A DNA stretch of 64,000 nt from the NCBI RefSeq assembly GCF_023630175.1, contig NZ_JALLIN010000003.1:124001-188000 (forward strand). Direction: 5' to 3'. The position numbers and the translations under genes are program-made. How positions within the stretch are numbered: position 1 is the stretch's first letter; every line of letters starts with the position of its first letter. The notes under the pieces were generated by a model. That model did not search any database. It was not told the origin of the DNA and worked only from the letters and a program-made list of their open reading frames with translations. This document shows positions 1-64,000 of this stretch, one piece after another. Origin of the DNA: Streptomyces cellostaticus (GTDB taxonomy: Bacteria > Actinomycetota > Actinomycetes > Streptomycetales > Streptomycetaceae).

Positions 1-521
1 GCGTAGTTGTCCCGCAGCAGGCTGCGCACCGACCGCTCCTCGGCGATGCCCCACACGCCGTTGTTCGCGGCGTTCACCCTGCGCACGGTCAGGCCGTCGG
101 TCGCCATGCCGAACACACCGGTGCGGCTGAACCCGGTCACCTTCAGGTCGGCGACGGTGACGCCCTTGACGTCCTTGGTCTTGGTGCCCAGCACGCAGAT
201 GCCGTTGCCGCCCTCGGCGCAGCTCTTCGTGACCTTCTTGGCGGACTTCTTCACGGCCTTCTTGGCGGCGGGCTCGATGACCGTCCTGGAACCCACGCCC
301 CGCAGGGTCACGCGGGGGGTGCGGATCGTCACGCTCCCGTGGTAGGTGCCGGCGAGCACGAGCACGGTGTCACCGGCCTTGGCGGCGTCGACCGCCTTCT
401 GGATCGACTCGCCGGGGCGGACCACCAGGGTCGAGTGGGCGGCCACCGAGGGGGCCGCGCCCAGTGCGGTGCCGAGGAGGGCCGCGGTGCACGCGAGATA
501 AGCGATGTGGCATCTCTTCAT
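1..521 (-). CDS. Right-handed parallel beta-helix protein, secreted (3' end outside window)
   Basis: The reading frame opens at an ATG (519-521) and runs off the left edge without a stop, giving 173 residues. It begins with a basic N-terminus and a hydrophobic stretch ending in an Ala-rich signal-peptidase-like site (about residues 1-28), so it is probably exported. The next part, with a RPGESIQKAVDAAKAGDTV segment (about 36-54), is the usual opening of pectate-lyase/NosD-type beta-helix proteins. A Lys/Ala-rich insert around 88-98 may be a linker. Later segments such as GVTVADLKVTGF look like individual coils of the helix. The substrate cannot be told from this portion; many Streptomyces members are uncharacterised. 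Family call is fairly sure, function unknown. Confidence 0.8.
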   Translation of the reverse strand, partial: MKRCHIAYLACTAALLGTALGAAPSVAAHSTLVVRPGESIQKAVDAAKAGDTVLVLAGTYHGSVTIRTPRVTLRGVGSRTVIEPAAKKAVKKSAKKVTKSCAEGGNGICVLGTKTKDVKGVTVADLKVTGFSRTGVFGMATDGLTVRRVNAANNGVWGIAEERSVRSLLRDNY

Positions 522-798
522 ATTGCGTACGGTATGGCCGTTTTATCGTTGTATGGCCGGATAGGCCATCCGGCGGCGTGTCCGGAGCGGCGCGGACGGC
601 GGACCGGAACCGGGGGGGCGCCGGACGGGGCCAGGGGGCCGCGGTGACCCGTTCGGCCCCGCCCGGCACCACCCGCGCGGCGGCCTGGCGAGGGTGCGTC
701 CGGGCAGGCGGCGGGGCGTGCGGCGGCCGGGTCCGGCGCGGTGCCGGCGGCCGGACTCGCCAGGCGCCCCGCCACCCCGGGCGACCATACTGTCGCTT

Positions 799-1464
799 GT
801 GAACCGGGTCATGCGCGCGCGGCGAGGGCTCCGGGCGGCCGCGGCCTATGTGCGCAGCGCCCCGGGTACCTACGTCTGGCTCACGGTCCTGTTCTTCACC
901 ACCGTCGCCCTGCACCACATGTCACCGGCGTTCGAGCAGGACTTCCTGCGCCAGCGCTCGACGAACATCCACGAGCTGTCGCAGAACCCCGTGCGGGTGC
1001 TGATCACCAGCGCGATGTGGATCGACAGCGGGCACTGGCTGCCGTACGCCGTGCTGTTCACCGTCTTCCACGCCCAGGCCGAGCGCTGGCTGGGCACCCT
1101 GCGCTGGCTCGCGGTGTGCGTCGCCGCGCACGTGCTCGCCACGCTGGTCAGCGAGCTGGCCCTGCTCCAGGCGATCCACGACGGCCACGCCCCGCCGTCC
1201 GCCGTCAACTCGCTGGACATCGGCGTGAGTTACTCGCTGGCCGGAGTGATGGCGGTGCTCACCTACCGGATCGCGGCGCCGTGGCGATACCTGTACCTCG
1301 CCGGCCTGCTCGCCTTCTACGCCGTGCCGCTGGTGGCGAGCCGGGCCTTCACCGACTTCGGCCACTTCCTGTCCGTTCTGGTCGGTCTCGCCTGCCGTCC
1401 CCTGGTCAGGAGCCGCGGAAAAGCACGAAATCCGAAGGAGACACTGGCCACTCCCAGGGGCTAA
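799..1464 (+). CDS. Rhomboid-like integral membrane protein
   Basis: A 221-residue protein with about six hydrophobic segments, beginning with WLTVLFFTTVALHHM. It has the overall look of the actinobacterial rhomboid-like family. I do not see a convincing catalytic GxSG/His dyad, so protease activity should not be assumed. The start is uncertain: GTG at 799 and ATG at 811 are both in frame and neither has a clear Shine-Dalgarno, so a leaderless transcript is possible; the longer upstream frame is Arg/Pro-rich and implausible. The gene ends 10 bp before the next oxidoreductase on the same strand, so the two may be cotranscribed. Confidence 0.72.
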   Translation: MNRVMRARRGLRAAAAYVRSAPGTYVWLTVLFFTTVALHHMSPAFEQDFLRQRSTNIHELSQNPVRVLITSAMWIDSGHWLPYAVLFTVFHAQAERWLGTLRWLAVCVAAHVLATLVSELALLQAIHDGHAPPSAVNSLDIGVSYSLAGVMAVLTYRIAAPWRYLYLAGLLAFYAVPLVASRAFTDFGHFLSVLVGLACRPLVRSRGKARNPKETLATPRG

Positions 1465-1474
1465 CGTCCCGGCC

Positions 1475-2881
1475 ATGAGCAGCTCGGCAACCAGTGTCGT
1501 CAATGGTGGGATCTCCTTCTGGTACGCGGACGACGGCCTCCCCGCGGTGCGGGAGCCGCTGTCCGGGGACGCCTCGGCGGACGTCGTCGTCGTGGGCGGC
1601 GGCTACACGGGTCTGTGGACCGCGTACTACCTGAAGAAGGCCGCCCCCTTCCTGCGGATCACCGTCCTGGAGCAGAAGTTCTGCGGATACGGCGCCTCCG
1701 GCCGCAACGGCGGCTGGCTCTACAACGGGATCGCGGGCCGCGACCGGTACGCCAGGCTGCACGGTCACGAGGCCGCCGTACGCCTGCAGCGGGCGATGAA
1801 CGACACCGTGGCCGAGGTGGTCGCCGTCACCGAGGCGGAGGGCATCGACGCCGGTGTGCACAAGGGCGGGGTACTGGAAGTGGCGACCACCCCGGCCCAG
1901 TTGGCGCGGCTGCGGGCCTTCCACGAGCACGAGCTGTCGTTCGGCGAGAAGGACCGCGAGCTGTACGGGGCGCGGCAGACCGCCGAGCGGATCAGGGTGG
2001 CCGGCGCGGTGGGCTCGAGCTGGACCCCGCACGGCGCGCGGCTGCATCCGGTGAAGCTGGTCAAGGGGCTCGCGGCGGCCGCGGAGGCGCTGGGGGTGGT
2101 CATCCACGAGTCGACCCCGGTCACCGAGATCCGGCCCCAGCACGCCGTGACCCCGTACGGCACGGTCCGCGCGCCCTACGTGCTGCGCTGCACGGAGGGC
2201 TTCACCGCCTCGCTCGGCGGCCAGCGGCGGACCTGGCTGCCGATGAACTCCTCGATGATCGCCACCGAACCGCTCACCGACGAGCAGTGGGCGGCGGTCG
2301 GCTGGGACGGCCGGGAGGCGCTGGGCGACATGGCGCACGCCTACGTGTACGCGCAGCGCACCGCCGACGGCCGGATCGCCCTGGGCGGGCGCGGAGCGCC
2401 GTACCGCTTCGGCTCGCGGACCGACAACGACGGCCGCACCCGGGCCGAGACGGTCGAGGCCCTGCGGGAGGTCCTGACCCGCTTCTTCCCGGCCCTCGCG
2501 GGGGTGCGGATCGAGCACGCCTGGTCCGGTGTGCTCGGCGTCCCGCGCGACTGGTGCGCCACGGTCACCCTCGACCGGGCCACCGGGCTCGGCTGGGCGG
2601 GCGGCTACGTCGGTTCCGGCGTCGCCACCGCCAATCTGGCCGCCCGCACCCTGCGCGACCTCGTGCAGCGGGACTCCGGCCAGGCCGGCGGCACCGGGCT
2701 GACGGAGCTGCCCTGGGTGAACCACAGGGTCCGCAAATGGGAGCCGGAACCCTTCCGCTGGCTCGGCGTGCACGGCATGTACGCCACCTACCGCGCCGCC
2801 GACCGGCGCGAGCTGCTCCGCCCGGGTACCGGTTCCTCCCGGCTGGCGAGGGTGGCCGACCGGGTCGCGGGCCGGAACTGA
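1475..2881 (+). CDS. FAD-dependent oxidoreductase, DAO family (gamma-glutamylputrescine oxidase-like)
   Basis: This 468-residue protein carries an N-terminal Rossmann FAD motif (VVVVGGGYTGLWTAYYL, about residues 29-45) and a YGASGRNGG block just after, both typical of D-amino-acid-oxidase-type flavoenzymes such as PuuB and glycine oxidases. The C-terminal half has the second FAD-contact region (GWAGGYVGSGVATANLAART). Family members oxidise secondary amines or amino acids, releasing aldehyde or keto acid plus peroxide. No polyamine-catabolism genes lie nearby, so the substrate is open. It converges on the MFS gene across a strong bidirectional terminator. Confidence 0.85.
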   Translation: MSSSATSVVNGGISFWYADDGLPAVREPLSGDASADVVVVGGGYTGLWTAYYLKKAAPFLRITVLEQKFCGYGASGRNGGWLYNGIAGRDRYARLHGHEAAVRLQRAMNDTVAEVVAVTEAEGIDAGVHKGGVLEVATTPAQLARLRAFHEHELSFGEKDRELYGARQTAERIRVAGAVGSSWTPHGARLHPVKLVKGLAAAAEALGVVIHESTPVTEIRPQHAVTPYGTVRAPYVLRCTEGFTASLGGQRRTWLPMNSSMIATEPLTDEQWAAVGWDGREALGDMAHAYVYAQRTADGRIALGGRGAPYRFGSRTDNDGRTRAETVEALREVLTRFFPALAGVRIEHAWSGVLGVPRDWCATVTLDRATGLGWAGGYVGSGVATANLAARTLRDLVQRDSGQAGGTGLTELPWVNHRVRKWEPEPFRWLGVHGMYATYRAADRRELLRPGTGSSRLARVADRVAGRN

Positions 2882-2923
2882 CCGGTGGGCCCGGGCCGGA
2901 CGCGTCCGGCCCCGGCCCACCGG
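2882..2923. terminator. Bidirectional terminator between converging oxidase and MFS genes
   Basis: Perfect 10-bp arms CCGGTGGGCC (2882-2891) and GGCCCACCGG (2914-2923) enclose further pairing (CCGGACGCGTCCGG). It starts one base after the oxidase stop codon and lies downstream of the MFS gene as well, so it can serve both transcripts. There is no T-run, as is usual in Streptomyces. Confidence 0.7.
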
Positions 2924-2948
2924 CGGCCGGCCGGCCGGGCCGGGCGGT

Positions 2949-4460
2949 TCACCCCACCGACTCCGGCACCGGTGTCCCGGCCGGTGCCCGGCCCGGGGCC
3001 CGGGCGGTCACCATCAGGCCCGCCACCAGGCCGGCCAGCAGCATCACGCCCGCCGCCCACCAGATCGCGACCGTGTAGCCGTGCACCACGCCCGCCGGGA
3101 CGACCACGGCCCTGGAGGCCGGGCCGCGCAGGTGGGCGCTGACGTAGGCGGCGCCGCTGGTGGTGGCGATGGTGTTGAGCAGGGCCGTGCCGATCGAGCC
3201 GCCCACCTGCTGGGAGGTGTTGACGGTGGCCGAGGTGACGCCGGCGTCGCGCGGGGCCACACCGGCGGTGGCGGTGGCGAACACCGGCATGAAGGTCAGG
3301 CCCATGCCGAGGCCCAGGAGGATCAGCGCGGGCAGGATCTCGCCGGTGTAGGAGGAGCCGACGGTCATCCGGGTCAGGAGCAGCAGTCCGGTCGCGGCCA
3401 GCAGCATGCCGGGCACCATGAGCAGGCGCGGGGCCACCCGCTGCAGCAGCCGGGCCGAGATCTGGGTGGAGCCGATGATGATCGCGGCGGTCAGTGGCAG
3501 GAAGGCCAGGCCCGCCCGGACCGGCGACCAGCCGAGGATGACCTGCAGGTAGTAGGTCATGAACAGGAACAGCCCGAACATGCCGATCACCGCGAGCATC
3601 ATGGTCAGGAAGCAGCCCGCGCGGTTGCGGTCCCGGACGATGTGCAGCGGGAGCAGCGGGCTCGGTGCCCGGGTCTGCCACCGGACGAACGCCGCGAGCA
3701 GCACCGCGCCGGACGCGAACAGGGCGATCACCAGCGGGTCGGTCCAGCCGCGCGGCTCGGCCTCGGCGAAGCCGTAGACGATCGCGACGAGCCCCCCGCA
3801 GCCGAGCAGCACGCCGGGCACGTCGAGCCGGGCCTCGCGGTGGCCCGGGTGGTCGTGCAGCAGGGCGAAGGCGCCGAGCACCGCGACGACGGCGATGGGC
3901 ACGTTGACGTACAGGCACCAGCGCCAGTTCAGGTACTCGGTGAGCAGGCCGCCGACGATGAACCCGATGGCCGAACCGCTGCCGGCCAGGGCGCCGTAGA
4001 TGCCGAAGGCCTTGCCGCGCTCGCGCGGGTCGGTGAACGTCGTGGTCAGCAGGCTCAGCGCGGACGGCGCGAGCAGGGCGGCGAAGACGCCCTGGAGGGC
4101 ACGGGCCCCGAACAGCATGCCGGAACTGGTGGCCGCGCCGCCGAGCGCGGAGGCGGCCGCGAAGCCGATGAGCCCGACGACGAAGGTGCGCTTGCGGCCC
4201 ACGAGGTCGGCGACCCGGCCGCCCAGCAGCAGGAGTCCGCCGAAGGCCAGTGTGTAGGCGGTGATCACCCACTGCCGGGCGGCGTCGGACATGTGCAGGT
4301 CGTGCTGTGCGGAGGGCAGCGCGATGTTCACGATCGTCGCGTCCAGGACCACCATGAGCTGCGCGAGGGCGATGACGACCAGGCCCCACCAGCGGTGGGG
4401 ATCGGCCCGCCCGGTGCCGGGGGAGGCCGGCGGGGCCTCACCCTTTCGGCCGATATCCAT
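2949..4460 (-). CDS. MFS multidrug efflux transporter, DHA2 (EmrB/QacA) family, 14 TM
   Basis: A 503-residue hydrophobic protein of the 14-helix drug:H+ antiporter group. It shows the LDATIVNIALP motif in helix 1 (about residues 39-49), the GGRVADLVGRKRTF loop 2-3 signature, and the GSAIGFIVGGLL motif C in helix 5, which marks efflux antiporters. It would sit in the cytoplasmic membrane and export drug-like or dye-like compounds; the substrate is unknown. No TetR or MarR gene is adjacent, which is less usual for this family. The ATG start at 4460 faces away from the pentapeptide gene, leaving about 115 bp for divergent promoters. Confidence 0.9.
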   Translation of the reverse strand: MDIGRKGEAPPASPGTGRADPHRWWGLVVIALAQLMVVLDATIVNIALPSAQHDLHMSDAARQWVITAYTLAFGGLLLLGGRVADLVGRKRTFVVGLIGFAAASALGGAATSSGMLFGARALQGVFAALLAPSALSLLTTTFTDPRERGKAFGIYGALAGSGSAIGFIVGGLLTEYLNWRWCLYVNVPIAVVAVLGAFALLHDHPGHREARLDVPGVLLGCGGLVAIVYGFAEAEPRGWTDPLVIALFASGAVLLAAFVRWQTRAPSPLLPLHIVRDRNRAGCFLTMMLAVIGMFGLFLFMTYYLQVILGWSPVRAGLAFLPLTAAIIIGSTQISARLLQRVAPRLLMVPGMLLAATGLLLLTRMTVGSSYTGEILPALILLGLGMGLTFMPVFATATAGVAPRDAGVTSATVNTSQQVGGSIGTALLNTIATTSGAAYVSAHLRGPASRAVVVPAGVVHGYTVAIWWAAGVMLLAGLVAGLMVTARAPGRAPAGTPVPESVG

Positions 4461-4574
4461 CTGGTCAGAACATCATGAATCGGTGGATATTGCACCCGCG
4501 TGCTTCGGGATCCCCGGCACGGGACCTTCCCCCGGGCCGGCCCGGTTGTCAGTGGCACGGTGCAGCATGGGGGC

Positions 4575-5258
4575 ATGGCGACGAGAGCGACGGGCGCGGA
4601 CGGTGCACGGGTGAAGGCCGCGCGGCGGCCGGAGGTGCGGCTGCCGCCCCTGGAGCCCTGGAACGACGGCGGACTGGAGCCGGACGGCGACTACGACGGT
4701 CTCGAGTTCCGGGCGGCGGACCTGGCCGGGCAGGACGGCGCCGGCGCCCGCTTCATGGACTGCGCGCTGACGGACTGCGCGGTGGACGAGGCGGTGCTGC
4801 GCCGTGCCCGCGTGCTGGACTCGGTCCTGCGCGGCCTGCGGGGCGTCGGCACGGACCTCGCCGAGGCCACGTTCCGGGACGTGGAGCTGCTCGACCCCCG
4901 GCTCGGCGGCACGCAGTTGCACGGCGCCGTGCTGGAGCGGGTCGTGATCCGCGGCGGCAAGATCGACTTCCTCAACCTCCGCCGCTCCCGGCTCCGCGAC
5001 GTGGTCTTCGACTCCTGCGTCCTGGTCGAGCCGGACTTCGCCGGGGCCCGGCTCGAGCGGGTGGAGTTCACCGGCTGCGCCCTGAAGGAGGCGGACTTCG
5101 GCGGCGCCACCCTGAACGACGTCGATCTTCGCGGGGCCGCCCCGCTGGAGATCGTCCGGGGTCTGGACCGGCTGGCGGGGGCGGTGATCAGCACGGGGCA
5201 GCTCCTGGACCTGGCTCCGGCGCTGGCGGGCGAGCTGGGGATCAGGGTGGCGGACTGA
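4575..5258 (+). CDS. Pentapeptide-repeat protein
   Basis: The 227-residue protein has repeated A(D/N/T)LxX-like units through residues about 45-195 (for example FRAADLAGQDGAGARFMDCALTDC split over several coils, and later ADFGGATLNDVDLRGA). These are expected to fold as a right-handed quadrilateral beta-helix. Some family members mimic DNA and protect gyrase, but most have no known role. The ATG at 4575 is preceded by a G-rich stretch and excludes an unlikely 25-residue extension. It converges on the next gene with only 4 bp between stop codons. Confidence 0.82.
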   Translation: MATRATGADGARVKAARRPEVRLPPLEPWNDGGLEPDGDYDGLEFRAADLAGQDGAGARFMDCALTDCAVDEAVLRRARVLDSVLRGLRGVGTDLAEATFRDVELLDPRLGGTQLHGAVLERVVIRGGKIDFLNLRRSRLRDVVFDSCVLVEPDFAGARLERVEFTGCALKEADFGGATLNDVDLRGAAPLEIVRGLDRLAGAVISTGQLLDLAPALAGELGIRVAD

Positions 5259-5262
5259 GCGC

Positions 5263-5763
5263 TCAGGCCAGGCGGGGGAAGCGGGCCTGGAGGGTCCAGA
5301 TCGCCGGGTTCTCCGCCAGGTCCTCGTGCAGATCGCCCAGGTCGGCGATCAGATCGTGCAGGAAGTCGCGCGACTCCCGGCGCAGTTCCGAGTGGGAGAA
5401 GGACAGCGGGGCCTCCTCGGCCGGCATCCAGTCGGCCTCGATGTCCACCCAGCCGAAGCGGCGCTCGAAGAGCATCCGGTCGGTGGACTCGGTGAAGTCC
5501 AGTTCCGCGTGCTGCGGCCGGGAGGCGCGCGAGCCCATCGGGTCCCGGTCCAGCCGCTCCACGATGTCGCACAGCGCCCAGGCGAAGTCCAGCACCGGCA
5601 CCCATCCCCAGGCCGTGGACAGCTCGCGGTCCGACTTCGTGTCCGCGAGATAGACGTCCCCGCAGAACAGGTCGTGCCGCAGCGCGCGGACGTCCGCGCG
5701 GCGGTAGTCGGTCTGCGGCGGGTCCGGGAAGCGGTTGGAGAGGGCGTAGCCGATGTCGAGCAC
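5263..5763 (-). CDS. Conserved hypothetical protein (acidic, cytosolic)
   Basis: A 166-residue acidic protein rich in Asp, Glu and Trp, with no signal peptide or membrane segment. I recognise it only as a type commonly found in Streptomyces without function. The GTG start at 5763 has no obvious ribosome-binding site, and the residues just upstream in frame (RDTISC) would also fit the protein, so the start may be wrong. It is convergent with the pentapeptide gene and divergent from the M1 peptidase gene. Confidence 0.6.
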   Translation of the reverse strand: MLDIGYALSNRFPDPPQTDYRRADVRALRHDLFCGDVYLADTKSDRELSTAWGWVPVLDFAWALCDIVERLDRDPMGSRASRPQHAELDFTESTDRMLFERRFGWVDIEADWMPAEEAPLSFSHSELRRESRDFLHDLIADLGDLHEDLAENPAIWTLQARFPRLA

Positions 5764-5834
5764 GCAGGAGATGGTGTCACGCCCCGACCCGGCGCCCCCG
5801 CTCCGGTGCGCGCCGCCGCCGTAGGATCACTGAC

Positions 5835-7220
5835 ATGTCCAGATCCGTACGCCTTGTCCCGGCCCTCGCGGCCGTCCTCGCGCTCACCGGCACCGCGTGC
5901 GACGGCGGGGTCCGCGGTACCCCGGGCGGCCCGGGCGTGCACGACCCCTACTTCCCGCGAGCGGGCAACGGCGGCTACGACGTCACCCACTACGCCCTGA
6001 CCCTGGACTACACCCCGGCCGGCCGCCGGCTCACCGGCCGGGCCGTGATCACCGCCCGCGCCACCCAGGACCTGACCGCCTTCGACCTCGACCTCGACGG
6101 GCTGGACGTCGGCTCGGTCACCGTCGAGGGCCGGGACGCGCGCTGGAACCGTGCCGGACAGGAACTCACCGTCCGCCCCCACGACGACCTCCGTGACGGC
6201 GAGACCTTCACCACCACCGTCCGCTACTCCGGCACCCCGCGGACCCTCACCGACCCCGACGGTTCCGAGGAGGGCTGGCTGGCCACCGCGGACGGCGCGC
6301 TCGGCCTCGGTGAGCCGGTCGGCTCGATGGCGTGGTTCCCCGGCAACCACCATCCCTCGGACAAGGCGACGTACGACATCACGGTCACCGTCCCGGACGG
6401 ACTGCAGGCCGTCTCCAACGGGGAGCTGACCGGCCGGAGCAGCAAGGGCGGCCGGACGGCGTACACCTGGCACACCGCCCAGCCGATGGCGAGCTACGTG
6501 GCCACCGTCGCCGTCGGCCGCTACGACATCGGCCGCGGCACCGGGCCGCACGGCCTGCCCCTCCTCACCGCCGTCGATCCGGAGCAGGCGAAGGCGAGCG
6601 AGGACGTCCTGGCGAGGATCCCGGAGATCCTCGACTGGGAGGAGTCCAACTTCGGGCCGTACCCCTTCTCCTCCGCCGGGGCGGTCGTCGACCGCCCGGG
6701 AGACGTCCGGTACGCCCTGGAGACCCAGACCCGCCCCGTCTTCCCCGGCGCCCCCGACACCGGCACGCTCGTCCACGAACTCGCCCACCAGTGGTACGGC
6801 GACTCGGTCACCCCGAGAAGCTGGCGGGACATGTGGCTCAACGAGGGCTTCGCGACGTACGCCGAGTGGCTGTACCAGGAGGACCACGGCGGCAGGAGCG
6901 CCCAGCAGACCTTCACCGACCTGTACGACGGCGACGACGACGCCATCTGGGACTTCCCGCCGGCCAGGCCGTCCGGCGCCGCGCACATCTCCGGCAGCCC
7001 GGTCTACGAACGCGGCGCGATGGTGCTGCAGAAGATCCGGCAGAAGACCGGTGACGACACCTTCCACGACATCATCCAGGGCTGGGCGGCCGCGCACCGC
7101 CACGGAACCGCCGACACCGCCCAGTTCACCGCGTACGTGGAGCGGAAGGCCCCGGACAAGGACTTCGGCGGGATCTGGAGGGACTGGCTCTACGGGGACG
7201 GCAGGCCGGGCCGTCCGTGA
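5835..7220 (+). CDS. Secreted M1-family zinc metallopeptidase (aminopeptidase N-like), probable lipoprotein
   Basis: A 461-residue protein. The N-terminus is a signal peptide ending in LTGTAC, compatible with but not a perfect lipobox (Cys about residue 20). An N-terminal beta domain (about 35-225) precedes the catalytic domain with the zinc motif HELAH at 314-318 and the third ligand Glu337 in NEGFATY, exactly the M1 spacing. It should trim peptides outside the membrane. It is shorter than full aminopeptidase N because the C-terminal helical domain is largely absent, as in many Streptomyces homologues. The stop codon sits in the loop of a terminator hairpin. Confidence 0.9.
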   Translation: MSRSVRLVPALAAVLALTGTACDGGVRGTPGGPGVHDPYFPRAGNGGYDVTHYALTLDYTPAGRRLTGRAVITARATQDLTAFDLDLDGLDVGSVTVEGRDARWNRAGQELTVRPHDDLRDGETFTTTVRYSGTPRTLTDPDGSEEGWLATADGALGLGEPVGSMAWFPGNHHPSDKATYDITVTVPDGLQAVSNGELTGRSSKGGRTAYTWHTAQPMASYVATVAVGRYDIGRGTGPHGLPLLTAVDPEQAKASEDVLARIPEILDWEESNFGPYPFSSAGAVVDRPGDVRYALETQTRPVFPGAPDTGTLVHELAHQWYGDSVTPRSWRDMWLNEGFATYAEWLYQEDHGGRSAQQTFTDLYDGDDDAIWDFPPARPSGAAHISGSPVYERGAMVLQKIRQKTGDDTFHDIIQGWAAAHRHGTADTAQFTAYVERKAPDKDFGGIWRDWLYGDGRPGRP

Positions 7221-7233
7221 CGGACGGCCCGGC
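7205..7233 (+). terminator. Terminator hairpin whose loop is the stop codon of the M1 peptidase gene
   Basis: Perfect 13-bp arms at 7205-7217 (GCCGGGCCGTCCG) and 7221-7233 surround the three bases TGA, which are the stop codon. It lies between converging M1 and M4 peptidase genes and may act in both directions. A stop codon as the entire loop is an unusually tight arrangement. Confidence 0.65.
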
Positions 7234-7253
7234 TCGCCGCGCAGCTCGCGGGG

Positions 7254-8879
7254 CTAGTTGACGTTGACCGCCTTCCACGCCGCCGCCACCGCGTTGTACT
7301 CCGCGCTGCCCGAGCCGTACAGGGCGGCCGCGGCCTGCAGGGTGCCGGTGCGGGCGCCCGCGTAGTCGGTGGTCGAGGTGAAGTACGTGCTCAGGGCCTT
7401 GTACCAGATCTGAATCGCCTTGTCCCGGCCGATGCCGGTGACGGTGGAGCCGTCGTACGTCGGGGAGTTGTAGGACACTCCGTTGATCGTCTTCGCGCCG
7501 CTGCCCTCGGACAGCAGGTAGAAGAAGTGGTTGGCGACACCGGACGAGTAGTGCACGTCGAGCCGGCGGAGGGACTTCGACCAGTAGTCGGCGGAACCGC
7601 CGTCCTTGCTGGGCTTGTCCATGTAGCGCAGCGGGGTGCCGTCGCCGTTGATGTCGATCTTCTCGCCGATGAGGTAGTCACCGGGGTCGGAGGAGTTGTT
7701 CGCGAAGAACTCCACCGCGGTGCCGAAGATGTCGCTGGTGGCCTCGTTCAGGCCGCCGGACTCGCCCCGGTAGTTGAGCTTCGCCGTGGCCGCGGTCAGA
7801 CCGTGGCTCATCTCGTGACCGGCGACGTCGAGCGAGGTCAACGGGTCGGCGTTGCCGGAGCCGTCGCCGTAGGTCATGCAGAAGCAGCTGTCGTCCCAGA
7901 AGGCGTTGACGTAGGCGTTGCCGTAGTGGACGCGGGAGTAGGCGGCCTTGCCGTCGCCCGCGATGCCGTTGCGGTTGAAGGCGGACTTGTAGAAGTCCCA
8001 GGTGACGGCGGCGCCGTAGGCGGCGTCCACGGCCGCGGTCTGGCGGTTGGAGACGGACCCGTTGCCCCAGACGTCGTCGGCGTCGTGGAAGAGGGTGCCG
8101 GTGCCGCTGGTGCCGCCGTTGAGGTCGTAGGTCTTGTGACCGCCGCGGCCGCCGTCGATCAGGTCGTAGCCGCCGGACGCGGAGGCGGTGGTGCCGAGGG
8201 GGACCGTGCCGCTGTACTGGCTGGTGCCCGTTCCGGTCTCGATGGCCTCGTAGGAGTAGATCTTCTTGCCGGTCCGCGCGTCGGTGACGACGTGCAGCTC
8301 GCTCGGGGTGCCGTCGTGCTGGACGCCCTTGACGACGGACTCGTAGGCGAGGACCGGCTTGGCGCCGGCCGCCCACACCACCTTGCGGGAGGAGGCGGCG
8401 GTGGCCTTCGCGGTGTCCGCGGCCTTCAGGGCGGTCTTCCCGGCGCTCGTGGCGGAGACGGCGGCCGTGGTGGTCGGCACGGATATGCGGGCCTTGGCCG
8501 CCTTGCTGACGCCCTTGAGCGAGCCGTTCGCGGCGACGTGGGTGACCAGGTCGCCGCCGAGTACGGGAAGGCCCGCGTACGTCCGCTCGTAGCGGGTGTG
8601 GACGGTGCCGTTCGCGTCCTTGACCACGTCCCGGACGACCAGCTTCTCCTTGGCGCCCAGTCCGAGTTCGCGGGCCGCGGCACCGGCGTGCCGCTGGGCC
8701 GTCTCGATGGCGGCGGCCCGGGCCGGGGCGCTGAGCGGGACGGCCGTGGCGCCGGGGGTGTGCGTGGGGGCGGCGGTGGCGGAACCGTTCTGCAGCGCGA
8801 GGACGACCATCGCCGCCGAGCCGGCCAGTGCGACGGTGCGCATGGCGGTCCTGCGGGAGGCGCGGGGGTGCTGTGTCAC
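7254..8879 (-). CDS. Secreted M4-family neutral metallopeptidase (thermolysin-like)
   Basis: The 541-residue preproprotein has a signal peptide (to about residue 37), an FTP/PepSY propeptide (about 60-210) and a thermolysin catalytic domain. The zinc site is HEMSH at 355-359 with Glu379 in GGLNEATSD, the 20-residue M4 spacing. The enzyme would be secreted and activated by propeptide cleavage to digest extracellular protein. The GTG at 8879 is supported by AAGGAG six bases upstream. Next to the M1 peptidase it gives an extracellular proteolysis pair, though the genes converge and are not an operon. Confidence 0.93.
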   Translation of the reverse strand: MTQHPRASRRTAMRTVALAGSAAMVVLALQNGSATAAPTHTPGATAVPLSAPARAAAIETAQRHAGAAARELGLGAKEKLVVRDVVKDANGTVHTRYERTYAGLPVLGGDLVTHVAANGSLKGVSKAAKARISVPTTTAAVSATSAGKTALKAADTAKATAASSRKVVWAAGAKPVLAYESVVKGVQHDGTPSELHVVTDARTGKKIYSYEAIETGTGTSQYSGTVPLGTTASASGGYDLIDGGRGGHKTYDLNGGTSGTGTLFHDADDVWGNGSVSNRQTAAVDAAYGAAVTWDFYKSAFNRNGIAGDGKAAYSRVHYGNAYVNAFWDDSCFCMTYGDGSGNADPLTSLDVAGHEMSHGLTAATAKLNYRGESGGLNEATSDIFGTAVEFFANNSSDPGDYLIGEKIDINGDGTPLRYMDKPSKDGGSADYWSKSLRRLDVHYSSGVANHFFYLLSEGSGAKTINGVSYNSPTYDGSTVTGIGRDKAIQIWYKALSTYFTSTTDYAGARTGTLQAAAALYGSGSAEYNAVAAAWKAVNVN

Positions 8880-9077
8880 TCGATCTCCTTATGGCTGGCC
8901 TCCGGTGGGGCCGGAGACTCAGTTGGGGCACGGGGGACGTACAAGCTGCGGCGGGTGCGGAGAGAGTGACACCTGTAAGGCCCTGTTTGACAGAGCGCCG
9001 ACAAGACTTTACGTGTTCGTATCCGAATGCCGTGCCCCGCAGACCGTTATCCGGACGACCGAGAAGCCCTCAACTCC

Positions 9078-10088
9078 TCACTCTTCCAGCGCACTTGGGC
9101 CCTCGGATGTCACACCCGGGGCTCCGGCAGGCCCGCGGCGCCCTCCGCCCTCCCACTCGTCCAGCAGCCGGGCCAGCCCGGGCGGCCAGACCGGCTCCTG
9201 CTCCTCGGCCAGTTCCCGCCTGCCCCACCAGCGCCAGGTGAGGATGCCGTCGGCGGCGTGCGCGGCGGCGAGGTCCGGGCCGGCCGGCTCGCGACGCGGG
9301 CCGCGGGTGACGTAGACGTGCTCGTGCTGGTGGACGGGGACGCCGGTGTGCGTGAAGTCGTGTTCCCAGGTGCACAGCAGCGGTCCCGGCCGCAGGTCGC
9401 TCCAGCCGGTCTCCTCGGTCAGTTCCCGCAGGGCGCCCTCGCGCGGGGTCTCGCCCGGCTCCAGCCCGCCACCGGGCAGCGCCCAGTGGACGCCGACCTC
9501 GACGTTGTCGTACCGGAAGAGCAGCACCGCGCCGTCGGGGTCCACGACGGCGACCCGGGCCGCCCGCCGGGGTGTCCGCAGCACCTTGCGCAGCACGGTG
9601 CAGGGGCGGCCGAGGGCCCGGTCGGGGCGGTGGTCGACGACCTCGTAGCCGAGGGCGGTCCAGAAGGCCAGCGCCCCGGGGTTGTTGTCCAGGACGGCGA
9701 GGCGCACGGCCCGTCGGCCGGCGGCCCGGAAGCGCTCCTCGACCGCTGTGGCGACCCGGCGGCCGTGGCCCTTGCCCTGCTCGGCGGCGTCCACCATCAG
9801 CAGCCCGATCCACGGATCGGGGTCGGCCGGGTCGGGGTGGTGGGCCAGTGTGATCGCGATCGCGAACAGGCGCCCCTCGGACCGGGCCAGCAGCACCTCG
9901 GCGCCCGGCTGGACCAGCTCGTCCGCCAGCGCCGCCGCCACCTGCTCGCTCCGGACGCCGTCCGGGTCGGGGAAGTCGCCGCTGAGCGCGTGGAAGACGT
10001 GGTTGGAGGCGTAGAGCGCCGTCAGCTCGGTGAGCAGCGGGGCCGGGAGGTCATGATCGGCGGTGAGGGCGAGGGGTTGAAGGATCAC
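9078..10088 (-). CDS. GNAT acetyltransferase-Nudix hydrolase fusion protein
   Basis: In this 336-residue protein, residues about 1-165 form a GNAT acetyltransferase domain (GLLMVDAAEQGKGHGRRV acetyl-CoA loop; NNPGALAFWTALGYEVV C-terminal motif). Residues about 175-310 form a Nudix domain with the full box GGGLEPGETPREGALRELTE followed by ETGW. Nudix enzymes hydrolyse nucleoside diphosphate derivatives; the GNAT target is unknown. The GTG start at 10088 overlaps no neighbour. The fusion suggests linked substrates, but I cannot name them. Confidence 0.87.
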   Translation of the reverse strand: MILQPLALTADHDLPAPLLTELTALYASNHVFHALSGDFPDPDGVRSEQVAAALADELVQPGAEVLLARSEGRLFAIAITLAHHPDPADPDPWIGLLMVDAAEQGKGHGRRVATAVEERFRAAGRRAVRLAVLDNNPGALAFWTALGYEVVDHRPDRALGRPCTVLRKVLRTPRRAARVAVVDPDGAVLLFRYDNVEVGVHWALPGGGLEPGETPREGALRELTEETGWSDLRPGPLLCTWEHDFTHTGVPVHQHEHVYVTRGPRREPAGPDLAAAHAADGILTWRWWGRRELAEEQEPVWPPGLARLLDEWEGGGRRGPAGAPGVTSEGPSALEE

Positions 10089-10158
10089 GCGGGCAACGTA
10101 TCGCGCGGGCCGCAGGCGCCCTGCCGGATGTCCGGGTGCCCGCCGGAAGGCGCGGGAG

Positions 10159-10180
10159 CCCCCGGCCCGGCGGCCGGGGG
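10159..10180 (-). terminator. Terminator downstream of terD
   Basis: Inverted repeat CCCCCGGCC (10159-10167) and GGCCGGGGG (10172-10180), with a 4-nt loop, about 24 bp past the terD stop codon. It also lies upstream of the divergent end of the GNAT-Nudix gene promoter region. Confidence 0.6.
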
Positions 10181-10203
10181 GATCCGCTCGAACGCGCGGT
10201 GCG

Positions 10204-10779
10204 TCAGACGTTCACGCCGAAGTCCTGGGCGATGCCCACCAGGCCCGAGGCGTAGCCCTGGCCCACCGCGCGGAACTTCCACTCCGCGCCGTTGCGGTAC
10301 AGCTCGCCGAAGACCATGGCCGTCTCGGTGGCGGCGTCCTCGGAGAGGTCGTAGCGGGCGATCTCGGTGCCGCCGGCCTGGTTGACGATGCGGATGTAGG
10401 CGTTGCGGACCTGGCCGAAGTTCTGGCCGCGGTTCTCGGCGTCGTAGATGGAGACCGGGAAGACGATCTTGTCGACGTCGGCCGGGAGCGCGGCCAGGTT
10501 GACGTTGATCGCCTCGTCGTCGCCCGCGCCCTCGCCGGTGCGGTTGTCACCGGTGTGGACGATGGAGTTGTCCGGCGTCTGCTTGTTGTTGAAGAAGACG
10601 AAGTGGCCGTCCGAGTAGACCTTGCCCTGCGTGTTGACCGCGATGGCGGAGGCGTCCAGGTCGAAGTCCGTGCCGGTGGTGGTGCGGACGTCCCAGCCGA
10701 GCCCCACGGTGACGGCGGTCAGGCCCGGAGCCTCCTTGGTGAGCGAGACGTTGCCACCCTTGGACAGGCTTACAGCCAT
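10204..10779 (-). CDS. terD: TerD-family protein
   Basis: A 191-residue, full-length TerD protein. It starts [20 protein letters not shown] and contains the conserved DFDLDASA and [21 protein letters not shown] blocks; acidic residues in these motifs bind calcium in characterised TerD proteins. Members belong to tellurite/stress systems with a poorly understood cytoplasmic role. Here the gene stands alone, without terB/C/E/Z neighbours, as is common for the multiple terD paralogues of Streptomyces, where they influence differentiation. The ATG at 10779 has an AGGGA-type site upstream. Confidence 0.93.
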
Positions 10780-10951
10780 GATTCGGGAGTCCCTTCCCTA
10801 GTTGTTCGTGCGCGTCTGTGCCGACGAAGCTACCGTCACCGGGGAGAACGTCGAGGGGGGTCCCGGTGGTTCCGGGTCCCTTTACCTTTTTTACCCATGT
10901 GGCCGCCGCGGGGCGAAAACCGGGTGACGTGGGCCGGGCCGGACCGGGAAC

Positions 10952-11389
10952 ATGGAAGGCATGTCCGGTCCCCATGTCATCCGCGGTTCGGTCTCGCTGC
11001 CCGAGGCCGAGCTGATGTGGCGTTTCTCGAGGTCCTCCGGGCCGGGCGGGCAGCACGTCAACACCAGTGACTCGCAGGTCGAGCTGCGCTTCGACCTGGC
11101 GCGCACCGAGGCGCTGCCGCCGGTGTGGAAGGAGCGGGCGCTGAGCCGGCTGGCCGGGCGGCTGGTGGACGGCGTGGTCGTCGTACGGTCCTCCGAGCAC
11201 CGCTCCCAGTGGCGCAACCGCGAGACCGCCGCCGTACGCCTCGCCGCCCTCCTGGCCGAGGCCACCGCGCCCCCGCCCAAGCCGCGCCGCCCCACCCGCG
11301 TCCCCCGCGGCATCAACGAGCGCCGGCTGCGTGAGAAGAAGCAGCACTCGCAGCGCAAACGCGGCCGCTCCGGGCGGGACTGGGGCTGA
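10952..11389 (+). CDS. arfB: Alternative ribosome-rescue factor ArfB (peptidyl-tRNA hydrolase)
   Basis: A 145-residue class-I release-factor-like protein with the catalytic GGQ tripeptide in SSGPGGQHVNTSDSQVELRF (GGQ about residues 32-34) and a basic C-terminal tail (KKQHSQRKRGRSGRDWG). ArfB enters the empty mRNA channel of stalled ribosomes with this tail and hydrolyses the peptidyl-tRNA. Two ATGs (10952 and 10961) are possible starts; the first has GGA at a better distance. It is transcribed divergently from terD. Confidence 0.9.
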   Translation: MEGMSGPHVIRGSVSLPEAELMWRFSRSSGPGGQHVNTSDSQVELRFDLARTEALPPVWKERALSRLAGRLVDGVVVVRSSEHRSQWRNRETAAVRLAALLAEATAPPPKPRRPTRVPRGINERRLREKKQHSQRKRGRSGRDWG

Positions 11390-11399
11390 GGGTGGGAAC

Positions 11400-11657
11400 C
11401 CATGCGGCCGGCGTGCGCCGGGCGGAGGGTGGCGATCCGGGCAGGGGCGCTCGCTGTTCCTCCTGCTCCAGGGCGGACTGCGGACTCCGGCACCCGCTTG
11501 GTCGGCATCTGCAACAGCTCGCCCTCACCGATCAGTTGCAGGCCCTCGCTCCGGGCTCGGTCGACCGGCATCGCGGCGAGCCGCTCGTCCGACGGGGCCG
11601 ACGGCATCGCATCACCGGCCGGTCCTCCACGGACTCGTGCTCGATCGTCCCGCTCAC
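11400..11657 (-). pseudogene. Remnant of an IS256/Mutator-family transposase N-terminus
   Basis: Read on the minus strand, residues starting at 11607 give DERLAAMPVDRARSEGLQLI followed by GEGELLQMPTKRVPESA. This closely resembles the N-terminal region of Mutator-type transposases (vDqAraEGlsLtGegGLLqqLTKrvlEsAL in general form). A possible original GTG start with GGGAGAG upstream lies at 11657 but in a different frame from the similarity, so a frameshift has occurred. The similarity stops near 11440 and no catalytic DDE domain follows. It is a degenerate, inactive fragment. Confidence 0.7.
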
Positions 11658-11691
11658 TCGGCGTCTCTCCCTTGATCCGCGGATCCGTTGA

Positions 11692-12780
11692 TCAGGCAGT
11701 CCCGTCGGGGCCGTCTCCCGCGGCGAGGCTGCGGGCGAGGCCCGCGGCGAGGTGGGTGTAGGCGGTCAGTCCGGTGGCGATGAGAGTCGGGGTGCTGCGG
11801 TTGGTGGTGGTGCCGTCACCGAGTTGCCCGAAATTGTTGTCGCCCCAGGTGTAGAGGCCGCTGCCGGTATGCGGGCCCGTGGTCCGGCGGCCATCTGTGG
11901 CTGCGAGGCTGTGGGAGCCGCCGGCGGCGATGGCGACCGCGTTGGTGAGGCCGGACACGGTCACGGGAGTGGTGCGGTTGGTGGTGGTGCCGTCGCCGAG
12001 CTGCCCGCTGTTGTTGAAACCCCAGGCCTTGACGGTGCCGTCCTTCAGCAGCGCCAGGTTGTAGGAGCCGCCGGCGGCGATGGCGACCGCGTTGGTGAGG
12101 CCGGACACGGTCACGGGAGTGGTGCGGTCGGTGGTGGTGCCGTCGCCGAGCTGCCCGAAGTCATTGCGCCCCCAGGCCTTGGCGGTGCCGTCCTTCAGCA
12201 GCGCCAGGCCGTGGGAGCCGCCGGCGGCGATGGCGACCGCGTTGGTGAGGCCGGACACGGTCACGGGAGTGGTGCGGTCGGTGGTGGTGCCGTCGCCGAG
12301 CTGCCCGAAGTCATTGCGCCCCCAGGCCTTGGCGGTGCCGTCCTTCAGCAGCGCCAGGCTGTGGGAGAGTCCGGCGGCGGCCTGGGTGGCGGTGGTGATG
12401 TCGGTGACGGTGCCGGGGGTCGAGTGGTCGACGGTCGTGCCGTCACCGACTTGCCCGTTGAAGTTGTGTCCCCAGGCTTTGACGGTGTGGTTGGGCAGGA
12501 CGGCCAGGCCGTGGAGGGCCTGTGAGCCGGTGCCGAGGCCGGTGACAGCGGTGATCCCGGAAACCGTGACCGGAGTGTGCCTCTCGGTAGTGGTGCCGTC
12601 ACCGAGTTGCCCGCCGTCGTTCAAGCCCCAGGACTCGACAGAGGGGACGCGTCCGTCAGGGCCTTCGGGATGGTCGCCCTGGCCAGCGTGGGCCGTGGCG
12701 GGGGCAAGGGCCAGAACGGCGGTCAGGACTCCGCCAAGCAGTGCGCCCCCGCGGCAGCGGAACGGACGCGGATCAGGCAT
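11692..12780 (-). CDS. Secreted RCC1-repeat beta-propeller protein
   Basis: A 362-residue protein from the ATG at 12780, which has a strong AGGAGGAGAG site upstream; longer frames add an implausible leader. A signal peptide (about residues 1-32, ending ATAHA) precedes tandem RCC1 repeats of about 50 residues, each with a W-G-x-N-x-x-GQLGDGTTT core, enough for one propeller. Such proteins bind partners but have no fixed function. Three repeats are nearly identical at the DNA level (150-bp period), so recent internal duplication or gene conversion is likely. The gene is bounded on both sides by transposase remnants and looks acquired. Confidence 0.85.
   Translation of the reverse strand: MPDPRPFRCRGGALLGGVLTAVLALAPATAHAGQGDHPEGPDGRVPSVESWGLNDGGQLGDGTTTERHTPVTVSGITAVTGLGTGSQALHGLAVLPNHTVKAWGHNFNGQVGDGTTVDHSTPGTVTDITTATQAAAGLSHSLALLKDGTAKAWGRNDFGQLGDGTTTDRTTPVTVSGLTNAVAIAAGGSHGLALLKDGTAKAWGRNDFGQLGDGTTTDRTTPVTVSGLTNAVAIAAGGSYNLALLKDGTVKAWGFNNSGQLGDGTTTNRTTPVTVSGLTNAVAIAAGGSHSLAATDGRRTTGPHTGSGLYTWGDNNFGQLGDGTTTNRSTPTLIATGLTAYTHLAAGLARSLAAGDGPDGTA
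11911..12360. repeat. 150-bp tandem repeats within the RCC1 gene
   Basis: Near-identical units begin at 11911, 12061 and 12211, with a diverged fourth start at 12361. The period of 150 bp equals one 50-residue RCC1 blade, so the repeat is coding. The unit pair at 12061 and 12211 is almost base-for-base identical. This favours expansion or contraction by recombination and could cause assembly collapse. Confidence 0.9.
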
Positions 12781-12951
12781 GTGACTACCTCTCTCCTCCT
12801 GGGGTCCCCGGCACTCGGAACGCGACGGGCTCCTGCCGCTGGTCGCCAGGCCTTCCCGCTCTTCGACGCCGCCCCGGTCCGCCTCCGCTTGGTTCACCTG
12901 ATCGGCACAGCCTCTTCATACGGCTGCGTGCGATCTCTCGATTCGGGGACG

Positions 12952-13135
12952 GTGGTGTGTGCGCAGTGGTCGTCGAACGAGCCGGTGATCGCGGCGTGGA
13001 AGGAGCGGCATCGCTCGGTCAGCGGCCACCAGGGCGCCTACGCCATGCGGGAGATCGTGGACTCGATCCTCTACCAGGGCCGGACGGGCTGCCCGTGGGC
13101 CTACCTCCCGCACATGGAGGTTCGCCCGTCCTGGG
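12952..13135 (+). pseudogene. Remnant of an IS5-family transposase N-terminus
   Basis: The plus frame encodes a segment with EPVIAAWKERHRS, then MREIVDSILYQGRTGCPWAY and LPH. This is the characteristic N-terminal region of IS5-group transposases (DUF4096-type; general form sdaeWalieplLP... reivnailyvlrtGcpWr.lP). No proper start precedes it, and similarity ends abruptly near 13135 without the DDE catalytic region. It is therefore an insertion-sequence scar, of a different family from the remnant on the other side of the RCC1 gene. Nothing else was recognised between 12781 and 13189. Confidence 0.7.
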
Positions 13136-13189
13136 GCCGAGTTGAGGCGGGTGCGGGCCGTCCCGGGGTGCGGCGATCCGGGTCGGCCG

Positions 13190-13762
13190 TCAGCCCAACT
13201 GCCGGTAGCGGCCCCGGTAGTACATCAGTGGGCCGCCCTCCGTGTCCGGTGCCCGCGCGGTCAGTACCCGGCCGATGACCAGGGTGTGGTCGCCGGCCGT
13301 CACCCGCTGCTCGGTGCGGCACTCCAGGGTGGCCAGCGCGCCGCCCAGCAGGGGGGCGCCGGTGAGCTCCCCGCGTTCACGCGGCAGGTCCTGGAAGAGC
13401 AGCCGGTCGCTGATGCGGCCCTTCATGGCGAAGCGCCCGGCGATGTGGCGCTGGCCCTCGGTGAGCACCGAGACCGCCCACAGCGGCTGTTCGCCGAGCA
13501 GGTCGTCCATGCGCGAGCCCTCCCGCAGGCTGACCATCACCAGCGGAGGGTCCAGCGACACGGACATGAAGGCGGTCGCGGTCATGCCGACGTCCTCGCC
13601 GCCGGGCGCGTCCGGGTCGTCGGGGTCGAGCGGCGGCTCCTGCGCGGTCACCAGGACCACGCCCGCGCCCAGCCGGGACATGGCGGCCCGGAACTCGTCG
13701 TTGCTCACCCCCTCAGCATGCCCGGTGACTGCTGTGGCGGTGGGGGAGGAGGTGTTCAGCAC
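13190..13762 (-). CDS. Flavin reductase-like domain protein
   Basis: A 190-residue protein of the split-barrel flavin reductase family (HpaC/ActVB-like). Conserved features include FRAAMSRLGAGVVLVTA near residues 24-40, GMTATAFMSVSLDPPLVMVS (flavin-binding, about 59-78) and GDHTLVIGRVL towards the C-terminus. These enzymes reduce FMN or FAD with NAD(P)H, often for a partner monooxygenase. None is adjacent, so the partner is unknown. The GTG at 13762 has GGAGG-like bases only weakly placed. It is divergent from cdgB across a 343-bp regulatory region. Confidence 0.85.
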   Translation of the reverse strand: MLNTSSPTATAVTGHAEGVSNDEFRAAMSRLGAGVVLVTAQEPPLDPDDPDAPGGEDVGMTATAFMSVSLDPPLVMVSLREGSRMDDLLGEQPLWAVSVLTEGQRHIAGRFAMKGRISDRLLFQDLPRERGELTGAPLLGGALATLECRTEQRVTAGDHTLVIGRVLTARAPDTEGGPLMYYRGRYRQLG

Positions 13763-13937
13763 GCCGTGAACGCTAATCTCCGCTCCGGGCGGTCCGCATC
13801 GGGCCCCGGGACCAGCCGGGACCTAGGACCGGGGGACCACGAAGTGACGGTTCGTGCATCATGTGCGCACGACGACAAAGCTTGCGTTCGGTAAACGCGC
13901 AGGGAAAATGCAGAAACTCCACTCAATTGTTCACGTT

Positions 13938-13961
13938 CCCCTGTGACTTGAGTCACAAGGG
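13938..13961. promoter_or_regulatory. Inverted repeat, candidate operator upstream of cdgB
   Basis: The dyad has core TGTGAC (13942-13947), spacer TTGA, and GTCACA (13952-13957), with outer CCC/GGG pairing after one mismatch. The half-sites resemble those bound by the developmental repressor BldD, whose regulon includes cdgB in S. coelicolor, but the spacing is one base shorter than the usual box. A regulator-binding role is an inference. Confidence 0.5.
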
Positions 13962-14007
13962 ACAGATATTGTTGACCCTGTGTACCGAGTGGGCAGCGCG
14001 CTGTGAT

Positions 14008-14028
14008 TCAGTGGCTGAAGACCACTGA
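14008..14028. promoter_or_regulatory. Second inverted repeat upstream of cdgB
   Basis: Perfect 7-bp arms TCAGTGG (14008-14014) and CCACTGA (14022-14028) with a 7-nt spacer, 78 bp before the cdgB start codon. It could be an operator or a small hairpin in the 5' untranslated leader. Confidence 0.4.
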
Positions 14029-14105
14029 GAGACGACGGGACGCACTGTAGGGAAGCGCCGAAGACAGCCCTTGATTCGCTGCGAGGTCTCGGGGGGAGGG
14101 CGAGC

Positions 14106-15764
14106 ATGGAGACCGAGTCCGAGCCGTACGTCCGCCTTGCGTCCCTGCGGCAGCTGCACCAGGTCATGGCCGACATGAACACGGCGCGCAGCCTGGCGGA
14201 CACACTGCAGACGGTCGCCGACGGCGCGGTCAGCGCTCTGGGCTACGAGCTGGCGTGCGTCAACCTCGTACGGCCCGACGGGGACCTCGTCATCGCCGCC
14301 TTCTCCGGAAACTCCGCCGCCGAGGCCCTGATCACCGGCCGGGTCGGCTCCCGCGAGTCCTGGGAGCGGCGGCTCGCCATGGGCGAGCAGTGGGGCGACC
14401 TCGTGTTCATACCCCACACCGAGGGCTGGGTGCTGGACGACGACGACGTCCCGCAGTGGTACACCGACGGTCCCGCCCCCCGCTTCGAGGACGAGTGGCA
14501 CCCTTCCGACCGCCTCTTCGCCCCCATGTACACGCCCGGGGCGCAGGGCGGCGGCTCCTCCGGGGAACTGCTCGGCGTCATATCCGTCGACCGGCCGCGC
14601 AACGGCCGTCACCCCGGCGCCTGGGGCCGAGAGGCCCTGCAGATGTACGCCTTCCAGGCCGCCATCGCGATCAGCAACGCGCGCCTGCGTTCCAACATGC
14701 AGCGCGCCCTGGTCCGCCTGGAGCGCGAGCAGCAGGCGCTCAGGGCCAGCGAGGAGAGCTTCCGGCAGGCCTTCGAGTACGCGCCCTCCGGCATGGCGAT
14801 CGCCGAGATGGGCGGCGACCAGCACGGCCGCATCCTGCGCACCAACGACGCCCTGTGCCGGCTGCTGGGCCGCCCCGCCTCCGCGATGCGCCGCTACTCC
14901 TTCTCCGACCTGGTCCACCCCGAGGACATCGGCACGCTGCTCCGGACGTCCGCCGAGGGCGGCCGGGCCGAGCTCCGCCTGGGCCGCCGTGACGGCAGCT
15001 ACGTCTGGGTGAGCCTGCGCAACAGCGTCGTCGCCGACGCCGCCGACGGGCCCCGCTTCCTGCTGACCCACGTCGAGGACATCGAGGAGCGCAAGCGCCG
15101 CGAGCTGCAGCTCGCCCACCGGGCCTCCCACGACTCCCTCACCGGGCTGCCGAACTCCGCCGAGCTGCGTTCCCGGCTGTCCGCGCGCCTGTGCCACCGC
15201 CCGGCCCACGCCGGCGCCCTGGAGTCCCTGGACGCGGCCTACGGCCACCCCGCCTTCGACGCCCCGCCCGGGCACGGCTTCGACTTCGCGCAGGGCGCGG
15301 AGGCGTACGACGGCTACGACCACCACGTCCACACCGTCGCCCCCGAGGACGGCCGCGACGACGGCACCAAGGGGCTCGCGGTCCTCTTCTGCGACCTGGA
15401 CGGCTTCAAGTCGATCAACGACAGGTTCGGCCACAACGCGGGCGACGCGGTGCTCATCGAGGTCGCCCGGCGGCTGACCCGCGGGGTGCGCGACGGCGAC
15501 ACGGTCGCCCGGCTCGGCGGCGACGAGTTCGTGATCCTCGCCGACGGCCTGGGCAAGGCCGACGCCCAGGACCTGGCCGTTCGTCTGCGCAACGAGATCA
15601 TCCAGCCCATCCGCGCCGAGGGCCGGGCCGTCCGGGTGGGCGCGAGCTTCGGCATCGGCTGGGCGCACTGCGGCATGACGGCGGACGAAGTGTTGAAGTC
15701 CGCCGACGAACGGATGTACGTAGAGAAACGATCTCGTCCCAAACAGCATCGACGCGCCGGATGA
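14106..15764 (+). CDS. cdgB: GAF-PAS-GGDEF diguanylate cyclase, CdgB-like
   Basis: The 552-residue soluble protein has a GAF domain (about 20-190), a PAS/PAC domain (about 210-340) and a GGDEF domain (about 345-545). The active-site motif is an intact GGDEF at 471-475, so c-di-GMP synthesis from two GTP is expected. An RDGD inhibitory I-site sits at 462-465, exactly five residues before it, implying product inhibition. Domain order and neighbours (nagKA, carbohydrate-binding protein) match S. coelicolor CdgB, which influences aerial growth and antibiotic production through BldD. A Pro/His-rich insert (about 365-420) interrupts the start of the GGDEF domain. Strong ribosome-binding site. Confidence 0.92.
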   Translation: METESEPYVRLASLRQLHQVMADMNTARSLADTLQTVADGAVSALGYELACVNLVRPDGDLVIAAFSGNSAAEALITGRVGSRESWERRLAMGEQWGDLVFIPHTEGWVLDDDDVPQWYTDGPAPRFEDEWHPSDRLFAPMYTPGAQGGGSSGELLGVISVDRPRNGRHPGAWGREALQMYAFQAAIAISNARLRSNMQRALVRLEREQQALRASEESFRQAFEYAPSGMAIAEMGGDQHGRILRTNDALCRLLGRPASAMRRYSFSDLVHPEDIGTLLRTSAEGGRAELRLGRRDGSYVWVSLRNSVVADAADGPRFLLTHVEDIEERKRRELQLAHRASHDSLTGLPNSAELRSRLSARLCHRPAHAGALESLDAAYGHPAFDAPPGHGFDFAQGAEAYDGYDHHVHTVAPEDGRDDGTKGLAVLFCDLDGFKSINDRFGHNAGDAVLIEVARRLTRGVRDGDTVARLGGDEFVILADGLGKADAQDLAVRLRNEIIQPIRAEGRAVRVGASFGIGWAHCGMTADEVLKSADERMYVEKRSRPKQHRRAG

Positions 15765-15882
15765 ATCGCAGGTCAGTGAGCTGATGCGATGCGAGTCACC
15801 CGTTTGGCCCAGACGAAGCGGGTAGGCTCGCCATTCCACATCCGTATCGCATTCACCCGCACCTGTTGAGGAGTACCAAGGG

Positions 15883-16800
15883 ATGACGCCCGGCGACCGC
15901 GGCGCGAGCACGCCCGAGGACGACGACCCGTTCGGCTACCTGTACGCCGACGGCCAGGCCCGAGGAGCCCAGCCGCCGTCGGGCGGCTACGGCTACCCGA
16001 ACTCGGTCAGCAGAGTGCGCACGGTCGGCGAGCGCCAGTACGCGCAGCCGCAGGCCACGGTCCCGCAGCAGGGCGCCTACGGTCAGTCGAACGCCCACTA
16101 CCAGGCCCCGGAGACGCTGCCCGGCGGCGCTCCGGCGAGCCGGCAGCCCATGCCGCCCACCGGCGGCGGCGGCGGACGCCGCGGCCCGAACACCAAGGGC
16201 CTGCTGATCGGCGCGATCGCGGTGGTCGCCGCGGTCGTCATCGGCATCGGCGTGGCGATGATCAACGGCAACACGGACGACGACAAGTCCGGCAGCCAGG
16301 CGGACGCCTCCCCGGCCCAGTCCCAGGCCGAGAAGCCCAGCTCGTCCACCAGCGCCTCGGCGCCGGCCGGTGAACTGCCGAAGACGGACGCCGCCGCCCT
16401 CCAGCTCGCCGGCAACGCCACCAAGGCCTCGGACGTCAAGGGCGCCCAGGCGGCGGGCGGCACCTATGTGGGTGGTCTGAACAGCGTCGGGTCCTCGGTC
16501 ACCTGGACGTTCGACAACGTTCCCGAGCAGGGGGCCTACACCCTCTTCGCGCACTTCAGCGTGGTCGACGACCAGGCGATGACGGTCACCGTCAACGGCA
16601 AGCCGTTCGGCAGCAAGCTGCCGCTGAAGAACTACACGCACACCAACGACGGCGACTTCTCCAAGGGCTGGACCACGACCTTCGTGTGGCCCACCCTCGA
16701 CAAGGGCCACAACACGGTCTCCGTCTCCTGCCAGCCCGGCGACAAGTGCGACGCCCTGCTGGACCAGTTCTGGATCAAGAAGGGCCAGGTCAAGAGCTGA
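15883..16800 (+). CDS. Membrane-anchored carbohydrate-binding (CBM35-like) protein
   Basis: This 305-residue protein has a Gln/Gly/Pro/Tyr-rich cytoplasmic N-terminus (1-105), one transmembrane helix (GLLIGAIAVVAAVVIGIGVA, about 106-125), a Ser/Thr/Ala linker, and an extracellular beta-sandwich domain (about 160-305) with phrases typical of CBM35/CBM6 modules (GAYTLFAHFSVVDDQAMTVTVN, then GHNTVSVSC). It probably binds cell-surface or environmental glycans. GAGGAG lies 14 bases before the ATG. It follows cdgB by 118 bp and converges with the sugar kinase gene, 4 bp apart. Confidence 0.75.
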   Translation: MTPGDRGASTPEDDDPFGYLYADGQARGAQPPSGGYGYPNSVSRVRTVGERQYAQPQATVPQQGAYGQSNAHYQAPETLPGGAPASRQPMPPTGGGGGRRGPNTKGLLIGAIAVVAAVVIGIGVAMINGNTDDDKSGSQADASPAQSQAEKPSSSTSASAPAGELPKTDAAALQLAGNATKASDVKGAQAAGGTYVGGLNSVGSSVTWTFDNVPEQGAYTLFAHFSVVDDQAMTVTVNGKPFGSKLPLKNYTHTNDGDFSKGWTTTFVWPTLDKGHNTVSVSCQPGDKCDALLDQFWIKKGQVKS

Positions 16801-16804
16801 CCGC

Positions 16805-17734
16805 TCACGCCGCGCTGGCCACCCCGGTCACCGCGACCCGGGTCAGCAGCTCCTCGTAGGTCCCGGGGTCGAACTCGCCGGCGCCCGGTGCCCGGACCGT
16901 TGCCGCCGACAGGGCCGCGGCGCGTGCCAGACGGGCCGGCCAGGGGAGTCGTTCCACGAGGCCCGAGAGCAGGGCCGCCACCGCAGAGTCGCCGGCGCCG
17001 GTCGGGTTGCCGTGGACGCGCGCCGGTGGGGCGGCGTGCCAGCGGCCCTCGGGGGTGGCCGCGAGCAGGCCCTCCGGGCCCAGTGACGCGACCACCGCGT
17101 GGGCGCCGCGCCGGCGGGCGTCCTGGGTGGCGCGCGACGGCTCGTGGGAGCCGGTGAGTTCGGCCAGTTCGTCGGCGTTCGGCTTGATGATGTCGGGGCG
17201 GGCCGCCACCCCCCGGCGCAGCGGCTCCCCACCGGAGTCCAGCAGCACGGGGACACCGTGGGCCCGGGCCGCGCGGATCAGCCCCGCGTACGCGCCCACC
17301 GGCACGCCCGGCGGGAGGCTGCCGGACAGCGCCACCGCCGAGGCGCCGCCGAGCAGTTGCGCGTACCGGTCCTGGAAGGCGCTCCACTCGGCCGGGGCTA
17401 TCTGCGGGCCCGGCTCGTTGAACTGGGTGGTGTCGCCGGTCCGTTCGTCCACGACGGCGACCGTGCGCCGGGTGGCCCCGCCGATCGGCACCAGCGCGTC
17501 CGTCACCCCGGGTACGTCCGCGAGGTGGTCGCGCAGCACCCGGCCGGTGGTGCCGCCCGCGAAGCCGGTGGCGGTCGCCTCGTGGCCGAGGGCGGCCAGG
17601 ACCCGGGCCACGTTCACGCCCTTGCCGCCCGGCCGTTCGAGGACCTGGGTGACCCGGTGCGAGGCGTGCGGCCGCAGCGACCGTACGCGGTAGGTGATGT
17701 CGAGAGCGGTGTTCAACGTGACCGTGAGGATCAC
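16805..17734 (-). CDS. PfkB-family hexose/1-phosphofructokinase-type kinase
   Basis: A 309-residue ribokinase-fold kinase with the N-terminal PfkB signature GGKGVNVARVLAALG (about 36-50) and the C-terminal anion hole and catalytic Asp in NPTGAGDSAVAALL (about 243-256). The opening ILTVTLNTALDITY is characteristic of the FruK/LacC 1-phosphofructokinase branch. It phosphorylates a sugar phosphate with ATP. Its place next to nagA and nagK suggests amino-sugar use, such as tagatose-6-phosphate or a related intermediate, but this is inference. The GTG start has AGGGAGG upstream. A 119-bp gap separates it from nagA on the same strand. Confidence 0.85.
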   Translation of the reverse strand: MILTVTLNTALDITYRVRSLRPHASHRVTQVLERPGGKGVNVARVLAALGHEATATGFAGGTTGRVLRDHLADVPGVTDALVPIGGATRRTVAVVDERTGDTTQFNEPGPQIAPAEWSAFQDRYAQLLGGASAVALSGSLPPGVPVGAYAGLIRAARAHGVPVLLDSGGEPLRRGVAARPDIIKPNADELAELTGSHEPSRATQDARRRGAHAVVASLGPEGLLAATPEGRWHAAPPARVHGNPTGAGDSAVAALLSGLVERLPWPARLARAAALSAATVRAPGAGEFDPGTYEELLTRVAVTGVASAA

Positions 17735-17853
17735 CAGGTCCGACCTCCCTCGAAGTCCGTCGCGCCATCGGTTTGCGGGGACCCGATCATGCCAAAGAGA
17801 CGGCGGCCGGCCCAGGGCGCGGGTCGGTCACCGTCTCCCGGTGCGGGAATGGA

Positions 17854-19023
17854 TCAGGGCAGTTGGGGCGTGACGACCCATTCCCCCTGGCGCAGCACGC
17901 CCTTGAGGTCGAAGTCCGCGTCCAGCAGCACCAGGTCGGCGTCCTTCCCGGGCTCCAGGGAGCCGATGCGGCCGGACAGGCCCAGCAGCCGGGCCGGGTT
18001 CACGGACAGCGCGGTGACGGCGTCCCGTACCGTCAGCCCGTCGACCGTCACCGCCCGCTTGAACGCGCGGTCCAGGGTCAGGGTGGAGCCGGCGATGGAA
18101 CCGCCGTGCACCAGCCGGGCCACGCCCTCGCTGACCTCGACCTCCAGCGGCCCGAGCAGGTAGCGGCCGTCGCCGCTGCCGGCCGCGTCCATCGCGTCCG
18201 TGATGAACGCGACCCGGTCGGCGCCCGCGTGACGGAACGCCAGCTCCAGCGCGGCGGGGTGCAGATGGGTGCCGTCGTTGATCAGCTCGACGGTGACCCG
18301 CTCGTCCTCCAGCAGGGCGGCGACCGGGCCGGGGGACCGGTGGCCCAGCACGGGCATGGCGTTGAAGAGGTGGGTGGCGACGGTGGCGCCCGCGTCGACG
18401 GCCGCGACGGTCTGCTCGTAGGTGGCGTCCGTGTGCCCGACCGCCGCGATGACCCCGTGCTCGGCGAGCAGCCGCACCGAGTCGATGCCGCCCGGCAGTT
18501 CCGTCGCGAGCGTGACCATCCTCGCCCGGCCGCGCCCCGCGTCGATCAGCTTGCGCACCTCGGCCGGATCAGGGTCGCGCAGCAGTTCCTCGGAGTGCGC
18601 GCCCTTGCGGCAGGGCGAGATGAAGGGCCCCTCGAAGTGGATGCCCGCGATGTCCCCCTGCTCCGCCAGCTCGCTCAGCAGCCCGGCCTGCCGGACCAGC
18701 AGGTCCATCTCGTCGGTGACGGTGGAGGCGACCAGCGTGGTGGTGCCGTGCCGCCGGTGGGTGCGGACGGCGGTGAGGATCTCCTCGGCCGAGCCGGCGA
18801 AGGACGCCCCGCCGCCGCCGTGGTTGTGGATGTCCACGAACCCCGGGACCAGCCAGTGGCCGCTGACGTCGACCACCTCGGCGCCGGCCGGGGCCGCGGT
18901 GCCCCCGGTGTCCGGCGCACCGGCCGCGGTGATCCTCGTGCCCTCCACGACCACGCGCCCGTCGTCCACCACCCCGGTGGGCAGCACCACCCGAGCACCT
19001 GTGAGAACCAAGCTGGGAGCCAT
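17854..19023 (-). CDS. nagA: N-acetylglucosamine-6-phosphate deacetylase
   Basis: A 389-residue amidohydrolase with the metal-site motif VDIHNHGGGG (about 60-69), the FEGPF block with the conserved Glu, GHTDATYEQ, HLFNAMPVL and a C-terminal ITDAMDAAG block carrying the catalytic Asp. It converts GlcNAc-6-P to GlcN-6-P plus acetate, feeding glycolysis and cell-wall synthesis and controlling the DasR ligand pool. Its ATG overlaps the nagK stop (TGA/ATG, 1 bp), implying translational coupling. The in-frame upstream extension falls inside nagK and is not real. Confidence 0.95.
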   Translation of the reverse strand: MAPSLVLTGARVVLPTGVVDDGRVVVEGTRITAAGAPDTGGTAAPAGAEVVDVSGHWLVPGFVDIHNHGGGGASFAGSAEEILTAVRTHRRHGTTTLVASTVTDEMDLLVRQAGLLSELAEQGDIAGIHFEGPFISPCRKGAHSEELLRDPDPAEVRKLIDAGRGRARMVTLATELPGGIDSVRLLAEHGVIAAVGHTDATYEQTVAAVDAGATVATHLFNAMPVLGHRSPGPVAALLEDERVTVELINDGTHLHPAALELAFRHAGADRVAFITDAMDAAGSGDGRYLLGPLEVEVSEGVARLVHGGSIAGSTLTLDRAFKRAVTVDGLTVRDAVTALSVNPARLLGLSGRIGSLEPGKDADLVLLDADFDLKGVLRQGEWVVTPQLP

Positions 19024-19976
19024 CAGGCGGTTACCTCCGAGGGGTCGGTCGTGGGGCCGGTGGAGTCGAGGAGATCCCGGGCGAGAAGTCCCGCGCCCAG
19101 GCAGCCGGCGGTGTCGCCGAGGGCGGCGGGGACGATGGACGGCAGTTTCTGGAAGGTGACCCGGCGCCGGACGGCGTCCCGCAGCGGCTGGAACAACACT
19201 TCCCCCGCCTCGGCCAGGCCGCCACCGATGATCAGCCTGCGCGGGTCCAGCAGGGTGAGCGCGGTGACGAGCCCGTCGGCGAGCGCGTCCACCGCCTCCT
19301 GCCACACCCGGGCGGCGTTCGGGTCACCGGACGCGACGGCCTTGGCGCAGTCGGCCGCGTCCGCCTCCGGGTCCCCGCAGGCCGCGGCCCATGCCTCGCT
19401 GACGGCGGACGCGGAGGCGTACCGCTCCAGGCAGCCGTGCTGCCCGCAGGGGCACGGGGTGCCGCCGGGCCGCACGACGATGTGCCCGACCTCGCCGGCG
19501 AAGCCGTGCGCGCCCGCCTCCACCCGGCCGTCCACGCCGATGGCGCCCGCGATCCCGGTGCCCAGCGGTACGAAGAGGAACCGGTCGGCACCCCTGCCCG
19601 CGCCGATCCGTCCCTCGGCGAGCCCGCCGGTGCGCACGTCGTGGCCGAGCGCCACCGGGACGCCCAGGCGCTCGGCGAGCAGGGTGCGCAGCGGGACGTC
19701 GCGCCAGCCGAGGTTGGCGGCGTACACGGCGATGCCGCGCTCGTCGTCGACGATGCCGGGGACCGCGACACCGGCCGCCGAGGCCGGCTCGCCGCAGGCC
19801 GCGACGCCGTACGCGCGCAGTTCCGCGGCGAAGCCGAGGAGCGTCTCGACCACCGCGTCCGGTCCGCGCTCACGTCCCGTCGCCCGGCGGGCACGGTGCA
19901 GCAGCTCGCCGTCGTCTCCGACGAGGGCGGCCTTCATCCCGGTACCGCCGACGTCCAGGGCGATGACATGTCTCAC
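19023..19976 (-). CDS. nagK: ROK-family N-acetylglucosamine kinase
   Basis: A 317-residue sugar kinase with the phosphate loop DVGGTGMK near the N-terminus, the catalytic region ALGHDVRTGG, and the ROK zinc motif CPCGQHGCLERYAS. With nagA next to it and DasR-like sites upstream, phosphorylation of GlcNAc to GlcNAc-6-P is the likely role; glucokinase activity is the alternative. I chose GTG at 19976 because it sets LDVGGTG near the N-terminus; there is no clear ribosome-binding site, so translation may be leaderless. It is the first gene of the nagKA operon. Confidence 0.9.
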   Translation of the reverse strand: MRHVIALDVGGTGMKAALVGDDGELLHRARRATGRERGPDAVVETLLGFAAELRAYGVAACGEPASAAGVAVPGIVDDERGIAVYAANLGWRDVPLRTLLAERLGVPVALGHDVRTGGLAEGRIGAGRGADRFLFVPLGTGIAGAIGVDGRVEAGAHGFAGEVGHIVVRPGGTPCPCGQHGCLERYASASAVSEAWAAACGDPEADAADCAKAVASGDPNAARVWQEAVDALADGLVTALTLLDPRRLIIGGGLAEAGEVLFQPLRDAVRRRVTFQKLPSIVPAALGDTAGCLGAGLLARDLLDSTGPTTDPSEVTA

Positions 19977-20004
19977 GGGGGACAGTGTGGCCCCCTGACC
20001 CACA

Positions 20005-20038
20005 AGAGGTCTAGTCCACTCGCGTGGTGTAGACCTTA
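20005..20038. promoter_or_regulatory. Two tandem DasR-type operators (dre) between nagK and the sugar-binding lipoprotein gene
   Basis: Site 1 (20005-20020, AGAGGTCTAGTCCACT) and site 2 (20023-20038, CGTGGTGTAGACCTTA) both match the palindromic DasR consensus around GGTCTAGACC, with about two and four differences. They lie between divergent promoters, so one regulator could control both transcription units. DasR represses GlcNAc uptake and catabolism genes and is released by glucosamine-6-phosphate. Confidence 0.75.
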
Positions 20039-20049
20039 TGCGTCCGCAA

Positions 20050-21354
20050 ATGGAACGGTCAGACAGCAGGGTTGGGGCTTTGAGGGTGCGTCGGCGTACG
20101 GCAGAAATGATCGCGGTGGTGTCCGCACTGGGCATGACGGCGGTTCTCGGCGGCTGCGGGAGCACGGACTCCGACGTGACCCTCAGACTCGTCGCGGCCG
20201 ACTACGGCGACTCGGCGGCGAACGGCTCCAAGAAGTACTGGGACGAGCTGGCCCAGGAGTACGAGGCCCAGCACGGGGTGAAGGTCGAGGTCAGCGTCTA
20301 CTCCTGGAACGACGTCGACCGCGAGGTCAAGGAGATGGTCGACGCCGGGAACGCCCCGGACCTGGCCCAGATCGGCGCCTACGCCGACTACGCGGCCGAC
20401 GGAAAGCTGTACCAGGCCTCCGACCTGCTCTCCATCCGCACCCAGGCCGACTTCCTCGCCGCGCTCTCCGACGCCGGCCAGTGGAAGCACGTGCAGTACG
20501 GCATCCCGTTCGCGGCCTCCACCCGGGTGCTCTTCTACAACAAGACCCTGTTCAGCCAGGCCGGCATCACCCCGCCCACCACCTGGGACGAGCTGGCGGC
20601 CGACGCCGGCGCGCTCAAGGACAAGGGCGTGAAGTACCCCTACGCGCTGCCGCTCGGCCCCGAGGAGGCGCAGGCCGAGACCATGCAGTGGCTCCTGGGC
20701 GGCGGCGACGGCTACACCGACGACATCGGCACCTACAGCATCGACTCCGCGAAGAACATAGAGACCTTCACCTGGCTCCGCGACGACCTGGTCGGCAAGG
20801 GCCTGACCGGCCCGGTCGCCCCCGGCAAGCTCAACCGCGCGGACGCCTTCGCGGCCTTCGCCGACGGCCAGGTGGGCATGCTCAACGGCCACCCCACACT
20901 GATCCAGCAGGCCGCCAGGAAGGGCGTGAAGTTCGGCACGGTCCCGATGCCGGGCCGCACCGGCCGGGCCAAGGCCTCCATGGGCGTCGCCGACTGGATG
21001 ATGGGCTTCCGGCAGAACGGGCACGCCCGGGAGATCGGCGACTTCCTCGACTTCGTCTACGAGCGGAAGAACGTCCTCGCCTTCTCCCGCGAGTACGGGC
21101 TGCTGCCGGTCACCGACTCCGCGTCCAGAGCCATGTCCGACTCGGACGCGGCCGGCGACCGGGCCCTGCGCCCCTTCCTCGACGAGCTCCCGCTCTCCGA
21201 GCTCTACCCGGTCGGCAAGACCTCGTGGGCCTCCGTCAGCGCGTCCGTGAAGAAGAACATCGGCCAGGCCGTCACCTCCGGCGGCAGCCCCGCCGACGTG
21301 CTGGCCCGGCTGCAGTCGATGGCGTCGGCCGCGGACAGCGCCGACGTGAACTAG
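20050..21354 (+). CDS. Sugar ABC transporter substrate-binding lipoprotein (family 1), orphan
   Basis: A 434-residue extracellular solute-binding protein with signal sequence and lipobox VLGGC (Cys near residue 36 from this start), then a typical family-1 fold (PTTWDELAADAGALK, FADGQVGMLNGHP). No permease or ATPase genes accompany it. Divergence from nagKA across DasR-type sites suggests a chitooligosaccharide or GlcNAc ligand. The start is uncertain: ATG 20038 overlaps the second operator, ATG 20050 lacks a ribosome-binding site, and GTG 20086 gives a standard-length signal peptide. Its TAG stop is part of the terminus of a palindromic repeat. Confidence 0.85.
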   Translation: MERSDSRVGALRVRRRTAEMIAVVSALGMTAVLGGCGSTDSDVTLRLVAADYGDSAANGSKKYWDELAQEYEAQHGVKVEVSVYSWNDVDREVKEMVDAGNAPDLAQIGAYADYAADGKLYQASDLLSIRTQADFLAALSDAGQWKHVQYGIPFAASTRVLFYNKTLFSQAGITPPTTWDELAADAGALKDKGVKYPYALPLGPEEAQAETMQWLLGGGDGYTDDIGTYSIDSAKNIETFTWLRDDLVGKGLTGPVAPGKLNRADAFAAFADGQVGMLNGHPTLIQQAARKGVKFGTVPMPGRTGRAKASMGVADWMMGFRQNGHAREIGDFLDFVYERKNVLAFSREYGLLPVTDSASRAMSDSDAAGDRALRPFLDELPLSELYPVGKTSWASVSASVKKNIGQAVTSGGSPADVLARLQSMASAADSADVN

Positions 21355-21662
21355 TGCTGTGACCGGAAGGGTCTGCCGGAAGGCTCGCGGCGTCCGGTGC
21401 GGTGCAGCGCAAGGCGGAGCGTCGTCCGCGTACCGGATGTACTCGGGTGATGCGACGACGCGGCGCGGTGCCGTGCCGGACGCCGCGAGCCGGTGGACCC
21501 TTCCGGTCGCAGCACCAGCCAGTGCCGCGTCGGCCGGGGCCCGCCCCGTCGCGATGCCCGGCGGGCACTCCCGCCGCACCGGCCGAGAGCCCGGGTACGC
21601 CCGGTACGAGGGCTTCCGGCCGGCACGTCGGGAGCACCCGGCGGACCCCGCTCCTCGGCGGG
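21352..21662. repeat. Palindromic repeat element, copy 1
   Basis: A long imperfect inverted repeat: left arm 21354-21402 starting GTGCTGTGACCGGAAGG, right arm 21471-21515, its complement with a few mismatches and a 4-nt gap. A stretch at about 21568-21662 reappears at about 31517-31612 (shared core GGCTTCCGGCCGGCACG), and the terminus reappears at 31621-31636. It resembles a miniature mobile or REP-like element; it may also terminate transcription. The rest of the gap to 21853 holds only GC-rich sequence with no recognisable gene. Confidence 0.65.
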
Positions 21663-21853
21663 CAGAGCCTGGCTGACGCGGCACGGGTGCCGCGGACCGC
21701 GCCGGCGCGAAGCGGCAGGCTCGGGCCCGTCCGGCGGACCGGGCGGGCGCCGGGGCCGGTGGCACGCCGGCCCCGGTGGGCCCCGCGTCTGCGGTGTGCT
21801 CCGCCGGACAGGCCCCGGGCCGGCTGTCGGTGCCCGGCGCTACGGTTGCCTCC

Positions 21854-22081
21854 ATGGAGGAACTGGGCAGCCGCGAACGGGCCATCCTGGCGCTGGAGCG
21901 CCGGGGCTTCGCCGGCCCCGGCGCGAAGGAACGGGCCATCCGAGAGGAACTGGGCCTCGCCCCGGTGCGCTACTACCAGCTCCTCAACGCCCTCCTGGAC
22001 GACGCCCGGGCGCTCGCCGCGGACCCGGTCACGGTCAACCGCCTGCGCAGGGTGCGGGAGGCCCGCCGAGCCGAGCGCTGA
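21854..22081 (+). CDS. DUF3263 small protein, HTH-like
   Basis: A 75-residue basic protein (REAILALERR-like start, then KERAIREELGLAPVRYYQLLNALLDD) matching the small actinobacterial DUF3263 family. The central part looks like a helix-turn-helix or sigma-4-like fold, so DNA binding is possible. The ATG at 21854 is chosen because the similarity begins there; there is no good ribosome-binding site. It precedes otsB on the same strand by 88 bp. Confidence 0.8.
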   Translation: MEELGSRERAILALERRGFAGPGAKERAIREELGLAPVRYYQLLNALLDDARALAADPVTVNRLRRVREARRAER

Positions 22082-22169
22082 GGCGCGCCGCGCCGAGCGC
22101 CGAGGCCCGGCGCGGGCCGGGCGGAACGCTCCAGGAGTGACCCTGGCCCGCGCCGGATACTGTCCCTGT

Positions 22170-23012
22170 ATGGACCTCCTGCCGACCCCGGCGACCCAGG
22201 CCGGCCGCGACGGACTGCGCACGCTGCTGGCCAAGCCCCGCGCGGCGGTGATCGGGCTCGACTTCGACGGCACCCTCGCCCCGATCGTCGCCGACCCCGA
22301 ACGGGCCCGCGCCCATCCCGACGCCGTTCCCGCGCTCGCCGGACTCGCCCCCGAGGTGGCCTCCGTCGCCGTGGTCACCGGCCGGCCCGCCGAGGTCGCG
22401 GTGCGGTACGGGGGCTTCGCGGACGTGCCCGGCCTGGAACACCTCACCGTCCTCGGCCACTACGGCGCCGAGCGCTGGGACGCCGCGACCGGCGAGGTCA
22501 CGGCGCCCCCGCCGCATCCCGGTGTCGCCGCGGTCCGCGCCGAACTGCCCGGACTGCTGGAGCGCGCCGGTGCCGGGCACGGCACCTGGACCGAGGACAA
22601 GGGCCGGGCCGTCGCCGTGCACACCCGCCGCGCGGACGACCCCCTGGCCGCCTTCGAGGCCCTGCGCGGGCCCCTGACGGAACTCGCCGCCCGGCACGGG
22701 CTGATCGTCGAACCCGGCCGCCTGGTCCTGGAACTGCGCCCGCCCGGCATGGACAAGGGCGTCGCCCTCCTCGACCACGCCCGCCGCACCGCCGCCGGGT
22801 CCGTCCTCTACGCGGGCGACGACCTGGGCGACCTGCCCGCCTTCGCGGCCGTCGGGGAACTGCGCGCCGCGGGCGTCCCCGGCCTGCTGGTCTGCAGCGG
22901 CAGCACCGAGGTCACGGCGCTGGCCGAACGGGCGGACCTGGTGGTCGACGGCCCGGAGGGCGTCGTCGCGCTTCTGCGGGCGCTGGCGGCGCGGCTCGGG
23001 GCACTCCCGTAG
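22170..23012 (+). CDS. otsB: Trehalose-6-phosphate phosphatase
   Basis: A 280-residue HAD phosphatase with the nucleophile motif LDFDGTLAPIV (about 32-42), the VVTGRP motif II (about 73-78), and the acidic motif YAGDDLGDLPAF (about 214-225). It also has the lid region found in OtsB (LGHYGAERW, EDKGRAVAVHTR). It dephosphorylates trehalose-6-P to trehalose, a spore and osmotic protectant. It converges with otsA, so the pair is not an operon but the pathway is complete. Confidence 0.93.
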   Translation: MDLLPTPATQAGRDGLRTLLAKPRAAVIGLDFDGTLAPIVADPERARAHPDAVPALAGLAPEVASVAVVTGRPAEVAVRYGGFADVPGLEHLTVLGHYGAERWDAATGEVTAPPPHPGVAAVRAELPGLLERAGAGHGTWTEDKGRAVAVHTRRADDPLAAFEALRGPLTELAARHGLIVEPGRLVLELRPPGMDKGVALLDHARRTAAGSVLYAGDDLGDLPAFAAVGELRAAGVPGLLVCSGSTEVTALAERADLVVDGPEGVVALLRALAARLGALP

Positions 23013-23030
23013 TCCCTCCCGCAGCCCCTG

Positions 23031-23059
23031 CCGGGGCACGGCCCCGGGCCGTGCCCCGG
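23031..23059. terminator. Bidirectional terminator between otsB and otsA
   Basis: Perfect 13-bp arms CCGGGGCACGGCC (23031-23043) and GGCCGTGCCCCGG (23047-23059) with a 3-nt loop, between the two converging trehalose genes. Confidence 0.75.
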
Positions 23060-23091
23060 TCCGCCGGGGGAGGCCCCGCCGCGCCGCGGCC

Positions 23092-24510
23092 TCAGCCGGT
23101 CAGCGCGCCGAGCTGATCCAGGAACCACTGCGCCGGCGGCAGCGCGGTGGCGGCGGCGGCCAGCCGCTTGGAGCGCTCCGCGCGCTCGTCCAGGGGCAGG
23201 CTCAGCGCCGTGTGCAGCGCGTCCGCCGTCCCCACCACGTCGTAGGGGTTGACCACGATCGCGTCCTCGCCCAGCTCCTCGTACGCCCCGGCCTCCCGTG
23301 ACAGCACCAGCGCGCACCCCTCGTCGGAGACGACCGGCACCTCCTTGGCGACCAGGTTCATGCCGTCCCGGATCGGGTTGACCAGGGCCACGTCGGCGAG
23401 CCGGTAGGCGGCCAGGGAGCGGGCGAAGTCGTCCTTGACGTGCAGCACCACGGGCGTCCAGCCGGGCGTCCCGAAACGGGAGTTGATCTCTTCGGCTACC
23501 CGCCGCACCTCGGCCGTGTAGTCGCGGTAGACGGCGAGGTCCTGCCGCGAGGGGTAGGCGAACGCCAGGTGCACCACCCGCTCGCGCCACTCGGGGCGGT
23601 CCTCCAGGAGCTGCCGGTAGGCCAGCAGGCCGCGCACGATGTTCTTGGACAGCTCGGTGCGGTCCACCCGGACGACGGTCCGGCGCCCCTCGCCGATCTC
23701 CGCGCGCAGGGCCGCCATCCGCTCGTCCACGTCCGGCCGGTGCGCCCGCTCGCGCAGGAAGTCCGCGTCCGCGCCGAGCCCGTGCACCCCGATCCGGGTC
23801 CCGGACGGGATGCCGGGGCCGAGCACCGCGTGGCAGCAGTCCGTGAACGCGTCCGCCCAGCGCCTGGTCAGGAACGCCGCCCGGTCCGCGCCGAGGATGC
23901 CGGTCAGCAGCTCGGCGGCGATGTCGTCGGGCAGCAGCCGGAAGTAGTCCGGCGGGGCCCAGGGGGTGTGCGAGAAGTGGCCGATGCGCAGGTCGGGACG
24001 GAGCTGCCGGAGCATCCGGGGCGCGAGGGCCAGGTGGTAGTCCTGGACGAGCACCGCGGCCCCCTCGGCCGCCTCCTGCGCCAGCGCCTCGGCGAACGCC
24101 CGGTTGTACGCCTGGTACGAGGCCCACTGGCGGCGGAATCCGGCGTCGAGGACCGGCTCCAGCGGGGTCTGGTACAGCATGTGGTGGACGAACCAGAGCA
24201 CCGAGTTGGCGATGCCGTTGTAGGCGTCGGCGAACACGCTCGCGTCGATGTCGAGCATCCGCACCCGCTGCCCGCCGGTGTCCTCGGCCGGCAGCGGACC
24301 GCCGCCCGCCCGCCGCGCCGCCTCCCGGTCGCCGTCGCCGAGCGCGGCGCAGACCCACACCGCGTCGGTGTCCGGCCCGATGGCCGACAGCCCCGAGACC
24401 AGCCCGCCCCCGCCCCGTCTGGCGCTCAGCGAGCCGTCCTCGAGCACCTCGTACGAAACCGGACCGCGGTTGGACGCGACCAGCACCTCAGCACCCTGCG
24501 TGGAAGCCAT
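23092..24510 (-). CDS. otsA: Trehalose-6-phosphate synthase
   Basis: A 472-residue GT20 enzyme with the N-terminal VASNRGPV loop (about 11-18), WFVHHMLYQ, VQDYHLALAPRML (about 155-167), the GFSHTPWAPPDYF acceptor loop, and the nucleotide-sugar region NPIRDGMNLVAKE (about 375-387). It makes trehalose-6-P from glucose-6-P and a nucleotide-glucose donor. ATG 24510 is preferred; a TTG nine bases upstream is also in frame. It lies 108 bp downstream of gpgS on the same strand, and the two may share a transcript. Confidence 0.93.
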   Translation of the reverse strand: MASTQGAEVLVASNRGPVSYEVLEDGSLSARRGGGGLVSGLSAIGPDTDAVWVCAALGDGDREAARRAGGGPLPAEDTGGQRVRMLDIDASVFADAYNGIANSVLWFVHHMLYQTPLEPVLDAGFRRQWASYQAYNRAFAEALAQEAAEGAAVLVQDYHLALAPRMLRQLRPDLRIGHFSHTPWAPPDYFRLLPDDIAAELLTGILGADRAAFLTRRWADAFTDCCHAVLGPGIPSGTRIGVHGLGADADFLRERAHRPDVDERMAALRAEIGEGRRTVVRVDRTELSKNIVRGLLAYRQLLEDRPEWRERVVHLAFAYPSRQDLAVYRDYTAEVRRVAEEINSRFGTPGWTPVVLHVKDDFARSLAAYRLADVALVNPIRDGMNLVAKEVPVVSDEGCALVLSREAGAYEELGEDAIVVNPYDVVGTADALHTALSLPLDERAERSKRLAAAATALPPAQWFLDQLGALTG

Positions 24511-24618
24511 GATTCTCAACCTAGCCCGGCCCGGAAACGCTCAAACGTACGCTCCGCCCCGGAAGGGGGCCGTATACAGCCGTTCTTCCGCGTTCACCGC
24601 ACCGCTCACCCGGGTCGC

Positions 24619-25590
24619 TCACGCCACCTTGCGGTGCGCGTACTCCGCGATCTCCACCATCGGCGGCCGCTCCTCGGTGTCCACCGGGTGGGTGCGCGGC
24701 TCGAACCCGTCCTCGCCCCGCTCGAACTGGGTGAGCGAGGGCCGTACGAGGTGGCCGCGGGCCAGCCGGAGCTGGGCGGTGCGGTAGATCGCCGCCGCCA
24801 TCCGGCCGAGCGCCTGCCCGTCCTGGTGCCGGTGCCTGCGCACCCCGACGTCCACCTGGGCCAGCGCGTCCAGGCCCACCAGGTGCAGCGCGTCCACCAG
24901 CATGCCCAGCTCCACGCCGTAGCCCACCGGGAACGGAAGCTGCTCCAGCAGCGCGCGGCGGGCCGCGTACTCCCCGCCCAGCGGCTGCACGAAGCCGGCG
25001 AGCTGCGGCCAGTGCATGTTCAGCAGCGGGCGGGCCATCAGCTCGGTGACCCGGCCGCCCTGCCCGGCGGCGGTCGTGCCGGGGGCGGGCCCGGCGGGCA
25101 CGGTCAGCGGACGGTCGTACATGGCCTTGACCAGGTCGACGTCCGGATCGGTGAGCAGTGGGCCGACGATGCCCAGGACGAAGTCGGAGGAGAACTCCCT
25201 CAGGTCGGCGTCGACGAAGCAGACGATGTCCCCGCTCGTCGCCAGCAGCGAGCGCCACAGCACCTCGCCCTTGCCGGGGACGGCCGGTATGCGCGGCAGG
25301 ACGCTGTCGCGGTGCACCACCCGGGCGCCGGCCGCGGCGGCGACCTCCGCGGTGCGGTCGGTGGAGCCGGAGTCGACGACGACGACCTCGTCGACCAGGG
25401 GGGCCTGCCGCACGAGGTCGCGACGGATGACGGCGACGATGTCGCCGACCGTCTCCTCCTCGTTGAGCGCGGGCAGGACGACGGAGACGGACTGCCCGGT
25501 GCGCTGCTTGGCGGCCAGGACGCCGTGCAGCGGGCGGTCGGCCACGGACCAGGAGCGGGTGGCCAGCCAGCGCTCGACTTCTTCCAGCAC
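24619..25590 (-). CDS. gpgS: Glucosyl-3-phosphoglycerate synthase (GT2-type)
   Basis: A 323-residue GT-A glycosyltransferase with VSVVLPALNEEETVGDIV near residue 35, the DXD-type metal motif FVDADLREF (about 126-134), and the GpgS features GGEYAARR, FPVGYGVELGMLVD and VDVGVRRHRHQD. It transfers glucose from a nucleotide-sugar to 3-phosphoglycerate, the first step to glucosylglycerate and, in mycobacteria, methylglucose lipopolysaccharides. Being next to otsA and otsB it fits a compatible-solute cluster. No gpgP homologue was seen. The GTG at 25590 is the natural start. Confidence 0.88.
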   Translation of the reverse strand: MLEEVERWLATRSWSVADRPLHGVLAAKQRTGQSVSVVLPALNEEETVGDIVAVIRRDLVRQAPLVDEVVVVDSGSTDRTAEVAAAAGARVVHRDSVLPRIPAVPGKGEVLWRSLLATSGDIVCFVDADLREFSSDFVLGIVGPLLTDPDVDLVKAMYDRPLTVPAGPAPGTTAAGQGGRVTELMARPLLNMHWPQLAGFVQPLGGEYAARRALLEQLPFPVGYGVELGMLVDALHLVGLDALAQVDVGVRRHRHQDGQALGRMAAAIYRTAQLRLARGHLVRPSLTQFERGEDGFEPRTHPVDTEERPPMVEIAEYAHRKVA

Positions 25591-25752
25591 GGTCTGCGGC
25601 TCCTCACTGTCGTGATCACACCTGTTGCGGGGGGTGATGCATCTCGCGGTTCGGACGACTATCTCAACTGTCCCGGCCGTCGGTTACAGTCTTGAACAAC
25701 GCCGGTGACCATCGCATGTCGTGGTCCGACCGGCGTCCACAACCGAATACCG

Positions 25753-25890
25753 CTCATCCAGAGGGGCAGAGGGACACGGCCCGATGAAGCCCCGGCAACC
25801 CCCCTGAGCCGCACTCGTTTCGCGCGAGGCTCCCGGCCAGGGAAGGTGCCAAATCCGTCTCACGGCGAGATGCGTCGTGAGGAAGATGAG
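25753..25890 (+). promoter_or_regulatory. SAM riboswitch (SAM-I/SAM-IV clan) upstream of thrC
   Basis: All conserved core pieces are present in order: CUCAUCCAGAGGGGCAGAGGG (25753 onward, the P1/P2 strand), GGCCCGAUGAAGCCCCGGCA (25778 onward), GGUGCCAAAUCC (25845-25856), and GGAAGAUGAG (25881-25890). P1 forms from CUCAUC (25753-25758) and GAUGAG (25885-25890). The gap to the thrC ATG is 19 nt, and the GGAGAAAG just past P1 is the only ribosome-binding-like site, so translational control is plausible. The subtype (SAM-I versus SAM-IV) needs covariance-model scoring. Confidence 0.88.
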
Positions 25891-25909
25891 GAGAAAGGGC
25901 CTCGCCTCC

Positions 25910-27193
25910 ATGGCTGTGCAGACAGTTGCAAGCACCAGCAATCCCGCCGTCGACCTCGGTCCCGCCGCTGCCCTGAGCTGTCGCGAATGCGGCCACCGGG
26001 TACCCCTCGGACCGGTCTTCGCGTGCGAGGAGTGTTTCGGCCCGCTGGAGATCGCCTACGACTTCTCCGCCTACGACAGCGAGGAACTGCGCCGGCGCAT
26101 CGAGGCGGGCCCCGCGAACATCTGGCGCTACGCGCCCCTGCTGCCCGTCCCCTCCGACGTGGCCGGGAAGCCGAACCTCAACCCCGGCTGGACCGAGCTC
26201 GTCAAGGCCGACAACCTGGCCCGCGAGCTGGGCGTCACCGGCGGGCTGTACGTGAAGGACGACTCCGGCAACCCGACGCACTCCTTCAAGGACCGCGTCG
26301 TCGCCCAGGCCCTGGAGGCCGCGCGCGCCTTCGGCTTCACCACCCTGTCCTGCTCCTCCACCGGCAACCTCGCCGGCGCCGTCGGCGCCGCCGCCGCCCG
26401 GGCCGGCTTCCGTTCCTGCGTGTTCATCCCGCACGACCTGGAGCAGGGCAAGGTCGTCATGGCCGCGGTGTACGGCGGCGAACTCGTCGGCATCGAGGGC
26501 AACTACGACGACGTGAACCGTTTCTGCTCCGAGCTGATCGGCGATCCCGCCGGTGAGGGCTGGGGCTTCGTCAACGTCAACCTGCGGCCGTACTACGCCG
26601 AGGGCTCCAAGACGCTGGCGTACGAGATCTGCGAGCAGCTCGGCTGGCGGCTGCCGGACCAGATCGTGGTCCCGATCGCCTCCGGCTCCCAGCTCACCAA
26701 GATCGACAAGGGTCTGCAGGAGCTGATCGGGCTCGGCCTGGTCGAGGACAGGCCGTACAAGATCTTCGGCGCCCAGGCCGCGGGCTGCTCGCCGGTGTCG
26801 ACCGCGTACAAGGCGGGCCACGACGTCGTGCGGCCGCAGAAGCCCGACACCATCGCCAAGTCCCTCGCCATCGGCAACCCGGCCGACGGGCCGTACGTCC
26901 TGGACATCGCCCGCCGCACCGGCGGAGCGGTGGAGGACGTGACGGACGAGGAGGTCGTGGACGCCATCAAGCTGCTGGCCCGGACCGAGGGCATCTTCGC
27001 GGAGACGGCGGGCGGGGTGACCGTCGGCGTCACCCGCAAGCTGCTCAAGGAGGGTGTGCTGGATCCGGCGAAGACCACCGTCGTCCTCAACACCGGCGAC
27101 GGCCTCAAGACCCTCGACGCGGTGGCCGGCACCGGCCTCACCGCCACCATCCGCCCGAACCTGGACTCCTTCCGAGAGGCTGGCCTCGCATGA
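25910..27193 (+). CDS. thrC: Threonine synthase
   Basis: A 427-residue fold-type II PLP enzyme. The PLP lysine is Lys127 in GNPTHSFKDRVV; the phosphate loop is SSTGNLAGAVGAAAA, and substrate-binding segments follow. The N-terminus has a zinc-ribbon-like CRECGH...CEECFGPLE segment, common to the actinobacterial long form. It converts O-phosphohomoserine to threonine. Start ATG 25910 is chosen because the upstream in-frame codons lie inside the riboswitch P1 stem. It overlaps the next gene by 4 bp and is under the SAM riboswitch, which is unusual for threonine synthesis. Confidence 0.93.
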   Translation: MAVQTVASTSNPAVDLGPAAALSCRECGHRVPLGPVFACEECFGPLEIAYDFSAYDSEELRRRIEAGPANIWRYAPLLPVPSDVAGKPNLNPGWTELVKADNLARELGVTGGLYVKDDSGNPTHSFKDRVVAQALEAARAFGFTTLSCSSTGNLAGAVGAAAARAGFRSCVFIPHDLEQGKVVMAAVYGGELVGIEGNYDDVNRFCSELIGDPAGEGWGFVNVNLRPYYAEGSKTLAYEICEQLGWRLPDQIVVPIASGSQLTKIDKGLQELIGLGLVEDRPYKIFGAQAAGCSPVSTAYKAGHDVVRPQKPDTIAKSLAIGNPADGPYVLDIARRTGGAVEDVTDEEVVDAIKLLARTEGIFAETAGGVTVGVTRKLLKEGVLDPAKTTVVLNTGDGLKTLDAVAGTGLTATIRPNLDSFREAGLA

Positions 27194-27465
27194 GCGTGAC
27201 CGTTCGCATCCCCACCATCCTGCGCACCTACACCGGCGGGCAGGCCGAGGTCGCCGCCGAGGGCGCGAACCTCGCCGAGGTCATCGAGAACCTGGAGAAG
27301 AACCACACCGGGATCGCCGCGCGGGTGCTGGACGACCAGGGCAGGCTGCGCCGCTTCGTCAACGTGTACGTCAACGACGACGACGTCCGTTTCGAGCAGG
27401 GGCTGCAGACGGCGACCCCGGACGGCGCCGGTGTCTCCATCATTCCGGCCGTCGCCGGCGGCTGA
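27190..27465 (+). CDS. MoaD/ThiS-family sulfur-carrier protein (CysO-like)
   Basis: A 91-residue ubiquitin-like protein (VTVRIPTILRTYTGGQAEV, later VSIIPAVAGG) ending in the Gly-Gly tail needed for thiocarboxylate formation. It is similar to CysO/MoaD2-type carriers that deliver sulfide for cysteine or thio-metabolite synthesis. The ATG overlaps the thrC stop as ATGA, so the two proteins are translationally coupled and share the SAM riboswitch. No MEC protease or cysM gene is adjacent. Carrier function is well supported; which pathway it serves is inference. Confidence 0.87.
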   Translation: MSVTVRIPTILRTYTGGQAEVAAEGANLAEVIENLEKNHTGIAARVLDDQGRLRRFVNVYVNDDDVRFEQGLQTATPDGAGVSIIPAVAGG

Positions 27466-27488
27466 CAGAATGACCGATCATTACCTTT

Positions 27489-27504
27489 GGTAACGCCGGT
27501 TACC
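27489..27504. promoter_or_regulatory. Short inverted repeat after the sulfur-carrier gene
   Basis: GGTAAC (27489-27494) and GTTACC (27499-27504) with a GCCG spacer, preceded by a further TTACC half-site. It lies 24 bp past the stop codon and just before the terminator. It could be a protein-binding site or part of a 3' structure; nothing more can be said. Confidence 0.3.
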
Positions 27505-27519
27505 GATTGTTCATTGAAT

Positions 27520-27550
27520 GGCCCCCTCCGCGAGAGAAGCGGAGGGGGCC
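27520..27550 (+). terminator. Terminator of the thrC operon
   Basis: Perfect 12-bp arms GGCCCCCTCCGC (27520-27531) and GCGGAGGGGGCC (27539-27550), loop GAGAGAA. A strong rho-independent-type hairpin. Confidence 0.85.
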
Positions 27551-27908
27551 AATCTATGTGATTGAGCACGGTAGAGTTGGGGAACCCGCTCCCGGGCCGT
27601 GGGACGGGGGCCTTGGATTCACCGCGGCGCACCCGGCGAGAAGTAGCCAAACTGTGGGTGTTTTATGCGGCTTTTGCGCATTTCATGGGGCCCGACTTGC
27701 CCTGAATTCGGACGAATTTACGCTACATTCCGGACCGTTGACGTCCATATTTCTCGTCCGATTGACCTGTTGCAGAGGGCAGTTGGGCAGATACATTCAG
27801 CGGCGGTCGACGCGTTCCGGCGCACGCCCCCGACCAATGGGGGGTGAGGTCTGACCCGGGTCCGCGAAGTGTGGATCTGTGCAAGGGCCAGTAATAGGGG
27901 AGTTAGGC
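27551..27908. other. Long untranslated leader and promoter region of the cold-shock gene
   Basis: No gene was seen here. The stretch from about 27655 to 27800 is clearly AT-richer than its surroundings, with possible TTGCCC/TACGCT and TTGACG/TTGACC promoter hexamers, none convincing. A long 5' leader is common for cspA-type genes, where it acts as a temperature-responsive RNA structure. Confidence 0.5.
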
Positions 27909-28112
27909 ATGGCTCAGGGCACCGTCAAGTGGTTCAACGCGGAGAAGGGGTACGGCTTCATCGCGGTCGACGGTGGTGCGGACGTATTCGTCCACTACAG
28001 CGCCATTCAGATGGACGGCTACCGCACCCTGGAAGAGGGTCAGCGGGTGGAGTTCGAGATCTCGCAGGGCCAGAAGGGCCCGCAGGCCGACATGGTTCGC
28101 CTCAGCGCCTGA
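27909..28112 (+). CDS. Cold-shock protein, CspA family
   Basis: A 67-residue single cold-shock domain with both RNP motifs: KGYGFI (RNP-1) and VFVHYS (RNP-2), in the standard frame [20 protein letters not shown]. It binds single-stranded RNA and DNA and melts mRNA structure. The ATG at 27909 has GGGGAG seven bases upstream. It belongs to the scoF/csp group with many paralogues in Streptomyces; a second, longer one is at 50344. It is monocistronic, with a strong terminator. Confidence 0.95.
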
Positions 28113-28125
28113 ACGCTGCTTGCAC

Positions 28126-28161
28126 GAAGGGCCCGCACCTCGCACAGGGTGCGGGCCCTTC
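28126..28161 (+). terminator. Terminator of the cold-shock gene
   Basis: Perfect 14-bp arms GAAGGGCCCGCACC (28126-28139) and GGTGCGGGCCCTTC (28148-28161) with an 8-nt loop. Confidence 0.85.
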
Positions 28162-28271
28162 GCCGTGCCCGCGGCGGGACCTCGCCCGCGGGGCCGGCGG
28201 CGCCCGCGGGGCCCCGGGGCGCGCCCCCCTGTTCGCCCGGGGCTGAGTGTGTCCGCAACCCCCGGGAGGCG

Positions 28272-28298
28272 CTTGCACTCGACCATGCCGAGTGCTAA
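28272..28298. promoter_or_regulatory. CIRCE element 1 (HrcA operator) upstream of groEL
   Basis: CTTGCACTC (28272-28280), nine-base spacer, GAGTGCTAA (28290-28298). This matches the CIRCE consensus TTAGCACTC-N9-GAGTGCTAA with two differences in the left arm. HrcA represses class I heat-shock genes through this site. Confidence 0.88.
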
Positions 28299-28306
28299 TC
28301 ATTGCG

Positions 28307-28333
28307 TTAGCACTCTGAAGGTGAGAGTGACAG
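28307..28333. promoter_or_regulatory. CIRCE element 2, imperfect, upstream of groEL
   Basis: A perfect left arm TTAGCACTC (28307-28315), nine-base spacer, and a weaker right arm GAGTGACAG (28325-28333). The right arm of element 1 and the left arm of element 2 also form a perfect 9-bp dyad across an 8-nt gap. The groEL start codon is 126 bp further on. Confidence 0.75.
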
Positions 28334-28350
28334 AAGGACCGGGTCGGTGA

Positions 28351-30081
<1,731 letters not shown>

Positions 30082-30106
30082 TCCCGCGCGGATCGGCCTG
30101 TCCTTT

Positions 30107-30150
30107 CCGAGGGCGGCACTCCCTGCCACGGCAGGGGGTGCCGCCCTCGG
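30107..30150 (+). terminator. Terminator of groEL
   Basis: Arms of 21 bp, 30107-30127 and 30130-30150, complementary apart from one G-T wobble, with a 2-nt loop: a very stable hairpin 25 bp after the stop. Confidence 0.88.
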
Positions 30151-30284
30151 GCGTGTCCGGGATCACAGCGCTCCCCGGCCCCGACGGGAATGCGCGACCG
30201 CCGCTGGGAGGTTGCTTAAGGAGCTGCAACAATGCGTGCGCACATACCAGTCGGTTTACCGAGTCGTCCCCGAGGAGCCCCCAC

Positions 30285-31409
30285 GTGACCGTCACGCCGC
30301 CTCCCGCGTCCCGCGCGGCCCAGATCCTCTCCCGCCCGATCACCCTGGGCGGTCTCACCGTCCCCAACCGCATCGTGATGGCGCCGATGACCCGGATGTT
30401 CTCCCCGGGCGGCGTTCCCGGCGAGGACGTGGTGTCCTACTACGCCCGGCGTGCCGCGGCGGGCGTCGGCCTGATCGTCACCGAGGGCACCTACGTCGGC
30501 CACGAGTCGGCCGGCGGCAGCAGCCGTGTGCCCCGGTTCCACGGCGAGGAGCAGCTCGCCGGCTGGGCGAAGGTCGTCGAGGCGGTGCACGAGGCGGGCG
30601 GCACCATCGTGCCGCAGCTCTGGCACATCGGCACGGTGCGCAAGCAGGGCCAGAACCCCAACCCGGACGCCCCCTCGCACGGCCCCTCCGGGCTGCGCGT
30701 CGACGGCGCCGAGGACGCCACGCCGATGACCCAGGACGACATCGACGCCGTCGTCGGCGCCTTCGCCCAGGCCGCGGCCGACGCCGAGCGCATCGGCTTC
30801 GACGGCGTGGAGCTGCACGGCGCCCACGGCTACCTGCTCGACCAGTTCCTGTGGGAGGGCACCAACCGCCGTACCGACGCCTACGGCGGCGACCCGGTCG
30901 CCCGCACCACCTTCGCCGCGCAGATCGTGGCGGCCGTCCGCGCCGCCGTCTCCCCGGACTTCCCGGTCATCTTCCGCTTCTCGCAGTGGAAGCAGGAGGC
31001 CTACGACGCCCGTCTCGCCGAGACCCCCGAGGAGCTGGAGGCCATCCTCGCCCCGCTGGTCGCCGCCGGTGTCGACGTCTTCCACGCCTCCACCCGCCGC
31101 TACTGGGTCCCCGAGTTCGAGGGCTCCGACCTGAACCTCGCCGGCTGGACGAAGAAGCTCACCGGCAAGCCGGTCATCAGCGTCGGCTCGGTCGGCCTCG
31201 ACGGCGACTTCATCACCGCCTTCCAGGGCCAGGGCTCCGAGGTCAAGGGCATCGACAACCTGCTGGACCGCCTGGAGGACGAGGAGTTCGACATGGTCGC
31301 CGTCGGCCGCGCCCTGCTCCAGGACCCCGAATGGGCGGCCAAGGTGCTCGACGACCGCTTCGACGAGCTGAAGCCGTACGACGCGGCGGCCCTGCAGACC
31401 CTGAGCTGA
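30285..31409 (+). CDS. NADH:flavin oxidoreductase, Old Yellow Enzyme family
   Basis: A 374-residue FMN TIM-barrel enzyme. It shows LGGLTVPNRIVMAPMTRMFS near the N-terminus, the flavin region VPQLWHIG, the active-site block GFDGVELHGAHGYLLDQFLW, and the C-terminal FMN-phosphate loop. Such enzymes reduce activated alkenes or, in a sub-branch, amine N-methyl groups; the substrate is unknown. GTG 30285 is chosen for the GAGGAG ten bases upstream. It is followed by a hairpin terminator and the second repeat copy. Confidence 0.9.
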   Translation: MTVTPPPASRAAQILSRPITLGGLTVPNRIVMAPMTRMFSPGGVPGEDVVSYYARRAAAGVGLIVTEGTYVGHESAGGSSRVPRFHGEEQLAGWAKVVEAVHEAGGTIVPQLWHIGTVRKQGQNPNPDAPSHGPSGLRVDGAEDATPMTQDDIDAVVGAFAQAAADAERIGFDGVELHGAHGYLLDQFLWEGTNRRTDAYGGDPVARTTFAAQIVAAVRAAVSPDFPVIFRFSQWKQEAYDARLAETPEELEAILAPLVAAGVDVFHASTRRYWVPEFEGSDLNLAGWTKKLTGKPVISVGSVGLDGDFITAFQGQGSEVKGIDNLLDRLEDEEFDMVAVGRALLQDPEWAAKVLDDRFDELKPYDAAALQTLS

Positions 31410-31453
31410 CGGCCAGGGGAGGCCCGGGGGCCTTCCGCCCGGATCAGGCCGGA

Positions 31454-31487
31454 TCCCTGATCGGGCCTGATCGGGCCTGATCAGGGA
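31454..31487 (+). terminator. Terminator after the OYE gene
   Basis: Arms TCCCTGATC (31454-31462) and GATCAGGGA (31479-31487), with repeated GGCCTGATCG units in the loop that allow alternative pairing. Confidence 0.65.
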
Positions 31488-31516
31488 GCGGGGTCCGGTA
31501 CCGGGGCACTGCGCTC

Positions 31517-31636
31517 GCCGCGCGCCGGCCGAGGGTCCCGGCACGTCCGGTACGGGGGCTTCCGGCCGGCACGCCGGGAGCACCCTGCGGACGCCGCTCC
31601 CCGACGGGCGGACCACCCCTCCGGTCACAGCACTAG
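31517..31636. repeat. Palindromic repeat element, copy 2 (partial)
   Basis: Residues from about 31517 to 31612 are homologous to 21568-21662 of copy 1. They are followed by the terminus CCGGTCACAGCACTAG (31621-31636), the reverse complement of the copy 1 left end CTAGTGCTGTGACCGG. The left terminus is missing here. The CTA at 31633-31635 serves as the stop codon (TAG) of the next gene on the minus strand. Confidence 0.65.
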
Positions 31637-32208
31637 AGGTTGCCCATCGGCTCGATGTCTACCTGGACGGGCGTCCCCCACACGCGCAGCACCTCGTAGT
31701 CGGTGAACTCGTGCACCAGCCGGTACGCCATCGCCGGCCGGGACCCGCGCCGCTGGGCGGCGAGATACGCCTCCGCCTCCCGCCGGTCCCGCCGGGGTGT
31801 CCCGCAGAGCTGCCACTCCCGCCCGTTCCACGCCTCCGGCAGCCACCGCTGCTGGGGCTGGGGGCGGTCGGCGCGCACTCCGTAGCGCGAGGACGTGCCG
31901 GCGGGCGCCTCTCCGGCCGGCGCCCGGCCCCCGCTCTGGTACTCCGAGCGCCGTGCGGCCCGCCTGCGGGTCTCGCAGAGCAGGCACAGGTCGGGCGCGC
32001 TCCTGTCGACGGGTCCGTGCGGATGCTCGGGGCAGCGGGTGCTGGGCGCCCCCGCCCCCACGGTCTCGTCCAGCAGGTCCAGGGCGCGCCGCAGATCGGC
32101 CTTGACCTCGTGCAGCCGGGCGTCCGGGGTGTCGGCGGAGAGGTTCTCCCCGTGCTCCCCGAGCAGCCTGAGAGCGCGTCCGAGGGCGGTGAGCTGGGCG
32201 TGGTTCAT
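31633..32208 (-). CDS. Conserved hypothetical protein with a CxxC pair
   Basis: A 191-residue protein with an N-terminal helical part (about 1-55, MNHAQLTALGRALRLLGEH), a segment with CPEHPHGP...CLLC (possible zinc site), and a C-terminal half with several aromatic residues (RWLPEAWNGREWQLCG). I do not recognise the family. The ATG at 32208 was chosen because upstream in-frame codons are Arg/Pro-rich. The stop codon is supplied by the repeat terminus, so the native C-terminus may have been altered. Confidence 0.6.
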   Translation of the reverse strand: MNHAQLTALGRALRLLGEHGENLSADTPDARLHEVKADLRRALDLLDETVGAGAPSTRCPEHPHGPVDRSAPDLCLLCETRRRAARRSEYQSGGRAPAGEAPAGTSSRYGVRADRPQPQQRWLPEAWNGREWQLCGTPRRDRREAEAYLAAQRRGSRPAMAYRLVHEFTDYEVLRVWGTPVQVDIEPMGNL

Positions 32209-32320
32209 GTCGGTCCGCGCAGTCCTTCGGCTTCTTCCGGGGCCAGGGTGGTGCCGGCCGGGGCCGGCGGTTCGACGGTAACGCCCCGGCGGCATCGGTA
32301 CGCCTCCCGCGGAGCGCCGG

Positions 32321-33244
32321 TCACGTGGCCGTGGCTCCCAGCGCCGCGCGCAGATGGCCGGCGGAGTCCGCCAGGCGCCGGACGGCCGTGGGGCCGTCGA
32401 CACCGGCGAGGACGATCAGGATCGCGGTCTTCACCTCGCCGCCGGCCTCGGTGAGCGCCCGCTCGATCTCCTCGTCGCAGGCCCCGGTGGCCAGGGACAC
32501 GATGCGCCGGGAGCGGGCCCGCAGCTTGGCGTTGGAGGCGCGGACGTCGACCATCAGGTTCCCGTACGTCTTGCCGAGCCGGATCATCGTGATCGTCGAC
32601 AGCATGTTGAGCACCAGTTTCTGTGCCGTGCCGGCCTTCAACCGGGTGGATCCGGTGAGCAGTTCGGGCCCGACGACGACCTCGATGCCATGCTCCGCGG
32701 CGGCCGCGAGCGGGCTGTGGGCGTTGCAGGACAGGCCGACGGTCAGGGCGCCGAGCGAGCGGGCGTGCTCGACGGCGCCGACGGCGTACGGGGTGCGGCC
32801 GGAGGCGGAGACGCCGACCACGGTGTCCTCGGGCCGGATCTTCAGCGCGTCCAGGTCCTCCTGGGCCAGTTCCGCGGAGTCCTCGGCGCCCTCGACCGAG
32901 GTGACCATCGCCTCGGGGCCGCCCGCGATCAGGCCGGCCACCTGGCCGGGCTCGGTGTTGAAGGTGGGCGGGCACTCGGAGGCGTCGAGGACGCCGAGCC
33001 GCCCGGCGGTGCCGGCGCCCGCGTAGACCAGGCGCCCGCCGTGCGCCATGCGCTCGGCCAGGGCGTCGATGGCGGCGGCGATCTGCGGCAGGCGCGCGGC
33101 GACGGCGGCGGGCACACCGGTGTCCTCGCCGTTCATGAGGCGGGCGATGTCGAGGGTGGGCAGCCGGTCGATCTCCGCGAGTTCCGGCCGGAAGGCTTCG
33201 GTGGTGAGGGACTCCAGCTCGTTGTGCAGGTCATGGGAGGTCAT
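32321..33244 (-). CDS. murQ: N-acetylmuramic acid 6-phosphate etherase
   Basis: A 307-residue SIS-domain lyase with the MurQ signatures GRLVYAGAGTAGRLGVLDASEC and PPTF (about 65-90), the VGVSASGRTPY phosphate loop, and TGSTRLKAGTAQKLVLNMLS. It cleaves the lactyl ether of MurNAc-6-P to give GlcNAc-6-P and D-lactate, recycling peptidoglycan and feeding the nagA pathway present in this window. The ATG at 33244 follows a C-rich leader with a weak ribosome-binding site. Its regulator gene lies directly upstream on the same strand. Confidence 0.94.
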   Translation of the reverse strand: MTSHDLHNELESLTTEAFRPELAEIDRLPTLDIARLMNGEDTGVPAAVAARLPQIAAAIDALAERMAHGGRLVYAGAGTAGRLGVLDASECPPTFNTEPGQVAGLIAGGPEAMVTSVEGAEDSAELAQEDLDALKIRPEDTVVGVSASGRTPYAVGAVEHARSLGALTVGLSCNAHSPLAAAAEHGIEVVVGPELLTGSTRLKAGTAQKLVLNMLSTITMIRLGKTYGNLMVDVRASNAKLRARSRRIVSLATGACDEEIERALTEAGGEVKTAILIVLAGVDGPTAVRRLADSAGHLRAALGATAT

Positions 33245-33278
33245 GGGGGGTGGCTCTCTCCGATTCGCGTGCTTGCAC

Positions 33279-34184
33279 TCACCTGGGGGTGGAGCGGTGC
33301 CGGTGCGCCAGCGCCTCGTAGGACGCGGCCAGCGCGGGCGCCGCACTGTCGTACGTCCGCTGTGCCACCCCGACGAACAGGCAGTCCACCACCAGGAGCT
33401 GACTCGTCCGGGAGGACATCGCGGCGGGCCGCAGCTCCGTCTCCCGTGACGTGGACGTCGTCAGTACGTGGTCGGCGTACTGCGTCACCGGCGAGTCGGG
33501 CCTGCCGGTGATGGCGACGGTGGTCGCCCCGCGGTCGAACGCGACCCGGAGCGGCTCGATGACGTCGCCGGTGGAACCCGAGTGGGTGATGGCGATCGCC
33601 ACATCACCCGGGCGCAGTTGCACCGCGTTGGTCACGGCGAGGTGCGGATCGCTGTGCGCGTGGGCTATGAGCCCGATCCGCAGCAGCTTCTGGGTGAGGT
33701 CCTGGGCGACGAGCCCGGAGGCGCCGATCCCGTACACATCGGTGCGGCGGGCGCCCGCGAGTGCGGTGACGGCCGCGCCGAGCTGCGCGGTGTCGAGTCC
33801 GGCGGCGGTGTCGGCGAGGGTCTGCTGCTCCTCGTAGGCGAGCTTGGCCACGACGTCGGCGATGGGGTCGTCCACCGCGATGTCCGTCGTGATCGCGGGT
33901 GCGCGGCCCGACTGCTGCTGGGCGGCGAGGCCGGCGAGGGCGAGGCGCAGATCACGGTATCCGGGGTAGCCGAGCAGGCGGGCGGTGCGGACGACCGTCG
34001 CCTCGCTGGTGCCGGTGAGTTCGGCGAGGCCGGTGACCGTGAGGGCGGCGCAGCCGGCCGGGTCGCCCGCGACGGCCTCGGCGACGCGCTGCATGGAACG
34101 GGTCATGGAGGGGGCGAGGGTGCGCACCTTCGCGGCGAGGGAGCCGCCCGGACCGCCGAAAATTTCCTTCACGTCCTGGGTCAC
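33279..34184 (-). CDS. RpiR/MurR-family transcriptional regulator
   Basis: A 301-residue regulator with an N-terminal HTH_6 domain (about 15-90, LAELTGTSEATVVRTARLLG) and a C-terminal SIS sugar-phosphate-binding domain (VYGIGASGLVAQDLTQKLLR, ITHSGSTGDVIEPL). Position just upstream of murQ (34 bp) points to control of MurNAc recycling with MurNAc-6-P or a related effector. The GTG at 34184 is the likely start. The candidate operator GAAAGATATTTTC lies at once upstream, so autoregulation is likely. Confidence 0.88.
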   Translation of the reverse strand: MTQDVKEIFGGPGGSLAAKVRTLAPSMTRSMQRVAEAVAGDPAGCAALTVTGLAELTGTSEATVVRTARLLGYPGYRDLRLALAGLAAQQQSGRAPAITTDIAVDDPIADVVAKLAYEEQQTLADTAAGLDTAQLGAAVTALAGARRTDVYGIGASGLVAQDLTQKLLRIGLIAHAHSDPHLAVTNAVQLRPGDVAIAITHSGSTGDVIEPLRVAFDRGATTVAITGRPDSPVTQYADHVLTTSTSRETELRPAAMSSRTSQLLVVDCLFVGVAQRTYDSAAPALAASYEALAHRHRSTPR

Positions 34185-34188
34185 CCAT

Positions 34189-34201
34189 GAAAGATATTTT
34201 C
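34189..34201. promoter_or_regulatory. Candidate operator for the RpiR-family regulator
   Basis: GAAAGATATTTTC is an AT-rich near-palindrome (five of six pairs), standing out in a very GC-rich region and located five bases upstream of the regulator start codon, between divergent genes. A related AAATTTCC block lies inside the first codons. Binding is inferred. Confidence 0.5.
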
Positions 34202-34240
34202 GTTTCGGTCCCGCGGTCAAGAGTGCGCACAATGGGACCC

Positions 34241-34624
34241 ATGGAGTCACTCACCCCGCTCGAGCAGGCCCTGCACGCGGCCCGCGCGCTGGTACTCGCC
34301 GATCTGGTCGCGGGCCGGGTCGCCGAGGCCGACGTGGTCTCCCTGGTGGAGAACTCCGTGGCCGAACGGCGCTGGTGGGTCGAGCAGTGGCCGGACGGCG
34401 CGCCCTTCCTGCCCGGACTGGTGGCGCAGGACGTCCAGGACGCGCTGCTGGAGCGGTACGGCCGCTGGCCGTTGTGCCCGGTGTGCGGCTCGGGCGACCC
34501 GCACGCCCTGGACGTGGAACCGGAACTGGGGCCCGACCCGTACTGGGTGTGCCACGAGGCGGGCGTCCAGGTCGCCTCGGTGGGGTCGCTGGGGCGTGCC
34601 CTGGGCGAGGCGCAGTCCTCGTGA
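34241..34624 (+). CDS. Conserved hypothetical protein with a zinc-ribbon-like motif
   Basis: A 127-residue acidic protein: an N-terminal helical region, then WPLCPVCGSGDPHAL...YWVCHE, a possible zinc-binding Cys/His set. Function unknown. Starts at 34241 or 34232 are both possible (two in-frame ATGs); earlier frames overlap the operator. It is followed 7 bp later by the DUF4031 gene, and the two are probably cotranscribed, divergent from the murQ regulator. Confidence 0.65.
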   Translation: MESLTPLEQALHAARALVLADLVAGRVAEADVVSLVENSVAERRWWVEQWPDGAPFLPGLVAQDVQDALLERYGRWPLCPVCGSGDPHALDVEPELGPDPYWVCHEAGVQVASVGSLGRALGEAQSS

Positions 34625-34631
34625 GGCGCCC

Positions 34632-34910
34632 GTGACCGTCTACGTCGACCCGCCGGCCTGGCCCGGCCACGGCCGCATGTGGTCGCACCTGGTCAGCGAC
34701 GTGTCCTACGACGAACTGCACCTGTTCGCAGCCGGGTTGGGCATGCCCCGGCGGGCCTTCGAGCGCGACCACTACGACCTCCCGTCGCACCGGTACGCGG
34801 ACGCGGTGGCCGCCGGGGCGGTGCAGGTCAGCAGCCGTGAGGTGGTGCGGCTGCTGCGTGCGTCCGGGCTGCGCAGGCGCAAGCGGGCCGCTCAGCGCCG
34901 CAGTTCGTAG
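34632..34910 (+). CDS. DUF4031 family protein
   Basis: A 92-residue protein starting VTVYVDPPAWPGHGRMWSHLVSD, the recognisable DUF4031 opening, with LHLFAAGLGMPRRAF and a basic tail. No function is known for the family. GTG 34632 has GAGG upstream and sits 7 bp after the preceding stop. Its 3' end overlaps the end of the convergent fusion gene by 19 bp. Confidence 0.85.
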   Translation: MTVYVDPPAWPGHGRMWSHLVSDVSYDELHLFAAGLGMPRRAFERDHYDLPSHRYADAVAAGAVQVSSREVVRLLRASGLRRRKRAAQRRSS

Positions 34911-35968
34911 GCCAGCTCGGCGCCGCTGCCGTCCTCCTCGCTCACCCGCGTGAAGCCGGCCCGGCCCAGCACGGCCTGGGAGGCGGTGTTCTCCCGCTCG
35001 ACGGTGGCGAACAGGGCGTCGACGTCGTCCCGGGCCAGCGCCCAGTCCGCCAGCGCGCGCACGGCCTCCGTGGCGTACCCCTGCCCGCGGGCACCCTCCA
35101 CCAGGTCGTAGCCGATCTCCACCCGGCCGTCCTCGTCCGGCGCGCTGTGGAAGCCGATACCGCCGATCGCGCGGCCGTCCTCCTCGCGTACGAGGGCGAA
35201 GACCCCGAACTCCGGTCGGTGCACCCCGCCTTCGTACGCCTTCACCAGGAAGCCGGCGGCCTCCCGCGTGCCCTCGTAGGGTTCGCCCCCGAGCCAGTCC
35301 AGGCCTCCGTCGCCGCCCAGCCGAAGATCCCGTGCGACGGCCGGACGCACGCCGACCAGATCGAACCGCTCGGCCGGGATGACGAGGTTGTTGCGCCAGC
35401 GCCACTCGGTGACCGGCGCCCTTCCCGGCAGCTCGCCCCGGCCGGTCGCCCAGAGCAGGGTCGGCCAGGCCGCCGGACCGGGCTGCACATGGGGGAAGAG
35501 CCAGCCGAGCACGGCCTCGGCGAGACCCTCCCGCGGCGTGTACTCGACGCCGAGTGCCCGGGCGACGTCGTGCGTGTGCAGCACCACCTCGGCGACGCCC
35601 ATCGCGGCGAAGCCCGCGCGGTCCGCGGCGCGGAAGGGGTAGGGGTGGAAGGCGCGGACGTGCGGCGGGGTGGTGTGGACGGCGGCGGCGAGCAGCACAC
35701 CGGTCGTCCGCACGACGTCCAGCAGGGCGGCGTTGCCGGTGCCCTCGTCGAGCCTGATGTCGAAGGGGACGTAGGCGTCCCGCGGCCGCCCGGCCAACTG
35801 CCCCGCGTAGGCGATCAGATCACTCGCGATGTGCTCCACGGTCGCCCGGCAGCTCCACTCCAGCCCGGCACCCCGCACCCCTGCCCAGTCCCGTTCCGCC
35901 ACCGGCCCCAGCACCGCCAGGCACCCCTCGACGGCCTTCGTCACGTCGTCCCCGCTCACAGGTCGCAT
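34892..35968 (-). CDS. Maleylpyruvate isomerase/DinB-like domain fused to GNAT acetyltransferase
   Basis: A 358-residue two-domain protein. Residues about 1-190 form a DinB/mycothiol-dependent maleylpyruvate isomerase-type four-helix domain (WSCRATVEHIASDLIAYAGQL; MGVAEVVLHTHDVARALG with its metal-site His residues). Residues about 200-358 form a GNAT domain (GRVEIGYDLVEGARGQGYATEAVRAL; NTASQAVLGRAGFTRV). The first domain may use mycothiol; the acetyltransferase target is unknown. The ATG at 35968 begins the similarity; the frame stays open far upstream only because of high GC. Confidence 0.83.
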   Translation of the reverse strand: MRPVSGDDVTKAVEGCLAVLGPVAERDWAGVRGAGLEWSCRATVEHIASDLIAYAGQLAGRPRDAYVPFDIRLDEGTGNAALLDVVRTTGVLLAAAVHTTPPHVRAFHPYPFRAADRAGFAAMGVAEVVLHTHDVARALGVEYTPREGLAEAVLGWLFPHVQPGPAAWPTLLWATGRGELPGRAPVTEWRWRNNLVIPAERFDLVGVRPAVARDLRLGGDGGLDWLGGEPYEGTREAAGFLVKAYEGGVHRPEFGVFALVREEDGRAIGGIGFHSAPDEDGRVEIGYDLVEGARGQGYATEAVRALADWALARDDVDALFATVERENTASQAVLGRAGFTRVSEEDGSGAELAYELRR

Positions 35969-36042
35969 GGGGCGAACAGTAGGGGTGCGGTGGGCCGGGG
36001 GGCGACAGCATTTCCGGATTTCCGGCCGCGGGGCGGAGCCGT

Positions 36043-36687
36043 TCAGCCCGAGAGCAGGTCCAGTTCGCCCCCGAGGTTGTGGCGAGCCGTGCGCTCCCAG
36101 TGCTCCCGGCCGTGGGGGGTGTGGAACAGGCGGGGCAGGTCCAGGAGTTGGCGCAGGACGGCGGCTCGGCCCTCGCGGAAGACATCGCTGGGGACGAAGT
36201 GGTACTCCTCGCGGACCTCGGCCGTGTAGTGGGCGTACGCCGACGGGGGTGCGGCCAGGATCGCCAGGTCGGCGTCGCACAGGACCTGGCCGTCGGGGTC
36301 GTCGTCCGCGGGGTCGTGGGTGACGGTGAGGCGGACCAGGCGGGCGACCTCGGCCGTCCTCGGCGCCGGCACCCCCGCCTCGGGCAGCGCGCGTTCGGCC
36401 AGGGAGGCGGAGCGTTCCTCGTTCTCGGAGCGCTCGGGCAGGTAGACCGCGTCGTGGAACCAGGCGGCCAGCCGGACCGCGTCCGGGTCGGCCGCGTACC
36501 TCTCCAGCACGTCGATGTGGTCCAGGACCGCGGTGAGGTGGGTCAGCGTGTGGTAGCGGCGCTGCGGCTCCTGCCAGCGGCCCAGCAGGTTGTCGGCGTA
36601 CGGGGTGGGATCGGGACCGCCGCCGGGGCCGCGGGCCCCCTCCAGGGCGCGGGCGAATCGGGCACGCAGGGTGTCGAGGTCGGCCAT
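36043..36687 (-). CDS. HD-domain predicted metal-dependent phosphohydrolase
   Basis: A 214-residue protein with RRYHTLTHL near residue 42, the HD core WFHDAVYLPERSENEERSA (about 75-93) and a later DADLAILA metal-ligand region. It resembles a broad bacterial group annotated as predicted metal-dependent HD phosphohydrolase; the substrate is unknown. The ATG at 36687 was chosen as the first plausible Met (MADLDTLRARFARAL). It is divergent from the next gene, with about 250 bp of GC-rich non-coding sequence in which nothing was recognised. Confidence 0.82.
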   Translation of the reverse strand: MADLDTLRARFARALEGARGPGGGPDPTPYADNLLGRWQEPQRRYHTLTHLTAVLDHIDVLERYAADPDAVRLAAWFHDAVYLPERSENEERSASLAERALPEAGVPAPRTAEVARLVRLTVTHDPADDDPDGQVLCDADLAILAAPPSAYAHYTAEVREEYHFVPSDVFREGRAAVLRQLLDLPRLFHTPHGREHWERTARHNLGGELDLLSG

Positions 36688-36940
36688 GCCCCCATTGTTC
36701 CGCGACGCGTGCCGGCCGGAACCCTCGGGCCCGTCGCCGTCGCCGCGGTCCCGCCCGTCTCGCGACGCCCCGCAGGCACGGGGGCCGCACCGGTCCCCGG
36801 CCCGCGCGCGTCCGGTACGAGGCTCGGGGCCCGGCACCCCTGGCCGAGGAGCGGGGGGTGCCGGGGCACGCACCCGACGCGGCGGGGCCCATCCACCGGA
36901 CGGAGGACGGGAGTGGACGACAGGGCCTAGCGTGACCTCC

Positions 36941-37618
36941 ATGACGACTCCTGCGGATGTGCACGACGTACGGGACCCCGAGCTGCCCGGCCGGCTGCTG
37001 AGCACCGAGAGGGACGTGTTGATACCGCTGTTGCGGGCACGGGAGGACGCGGACTTCGCGCTGCCGACCACCGGGTGTCCGGGGTGGACGGTGCGGGACG
37101 TGCTGGCGCACTGCTCGGCCGCGTTGACGCGGGTGGTGGAGGGCCGGTTCGAGCGGGGCGTGTTCTCGCCCGAGTCGAACGACCGGGACGTCGCCGAGCG
37201 CGCCGGGTGGACGAACGCCCGGATCGTGGACGAACTGGAGCGCGGGATGACCGAGGCGGGACCCGTGATCGCCGAGGCCGGCGGGGTGCTGGACGTGATC
37301 GCGCTCGGGGAGTGGGTGCACGCCGGGGACGTACGGGAGGTCCTGGGCGAGCCGGGGGCGTACGCGGGTGCCGGGCTGCCGGACGCGCTGGCGCTGCTGG
37401 CGTACGTCACGCGTGAGAAGGGGCACCTGCCGCTGCACGCCGACCTCGACGACACGGACGAGCCGCTGCGGCTGGGCGCCGTGGCGGGGGACGGCCCGCC
37501 GGCCCGGTACATCGGCGACGCGCCCACCCTCGTACGGCTGTACTCCGGGCGGCCGGTCTCCGGGGCGGAGTACGAGCTGGCGGGGGCGCGGGAGGGGGAG
37601 CTGAACATCTTCGGCTGA
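36941..37618 (+). CDS. Maleylpyruvate isomerase family mycothiol-dependent enzyme
   Basis: A 225-residue protein with the family opening RDADFALPTTGCPGWTVRDV-like segment (about 28-55), the following LAHCSAALTRV with its metal-binding His, and the later ALGEWVHAGDVREVLG carrying the second His. These proteins use mycothiol, the actinobacterial thiol, for isomerisation or conjugation; the substrate is not known. It is a paralogue of the N-terminal domain of the fusion at 34892. The start ATG 36941 has no strong ribosome-binding site. Confidence 0.83.
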   Translation: MTTPADVHDVRDPELPGRLLSTERDVLIPLLRAREDADFALPTTGCPGWTVRDVLAHCSAALTRVVEGRFERGVFSPESNDRDVAERAGWTNARIVDELERGMTEAGPVIAEAGGVLDVIALGEWVHAGDVREVLGEPGAYAGAGLPDALALLAYVTREKGHLPLHADLDDTDEPLRLGAVAGDGPPARYIGDAPTLVRLYSGRPVSGAEYELAGAREGELNIFG

Positions 37619-37647
37619 AGGGCGCACCCGGATCGGCGTAGTCTTGG

Positions 37648-37663
37648 ATTGGACTAGACCTGT
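37648..37663. promoter_or_regulatory. DasR-type operator upstream of cutC
   Basis: ATTGGACTAGACCTGT matches the DasR palindrome (A-N-TGGTCTAGACCA-N-T) with about two core differences. It lies 47 bp before the cutC start codon, in a position suited to repression. Resemblance only; not proven. Confidence 0.6.
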
Positions 37664-37709
37664 AGCCGTCGCTGAACCGCCGACGCGCAACGCCGATGAA
37701 TGGGGTGCC

Positions 37710-38420
37710 ATGAGCAAGCGTGCAGTCCTGGAGGTGATCGCCCTCGACGTCGAGGACGCGGTCGCGGCCCAGGCCGGAGGCGCGGACCGCCTGGAGCTGG
37801 TCACCGAGATGGCGGCCGACGGACTCACCCCGCCCGCCGCCACCGTCGCCGGGATCCGGGCCGCCGTCGGCATCGACCTGCGCGTGATGCTGCGGCTCGC
37901 GGACGGGTTCGCGGCCGGCGACGTGGACCGGCTGGTCCGGGTCGCGCACGAGATGCGGGAGGCCGGCGCGGACCAGTTCGTGCTCGGGTTCCTCGACCCG
38001 GCGGGCGGGGTGGACCTGGCCGCCGTCGAGCGGCTGGTGGACGCGCTGGACGGCTGCCGCTGGACCTTCCACCGGGCGATCGACCGCACCACCGACCGCG
38101 ACACCCTGCGCCGCGGCGTCGCCGGTCTGCCCGGCCTGGACACCTATCTGACGGCCGGAGCCGCCGGGGGCGTGGACGAGGGGCTGCCGACGCTGCTCGC
38201 CGAGGCGGCGCTCGGCGGCAGGCCGGGCTACGAGCCGCAGATCATGGTGGGCGGCGGGCTGCGCCTCGACCATGTGCCGCGGCTGCGCGCCGCCGGGATC
38301 GAGGCGTTCCACATCGGCGGGGCGGCCCGCCCCGACGGGTGGCTCGGGCCCGTCTCGGCGACGGCGGTCGAGCAGTGGCGGTCGGTGCTCGACGAGGACG
38401 TGGCCCTGGCCCGTTCCTGA
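37710..38420 (+). CDS. cutC: CutC-family protein (copper homeostasis annotation)
   Basis: A 236-residue TIM-barrel protein with the CutC opening LEVIALDVEDAVAAQAGGADRLELV, the FVLGFLDPAGGVD strand, FHRAIDRTTD, and MVGGGLRLDHVPRLRAAGI. The family was named for copper tolerance in E. coli, but that role is doubtful, and a hydrolase or sugar-linked activity is possible. A DasR-like site upstream would fit a sugar role. The ATG at 37710 has GGGGTG-type bases upstream. Confidence 0.88.
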   Translation: MSKRAVLEVIALDVEDAVAAQAGGADRLELVTEMAADGLTPPAATVAGIRAAVGIDLRVMLRLADGFAAGDVDRLVRVAHEMREAGADQFVLGFLDPAGGVDLAAVERLVDALDGCRWTFHRAIDRTTDRDTLRRGVAGLPGLDTYLTAGAAGGVDEGLPTLLAEAALGGRPGYEPQIMVGGGLRLDHVPRLRAAGIEAFHIGGAARPDGWLGPVSATAVEQWRSVLDEDVALARS

Positions 38421-38656
38421 GGGCCGTCCCGTGGTCACCGGTCAATCGGCGCACGGCGCCGGAGGCGGTGCGCCGCGAGACGGCGGGGCGTCCTCGTGCC
38501 GGACCGGGCGGATTCGGGCGATCCGCCGACGCGGCGAGGTGCCGTGGCGGCCGGCGTGCGCCCGCCGGGGACCGCGGGACGGCCCGTGGTGCCGCGGCGG
38601 CCGGGATTCGCCCCCCGAGGAGCGGCGGCCGGTGAAGGTGCCCGCCGCGCGCGGCC

Positions 38657-40741
38657 TCATCCGCCGGACGGAACCCGGCCGGCGAGCTGCCCGGGCAGCG
38701 GGGCGGTGTGCGTCACCGTCAGGCCGGACACCGCTCGGGTCAGGGCCACGTACAGGCGGCGCAGCCCGGTGCGCTCGTCCGGTTCGCCGTCCACCACCGC
38801 CTGCGGCTCGTCCAGTACGACGTAGTCGTACTCCAGGCCCTTGGCGAGGGAGGCCGGCACCAGGGTGAGGCGGGTCTCGCGGGTGGTCTCCTCGCCCGGG
38901 GAGAGATGGGCGATCCCGGCCGCGGCCAGCGCCCCGGCCAGAACCGGGATACGGGCGTCCGCGGCGATCAGGCCCGTCGAGCCCTCGTGCCGCAGCGACT
39001 CCTCGCAGGCGGTGACCACTTCGGCCGGTCCGGAGATCGTGCGGACCTCGAAGAAGCCCGGGTTCTCCCGGACCGAGGCGACCGGCGTGAGGCCCGGGGC
39101 GATGTGCGGGAGCAGCCGGGAGGCGTAGGCGATGACGTCGGTGGGGACGCGGAAACCGGCCGTCAGCTCCTCGACGACCCCCTCGCGCTTGCCGAGATGG
39201 GCCAGCGCCTCCTCCCAGCTCCGGGTCGCCCACGGCGTGGTGCCCTGCGCCAGGTCGCCGAGGACGGTCGCGCTCCCCGTGGTGCAGCGGCGCCCGACGG
39301 CCCGGTACTGCATGGGGGACAGGTCCTGCGCCTCGTCCAGGACGACATGGCCCAGCGAGTGCGTGCGCTCGATCAGGTCGGCCGCCTCGTCGATCAGCAC
39401 CGCGTCCGCCGCCGACCACCTCGCCGACCTCACGCCGCGCACCGGCCTGGCCCACAGGATCGCCTTCTGCTCGTCCTCGTCCAGGAGACCCTCGGCGTGC
39501 TCGGCGAGGAAGTCGGCGTCGCTCAGCAGCCGCAGGACGAGCTTCGCCGGTTCCACGGCGGGCCAGACCGCCTTCACGGCCGCCTTGACGGCGCCGTTGC
39601 GGGCGACCGTGTCCTGCACCCGGTCGTCCGGCGCCTCCCCGGCCCGCTCCATCCGGACCAGCACCGCGTGCGCGATCCGCTGCGGCAGGGCCGCGCGCGC
39701 GGCACCGTAGCGAATGTCCCGGTCCAGCAACTCGCGGACCAGTTCCTCCAGTTCGTACGCCGGTACCCGCCAGCGCCGCGAGCCGCGCACCACCACGACC
39801 GGTTCGGCGGGCATGCTCACATGGGAGTACAGGGCCCGGCGCAGCACCTCGGCGAGCCGGGCGTCGCCCTTGACCACGGCGGCGGCCGCGTCGTCCGTGC
39901 CGCGCACCTCCACCTGCGCGACCAGGTCGTCGACGGTCGCCTGCTGCACGGAGAGCTCGCCGAGTGCCGGCAGGACCTGCTCGATGTAGTGCAGGAACGA
40001 CCGGTTCGGTCCGATGACCAGCGTGCCGGTGCGCGCGAGCCGCTCCCGGTGGGCGTAGAGGAGGTAGGCGACCCGGTGCAGGCCGACGGCCGTCTTCCCG
40101 GTGCCGGGGCCTCCCTGCACACAGACGGTCCCGCCGAGCCCGCTGCGGACGATCTCGTCCTGCTCGGGCTGGATGGTGGCCACGATGTCCCGCATCGGGC
40201 CGACACGCGGCCGCTCGATCTCCTGCTGGAGCAGTTTGCTGGTGGTGGCCGCCTCGGCCGGGTCGGACAGGTGCTCGTCCTCGTACGCGGTGAGGTCGCC
40301 GCCGGTGTAGCCGAAGCGGCGGCGCAGCGCGACGTCCATGGGGCTCTTCCTGGACGCGCGGTAGAACGGCTGCGACACCGGGGCACGCCAGTCGATGACC
40401 ATGGGGTCGCCGCCGGCGTCGTGCACGTGCCGCCGCCCGATGTAGAACTGCTCGCCCTCCGCACCCTCGGCCCGCGAGGCCCCCGGGGCGTGCAGGTAGT
40501 CGAGCCGGCCGAAGAACAGCGGGGTGTCGCTGAGGTCCGCCAGTGCCTTGATGCGCTCGTCGATCTGGCGGGCGAGCACCGCTGCGTTGACCCAGTTGGC
40601 GGTGACGTCGCTGATGTCCAGCGCCTCGACGTCCTCGCGCATGGCGCGCAGGGCCGACCGGGACGACGCCAGGTGGGAGCGCTCTCGGGCCAGTGGGTCG
40701 CCGGGCGGGCCGTCGAGCTGTTCGTGGGCGGGCGTGGACAA
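38657..40741 (-). CDS. HelD-family RNA polymerase recycling ATPase (UvrD-like)
   Basis: A 694-residue superfamily 1 ATPase. An N-terminal coiled arm (about 15-75, rich in charged helices) precedes the Walker A motif GPGTGKT (211-217), Walker B VVLDEAQDLSPMQ, and motif IV-VI regions (LVPASLAKGLEYDYVVLDEP; RRLYVALTRAVSGLTV). HelD proteins enter the RNA polymerase channels and free stalled polymerase; the HelR subgroup protects against rifamycins. No rifamycin-associated element was recognised upstream, so HelR identity is not claimed. GTG/ATG start at 40741. Confidence 0.9.
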   Translation of the reverse strand: MSTPAHEQLDGPPGDPLARERSHLASSRSALRAMREDVEALDISDVTANWVNAAVLARQIDERIKALADLSDTPLFFGRLDYLHAPGASRAEGAEGEQFYIGRRHVHDAGGDPMVIDWRAPVSQPFYRASRKSPMDVALRRRFGYTGGDLTAYEDEHLSDPAEAATTSKLLQQEIERPRVGPMRDIVATIQPEQDEIVRSGLGGTVCVQGGPGTGKTAVGLHRVAYLLYAHRERLARTGTLVIGPNRSFLHYIEQVLPALGELSVQQATVDDLVAQVEVRGTDDAAAAVVKGDARLAEVLRRALYSHVSMPAEPVVVVRGSRRWRVPAYELEELVRELLDRDIRYGAARAALPQRIAHAVLVRMERAGEAPDDRVQDTVARNGAVKAAVKAVWPAVEPAKLVLRLLSDADFLAEHAEGLLDEDEQKAILWARPVRGVRSARWSAADAVLIDEAADLIERTHSLGHVVLDEAQDLSPMQYRAVGRRCTTGSATVLGDLAQGTTPWATRSWEEALAHLGKREGVVEELTAGFRVPTDVIAYASRLLPHIAPGLTPVASVRENPGFFEVRTISGPAEVVTACEESLRHEGSTGLIAADARIPVLAGALAAAGIAHLSPGEETTRETRLTLVPASLAKGLEYDYVVLDEPQAVVDGEPDERTGLRRLYVALTRAVSGLTVTHTAPLPGQLAGRVPSGG

Positions 40742-41047
40742 GGGGGTGCCTCCGGGTGGGCCTGCTGCGTGGCTACGACGAGTGCCGTCGGTTTCGGGCC
40801 GGCGACGTTGCCGTCCGGTTTCCGGCCGGGCGGCGGCACTCCGAGAGGGAGGCGGGCAAGAGCGGAGATTTTAGGTGAGGGCCGGGGGTGGGGGCCAATG
40901 GATTTCGTCGCCCCGCGCGTTCCGCACCCCTGAGGGTGAGACCCGCCGGGTGGAGGGGAGCGCTCCACCCGGAGGACTGGACGCGGTGTGCGGAATCGGA
41001 CCCGGAGACCGATTCCGGACACGCGCCCGAAGTTCCACCATGGAGAC
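40742..41047. other. Divergent promoter region between HelD and the 60-residue gene
   Basis: A 306-bp gap with no gene. It contains a 10-bp perfect inverted repeat (40946-40972, listed separately) and a small CACCC/GGGTG dyad (40925-40938). Upstream of HelD, the short stretch TTTTAGG near 40870 is the only AT-rich part. Confidence 0.5.
40946..40972. promoter_or_regulatory. Perfect inverted repeat in the HelD/small-gene promoter region
   Basis: Arms CCGGGTGGAG (40946-40955) and CTCCACCCGG (40963-40972) with a 7-nt spacer. It may be an operator shared by the divergent genes or a hairpin in a leader RNA. Confidence 0.45.
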
Positions 41048-41230
41048 ATGAGCGCAGCGACCGTGTCCCCAGCACCTGTCCGCCCCCCGTCCGGCGCCAC
41101 GGCCATGGACGGCCCCCATCGCCACCTCCTCGGCAACGCCCTGCGCGCCGTCAAGGTGTTCGTGGAGGCCGCGTTCGGGGTCGTGATCCTCGGCGAGTAC
41201 GGCGAGGAGGCGGGCGTACGCCGTAAGTGA
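41048..41230 (+). CDS. Small conserved hypothetical protein (60 residues)
   Basis: A 60-residue protein with a Pro/Ala/Thr-rich start and a helical C-terminal half, MDGPHRHLLGNALRAVKVFV followed by EAAFGVVILGEYGEEAGV. The second half has an amphipathic, moderately hydrophobic helix. GGAG precedes the ATG by four bases. I recognise only that such proteins recur in Streptomyces. It ends 18 bp before the glycosyltransferase gene and may be cotranscribed with it. Confidence 0.6.
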   Translation: MSAATVSPAPVRPPSGATAMDGPHRHLLGNALRAVKVFVEAAFGVVILGEYGEEAGVRRK

Positions 41231-41248
41231 CGGCATAGGGTCACCTCC

Positions 41249-42502
41249 GTGCGGAAACGGACGGTGAAGCCCCTCCTCCCTGCCCTGCCACCTCGTCTCC
41301 TGCCGTTGGCCCCGCCGCTTCTCCTCGCGGTCTCCCTCTGCTCCTTCGCCGCCCTGTGTCTGCTGCAACGCGCTCCGATGGCCGATCTGCTGGTCTACCG
41401 GGCCGAGGGTGCCGCCGCCTCCCACGGCGGGGACCTGTACGGCTTCACGGTCACCCCCTGGCGGCTGCCGGCGACCTATCCGCCCTTCGCGGCGGCGCTG
41501 TTCGTCCCGACGACCTGGATCGCGGTACCGGCTCTGAAGGCGGCCTTCCTCACGGGCAACGTGCTCCTGCTCGCCGGCCTCGTCTCCCTCTCCGCCCGCC
41601 TCGCCTCCCACCCCCTGCCCGCGCCGGACGCCCTGCCCCCGCCCCGTACGCGGACGCCCGCCCCCGTGCACCGGTGGCCCCTGCCCCCGGCCCGTCTCTG
41701 CACGGCCACCGCCCTGGCCCTCTGGCTCGAACCGGTCTTCCAGACCCTCCTGTTCGGCCAGATCAATCTCGCCGTCACCTGCCTGGTGCTGTGGGACCTG
41801 ACCCGCCCCCCGGGCGCCCGGGGGAAGGGCCTGGCCCTGGGCCTGGCGACCGGCGTCAAACTCACCCCGGCGATCTTCATCGCCTACCTGCTGCTGAGGG
41901 GCCGCACCCGGGAGGCGGCCACGGCGGCGGCGGCCTTCACCGCCACCGTCCTGCTCGGCGCCCTGCTGCTTCCCGCCGCGAGCGCCGAGTTCTGGACGCG
42001 GCGACTGTACGAGACCGGCCGGGTGGGCAAGGCGTGGATCGTGGACAACCAGTCCCTGCAGGGGCTGGTCGCCCGCGCACTGCACGACCCGGCGCCGGGG
42101 GCCTGCTGGGTCCTCACGGCGGCGGCCGCGGGCGCGGCCGGGCTCTGCCTGGCGGCCCGGGCCCGGCAGGACCGCCACGGCATCCTGCTGACCGCGTGCA
42201 CGGCCCTGCTGGTCTCCCCGATCAGTTGGTCCCACCACTGGGTGTGGTGCGTGCCGCTGCTCGCGGTGCTGCTGGCCGACGGCCGTCCGCGGCTCGCGGC
42301 CGCGACGGCGGCCGTCTTCACCGCCCGCACGCTCTGGCTGGTCCCCCACCAGGGCGACGGCGACCTGCGCCTGCCCTGGTGGCAGCAGCCTCTGGCCTCG
42401 CCCTATCCGCTGCTGGGGCTCGCACTACTGGCGGGCGCGGCGCTCACCGCCGCTCAGCCGGTGCCCTCGGCCAGGATCTCGTCGGCGTCCACGATCCGGT
42501 AG
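41249..42502 (+). CDS. GT87-like (DUF2029) polyprenyl-sugar glycosyltransferase, membrane
   Basis: A 417-residue membrane protein with about nine or ten helices. Features of the GT-C/GT87 family include MADLLVYRAEG with the early Asp, the ATYPPFAAALFVP motif, LLFGQINLAVTCLVLWDL, and SWSHHWVWCVPLLA. Such enzymes transfer mannose or arabinose from polyprenyl-phosphate sugars to envelope glycans on the outer face. The GTG start at 41249 follows a GGGTCACCTCC region. It overlaps the end of the convergent XPB gene by 49 bp. Confidence 0.8.
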   Translation: MRKRTVKPLLPALPPRLLPLAPPLLLAVSLCSFAALCLLQRAPMADLLVYRAEGAAASHGGDLYGFTVTPWRLPATYPPFAAALFVPTTWIAVPALKAAFLTGNVLLLAGLVSLSARLASHPLPAPDALPPPRTRTPAPVHRWPLPPARLCTATALALWLEPVFQTLLFGQINLAVTCLVLWDLTRPPGARGKGLALGLATGVKLTPAIFIAYLLLRGRTREAATAAAAFTATVLLGALLLPAASAEFWTRRLYETGRVGKAWIVDNQSLQGLVARALHDPAPGACWVLTAAAAGAAGLCLAARARQDRHGILLTACTALLVSPISWSHHWVWCVPLLAVLLADGRPRLAAATAAVFTARTLWLVPHQGDGDLRLPWWQQPLASPYPLLGLALLAGAALTAAQPVPSARISSASTIR

Positions 42503-44103
42503 GAGTAGCCCTGTTCCGCCAGGAACCGCTGGCGGTGGGCGGCGAAGTCCTGGTCGATGGTGTCGCGGGCGACGACCGAGTAGAAGTGGGCCTGGTGGCC
42601 GTCGGCCTTGGGACGCAGGACGCGGCCGAGGCGCTGGGCCTCCTCCTGGCGGGAGCCGAAGGTGCCGGACACCTGGACGGCGACGGTGGCCTCGGGCAGG
42701 TCGATGGAGAAGTTGGCGACCTTGGAGACGACCAGCACGCTGATCTCACCCTCGCGGAAGGCGTCGAAGAGCTTCTCGCGCTGGGCGTTGGAGGTCTCCC
42801 CCTTGATGACCGGGGCGCCCAGGTGCTCGCCCAGCTCGTCGAGCTGGTCGATGTACTGGCCGATCACGAGGATCTGCTGCCCGGCGAAACGGCGCACGAT
42901 CGCCTCCGTGACCCTCCGCTTGGTCGCGGTGGTGGCGCAGAAGCGGTACTTCTCCTCCGTCTCGGCGGTCGCGTACGCCAGCCGCTCGGAGTCGGTCAGG
43001 TTGACGCGGACCTCGACGCAGTCGGCCGGCGCGATGTAGCCCTGCGCCTCGATCTCCTTCCAGGGGGCGTCGAACCGCTTGGGCCCGATGAGGGAGAACA
43101 CGTCCGACTCGCGGCCGTCCTCGCGCACCAGGGTCGCGGTGAGCCCCAGTCGCCGGCGCGCCTGGAGATCGGCGGTGAACTTGAAGACCGGGGCGGGCAG
43201 CAGATGCACCTCGTCGTAGACGATGAGCCCCCAGTCCCGGGAGTCGAAGAGCTCCAGGTGCGGGTAGACGCCCTTCCGCCGGGTCGTCAGCACCTGGTAG
43301 GTGGCGATGGTGACCGGGCGGATCTCCTTCCTCGTCCCGCTGTACTCGCCGATCTCGTCCTCGGTCAGCGAGGTCCGCTTCACCAGCTCGTGCTTCCACT
43401 GCCGGGCCGAGACGGTGTTGGTGACCAGGATCAGGGTGGTGGACTTGGCCTGCGCCATCGATCCGGCGCCGACCAGGGTCTTCCCGGCGCCGCAGGGCAG
43501 CACGACCACACCGCTGCCGCCGTGCCAGAAGTTCTCCACCGCCTGCTTCTGGTACGGGCGCAGCGCCCAGCCGTCCTGCCGCAGCTCGATCGGGTGCGCC
43601 TCGCCGTCCACGTATCCGGCGAGGTCCTCGGCCGGCCAGCCCAGCTTCAGCAGGGTCTGCTTGATCTGGCCGCGCTCGGAGGGGTGCACGACCACGCTGT
43701 CCGGGTCGATGCGCGCGCCGACCAGCGGGGTGATCCGCCTGGACTTCAGCACCTCCTCCAGCACCGGGCGGTCGGTCGTGGTGAGCACGAGTCCGTGCGC
43801 GGGGTGCTTGGTGAGGGTGAGACGGCCGTACCGGTCCATCGTCTCGGCGATGTCCACGAGCAGCGCGTGCGGCACCGGGTAGCGGCTGTACTCCACCAGC
43901 GCGTCCACGACCTGCTCGGCGTCGTGCCCGGCGGCCCGCGCGTTCCACAGGCCGAGCGGGGTGAGCCGGTAGGTGTGGATGTGCTCGGGGGCCCGCTCCA
44001 GCTCGGCGAAGGGCGCGATGGCCCGACGGCACTCGTCGGCCCGCTCGTGGTCGACTTCCAGGAGCAGGGTTTTGTCCGACTGGACGATAAGCGGTCCGTT
44101 CAC
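42454..44103 (-). CDS. XPB/ERCC3-type DNA repair helicase
   Basis: A 549-residue superfamily 2 helicase. The N-terminal damage-recognition-like domain (about 1-120) precedes LRPYQKQAVENF (Q-like region), Walker A PCGAGKT (203-209), the DEVH box (297-300), GLTATLVREDGR with the RED motif (about 320-331), and motif VI QRLGRVLRP. Bacterial XPB unwinds DNA with 3'-5' polarity; its role in repair is not settled. There is no Bax1 nuclease gene nearby; instead a Helicase_C_3/WYL protein follows at 44884, as I recall in mycobacteria. Confidence 0.93.
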   Translation of the reverse strand: MNGPLIVQSDKTLLLEVDHERADECRRAIAPFAELERAPEHIHTYRLTPLGLWNARAAGHDAEQVVDALVEYSRYPVPHALLVDIAETMDRYGRLTLTKHPAHGLVLTTTDRPVLEEVLKSRRITPLVGARIDPDSVVVHPSERGQIKQTLLKLGWPAEDLAGYVDGEAHPIELRQDGWALRPYQKQAVENFWHGGSGVVVLPCGAGKTLVGAGSMAQAKSTTLILVTNTVSARQWKHELVKRTSLTEDEIGEYSGTRKEIRPVTIATYQVLTTRRKGVYPHLELFDSRDWGLIVYDEVHLLPAPVFKFTADLQARRRLGLTATLVREDGRESDVFSLIGPKRFDAPWKEIEAQGYIAPADCVEVRVNLTDSERLAYATAETEEKYRFCATTATKRRVTEAIVRRFAGQQILVIGQYIDQLDELGEHLGAPVIKGETSNAQREKLFDAFREGEISVLVVSKVANFSIDLPEATVAVQVSGTFGSRQEEAQRLGRVLRPKADGHQAHFYSVVARDTIDQDFAAHRQRFLAEQGYSYRIVDADEILAEGTG

Positions 44104-44252
44104 CTACGCACATCCCTTCCGTACGGCCAAACGTCCAGTGTGCCCTACTGGCGGGTGATCCTGGCGGGGCCGCCTGCAACCCCCGGTACCCGCCGTGGGT
44201 CTTCACCTGCGGGTGCGGCGCGGCGGCGCGGCCCGGTGAGGAGGTCGGGACG

Positions 44253-44822
44253 ATGACTGCGGGCAGGTGGGGGACCGGTCTGGCGGCCACGGGCGTGCTG
44301 GTGGCGACCGGGATGTGGGCGATGGGGCCCGGCGCCGACGGCGAGCACGGGCGGGCGGGCGTCGACGAACACCTCTGGAGCGGGGTGCGGCCGGTGATCG
44401 AGGCCCGGCTGGTGGCCGATTCCCGGGGCGGCGGGTACGGGGAGGCGGTGCCCGGGCTCAGGGCGCGGTGGTTCTGCCGGGCGCAGGCACAGGACCTCGA
44501 GGAACACGACGGCCTGGTACGGGCGGGCGTGAGCACGCTGTGCCTGGAGTACGGGGTGCGGGCGGGAGCGCTGCTGGAGTGCGGCGGCGCCCGGGGCCCC
44601 CGGGTGCTGCGGCTGCGGCGGGACGCGGGCGCGACCGGCGGCTACCGCGTGGTGTCGACGCAGCGCCCGCCCGACGGCGCGGAGTACGGCCGGTGGGTGG
44701 ACGCCCACTTCGCCCGCCGGGCCGCCGCCGACGGCGGTGACCCGATGCAGGACACCGCCCTGGAAGCCACCGCCCGCGACCACTTCGGCCTGCCCGCGGG
44801 CGCTCCCGTCCGGGCCTGCTGA
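44253..44822 (+). CDS. Hypothetical secreted or membrane-anchored protein
   Basis: A 189-residue protein with an N-terminal hydrophobic segment (about 7-25, GTGLAATGVLVATGMWAMG) that is either a signal peptide or an anchor. The rest is a charged domain with several Cys residues (Cys at about 74, 97, 109 and the final residue) that could pair outside the cell. I do not recognise the family. The start is secure: ATG with GAGGAGGTCGGGACG upstream. It converges on the next gene across a strong terminator. Confidence 0.7.
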   Translation: MTAGRWGTGLAATGVLVATGMWAMGPGADGEHGRAGVDEHLWSGVRPVIEARLVADSRGGGYGEAVPGLRARWFCRAQAQDLEEHDGLVRAGVSTLCLEYGVRAGALLECGGARGPRVLRLRRDAGATGGYRVVSTQRPPDGAEYGRWVDAHFARRAAADGGDPMQDTALEATARDHFGLPAGAPVRAC

Positions 44823-44850
44823 CCGGCCGGCGGGCGCTCCGCGGCGCGAC

Positions 44851-44883
44851 GCCCGGCGGGCGGGGAACGGCCGCCCGCCGGGC
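44851..44883. terminator. Bidirectional terminator
   Basis: Perfect 13-bp arms GCCCGGCGGGCGG (44851-44863) and CCGCCCGCCGGGC (44871-44883) between converging genes; it touches the stop codon of the minus-strand gene. Confidence 0.75.
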
Positions 44884-47415
44884 CTACTCCTCCAGTTCGG
44901 CGACCCCCGTGATGCGGTGCAGCGGATAGGTCCTCACCTCGTCGGCCGTGTGGTCGTACGCCGTGACGAAGCCGCCCTCGACCCGGATCGGGGCGATCAC
45001 CCGCTGGCTGGCGCTGCCCTCGGCGTTGACGTAGCCGATCCACAGGGCCTCACCGGTCAGAACCGCGGCCTGCACGGTGGCCAGGGTCTCGGCGGAGCCG
45101 GTGCGCGGCAGTTCGCCCGGGGCCGGAGCGGCACCGGTGGCCTTGCGCGGCGCCGTGGCCGCCAGGTCACCCGCCCGGATGGCCCGGATCGCCGCCGAGA
45201 GCAGCGTGGCGTCGGGCGGCGGTGGACCGTCCGGCACCGGTTCGGGCGCGCCGCGCGGCGGGGTGCGGTGGGCGTGGGCGCGGGCGATGAGCACGTCGCC
45301 CTCGGCGGACTCCGCCGCCGGCGCGTACCCCATGGCGCGCAGCCCCTCCAGCAGCGTGGCCGGGTCCGCCTGGGTGGCGAGGACGGTCGGCGCCAGCCGG
45401 CGCAGCCGCAGGGCGGCCGACCGCTTGTCGGCGAGGATCTCGTTCAGCAGCGCGTCGTCGTCGCAGCGCACGTACGCGGAGGCCGCGCCCACCCGGAGGT
45501 GACCGTGCCTGCGGGCCACGTCGTCGATGAGATAGGCCAGCGGCTGCGGCACCGGTGTTCTGGAGTGCGCGGCGAGGAAGGCGTGCAGGTCGGTGGCGGT
45601 CCGCCCGGCGTCGAGTGCGCGGCGGACGGAGGCCGGGGTGAAGCGGTAGACGGTCGCCCCGCCCTTGGACTCGACGTCCGCGAGGACCCCGAGCGCCTCG
45701 GCGAGCGGCCGCCGCAGCGGGCCCGGTGCCACCGCCGTCAGGTCGGCCTGGAGCAGCACGTGGTCCAGGGGTTCGGGCAGCAGCGGCGCGAGGAGCCGGG
45801 CGGCGGCGCCGGTGGCGACGGCCTGCTCGGCGGCGGTCAGCGGCTCGGCCGGGGCGGCCGCGCGGTGGTGGACGGGCAGCTTGTCACCGGGACCGCGGTC
45901 CTCCGCCGCGGCCGCCGTCTGCTCGGCCGCGCCCGCCCCCAGCAGCGCCCGGCCGTGCCCGGACAGCGCACCACGCCCGGTGATCCCGAGGAGTTCCGCC
46001 TCCGCCAGGGTCCAGCGGGCGAGCCGGGACCGCGGATCCTCCGCGTCGTCCGGCCGGGGACCGCGCAGCGGCCGCTCCCAGCGCAGCCGGGCCAGGACCG
46101 GCTCGGCCGCCGGCGCCGCGCCCGCCGGGAGCCCGGCCAGCAGGGTCAGCACCCGGTGCCGTACCTCGGGCGCGGCGGACCGGTCGAGCCCCGGGCCCAG
46201 CGCCGACAACGTACGGTCCTTGGCGTCCCGTCCGCCGATCAGACCCGGCGTCCGGGTGGCCCTCAGCCAGGCCTGGGCCAGCCGGGCCCAGCGTTCGGCG
46301 GGAGGCTGCTCCAGCCAGTCGTCGTGGGCGGGCGTGGCCGCGTACCGCTCGTCGGCCTCGCCGTCGGAGGCGAGCAGCCCGGCCGCGTAGGCCAGCTCGA
46401 TCCAGAAGGCGGCGACCGGTTCGGACACGTCGAGGACGACGGCGGTCCGCTTCAGGTCCCGCACGCTCAGGCCGCCCGCCCGCAGCACGGCGGGCCCGCC
46501 CTCGTCCCACTCCTTCAGCAGTTCCTCGACGGTGGCCACAGCGGTGTACGCCTGCCCGGCCGCGGTGGCGTCCACCACCTGCGCACCGTGCGTGGCGACG
46601 GGCTCCAGCGCGGGCGGCCGCGGCTCGGGCGCGCGGTGGGCGCGGCCCTCGCGCAGGTGCAGCGCCACCTCGCGGGGCAGCACCACGGTGCCGGGCGCGG
46701 TCGGCAGCAGCAGACCGCGGTCCAGCAGCCAGCGCAGATGCGCCGCCGGGTCCGGCGTGACCTGCCCGTACGGCGGCCCCCACACCAGCCTGGACAGCAC
46801 CTCCAGGGAGGCGTCCGGCGCCTGGGCGAGCAGCTTGGCCATCTTCCGGCGGTCGGTGAACAGGGCGGTCAGCGCGGTCACCGCGGAGACCGAGTCGTGT
46901 GTGGAGGGCAGTCCGGCGCGGGCGACGATCTCCTGGATCCGCCCCGGCGACATGCCCGAGGTGGCCTCCTGCACACTCGGGCCGAGTCCGGTGGGGGAGG
47001 GGTGCTGCGCGGAGGGCGCCAGCAGTTCCTGAGCGGTGCGCACCAGCCGCAGCCGGTCGTCGTCGCCCCACACCAGCGCCTGTTCGCGCAGGACGGCGAC
47101 GGCGCGGGGCAGCGCGGCGGCCACGGCCGCGTCGCCCGCGTCCCCCGCCATCAGGCCGAGCAGCGTCCCGTACGACGCCGGGTCCGGGGCCACCGCCAGC
47201 GCCTCCGCCGTCTGCAGGGCGAACCGGTCCAGGCGTTCCAGCGCCCGCAGCACCGAGGCGCGGGTGCCGGCGCGGGTCGCGAGCTGGGTGAGGTCGGTGG
47301 GGACGGGGGTGATGAGATCGGGGCGGCTGCGCAGCAGCGCGGCCAGCGAGGCGTCGTCCCTCATGCGGAGCGATTCGGCGAGGGAACGGGGGGCTGGGTT
47401 GGCCTCGGGGCTCAT
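44884..47415 (-). CDS. Helicase-associated (Helicase_C_3, XPB N-terminal-like) protein with WYL-like C-terminus
   Basis: An 843-residue protein. The N-terminal two-thirds consist of winged-helix-like repeats (LTQLATRAGTRASVLRALER). The region around 590-720 (PLAYLIDDVARRHGHLRVGA, followed by YVRCDDDALLNEIL) matches the Helicase_C_3 / XPB N-terminal family. The last 70 residues (VLTGEALWIGYVNAEGSASQ, then PIRVEGGFVTAYDH) look like a WYL sensor domain. There is no Walker A or B motif, so it is not itself a helicase. It lies near XPB on the same strand and probably works with it as a DNA-binding partner or regulator. ATG 47415 is preferred. Confidence 0.75.
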   Translation of the reverse strand: MSPEANPAPRSLAESLRMRDDASLAALLRSRPDLITPVPTDLTQLATRAGTRASVLRALERLDRFALQTAEALAVAPDPASYGTLLGLMAGDAGDAAVAAALPRAVAVLREQALVWGDDDRLRLVRTAQELLAPSAQHPSPTGLGPSVQEATSGMSPGRIQEIVARAGLPSTHDSVSAVTALTALFTDRRKMAKLLAQAPDASLEVLSRLVWGPPYGQVTPDPAAHLRWLLDRGLLLPTAPGTVVLPREVALHLREGRAHRAPEPRPPALEPVATHGAQVVDATAAGQAYTAVATVEELLKEWDEGGPAVLRAGGLSVRDLKRTAVVLDVSEPVAAFWIELAYAAGLLASDGEADERYAATPAHDDWLEQPPAERWARLAQAWLRATRTPGLIGGRDAKDRTLSALGPGLDRSAAPEVRHRVLTLLAGLPAGAAPAAEPVLARLRWERPLRGPRPDDAEDPRSRLARWTLAEAELLGITGRGALSGHGRALLGAGAAEQTAAAAEDRGPGDKLPVHHRAAAPAEPLTAAEQAVATGAAARLLAPLLPEPLDHVLLQADLTAVAPGPLRRPLAEALGVLADVESKGGATVYRFTPASVRRALDAGRTATDLHAFLAAHSRTPVPQPLAYLIDDVARRHGHLRVGAASAYVRCDDDALLNEILADKRSAALRLRRLAPTVLATQADPATLLEGLRAMGYAPAAESAEGDVLIARAHAHRTPPRGAPEPVPDGPPPPDATLLSAAIRAIRAGDLAATAPRKATGAAPAPGELPRTGSAETLATVQAAVLTGEALWIGYVNAEGSASQRVIAPIRVEGGFVTAYDHTADEVRTYPLHRITGVAELEE

Positions 47416-47538
47416 CTGACCCACGTTAGCGGGTGCCGTGCCGCACGCCGGACGGGCTGTTCGACGCCGGTCTGCGCTACCTTCCTCAACGGGTTTCATC
47501 GGCAAGGGGTTTCATCGGCGTCGCCCCGGAGGGGTTCC

Positions 47539-48522
47539 GTGGGGATCGAGAGCGATCAGGTCGTCTACGAGTATCTGAGCCGCGTCGGGGACGTGGCTCA
47601 GCAGAGGCAGTTGCCGTCGTCCACCCGGATGCGGCTGGTGTCGCGACTGCGCGACGAGATCGACCGGCACCGCGCCAGGACGGCGGTGGACAGCCCGGCC
47701 GCCGTGCGCCGCATCCTGGACCGGCTCGGCACACCGGACGAGGTGGTCGAGGCCGCGGGCGGCACCGCGGCGGCCCCGCAGCCGCCGGTCACCGCCGTGC
47801 CCGAGCAGCGCGAGCCGGAGCCGGAGGAACGGCCCAAGGGGCTGCGCCGGGTCGTACCGCGCCCGCGCCCCGCCGAACCGGAGCGGCCCGCGCCGCGCAC
47901 CGGCGCCTCACCGCCGCACCTGGCCGCCGCGCACGAGCTCGGGGACAGCGCGGCGCGGCTCGACTGGTGGCAGGTCAAGGACAGCCCGTTCGGCACCGCG
48001 GCGGGTGACGCGGTGCCGGGTTTCGTGGGCGGTGTGGAGATCCCGGACCTGCTCAAACGCCCCCCGAAGGACCCCGAGGAGACGGACCGGCCCGCCCCGG
48101 ACGAGCCGGAGGAGGCGCGGGAGGCGGTCGACGGGGCCCCGGCCCCCGCGCGCCGCCGCCTCCTCGCGCTCGCCCGCCCGGCCGCCGGCTGGACCAACCC
48201 GCTCCTGCTGCTGGCCGCCGCCGCGCTGGTCGCGGGCGCCGTGCTCGGCAACTGGTTCGCCCTGCTCCTGGGCTGGCTGATCGCCTACGGCTCCCGGCGC
48301 CTGACCCCGGCCGAGTCCAAGTGGGCGGTGCTGGTCCTGCCCGGTTCGGCGGCGGTGGCGGGCCTGGTCTGGCTGTGGGGCAGGAACACCGGTCGCTGGG
48401 GCGACCCCATCGCCCGGGGCCACATGAACGACGCGCTCACCGAGACCTGGCCCTGGGTGGTCCGGGGCGCGGCGGTGGCCTCCGCCCTCTACCTGGTCTG
48501 GCGCTCCCAGCGGTCCCGCTGA
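47539..48522 (+). CDS. Membrane protein with N-terminal HAAS-like domain
   Basis: A 327-residue protein: an N-terminal helical domain (about 1-75, VVYEYLSRVGDVAQQRQL, then RDEIDRHR) similar to HAAS/DUF1700-type modules, a long Pro/Glu/Arg-rich linker (about 80-205), and a C-terminal membrane part with three or four helices (WTNPLLLLAAAALVAGAVLG onward). HAAS modules often accompany PadR regulators, but none is adjacent. The GTG start at 47539 has GGAGGGG four to ten bases upstream. It is divergent from the Helicase_C_3 gene. Confidence 0.7.
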   Translation: MGIESDQVVYEYLSRVGDVAQQRQLPSSTRMRLVSRLRDEIDRHRARTAVDSPAAVRRILDRLGTPDEVVEAAGGTAAAPQPPVTAVPEQREPEPEERPKGLRRVVPRPRPAEPERPAPRTGASPPHLAAAHELGDSAARLDWWQVKDSPFGTAAGDAVPGFVGGVEIPDLLKRPPKDPEETDRPAPDEPEEAREAVDGAPAPARRRLLALARPAAGWTNPLLLLAAAALVAGAVLGNWFALLLGWLIAYGSRRLTPAESKWAVLVLPGSAAVAGLVWLWGRNTGRWGDPIARGHMNDALTETWPWVVRGAAVASALYLVWRSQRSR

Positions 48523-48715
48523 GACAGGGGCCGCGCACCCGAGTCCACCGCGACGGGTCCCGCATCCGCCGGCGGCGGAGGAGGCGTTCAGCGGCGCCAC
48601 CCGCGCCCGGCCACGCGACCCGCACGGGTGGTGTGCCCCGGGACCCGGGACCCGGCCGGGGCCGGTTGCCCGCTACACGTACCCGCCTCCGACGGGCCCC
48701 GCCCGCCCGGGCACA

Positions 48716-49354
48716 ATGACGCCCATGACCCTCACCGTCGGCTTCGACCTGGACATGACCCTCATCGACTCCCGCCCCGGCATCCGCGCCTGCTACCTCG
48801 CGCTGTCGGAGCGGACGGGCACGTACATCGACGCCGACCTCGCGGTGACCCGGCTGGGCCCGCCCCTCGCGGAGGAGCTGGTCAACTGGTTCCCCGCGGA
48901 GCAGGTCGCCGCGGTGGCCGACCTGTACCGGGAGATGTACCCGACGACCGCGATCACCACGACCCCCGCGATGGCCGGGGCCCGGCAGGCGATGGAGGCG
49001 GTGCGCGCGGCGGGCGGGCGGACGGTGGTGGTCACGGCGAAGTACGAGCCGAACGCCAGGCTGCACCTCGACCACCTGGGCCTGGAACCGGACGTGGTGG
49101 TCGGCGGCCTGTGGGCGGAGCAGAAGGCGTCGGCCCTGCGCGAGCACGGCGCGCGCGTGTACGTCGGCGACCACGTGGGTGACGTCCGCGGCGCCCGTAC
49201 GGCGGGCGCGCTGTCCGTGGCCGTGGCCACCGGGCCCTGTGACGGGGACGAGCTGCGGGCCGCCGGGGCGGACGTCGTGCTCGACGACCTCGCCGCGTTC
49301 CCGTCGTGGCTGGCCGGCTATCGCGCGGCGCCCGGCGCCGCCTTCCTGGCCTGA
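48716..49354 (+). CDS. HAD-family hydrolase (phosphoglycolate phosphatase-like)
   Basis: A 212-residue HAD phosphatase with motif I VGFDLDMTLIDSRPG (nucleophile Asp about residue 11), motif II VVVTAKY, and motifs III-IV VYVGDHVGDVRGARTAG. The alpha-helical cap between motifs I and II is of the C1 type seen in phosphoglycolate phosphatases. The DLDMT variant (Met in place of the usual Gly of DxDGT) is found in one actinobacterial branch. Start ATG 48716 or 48725; neither has a ribosome-binding site. It overlaps the convergent membrane gene by 37 bp. Confidence 0.85.
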   Translation: MTPMTLTVGFDLDMTLIDSRPGIRACYLALSERTGTYIDADLAVTRLGPPLAEELVNWFPAEQVAAVADLYREMYPTTAITTTPAMAGARQAMEAVRAAGGRTVVVTAKYEPNARLHLDHLGLEPDVVVGGLWAEQKASALREHGARVYVGDHVGDVRGARTAGALSVAVATGPCDGDELRAAGADVVLDDLAAFPSWLAGYRAAPGAAFLA

Positions 49355-49581
49355 CGCCGCCCGGCGGCCACCGAGCGCAGTATCCCCGCGCCGGCGATCA
49401 GGAAGCCGACGGCCATGAGCATGCTCAGGCCGAACATGAACGTCGGGAAGGGCTTGGTGCCGAGGAGCAGCGGGGCCACGGTGACGAGGGTGGCCAGCGC
49501 TCCGACGAAGAACACGACGGCACCGGCGCGGATCAGTCGGTCACCGGGCCCGGCGGAATTCGGTTGGGTTCTCTCACGCAC
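49318..49581 (-). CDS. Small two-helix membrane protein
   Basis: An 87-residue protein with two predicted transmembrane segments (AGAVVFFVGALATLVTVAPLLLG split near residue 25, and GLSMLMAVGFLIAGAGIL near 58), a short cytoplasmic N-terminus and a basic tail. Function unknown. GTG 49581 is chosen because the upstream extension is not membrane-like or conserved in appearance. The C-terminal codons overlap the end of the HAD gene. Confidence 0.65.
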   Translation of the reverse strand: MRERTQPNSAGPGDRLIRAGAVVFFVGALATLVTVAPLLLGTKPFPTFMFGLSMLMAVGFLIAGAGILRSVAAGRRQARKAAPGAAR

Positions 49582-50343
49582 CGGACCAGGGTAGTTCCCG
49601 GCGCGAGAGATCGGCCGCGGGGCGCCTCGGCACCCGCCCGAAGACCGTCGCCCCGGTTGCAGGGGGATGGCCGACCGTGCTCCGCCCACCGGCTGCCGCG
49701 TCAAGGCCGTGGACGGTGGCAGGAGGAGGTTTCTGGACATTCACCGGGGACTCCGCGGAGGCTCAAGGGGGGAAAGGCCGTAACGTGCCGGGGTGCCGGG
49801 GCTGCCCCCAATCGAGGAAATGCGCCACGGATGAAGTATCGACAATTCTGAAAGCATTCGAAGCGACATGAAAGAAAGAGGTGCAAAGAAATGGCGGTGG
49901 GTCGGCCCGGCCGTGTCCGGCTGCTGCCGTAGCGGGGCCGGATCGGAAGTCGGCGCACCCATCACTTACGGCGCACCCGCGCCGCTGTCGCCACCGGCCG
50001 GCAGGACCGAAAGCCGGCGGAACGAAATCGCGACCGCCCGCGAGGAGTTGCCGCGGCCCGCGGCCGGCGATCGAGCCAAGCTGACGGCGGATGAGCTGCG
50101 GCGGATCGTGGGCCGTCTCGCCACGGGCCCGACGGAGGTCCCGCACATGGCCCAGGGTTGGGGGCGGAGGGTCCGCGTCGGCCGGCCGTCACACTTCTCC
50201 CGCCACTTTGAGCCCCCGTCGCCACAGGCATGCGCTCATAGCCGTTTTAAGGCGTATCCGGGTGGAGAGACCCCCGGTAGGCTGTCGCGACGGCAGTTCA
50301 AGGGCGTCCGGCCAGTCCGGGACGGATCGAGGGAGTGTGTGCT
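49582..50343. other. Long gene-free region upstream of the second cold-shock gene
   Basis: About 760 bp in which I see no credible gene on either strand. The part at about 49800-49890 is unusually AT-rich for this genome (for example GAAAGAAAGAGGTGCAAAG) and may be a promoter or the trace of a decayed small gene. Candidate frames here have atypical codon use. The last 150 bp should hold the cold-shock promoter and leader. Confidence 0.5.
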
Positions 50344-50727
50344 TTGCCGACTGGCAAGGTCAAGTGGTTCAACAGTGAGAAGGGCTTCGGCTTTCTCTCC
50401 CGCGACGACGGCGGCGACGTCTTCGTCCATTCCTCGGTCCTTCCCGCCGGAGTGGATGTGCTCAAGCCGGGACAGCGCGTGGAGTTCGGTGTCGTCGCCG
50501 GTCAGCGCGGCGACCAGGCGCTTTCGGTGACCGTGCTCGACCCGGCGCCCTCGGTCGCGGCGGCCCAGCGCAAGAAGCCCGACGAGCTGGCCTCGATCGT
50601 GCAGGACCTGACGACCCTCCTCGAGAACATCACGCCGGGCCTGGAGCGGGGCCGCTACCCGGAGAAGACCTCCGGCAAGAAGATCGCCGGCCTGCTGCGC
50701 GCGGTCGCCGACCAGCTCGACGTCTGA
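50344..50727 (+). CDS. Cold-shock-domain protein with C-terminal extension
   Basis: A 127-residue protein. Residues 1-65 form a cold-shock domain (PTGKVKWFNSEKGFGFLSRD, with RNP-2 VFVHSS), and about 60 more residues (ELASIVQDLTTLLENITPGL onward) form a helical tail not present in standard CspA. This longer form is conserved in actinobacteria. Start TTG 50344 is chosen because GAGGGAG lies nine bases upstream and the protein then begins with PTGKVKWF; a GTG nine bases earlier is the alternative. A terminator follows at once. Confidence 0.88.
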   Translation: MPTGKVKWFNSEKGFGFLSRDDGGDVFVHSSVLPAGVDVLKPGQRVEFGVVAGQRGDQALSVTVLDPAPSVAAAQRKKPDELASIVQDLTTLLENITPGLERGRYPEKTSGKKIAGLLRAVADQLDV

Positions 50728-50747
50728 CCCCGGCCTCGGGGTCTTTC
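50726..50747 (+). terminator. Terminator of the second cold-shock gene
   Basis: Arms GACCCCG (50726-50732) and CGGGGTC (50737-50743) followed by TTTCGTT; the hairpin begins inside the stop codon. Confidence 0.6.
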
Positions 50748-50786
50748 GTTCGAATCACGCCAGGCGGAATCCGAACCGAAGGGCCC

Positions 50787-51662
50787 TCAGGGGAAGCTGA
50801 GCGCGTCCGGACCGAGGGGCGGTACGAGCCCCTCGGCCGCCGCCCGGGTGAGCAGCCCGCGGACCGCCGCGTAGCCGTCCTCGCCGAGGGCGGCGGTGAA
50901 CTCGTTCACGTACAGCCCGATGTGCTGGTCCGCGACGGCCGGGTCCATCTCCTGGGCGTGCTCCATCACGTACGGCCGGGACGCCTGCGGGTCGTCCCAG
51001 GCGGCCTGCACGGAGGCGCGCACGGACTCGGCGAGCCTGCCCAGCGTCTCCGCGCCCAGCGAGCGCTTGGCGATGATCGCGCCCAGTGGGATCGGCAGCC
51101 CGGTCGTGCGCTCCCAGTGCTCACCCATGTCGGCCACCTTGCGCAGCCCGTAGTTCTGGTAGGTGAAGCGCGCCTCGTGGATGACGAGTCCGGCGTCGAC
51201 CTTGCCGTCCCGCACGGCCGGCATGATCTCGTGGAACGGCATGACGACGATCTCGCCCACACCGCCGGGCAGGGTGTCCGCGGCCCACAGCCGGAACAGC
51301 AGGTAGGCGGTGGACCTCTCGCTGGGCACCGCGACCGTGCGGCCCGACAGGTCCCCACCGCCGAAGGCGTGGGAGGTGTCCCCGGCATCCGCCTCGCGGG
51401 TCAGCACCAGTGGTCCGCAGCCCCGGCCCAGCGCGCCGCCGCACGGCAGCAGCGCGTACTCGTCGAGGACGTACGGCAGCACCGCGTACGACACCTTCAG
51501 CACGTCGAACTCGCCGCGTTCGGCCATGCCGTTGGTGATGTCGATGTCGGCGAAGGTCACGTCCAGCGCGGGTGCGCCGGGGACGCGGCCGTGCGCGAGG
51601 GCGTCGAAGACGAAGGTGTCGTTCGGGCAGGGCGAGTAGGCGATCTGCAGCTCAGCGGTCAT
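50787..51662 (-). CDS. mqnD: 1,4-dihydroxy-6-naphthoate synthase (futalosine pathway)
   Basis: A 291-residue protein of the periplasmic-binding-like fold. It opens LQIAYSPCPNDTFVFDALAHG, the MqnD signature, and has FDVLKVSYAVLPYVLDEYALL and LVIHEARFTYQNYGL. It converts cyclic dehypoxanthine futalosine to 1,4-dihydroxy-6-naphthoate in menaquinone synthesis. The start overlaps the mqnB stop by 11 bp, and both genes belong to one minus-strand operon with a DUF2771 gene. Streptomyces uses this route instead of the classical Men pathway. Confidence 0.93.
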   Translation of the reverse strand: MTAELQIAYSPCPNDTFVFDALAHGRVPGAPALDVTFADIDITNGMAERGEFDVLKVSYAVLPYVLDEYALLPCGGALGRGCGPLVLTREADAGDTSHAFGGGDLSGRTVAVPSERSTAYLLFRLWAADTLPGGVGEIVVMPFHEIMPAVRDGKVDAGLVIHEARFTYQNYGLRKVADMGEHWERTTGLPIPLGAIIAKRSLGAETLGRLAESVRASVQAAWDDPQASRPYVMEHAQEMDPAVADQHIGLYVNEFTAALGEDGYAAVRGLLTRAAAEGLVPPLGPDALSFP

Positions 51663-52401
51663 GAGGGTTCCAACTCTCCAGTACGGGCGTGAGCTTCCCG
51701 AAGCCCTCGGTGAGGGCGGTGAGGGCCTCGCCGATGCGCCAGGCGGCGCGGTCGCGCGGGCCGACCGGGTTGGACACCGCGCGGATCTCCAGCACGGGAA
51801 CGCCGTGCGCGGCGGCCGCCTCGGCCACGCCGAACCCCTCCATGCCCTCGGCGAGGGCGTGCGGATGACGGGTGCGCAGCTCGGCGGCGCGGGCGGCGGT
51901 GCCGGTCACGGTGGAGACGGTGAGGATGGTGCCGGTGTGCGCGCCGGTGGCGCGCGAGATTCCTCGTACGAGTGATTCCGGCGGCCGGTGGGTGACGGTT
52001 CCGAAACCGAGTTCGGTGACCGGGAGGAAGCCGTCCGCGGTCCGGGCGCCCAGATCGGCCACCGTGATCGCGTCGGCGACGACGAGTGAGCCGAGCGGCG
52101 CCTCGGGCGGGAAGCCGCCGCCGATCCCGGCGGAGATCACGAGGTCGTACGGCCTCCCGGTGAGCGCGGCCGCGGTGAGCGCGGTGGCCGTGGAGGCGGC
52201 GGCGAGCGCCGGTCCGACTCCGGCCGCCAGCAGGTCGTGGCCGCCGCGGACCCGGACGAGACCGGCGCCCGGCAGCCGGACCGCCACCGCCTCGCCGGGG
52301 AACGCGCCCGCCACCGCGTCCCGTTCGGCCGGGACGGCGGTGGCGACGAGGATGCGTGCGGAAGGCGTGGTCAGCCCGCCTTCTTCACCTTGAAGGACCA
52401 C
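51652..52401 (-). CDS. mqnB: Futalosine hydrolase
   Basis: A 249-residue nucleosidase-fold protein with ILVATAVPAERDAVAGAF at the first strand, VISAGIGGGFPPEAPLGSLVVADAI, and the purine-site block ALAEGMEGFGVAEAA. It releases hypoxanthine from futalosine, one step before mqnC/mqnD. The start is difficult: GTG 52401 has AAGGGA upstream but overlaps the preceding gene by 31 bp; a CTG at 52374 would place the protein directly at LTTPSARILV. No ATG is suitable. Coupled with mqnD. Confidence 0.9.
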   Translation of the reverse strand: MVLQGEEGGLTTPSARILVATAVPAERDAVAGAFPGEAVAVRLPGAGLVRVRGGHDLLAAGVGPALAAASTATALTAAALTGRPYDLVISAGIGGGFPPEAPLGSLVVADAITVADLGARTADGFLPVTELGFGTVTHRPPESLVRGISRATGAHTGTILTVSTVTGTAARAAELRTRHPHALAEGMEGFGVAEAAAAHGVPVLEIRAVSNPVGPRDRAAWRIGEALTALTEGFGKLTPVLESWNPHDR

Positions 52402-52871
52402 AGTCCCTTGGGCGGGTTGGCGCCCATCTGCACGGACACGGTGTTGGTGTCGCCCTGGGTGCCGTACTGCTGGTTGAAGAACGCGTTGTACGGGAGCGTA
52501 CGGGTGGTCAGGTGGCTGGACTCGGAGAACGGGTTGCCGTTCACCAGGATCGTCCAGCCGGCGTCCGCGATCTTCGGGTCGACGCCGAAGCGGACCTCCT
52601 GGTCCTGGCCCACCTTGATGGACTTGATGTCCTTGGCGTTCTTCGCGCACTTCGCCACCGACTTGGCGTCCAGCGCCTTGCCGTCGTTGTAGCAGAGCGC
52701 CTCCGCGTTGACCGAGTCCCGGCCAACGGTGACGGTCGCGACGGGCGTCGGCTTGTCGCAGGCCGACAGGACGAGCAGTCCGGCGGTAACGGCGCCGGCG
52801 GCGGCGACGGCGCGGCGGCGTCGCACAGCACGTGTTACATCAGCGGCTTCGCCGCGGGGCAGCGTGGTCAT
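52371..52871 (-). CDS. DUF2771 lipoprotein
   Basis: A 166-residue protein with basic twin-Arg-containing N-terminus, hydrophobic stretch and lipobox LSAC (Cys about residue 38), then a small beta-rich domain with two more Cys residues. It matches the actinobacterial DUF2771 family, of unknown function. It is the first gene of the operon with mqnB and mqnD; whether this reflects a role in respiration or only position is not known. Confidence 0.82.
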   Translation of the reverse strand: MTTLPRGEAADVTRAVRRRRAVAAAGAVTAGLLVLSACDKPTPVATVTVGRDSVNAEALCYNDGKALDAKSVAKCAKNAKDIKSIKVGQDQEVRFGVDPKIADAGWTILVNGNPFSESSHLTTRTLPYNAFFNQQYGTQGDTNTVSVQMGANPPKGLWSFKVKKAG

Positions 52872-52933
52872 GGCCGAAGGCTATCGGGCGCCTGTGGCCG
52901 TCCGCCCACGTGGGGTACGGCGTGCCCGGTTCG

Positions 52934-54337
52934 TTACGCCACTCGCGCCCTGGCCCGGCCGCCGTGCCGGGCCGAGGCGAGCAGCCCGCGCAACGTGCCC
53001 AGCCAGCCGGTGGCCACGAACGCCGCGGCCACCGCGAGGCCCAGGGTGCCGTTGAGCGGCATCACGATGCCGACCGCGCCGCCGAACACCCACGCCATCT
53101 GCAGCAGCGTCTCGGACCGGGCGAACGCCGAGGTGCGCACCTGCTCCGGCACGTCCCGCTGGATCAGCGCGTCCAGCGACAGCTTGGCCAGCGCCTGGGC
53201 GAACCCGGCGACGGCGGCGAGGCAGGCCACGAGCAGCGCCCCGAAGAACACGGCGGCCACGACGGCCGTGCCGAGCGCCACCGCGACGACCGTCACGATG
53301 ATGATCTCCGGCGCTCTCGACTTCAGCCAGGAGCCCACCGCGGTGCCGAGCGCGTTCCCCGCCCCGGCCGAGACGCCGACGATCCCCAGCGAGACCGCCG
53401 CGCTCTCGCCGGTCAGCGGGTGCTCGCGCAGCAGGAAGGCGAGGAAGAAGATCAGGAACCCGGACAGGCAGCGCAGCGCCGCGTTGGCGGCGAGGGCGTG
53501 TGTGACGGCGGGCCCGACGGTCCGCAGCCCCGGCCGTTTGGCCTGCTGCTTGCGTCGCGGCCCGTGCAGATGCTGTTCGTCGGCCGCGAGCAGCGCCACG
53601 CCCTCGCCCTTGGCGGAGTCGACCTTGGGGGGCAGGGAGAAGGACAGGAACGTACCCGCGATGAAGATCACGAACGCGCCGTACAGCGGCCAGGGGTCAC
53701 CGAGGGCGTGCAGGCCCGCCCCGATCGGCGCGGCCACCCCGGTGGCCAGCAGCCCGGCCAGGGTGACCCGGGAGTTCGCCTTCACCAGGGAGAAGGCGGG
53801 CGGCAGCAGCCGGGGCACGACCGCGCTGCGGACCACTCCGTAGGCCTTGGAGGCGACGAGCACCCCCAGCGCCGCGGGATACAGCTCCAGGCTTCCGCTC
53901 GCCACGGCTCCCGAGATGATCAGCGCCAGCAGGGCCCGGGCCAGCATCGCCCCGGCCATCGCGGCCCGCCGCCCGTGCGGCAGCCGGTCCAGCAGGGGGC
54001 CGACGACGGGCGCCAGCACGGTGAACGGGGCCATGGTGATGGCCAGGTAGAGCGCGACACGACCGCGGGCCTCGTCGGTCGGCACCGAGAAGAACACGGT
54101 CGACGCGAGCGCGACCGTGATCATGACGTCCCCGGCGCCGTTCACCGCGTGCAGCTCGATCAGCTTGCCGAGCCCCGACTCACCGGCGCCGTGCGCGTGC
54201 GTGACCTTGCGGATGCCGCGCGCCGTGCCGGTCACGGGGAGGTGCAGGGCACGGCCGACCGCGCGGACGGCACCGCCGACCCGGCCCGAACCGCCACCGC
54301 GAACACTGCTCCTGTCCGTGGCTGCCACGTCGTTCAT
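52934..54337 (-). CDS. MFS transporter, 12 TM
   Basis: A 467-residue transporter with an N-terminal cytoplasmic extension of about 60 residues, then about twelve helices (MITVALASTVFFSV first, followed by GPLLDRLPHGRRAAMAGAML as the loop 2-3 motif). A charged central loop includes KVDSAKGEGVALLAADEQHL. It resembles the actinobacterial MFS commonly found next to DUF3027 and DUF2771 genes; the substrate is unknown. ATG 54337 is the first plausible start. Sixty-two bp separate it from the DUF2771 gene downstream on the same strand. Confidence 0.88.
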   Translation of the reverse strand: MNDVAATDRSSVRGGGSGRVGGAVRAVGRALHLPVTGTARGIRKVTHAHGAGESGLGKLIELHAVNGAGDVMITVALASTVFFSVPTDEARGRVALYLAITMAPFTVLAPVVGPLLDRLPHGRRAAMAGAMLARALLALIISGAVASGSLELYPAALGVLVASKAYGVVRSAVVPRLLPPAFSLVKANSRVTLAGLLATGVAAPIGAGLHALGDPWPLYGAFVIFIAGTFLSFSLPPKVDSAKGEGVALLAADEQHLHGPRRKQQAKRPGLRTVGPAVTHALAANAALRCLSGFLIFFLAFLLREHPLTGESAAVSLGIVGVSAGAGNALGTAVGSWLKSRAPEIIIVTVVAVALGTAVVAAVFFGALLVACLAAVAGFAQALAKLSLDALIQRDVPEQVRTSAFARSETLLQMAWVFGGAVGIVMPLNGTLGLAVAAAFVATGWLGTLRGLLASARHGGRARARVA

Positions 54338-54742
54338 AGTGCCCCGAGACCCCGCCCGATAGTGCGGTTTGAATTCAAGCGAGTCGGCCGGCCACCCGGT
54401 GCCGGCCCCGCTCGCCACCCGATCACCCCATGCCGGACACCGACTCCCGGAAACTCCCGGACCGGTCGTTTTTCGGTCAACCGGGCCGTTCGGCGGGGAC
54501 GGATCTCGGCCAACCGGCGCGCACGGCCGGTCGGGAAACATCGCCGGGCAGCGGCGGACTGTCCCCGACCACCGGCGACCGGGTAGCGTGCGTATCTCAG
54601 CCATAACGCAGAATGGATGGCAGAGGTGCGCCCGAGCGCGATCGGATGCGGACGTCGATGCGGCCCCCAGGTCCGCTCCGTCCCCCCAACCGCCGGAGGC
54701 AGCCGCACTCATTGCAGACGGCGTAGGAGAGAAGCGATACCT
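54338..54742. other. Divergent promoter region between the MFS and DUF3027 genes
   Basis: A 405-bp gap without a gene. It has a perfect 10-bp palindrome TTGAATTCAA (54369-54378) and a TTTTTCGG stretch near 54468. For the DUF3027 gene, GTAGCGTGCGTATCT near 54582 is a possible -10 region. GGAGAG for DUF3027 is at 54726-54731. Confidence 0.5.
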
Positions 54743-55669
54743 GTGAGCGCAGCGACAACGCGAAGCCGCACCCCCGACCGTCTGTGTGCCGAGGCCGTCG
54801 ACCTCGCCCGCGCCGCCGCCGAGGAGGCCGCCGCACCCGGAGTGGTGGGTGAGCACGTCGGTCTGGTGTCGGAGGGTGACCGCGTTGTCACACACCTCTT
54901 CGAGTGCAAGGAGATGGGCTACCGGGGCTGGCGCTGGGCCGCGACGGTCGCCCGCGCCTCCCGTGCCAAGATCGTGACCTTGGACGAGGTGGTCCTGCTC
55001 CCCGGCCCCGACGCCCTCCTCGCCCCCGAGTGGGTGCCGTGGAGCGAGCGTCTGCGCCCGGGCGACCTCGGCCCCGGCGACCTGCTCCCCACCGACCAGG
55101 AGGACCTGCGCCTGGAGCCCGGTTTCACGGGCGAGGAGGAGCCCGCGCCGAACTCGGTCGTGTCCGGGGAGATGGCGGAACTGGCGGAGGCCGAGGACGC
55201 GGAGGTCTCTCCCGGTGCCCCGGCCGTCCAGTCCACGGTGCCCGCCCGCGGCTCGATCGCCTCGGTGGCGGAAGAGCTGGGCATGCGGCGGGCGCGGGTC
55301 CTCTCCCGCTACGGCCTGCATGTCGCGGCGGACCGCTGGGAGGAGTCGTTCGGCGCCCAGACCCCGATGGCCCAGGCGGCCCCCGCGACCTGCCTGAGCT
55401 GCGGTTTCCTCACCCCGATCGGCGGTTCGCTCGGCCAGGCCTTCGGTGTCTGCGCGAACGAGTTCTCCCCGGCCGACGGCCGTGTGGTCTCCCTGTCCTA
55501 CGGCTGCGGCGGCCACTCCGAGGCGGCCGTCATGCCGAAGGCACCGCAGCCGCCCCCGCCGGTCGTGGACGAGACCCGGGTCGACGTCTTCCCGCTCCGC
55601 CCGGCCCGCGACTCGGGCTCGGTGCCGGAGGCGGGCGACGCGGAGACCGCGGAACTCGGCCACAGCTGA
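54743..55669 (+). CDS. DUF3027 family protein
   Basis: A 308-residue actinobacterial DUF3027 protein. It has HLFECKEMGYRGWRWAATVA, a DEVVLLPGPDALLAPEWVPW segment, an acidic variable region (about 125-170), then RARVLSRYGLHVAADRW and a zinc-finger-like CLSCGF...GVCANEF...YGCGGHSE. Function unknown; the Cys set suggests metal or nucleic-acid binding. GTG 54743 is chosen for GGAGAG twelve bases upstream. It shares a likely transcript with the DUF3592 gene, 11 bp further on. Confidence 0.87.
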   Translation: MSAATTRSRTPDRLCAEAVDLARAAAEEAAAPGVVGEHVGLVSEGDRVVTHLFECKEMGYRGWRWAATVARASRAKIVTLDEVVLLPGPDALLAPEWVPWSERLRPGDLGPGDLLPTDQEDLRLEPGFTGEEEPAPNSVVSGEMAELAEAEDAEVSPGAPAVQSTVPARGSIASVAEELGMRRARVLSRYGLHVAADRWEESFGAQTPMAQAAPATCLSCGFLTPIGGSLGQAFGVCANEFSPADGRVVSLSYGCGGHSEAAVMPKAPQPPPPVVDETRVDVFPLRPARDSGSVPEAGDAETAELGHS

Positions 55670-55680
55670 GGGCGGGCGTC

Positions 55681-56151
55681 GTGCGGGTGGGGGTGCACGG
55701 GCGCGTCGCCCGGTGGGTCACGTTCGGGGCGATCGCGCTCGGCTCGCTCTTCCTGCTCGTCGGGCTGATCCTCACGGGTGTGTCGGTCTCGTTCCTGTCG
55801 GACGCGAAGCACGCCCCGGGCACGGTGGTCGCGCTGGAGTGGCGCGAGGACCACGGCGGCGGGTCCCGCAGGAAGCGGGCGCACGACGGACCGGTGGCGT
55901 ACCCGGTGGTCGCGTTCACCTCGGCGGACGGCGAGCACCGGACGTTCCGCGGTTCCTTCGGCTCCGATCCGCCGTCGTACGAGACCGGCGAGCACGTCGA
56001 GGTCCTCTACGACGCCGACTCCCCCGGCGACGCGCGGATCAAGGGCTTCGCCTCGCTGTGGCTGCTGCCGCTGATCTTCGGCGGCATCGGGCTGGTCTTC
56101 GCGGGGGTCGGCACGACCGTCGCCCTGGTGACCCGGCGCCGCTCCCGCTGA
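55681..56151 (+). CDS. DUF3592 membrane protein
   Basis: A 156-residue protein with two transmembrane segments (FGAIALGSLFLLVGLILTGV, about 14-33; LPLIFGGIGLVFAGVGTTVAL, about 128-148) enclosing a soluble beta domain (ALEWREDHGG...AYPVVAFTSADGEHRTFRG), the DUF3592 pattern. It probably exposes the domain outside the membrane. GTG 55681 is the best start. It converges with the winged-helix gene. Confidence 0.82.
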   Translation: MRVGVHGRVARWVTFGAIALGSLFLLVGLILTGVSVSFLSDAKHAPGTVVALEWREDHGGGSRRKRAHDGPVAYPVVAFTSADGEHRTFRGSFGSDPPSYETGEHVEVLYDADSPGDARIKGFASLWLLPLIFGGIGLVFAGVGTTVALVTRRRSR

Positions 56152-56176
56152 ACCGCCGCGGCGCGCCCGGCGCGGA

Positions 56177-57076
56177 TCAGGTCCTCCGACGAGGGTCGTC
56201 GCGCTCACGCTGGGCGGCCTGCGGAGGAGTGGGGCGGCAGGCGGAGCAGAGTCCCGGGTCCGGGGAGCGGAAGGCGCGGTCGCACCCTTCGCAGTTCTGG
56301 AGCGGGTGCCGGACCGCCGGTGGGGGCGCCGGGGCGCGGAACGGGGGCGGTGCGGGCAACCCGGCCGCCAGCCGGTGGGCCAGCAGGGCCGCGGGGCGGC
56401 ACAGGGGCTCGTCCGGCAGATTCGTGGTCAGCGCGTGCCGTACGGCCGAGGGTGTCGCCTCGCGCTCCAGCCAGGCGGCGACTCCCGGCGCCAGATGGGC
56501 GGTGTCCCGGGCCGACAGCAGCAGGCGGAAGTCGTGCCGGCGGAGTTCCGCGAGCAGGTCCGTGGCCTGCCGGACGAGGGCGGGGGAGGGCCGGGCGGGG
56601 CCCGGTACGGGCGGCAGCGCCCTGTGCACGGCCTTCTTCTTCCTCGGTGGTGACGCCTTCCGGGACGGTGGCGCCGAGGAGGTGTCCCCGGTGAGACCCG
56701 GCTGGTTGCAGGAGACCGTGCGCGTGACGATACGGCCGTCGGACCCGCGCTTGCGCTCGCGCCGCAGGTATCCGTGGGCCTCCAGCTCCCGCAGCGCGGC
56801 GGCGATCCGGACCGCCCCCTCGGGGAAGCGGGCGGTCAGGGTCCGGATGTCCACGCGGGAGCCCGCCGGCAGCGACTGGATGTGCACCCCGAGCCCGATG
56901 GCGAGACCGGACATCCGCGGATGCTGGGCCAGGTGGTTGCCGATCACCGTGAAGCGGGTGGAGTGGCGGGTGTTGTCATGGATCAGCCCGCCGGCGGCCG
57001 ACCGCCGGTTCGGGTGGTTCTTGGCGACAACTCGGGACTGGGCGCGCAGGGGCGCGCTACGGTTCTCGGTATCCAT
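56177..57076 (-). CDS. Winged-helix DNA-binding protein with C-terminal zinc ribbon
   Basis: A 299-residue protein. The N-terminal half contains a winged helix (about 55-115: HPRMSGLAIGLGVHIQSLPA, then ALRELEAHGYLRRERKRGSD), a basic linker (SRKASPPRKKKAVH) and a long helical part. The C-terminus has CEGCDRAFRSPDPGLCSACR, a four-Cys ribbon. This layout recurs in Streptomyces as helix-turn-helix proteins of unknown role, sometimes near plasmid-type genes. Target unknown. The ATG at 57076 is preceded by GGAACAACACC, a weak site. Confidence 0.72.
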   Translation of the reverse strand: MDTENRSAPLRAQSRVVAKNHPNRRSAAGGLIHDNTRHSTRFTVIGNHLAQHPRMSGLAIGLGVHIQSLPAGSRVDIRTLTARFPEGAVRIAAALRELEAHGYLRRERKRGSDGRIVTRTVSCNQPGLTGDTSSAPPSRKASPPRKKKAVHRALPPVPGPARPSPALVRQATDLLAELRRHDFRLLLSARDTAHLAPGVAAWLEREATPSAVRHALTTNLPDEPLCRPAALLAHRLAAGLPAPPPFRAPAPPPAVRHPLQNCEGCDRAFRSPDPGLCSACRPTPPQAAQRERDDPRRRT

Positions 57077-57231
57077 CGGGAAGGTGTTGTTCCTTGGTGG
57101 TCAGGCCCTCGATCGGGATCGCTAGTCCCGGCCGGGGGCCGTTATTTTTGCCGGTTCACCAAATGCGTCGTGCTTGCTGCGCCGAGCGTAGAGCGATCAA
57201 CCGGGCGCCACGCCAGCCGTGTTGGCGATGT

Positions 57232-57759
57232 TCACCCTGGCGAGTGAGCGTGCGCCGTCGTGGGCGGGAGGGGTGGGGCTTGGTCGGGTTCTTTCCCACC
57301 CGTGGTCCTTGGACAAAGAGCGCCACTCGGACCGGAGCACGGGTTCCCGGGTCGCGGTGGCAGGGTGACCTCCGCCCACACGGTCTTGCGGGGCGCCGGT
57401 CCCGGCGTGACGCCCCAGCGGTCGGCCAGCGCGTCGACCAGCAGTAACCCGCGCCCGGACGTGCTCTCCGGGTCCCCGTCCCCGACGTGGGGGAGCCGGT
57501 CGCCGCGGGTGTCCGTCACCTCGATCCGCAGGACGTCCGCGACGACGTAGAGCGTGAGCCGGAAGTCCCGGCCCGTCACCCGCCCGTGCGTGGCCGCGTT
57601 CGCCGCCAGCTCGGCCACGATCAGCACCGCCGGATCCAACGGCGCCCCCCAGGAGCCGAGTTGCTCCGAGGCGAGCAGCCGGGCCAGACGGGCACCGCGC
57701 GGTGTGGGGGAGAGTCGCACGCCGAAGTTCGGGATGCGGGTGGAGATTTGCTGGTTCAC
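57232..57759 (-). CDS. ATP-binding anti-sigma-factor-like protein (HATPase_c_2, RsbW type)
   Basis: A 175-residue protein with the N-box AELAANAATHGR (about 50-61) and the G1-box DTRGDRLP with GRGLLLVDALADRWGV (about 85-120), the GHKL fold of RsbW/SpoIIAB-like proteins. These phosphorylate an anti-sigma antagonist or bind a sigma factor. A Pro-rich tail of about 35 residues follows the domain. It is divergent from the Scr1-type XRE gene with which such ATPases are commonly paired in Streptomyces. No partner sigma factor is nearby. Confidence 0.87.
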   Translation of the reverse strand: MNQQISTRIPNFGVRLSPTPRGARLARLLASEQLGSWGAPLDPAVLIVAELAANAATHGRVTGRDFRLTLYVVADVLRIEVTDTRGDRLPHVGDGDPESTSGRGLLLVDALADRWGVTPGPAPRKTVWAEVTLPPRPGNPCSGPSGALCPRTTGGKEPDQAPPLPPTTAHAHSPG

Positions 57760-57885
57760 GCCACTGAGCGTGACGGCGCGCGCCTACCGTGAACAGTGAC
57801 GATGCCGGTACGTAGGGTCACTGTCCGGGCCTGTCCGGTGGTGTCCGGTCTGTCGGGACGGCGGGGACGGGAAGGGGAGCGCGCC

Positions 57886-58731
57886 ATGGGCGAGGAAGCG
57901 GAACCGGGCTGGGAGGCCGACCCGGACGACGACTGGGGAGTCGCCGTCATCACCACCGTGGGACGCCAGCTCCGGCTGCGCCGCGAGGCGGTGGGCATGC
58001 GCGCCGCCGAGTTCGGCAGGGTCGTGGGCTACGGCGAGGACCTGGTCCACAAGGTCGAGGGCGGCAAGCGGATCCCGCGCCCGGAGTTCCTGGACAAGGC
58101 GGACGAGGTGCTGAGCGCGGGTGGGCTGCTGGCCGCGATGAAGGAGGACGTGGCCAAGGTCCGGTACCCGAAGCGGGTGCGGGAGCTGGCCGACATGGAG
58201 GCGAAGGCAGTCGAGTACGGGGCGTACGTCGGGCTGAGCGTCCATGGCTTGTTGCAGATCCCGGAGCATGCTCGCGCGCTGTTCGAGGTGTCGCAGTCCG
58301 CCTATACGGAGGATCAGTCGGAGAGCCTGGTATCCGCTCGCATGGCACGGAAATCGATCTTCGACCGCTCTCCGGCGCCGGCGCTCAGCTTCGTCCAGGA
58401 GGAGGTGACGCTGCGCCGCAAGGTGGGAGGCACAATGGTGTGGCGCCAACAGCTCGAACACCTACTGGGTGTCGCCCAGCTCCGTAACGTCACACTGCAG
58501 GTGATGCCGACCGACTCAGGGGCTCACCCGGGGTTGAGCGGCAAGATCGAGGTGCTGAAGTTCGGAGACGGTACGGCACTGGGACGCTCCGAAGGGGCGT
58601 ACAACGGCCGTCCGACCACCGACCCGAGACATCTCCGCATTCTTGAGCTGCGGTACAGCACCATTCGGGCTCAGGCTCTCTCCCCACGGGAGTCGGCAGC
58701 CTTCATCGAGCGCTTGCTGGGAGAGGCATGA
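57886..58731 (+). CDS. XRE-family regulator with Scr1 domain
   Basis: A 281-residue protein: an N-terminal helix-turn-helix (about 25-80, LRLRREAVGMRAAEFGRVVG, then HKVEGGKRIPRPEFLDKADE) and a Scr1 ligand-like domain (about 100-275, YVGLSVHGLLQIPEHARALF; LSFVQEEVTLRRKVGG). This is the very common Streptomyces regulator paired with DUF397 proteins; WhiJ is the best-known member, acting in development. ATG 57886 has GGGGAG seven bases upstream. It overlaps the DUF397 gene by 4 bp. Confidence 0.92.
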   Translation: MGEEAEPGWEADPDDDWGVAVITTVGRQLRLRREAVGMRAAEFGRVVGYGEDLVHKVEGGKRIPRPEFLDKADEVLSAGGLLAAMKEDVAKVRYPKRVRELADMEAKAVEYGAYVGLSVHGLLQIPEHARALFEVSQSAYTEDQSESLVSARMARKSIFDRSPAPALSFVQEEVTLRRKVGGTMVWRQQLEHLLGVAQLRNVTLQVMPTDSGAHPGLSGKIEVLKFGDGTALGRSEGAYNGRPTTDPRHLRILELRYSTIRAQALSPRESAAFIERLLGEA

Positions 58732-58976
58732 TCCGCGAGTTGGTCTGGTTCAAGAGCAGTCACAGTGACGGCCCCGAGGGCGACTCCTGCGTCGAAGTGG
58801 CCCTCGACTGGTTCAAGAGCAGCTACAGCAGCAGCAGCGAAGCCGACTCCTGCGTCGAAGTCGCCCCCACCCCCGCCACCATCCACATACGAGACTCCAA
58901 GCAGACCGACGGCCCCCTGCTGACCGTCGCCCCCGCCACCTGGGCGACCTTCGTCGCATACGCCTCCCACCACTGA
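58728..58976 (+). CDS. DUF397 protein with internal duplication
   Basis: An 82-residue protein of the DUF397 family, which partners Scr1-type XRE regulators. The N-terminal element WFKSSHSDGPEGDSCVEVAL is repeated at once as WFKSSYSSSSEADSCVEVAP, so the domain's first third is duplicated, followed by a normal IHIRDSKQTDGPLLTVAPATWATF core. The ATGA overlap with the regulator gene shows coupling. It probably modulates the regulator's binding. The duplicate may change partner specificity. Confidence 0.9.
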   Translation: MIRELVWFKSSHSDGPEGDSCVEVALDWFKSSYSSSSEADSCVEVAPTPATIHIRDSKQTDGPLLTVAPATWATFVAYASHH

Positions 58977-59045
58977 CCCCGGGGCCGGACGGCCACCCGC
59001 TCACGGGGCTGTACCTTCGTCCTCACGCAGACGAGGAGAGTGAAC

Positions 59046-62000
59046 GTGAGCAAGTACGTGCGGCCGGCGACCGAGGGCGCCGACCCCTTCGGCACCGCCC
59101 GTCTTCGCCGCGGTGTCCTCGACGCCTGGGCCACCAGCCCCGCCCGGTTCCGCGAGGACGCCAACGCCGAGGAGGACCTGGTCCTCGGCGGCTACCGGGA
59201 CCGGCTCGTCATCGAGCTGGCCCAGAACGCCGCCGACGCCGCCGCCCGGGCGAAGGTGCCGGGGCGGCTGCGCCTCACTCTGCGCGACGGTGTCCTGGTC
59301 GCCGCGAACACCGGCGCCGGCCTGGACGCGGCCGGTGTCGAGTCGCTGTCCACCCTGCGGGCGTCCGCCAAGCGGGGCGCCGATGACACCCGCGGCGCCG
59401 TCGGCCGGTTCGGCGTGGGCTTCGCCGCCGTGCTGTCCGTCACCGACGAGCCGGCGATCGTCGGCCGGCACGGCGGGGTCCGCTGGTCGCTGGCCGAGGC
59501 CCGGTCGCTGGCCGCCGACACCGCCCGGCACAGCCCCGGACTCGGGGACGAGGTCCGGCGCCGGGACGGACACGTGCCGCTGCTGCGGCTCCCGTTCGCC
59601 GCCGAGGGCTCCGCCCCGGACCCCTACGACACCGCCGTCATCCTGCCGTTGCGCGACACGGCCGCGGCCGACCTCGCCGAACGCCTCCTCGACGCCGTGG
59701 ACGACGCCCTGCTCCTCGCCCTGCCCGGCCTCGACGAGGTCGTGATCGAGGTCGGCGACGGAGCACCGCGCACCCTGCGCCGCCGTACCGAGGACGCCGT
59801 CACCGTCGTGGAGGACTCGCGGGACGGCGCCACCCGCTGGCACACCGTCGCCGCGCACGGGCCGCTCACCGCCGAACTGCTCGCCGACCGGCCGGTGGAG
59901 GAGCGCCTGCGCCCGCACTGGTCGGTGACCTGGGCGGTACCGGCGGACGACCGGGGCCGCCCGGTCCGGCCGCGCACCGCCGCCGTCGTGCACGCTCCCA
60001 CCCCCAGCGACGAGCCCCTCGGCGTCCCCGCACTGCTCATCGCGTCCTTCCCGCTGGACACCACCCGCCGGCACGCGGCGCCCGGCCCGCTGACCGACTT
60101 CCTGGTGGGGCGGGCGGCGGACGCGTACGCCGAACTGCTCGCCCAGTGGCGCCCGGTGACCGAGGGCGCCATCGACCTGGTGCCCGGACCGCTGGGCAAG
60201 GGCGAGCTGGACGGTGCGCTGCGCCAGGCGATCCTGGAGCGGCTGCCGCGCACCGCCTTCCTGCCCCCGGCCGCCGACCACAGGGAGGACGACGACCTCC
60301 CCGAGGCGCTGCGGCCGAGGGACGCCGAGATCGTGGAGGGCGCCGGGGCGGACACCGTGCGGGTCCTCGCCGAGGTGCTGCCCACCCTGCTGCCCGCCGG
60401 GCTCGAGCGCCGCGTGGAGCTGCGCACCCTGGGGGTCGCCCGGCTGCCCCTCGCCGACGCCGTCGACCGGCTCGCCGGCCTGGAGAAGGACCCCGCGTGG
60501 TGGTGGCGGCTCTACGACAGCCTCGCCGGGGTCGACCCCGACCGGCTCTCGGGGCTGCCGGTGCCCCTCGCCGACGGCCGCACCACGCTCGGCCCGCGGC
60601 AGGTACTGCTGCCCGGCCCCGACGCCACCGTCCTCGACCCGGACGTGCTCGGCCGGCTCGGTCTTAAGGTCGCGCACCAGGACGCCGCCCACCCGCTGCT
60701 GGAGAAGCTGGGCGCGCTGCCCGCGACCCCGCGCGCGGTACTGACCACCCCGCAGGTCCGGGCCGCGGTCGCGGCCTCGCTGGACGACGAGGGCGGGGCG
60801 ATGTGGGAGGAGGACGCGCCGGACGCGGAGGAACTGGCCGACACGGTCCTCGCGCTCGTCCGCGACGCCGCCCTCGAACCCGGTGACGAGCCCTGGCTGG
60901 GCGCGCTCGCGCTGCCCGACGAGGACGGCGAACTCGCCCCGGCGGGCGAACTGGTGCTGTCCGGCAGCCCGTTCGCCCGGGTGATCCGCGAGGACGAGCT
61001 GGCCGCCGTCGACCGCGACCTGGCCGAGAAGTGGGGCGAGCAGCCGCTCACCGCCTGCGGCGTGCTCGCGGACTTCGCGCTCGTCCGGGCCACGGACGTC
61101 GTCCTCGACCCGGACGAACTGGAGCCCCGCGAGGGCGACTTCGCCGAGCCGGACGACGCCGGTCTGCTGGACGCCGTGGACGTGTGGAGCGAGGACGTGC
61201 TCGACCGCTTCCCGGACACACCCGTGCCACCGGTCGCCACCGAGCTGGTCGCCGTCCGTGACCTCGACCTGGTGGACGACGGCCGGTGGCCGCAGGCGCT
61301 GGCGCTGCTCGCCCAGCCTCCGCTGCGCGACGCCCTCACCCAGCCGGTGCGCGTCCTGCTGCCCGACGGCACGCACGAGCTGGTGCGCCCGTACACCGCA
61401 TGGTGGCTGCGCGGGCACCCGGTGCTCGACGGCCGCCGCCCGGCGGGCCTGCTCGCCGCCGGCGGCGACCCGCTCCTGCACGGTCTGTACGAGGAGGCCG
61501 ACGCGACCGGCTTCGAGGACGAGCAGGTGCTGCGCGCGCTGGGCGTGCGGACCTCCGTCGCCGCCCTGCTCGACGAACCCGGCGGCGCCGCGGAACTCCT
61601 GGACCGCCTGTCCGACCCCGAGAGGTCCGTGAGCCCCGTCCAACTGCACGGCCTCTACGGCGCGCTGGCGGAGCTGGACCCGGACCAGGTGACCCTGCCG
61701 GACGAGCTGCGGGCGGTCGTGGACGGCCGGACCGAGGTGGTGGACGCGGCCGACGCGGTCGTCGTGGACTCCCCGGACCTGCTGCCCTTCACCTCCGGCG
61801 TCCCGCTGCTGCCGGTCCGCCCGGCCCGGGCCGCCGATCTGGCCGAGCTGTTCCAGGTGCGGCGGCTGAGCGAGTCCGTCACCGGATCGGTCGACTCCGA
61901 GGGCGCCGAGCACGACGTACCGGACGCGGTGCGGGTGCTGCTCGGGCCGCGCACGCCCGGCACCTATGTGGAGCACGAGGAACTGGTCGTGGACGGCGTC

Positions 62001-62174
62001 GAGATCGACTGGCGCCTCACCGACGACGGCACGTTGCACGCGGCCACCCTGGAGGGGGTCGCGGCGGGCCTGGCCTGGGCGGCCGGCCAGTGGCCCCGCC
62101 GCTTCGAGGTGGCGGCCCTGCTGGAGGACCCGTCGAGGACGGAGGAACTGGCCCGTGACCGCTGGTTCGACTGA
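59046..62174 (+). CDS. Sacsin-type N-terminal ATP-binding domain protein
   Basis: A 1042-residue protein. Residues about 25-190 form an HSP90/sacsin-like GHKL domain: VIELAQNAADAAARA (N-box, about 50-64), VAANTGAGLDAAGVESLSTL (G1), and GRFGVGFAAVLSVTD (G2). About 800 further residues contain no domain I recognise; they are Asp/Glu-rich with many short Leu-Pro turns, perhaps repeated beta units. GTG 59046 is chosen because GAGGAGAG lies seven bases upstream. Chaperone-like or defence roles are known for related GHKL proteins but not established here. It stands as a single gene. Confidence 0.83.
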   Translation: MSKYVRPATEGADPFGTARLRRGVLDAWATSPARFREDANAEEDLVLGGYRDRLVIELAQNAADAAARAKVPGRLRLTLRDGVLVAANTGAGLDAAGVESLSTLRASAKRGADDTRGAVGRFGVGFAAVLSVTDEPAIVGRHGGVRWSLAEARSLAADTARHSPGLGDEVRRRDGHVPLLRLPFAAEGSAPDPYDTAVILPLRDTAAADLAERLLDAVDDALLLALPGLDEVVIEVGDGAPRTLRRRTEDAVTVVEDSRDGATRWHTVAAHGPLTAELLADRPVEERLRPHWSVTWAVPADDRGRPVRPRTAAVVHAPTPSDEPLGVPALLIASFPLDTTRRHAAPGPLTDFLVGRAADAYAELLAQWRPVTEGAIDLVPGPLGKGELDGALRQAILERLPRTAFLPPAADHREDDDLPEALRPRDAEIVEGAGADTVRVLAEVLPTLLPAGLERRVELRTLGVARLPLADAVDRLAGLEKDPAWWWRLYDSLAGVDPDRLSGLPVPLADGRTTLGPRQVLLPGPDATVLDPDVLGRLGLKVAHQDAAHPLLEKLGALPATPRAVLTTPQVRAAVAASLDDEGGAMWEEDAPDAEELADTVLALVRDAALEPGDEPWLGALALPDEDGELAPAGELVLSGSPFARVIREDELAAVDRDLAEKWGEQPLTACGVLADFALVRATDVVLDPDELEPREGDFAEPDDAGLLDAVDVWSEDVLDRFPDTPVPPVATELVAVRDLDLVDDGRWPQALALLAQPPLRDALTQPVRVLLPDGTHELVRPYTAWWLRGHPVLDGRRPAGLLAAGGDPLLHGLYEEADATGFEDEQVLRALGVRTSVAALLDEPGGAAELLDRLSDPERSVSPVQLHGLYGALAELDPDQVTLPDELRAVVDGRTEVVDAADAVVVDSPDLLPFTSGVPLLPVRPARAADLAELFQVRRLSESVTGSVDSEGAEHDVPDAVRVLLGPRTPGTYVEHEELVVDGVEIDWRLTDDGTLHAATLEGVAAGLAWAAGQWPRRFEVAALLEDPSRTEELARDRWFD

Positions 62175-62247
62175 CGTTCAGCGCTGATTCGTAAGCCGCT
62201 CGCAAAATCTTCAGAATTCCTACAACCGTTCCCCTGCGTGGTGGGTC

Positions 62248-62277
62248 TGATCATCGAGTCGACTGACTCCACGATCA
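62248..62277. promoter_or_regulatory. Near-palindrome upstream of the secreted-protein gene
   Basis: A 30-bp dyad centred at 62262/62263: TGATCATCGAGTC pairs with GACTCCACGATCA in 11 of 13 positions, around GACT. It lies 43 bp before the start codon and could be an operator or an mRNA hairpin. Confidence 0.5.
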
Positions 62278-62319
62278 TTTGGGCAATTTCGTGCCCACCC
62301 TCTCCACACAGGGGAACGC

Positions 62320-63189
62320 ATGCGTATACGTGCCACCGTGGCCGCCGTCACCGGCGCCCTGGCCCTCTCCGCCCTTGTCGTGCCGGCCGCGCAGGCCGCC
62401 GACTCCGCGCCGTCGTACCGGGCCGCGGCCGAGAAGGCCCACTCGCACGCCACGTCCGGCAAGAACGCCTTCAGCGCTGCCGCCGCCGACGATCCCGCGG
62501 ACCTGGGCGTCACCTTCTCGAACCTCAAGATCGCCTCCGCGGTCAAGGTCGGTGTCAGCAACCACGTCACCGCCACGGTCACCTACACGATGACCCACGG
62601 CGACAACTACGTCGTCGGCTCCGACGACTTCGACAACGGGCCGTTCATCTACAAGCCGTCCACGGGCGGTTTCCTGATGGGTGAGAACGCGGCCACCTGC
62701 TCCGCCACCTCGGCGACGACCGCGAGCTGCAAGGGGCTCGTCGACATCTACCCGGCCGAGGGCGACCTGCTCAACATCGACGCCGGTACGTGGAAGGCCG
62801 GCGCGCTGGCCCTGCAGTACAGCACCGGCGACTTCTCCGAGACGGACGGCCTGGGCACCACCAAGGTCCAGCGCTACTCCAAGCTCACCGTCAACGCCTC
62901 CCCGGAGCCGGTCACCAAGGGCAAGACCATCACGGTCACCGGCAAGCTCTCCCGGGCCAACTGGGAGGACAACAAGTACCACGGCTACACCAAGCAGTCG
63001 GTGAAGCTGCAGTACCGCAAGAAGGGCTCCAGCACCTACACCACGCTGAAGACCATCACGTCCAACTCCACGGGCAACCTGAAGACCACCACCACGGCCA
63101 AGGCCGACGGCTACTACCGCTACTCCTTCGCGGGCACCACCACCACCCCGGCGGTCAACGCCGCGGGTGACTACGTCGACGTGAGGTAG
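62320..63189 (+). CDS. Secreted protein with C-terminal beta domain
   Basis: A 289-residue protein with signal peptide (cleavage near ALVVPAAQAADS, about residue 27). Residues about 55-190 form a beta domain (VTFSNLKIASAVKVG, GDNYVVGSDDFDNGPFIYKP) with two Cys. Residues about 195-289 form a second beta domain ([52 protein letters not shown]), as found in Streptomyces secreted proteins sometimes labelled calcium-binding. The ligand is unknown. It has a strong terminator and is followed by a partial copy of its second domain. Confidence 0.8.
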   Translation: MRIRATVAAVTGALALSALVVPAAQAADSAPSYRAAAEKAHSHATSGKNAFSAAAADDPADLGVTFSNLKIASAVKVGVSNHVTATVTYTMTHGDNYVVGSDDFDNGPFIYKPSTGGFLMGENAATCSATSATTASCKGLVDIYPAEGDLLNIDAGTWKAGALALQYSTGDFSETDGLGTTKVQRYSKLTVNASPEPVTKGKTITVTGKLSRANWEDNKYHGYTKQSVKLQYRKKGSSTYTTLKTITSNSTGNLKTTTTAKADGYYRYSFAGTTTTPAVNAAGDYVDVR

Positions 63190-63200
63190 ACAGCACCGCT

Positions 63201-63233
63201 CCGGCCCCGGAAACCTGCCGTTTCCGGGGCCGG
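63201..63233 (+). terminator. Terminator of the secreted-protein gene
   Basis: Perfect 14-bp arms CCGGCCCCGGAAAC (63201-63214) and GTTTCCGGGGCCGG (63220-63233), loop CTGCC, followed by AACGTTTTCT. Confidence 0.88.
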
Positions 63234-63312
63234 AACGTTTTCTCTCACTTTTGCCAAGGGATCATCCCACCTGGGTAACGGGGCGGCATTCGGGGCCCAA
63301 AATCCGGCCCGA

Positions 63313-63600
63313 ATGCATTCTCGCGACAAGGGCAAGACACTCACCGTCACCGGCAAACTCTCCCGGGCCAACTGGGAGGACCACCGGTACCACGGCTACA
63401 CCAGCCAGCCGGTCAAGCTCCAGTTCCGCAAGGCGGGCACGAGCACGTACACCACCGCCAAGACGGTCCACTCCGACTCGGCGGGCAACCTGAAGACCAC
63501 CACGACGGCCCTCTACGACGGATACTGGCGCTTCAGCTTCGCGGGCACCTCGACCACCCCGGCGGTCAGCGCCACGGGTGACTACGTCGACGTGAAGTAG
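63313..63600 (+). pseudogene. Truncated copy of the secreted protein's C-terminal domain
   Basis: A 95-residue frame, intact to the stop codon, almost all of which aligns with the last 95 residues of the preceding protein: [59 protein letters not shown], with the same VDVK ending. It has no signal peptide, no ribosome-binding site at its ATG (63313) and no promoter seen after the terminator. It is most likely the remnant of a tandem duplicate that lost its 5' half. A functional small protein cannot be excluded because the frame is undamaged. Confidence 0.75.
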
Positions 63601-63657
63601 CCCGGCCCGAAAGCGAACGGCCGCGCGACCTGACGTCGTTGCCGAGCTACTTGAACC

Positions 63658-64000
63658 TCAAGCCGGAAAGCGGCGGCCGACCCATTTCCACAGGAACTCA
63701 AGGGCGGCCGCCGCCACCGCCGAGAAGGCCACCGCGGTCCACGGCATGGTGACGCCGACCAGCTTGAGGGCGAAGAAGTCCTGCAGGGCCGGTACGGCGA
63801 GGACCAGCAGGAAGGCCGCGCCCATCGCGGCCACCAGGGCGATCCGCCACCACGTGTACGGGCGGGCGATGATCACCAGGACCCACATGGCGATCAGGAA
63901 CAGCGTCAGGGTGGCCGCGCTGGTCTCCGCCTCCAGGGAGCCCGGGCCGGTGTAGTAGTGCCGGGCCAGCAGGTACGTCGCGAAGGTCGTCGCCCCCGCC
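63658..64000 (-). CDS. P-type cation-transporting ATPase, C-terminus (5' part outside window)
   Basis: The frame is open from the right edge to a stop at 63658-63660, giving about 114 residues. It has several hydrophobic helices (ATLTLFLIAMWVLVIIAR, VAAMGAAFLLVLAVPALQDF, MPWTAVAFSAVAAAALEFLW) followed by a short basic end (KWVGRRFPA). This matches the cation-ATPase C-terminal membrane domain of the Ca/Mg-type P-type ATPases. The catalytic part (DKTGT) lies outside the window. The internal ATG at 63888 is not the start. The transported ion cannot be told from this portion. Confidence 0.78.
   Translation of the reverse strand, partial: AGATTFATYLLARHYYTGPGSLEAETSAATLTLFLIAMWVLVIIARPYTWWRIALVAAMGAAFLLVLAVPALQDFFALKLVGVTMPWTAVAFSAVAAAALEFLWKWVGRRFPA

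Follow-up and report, generated by a model that had tools for sequence, protein, structure and literature searches.

The window, a 64,000-nucleotide stretch of the Streptomyces cellostaticus genome, very probably carries a metM-metO unit in which homocysteine is made with sulfur from the carrier MetO and which is controlled by SAM at the level of translation. The first-pass annotation had regarded the unit as undescribed. As far as the excerpts of PMC12172450 and PMC8079986 go, both of which precede it, metM-metO with its SAM riboswitch has been described before, and its annotation is misleading.

We propose that the C-terminal glycine of MetO would be converted to a thiocarboxylate and that MetM, by homology, would swap the phosphate of O-phospho-L-homoserine for the MetO sulfur, giving homocysteine and then methionine and SAM. 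Hasebe et al. 2024 reportedly found that the C-terminal glycine of MetO is turned into a thiocarboxylate in the Streptomyces MetM-MetO system. Judging from its aptamer match, the leader RNA probably binds SAM, which would stabilise the P1 stem. With the 3' strand of P1 abutting the metM ribosome-binding site, less metM would be translated at high SAM, and translation of the overlapping metO would fall along with it in the arrangement found in the window. Such a switch-off would keep methionine synthesis from draining O-phosphohomoserine from threonine. SAM-riboswitch control is to be expected, because MetM likely makes homocysteine, a methionine precursor. The earlier suggestion that SAM sensing is tied to sulfur delivery and to homoserine flow between threonine and methionine is supported.

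Table 1. Features of the metM-metO locus, in window coordinates
Feature	Position	Strand	Basis or remark
SAM-I (S-box) riboswitch aptamer	25751-25892	+	RF00162, full model
P1 stem, 5' strand CUCAUC	25753-25758	+	cmscan alignment; six standard pairs with 25885-25890
P1 stem, 3' strand GAUGAG, abutting the metM ribosome-binding site	25885-25890	+	cmscan alignment; near the start codon in related leaders too
Probable Shine-Dalgarno sequence AGAAAGG	25892-25898	+	11 bases 5' of the ATG; 7-base match to the 16S 3'-end complement
20-base stretch matching, base for base, the ArgR-bound ARG box of S. coelicolor SCO4293	25904-25923	+	spans the metM start codon; identity to Table 1 of PMC5839063
metM, predicted homocysteine synthase, threonine-synthase-like PLP enzyme, 427 aa	25910 (ATG)-27193	+	
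metO, CysO/MoaD-like sulfur carrier, 91 aa, C-terminal Gly-Gly	27190-27465	+	ThiS-family match
Terminator-like site 3' of metO	27487-27506	+	sole site in scan of 25580-27700; 0.8 expected in shuffles
12-bp perfect inverted repeat, 7-base loop, 3' of metO	27520-27550	+	read from the sequence; without a flag in the terminator scan

The SAM riboswitch proposed upstream of the thrC-like gene was borne out by covariance-model search. RF00162 matched the whole aptamer, covering model positions 1-108 of 108, and its 80.0 bits (E 3.3e-17 for the window) exceed the gathering score of 44.4; the P1 stem described with it was likewise recovered. A permissive scan of 25600-26000 returned RF00162 together with a single snoRNA match below threshold (16.5 bits vs 45); an overlapping match from the clan of RF00162, lower in score, is omitted from its table. 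The match in the window was the one RF00162 match found in the whole draft genome (7.14 Mb, 141 contigs, 98.14% complete).

Conservation of the riboswitch was assessed in 196 genomes of the class, 140 of which yielded a total of 144 RF00162 matches, 3 of these matches being under the gathering score. MetM relatives, scoring at least 391 bits (the next hit scored 236 bits), were present in 135 of the 196 genomes, and all 135 MetM genes are preceded by RF00162 on their own contig and strand. The gap from RF00162 to the first aligned MetM residue had a median of 36 bases and reached 894 at most across these loci. Conversely, 135 of the 144 matches (135 of the 141 above cut-off) sit upstream of MetM genes; the nine found elsewhere include the 3 sub-cut-off ones. 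By eye, RF00162 lies 6-7 bases before a GNAT acetyltransferase-like frame in two loci (L222 and L223, genomes G132 and G048), that of L223 having just 106 residues. It also lies 216 and 6 bases before an ABC transporter ATPase-like frame in L225 and L226 (G056 and G021), genomes without MetM. Elsewhere in the window, positions 57077-57339 (minus strand) gave a strong match to another RNA, the scr4677 Streptomyces sRNA family (RF02673, 141.8 bits).

The leader anatomy suggests, as our best inference, translational OFF control of metM by P1. Among the best 80 of at least 574 MetM loci, GGTGCCA, GATGAGGA and the start codon occurred in that order in all 80. A total of 194 loci gave 83 distinct leaders that could be parsed and 2 that could not. 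In the parsed leaders, 7-20 bases separate the end of the P1 3' strand from the start codon, although the 7-base value comes from a mis-assigned leader (L193) and the start assigned to L119 is also doubtful. Shine-Dalgarno matching used a sequence that we take to be the complement of the 16S 3' end. By this measure the best match overlaps P1 in 45 of the 83 leaders, with no overlap in 38. In S. cellostaticus, an AGGAG at 25889-25893 overlaps P1, and AGAAAGG, the longest 16S-end match of the window, begins one base past it. By eye, many leaders show a GAGG/CCUC-like inverted repeat lying after P1 and before the start codon.

Computed folds were mixed. The unconstrained minimum-energy fold lacked P1, which had a pair probability of about 0.2 without ligand. 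We compared folds in which P1 was forced with folds in which it was disfavoured through an energy penalty. Opening AGAAAGG cost 2.72 kcal/mol with P1 forced vs 0.42 when it was penalised, a difference in favour of occlusion; for the wider stretch 25891-25914 the costs were 8.87 vs 11.92 kcal/mol, a difference that does not favour it. The translational mechanism therefore rests mainly on the position and conservation of P1.

Many SAM-I switches of other phyla act on transcription. It is unlikely, however, that MetM is a homocysteine synthase whose riboswitch works mainly in that way, through Rho or an unrecognised terminator and not by hiding the ribosome site. The mixed accessibility values would accommodate such a switch, but no terminator-like site was found between the aptamer and metM in the scan of 25580-27700, and since P1 of the 83 parsed leaders ends no more than 20 bases from the start codon, a separate terminator would have little space. 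Downstream of metO, the inverted repeat at 27520-27550, which has no T run, may be a terminator.

The ATGA overlap of the metM and metO ORFs, initially read as translational coupling, is present in the window but proved to be a minority arrangement, found in 18 of the best 80 of at least 574 loci. In the other 62 of those 80, 20-275 bases separate the metM stop from the place aligned with carrier residue 1.

The description of the second gene as a CysO/MoaD-like carrier ending in Gly-Gly was upheld. The ORF scored 61 bits against PF02597 (ThiS family), and its product has VAGG at the C-terminus; the best matches among solved structures are 3dwg chain C (E 4.8e-29) and 4n6e chain B. For the survey of named loci, the best 80 of at least 574 confirmed loci were kept, and a carrier lies downstream of MetM in all 80. 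Their carriers end in GG (70), GGC (9) or GGA (1). Because the C-termini vary, some MetO proteins would have to be trimmed before they can be thiocarboxylated, provided that Gly-Gly is the active end. MetO ending in Gly-Gly-Cys was also seen in 9 of the loci L128-L157 (L142-L145, L147, L148, L152, L153 and L155). In the class, 84 of the 135 MetM loci were examined, comprising the 30 most similar (30/30 with a carrier) and 54 picked chiefly one per genus (37/54). A carrier thus adjoined MetM in 67 of 84, and none adjoined it in the other 17, for which 675-792 bases downstream were examined.

These 17 loci could be taken to mean that the carrier serves other sulfur-transfer pathways and that the enzyme uses free sulfide. 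We consider this very unlikely, as the carrier adjoins MetM in the remaining 67, a CysO-like carrier is encoded elsewhere in all 17 genomes that lack an adjoining metO, and PMC12172450, in the part available, equates metO of S. albulus with the Microcystis carrier gene beside thrC.

The CysO-like carriers of these 17 genomes are 46-60% identical to MetO, and in each genome a gene 69-78% identical to S. cellostaticus CysM lies directly 3' of the carrier gene. One genome, G133, has an extra CysO-like carrier without CysM. As all 17 pair a CysO-like carrier with cysM, CysO may serve both amino acids. In the lineages without an adjoining metO, CysO would then also feed MetM, so that one thiocarboxylated carrier supplied both cysteine and homocysteine, with SAM shutting the homocysteine branch alone via the class-wide riboswitch, whose P1 abuts or overlaps the metM ribosome-binding site; we judge the chances for and against this to be evenly balanced. 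Sharing of CysO between cysteine and homocysteine was not found in the literature searched, a scope outside which Hasebe et al. 2024 falls. S. cellostaticus itself has 4 ThiS-family and 12 PALP matches in its genome, together with its own cysO-cysM pair, the CysO of which is 57% identical to the window carrier. The frame of this CysO (L014, 1438-1860, minus strand) runs 20 residues beyond Gly-Gly, and a frame upstream of cysO-cysM shows, by eye, a JAMM-like motif as in Mec.

The enzyme had been named thrC threonine synthase. That label is most likely wrong for the window gene, which from its residues and genomic context is most likely MetM, a homocysteine synthase; the canonical ThrC sits in a hom-thrC-thrB operon elsewhere. 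The ORF at 25910-27193 scored 271 bits against TIGR00260 thrC (cut-off 167) and 229 bits against PF00291, and the solved structures that match it best are those of threonine synthases. The separate operon encodes homoserine dehydrogenase hom (559 bits), ThrC (324 bits against TIGR00260) and ThrB (217 bits); threonine therefore does not need metM. Since both proteins pass TIGR00260 (271 vs 324 bits), this model does not separate MetM from ThrC. The two share their family, the PLP lysine in an SFKD motif, which the window protein retains, and O-phosphohomoserine as substrate. They differ in being only about 35% identical and in changes at Thr88, Asn157, Arg160 and the Gly187-Gly190 stretch.

These positions were compared in an alignment of 164 MetM rows (the best 80 of at least 574 loci plus 84 of the 135 class genomes, the window's own included) and 7 ThrC rows (4 from genomes and 3 solved chains). 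In the numbering of the Thermus enzyme (1uim), Thr88, Asn157 and Arg160 are replaced by Leu, Arg and Tyr, respectively, in every one of the 164 MetM rows, and all 7 ThrC rows keep their own residue at each place. The window protein thus lacks the ThrC residues at all three. From structural work, we take Thr88 and Arg160 to have roles in threonine formation and phosphate binding. The sequences L231-L235, which were excluded from the ThrC rows, form a third threonine-synthase-like group that is 34-38% identical to MetM. They have GNAG, and FKA instead of FKD; Ala stands where ThrC has Thr88, and the Arg of position 160 is retained. The best 80 of at least 574 MetM loci encode proteins 85-96% identical to the window protein; 79 are titled Streptomyces and 1 'Actinobacteria bacterium OV320', and none is titled S. 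albulus.

With threonine covered by hom-thrC-thrB, the usual entry to methionine was not found among the recognised genes of the draft genome. No MetX was recognised (best match 27 bits), and a profile search for HTS/MetA gave no match. PF01053 had 9 matches in the genome, 4 of them over cut-off and 3 of those strong; of the 2 strong proteins scanned, one passes a model for cystathionine gamma-synthase and the other a model for cystathionine gamma-lyase. A second homocysteine route, via the cystathionine gamma-synthase-like protein and an unrecognised acyltransferase, could still exist.

Across the class, MetX scored above 300 bits in 56 of 61 genomes without MetM vs 61 of 135 with it, and within the genus MetM was present in 19/19 and MetX in 6/19. 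This threshold was used with the curated cut-off of 500 bits passed by no genome and by none of 14 controls, C. glutamicum among them; the next listed score under it was 168.6 bits, and partial matches in G180 and G151 were scored as absent. Counting again from the per-genome table yielded the same set of 117 MetX genomes. As the genomes are related, no significance is claimed for these counts. The presence of MetX alongside MetM in 61 of 135 genomes counts against the metM-metO reading.

In the excerpts of PMC12172450, threonine synthase and deaminase activities are reported for the Microcystis protein, which in the cell apparently falls short of full MetM function. This relative, 51.6% identical to its Streptomyces counterpart, weighs against the homocysteine-synthase reading. 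That the window gene is a second threonine synthase, with the SAM riboswitch balancing threonine against methionine, is nevertheless extremely improbable and was rejected: although the gene passes the TIGR00260 thrC cut-off, has threonine synthases as its nearest solved relatives and has a Microcystis relative active as a threonine synthase in vitro, a canonical ThrC of 35% identity lies elsewhere with hom and thrB, Thr88, Asn157 and Arg160 are altered throughout the MetM rows, turning threonine synthesis off at high SAM has no clear logic, and the complementarity with MetX fits methionine instead.

Identification of the gene as MetM corrects a thrC annotation, in which a curated model names as threonine synthase a gene whose product is most likely homocysteine, and the correction matters wherever the metabolism of antibiotic producers is modelled. 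The class-wide link of SAM-I to MetM and the lineages in which CysO seems to replace MetO are modest, testable additions.

The closest known system is MetM-MetO of Streptomyces albulus. The available part of PMC12172450, citing Hasebe et al. 2024, presents MetM as a homocysteine synthase new in Streptomyces that converts O-phosphohomoserine to homocysteine, and places a SAM riboswitch upstream of S. albulus metM, the Microcystis gene having none. The threonine-synthase-like enzyme, the metO carrier gene and the upstream riboswitch are shared with the window; no difference has been established, the two being likened by description and not by sequence. In S. lividans, the excerpts of PMC8079986 (2021) pair RF00162 with a two-gene transcript, SLIV_16930-SLIV_16925, which differs in being annotated as 'Threonine biosynthesis', and report 21 of 22 cis elements as transcribed. 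RF00162 with two genes is the common feature, and the ARG box of SCO4293 is identical to that of the window; we infer that SLIV_16930-SLIV_16925 and SCO4293-SCO4294 of S. coelicolor are the same unit as that in the window. SCO4294 is presumably the carrier gene. In the portion of PMC2267785 available, SCO4293 and SCO4294 are grouped with the sulfate assimilation genes, with distances of 0.15 and 0.20, respectively; as these are under the stated significance level of about 0.21, the two genes were chosen by profile similarity. Differential transcription was not observed for the ArgR-bound box at SCO4293, according to the part of PMC5839063 seen. The ARG box across the metM start is a candidate link between arginine and methionine synthesis.

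The CysO-CysM-Mec system of M. tuberculosis also comprises a PLP enzyme and a sulfur carrier, and 3dwg chain C provides the likeness to the window carrier. There, the PLP enzyme works with the sulfur carrier, but CysM makes cysteine, and S. cellostaticus has its own cysO-cysM besides metM-metO. The methionine route of Wolinella succinogenes shares the use of a protein thiocarboxylate for homocysteine and, unlike MetM, is said to employ O-acetylhomoserine and another PLP enzyme.
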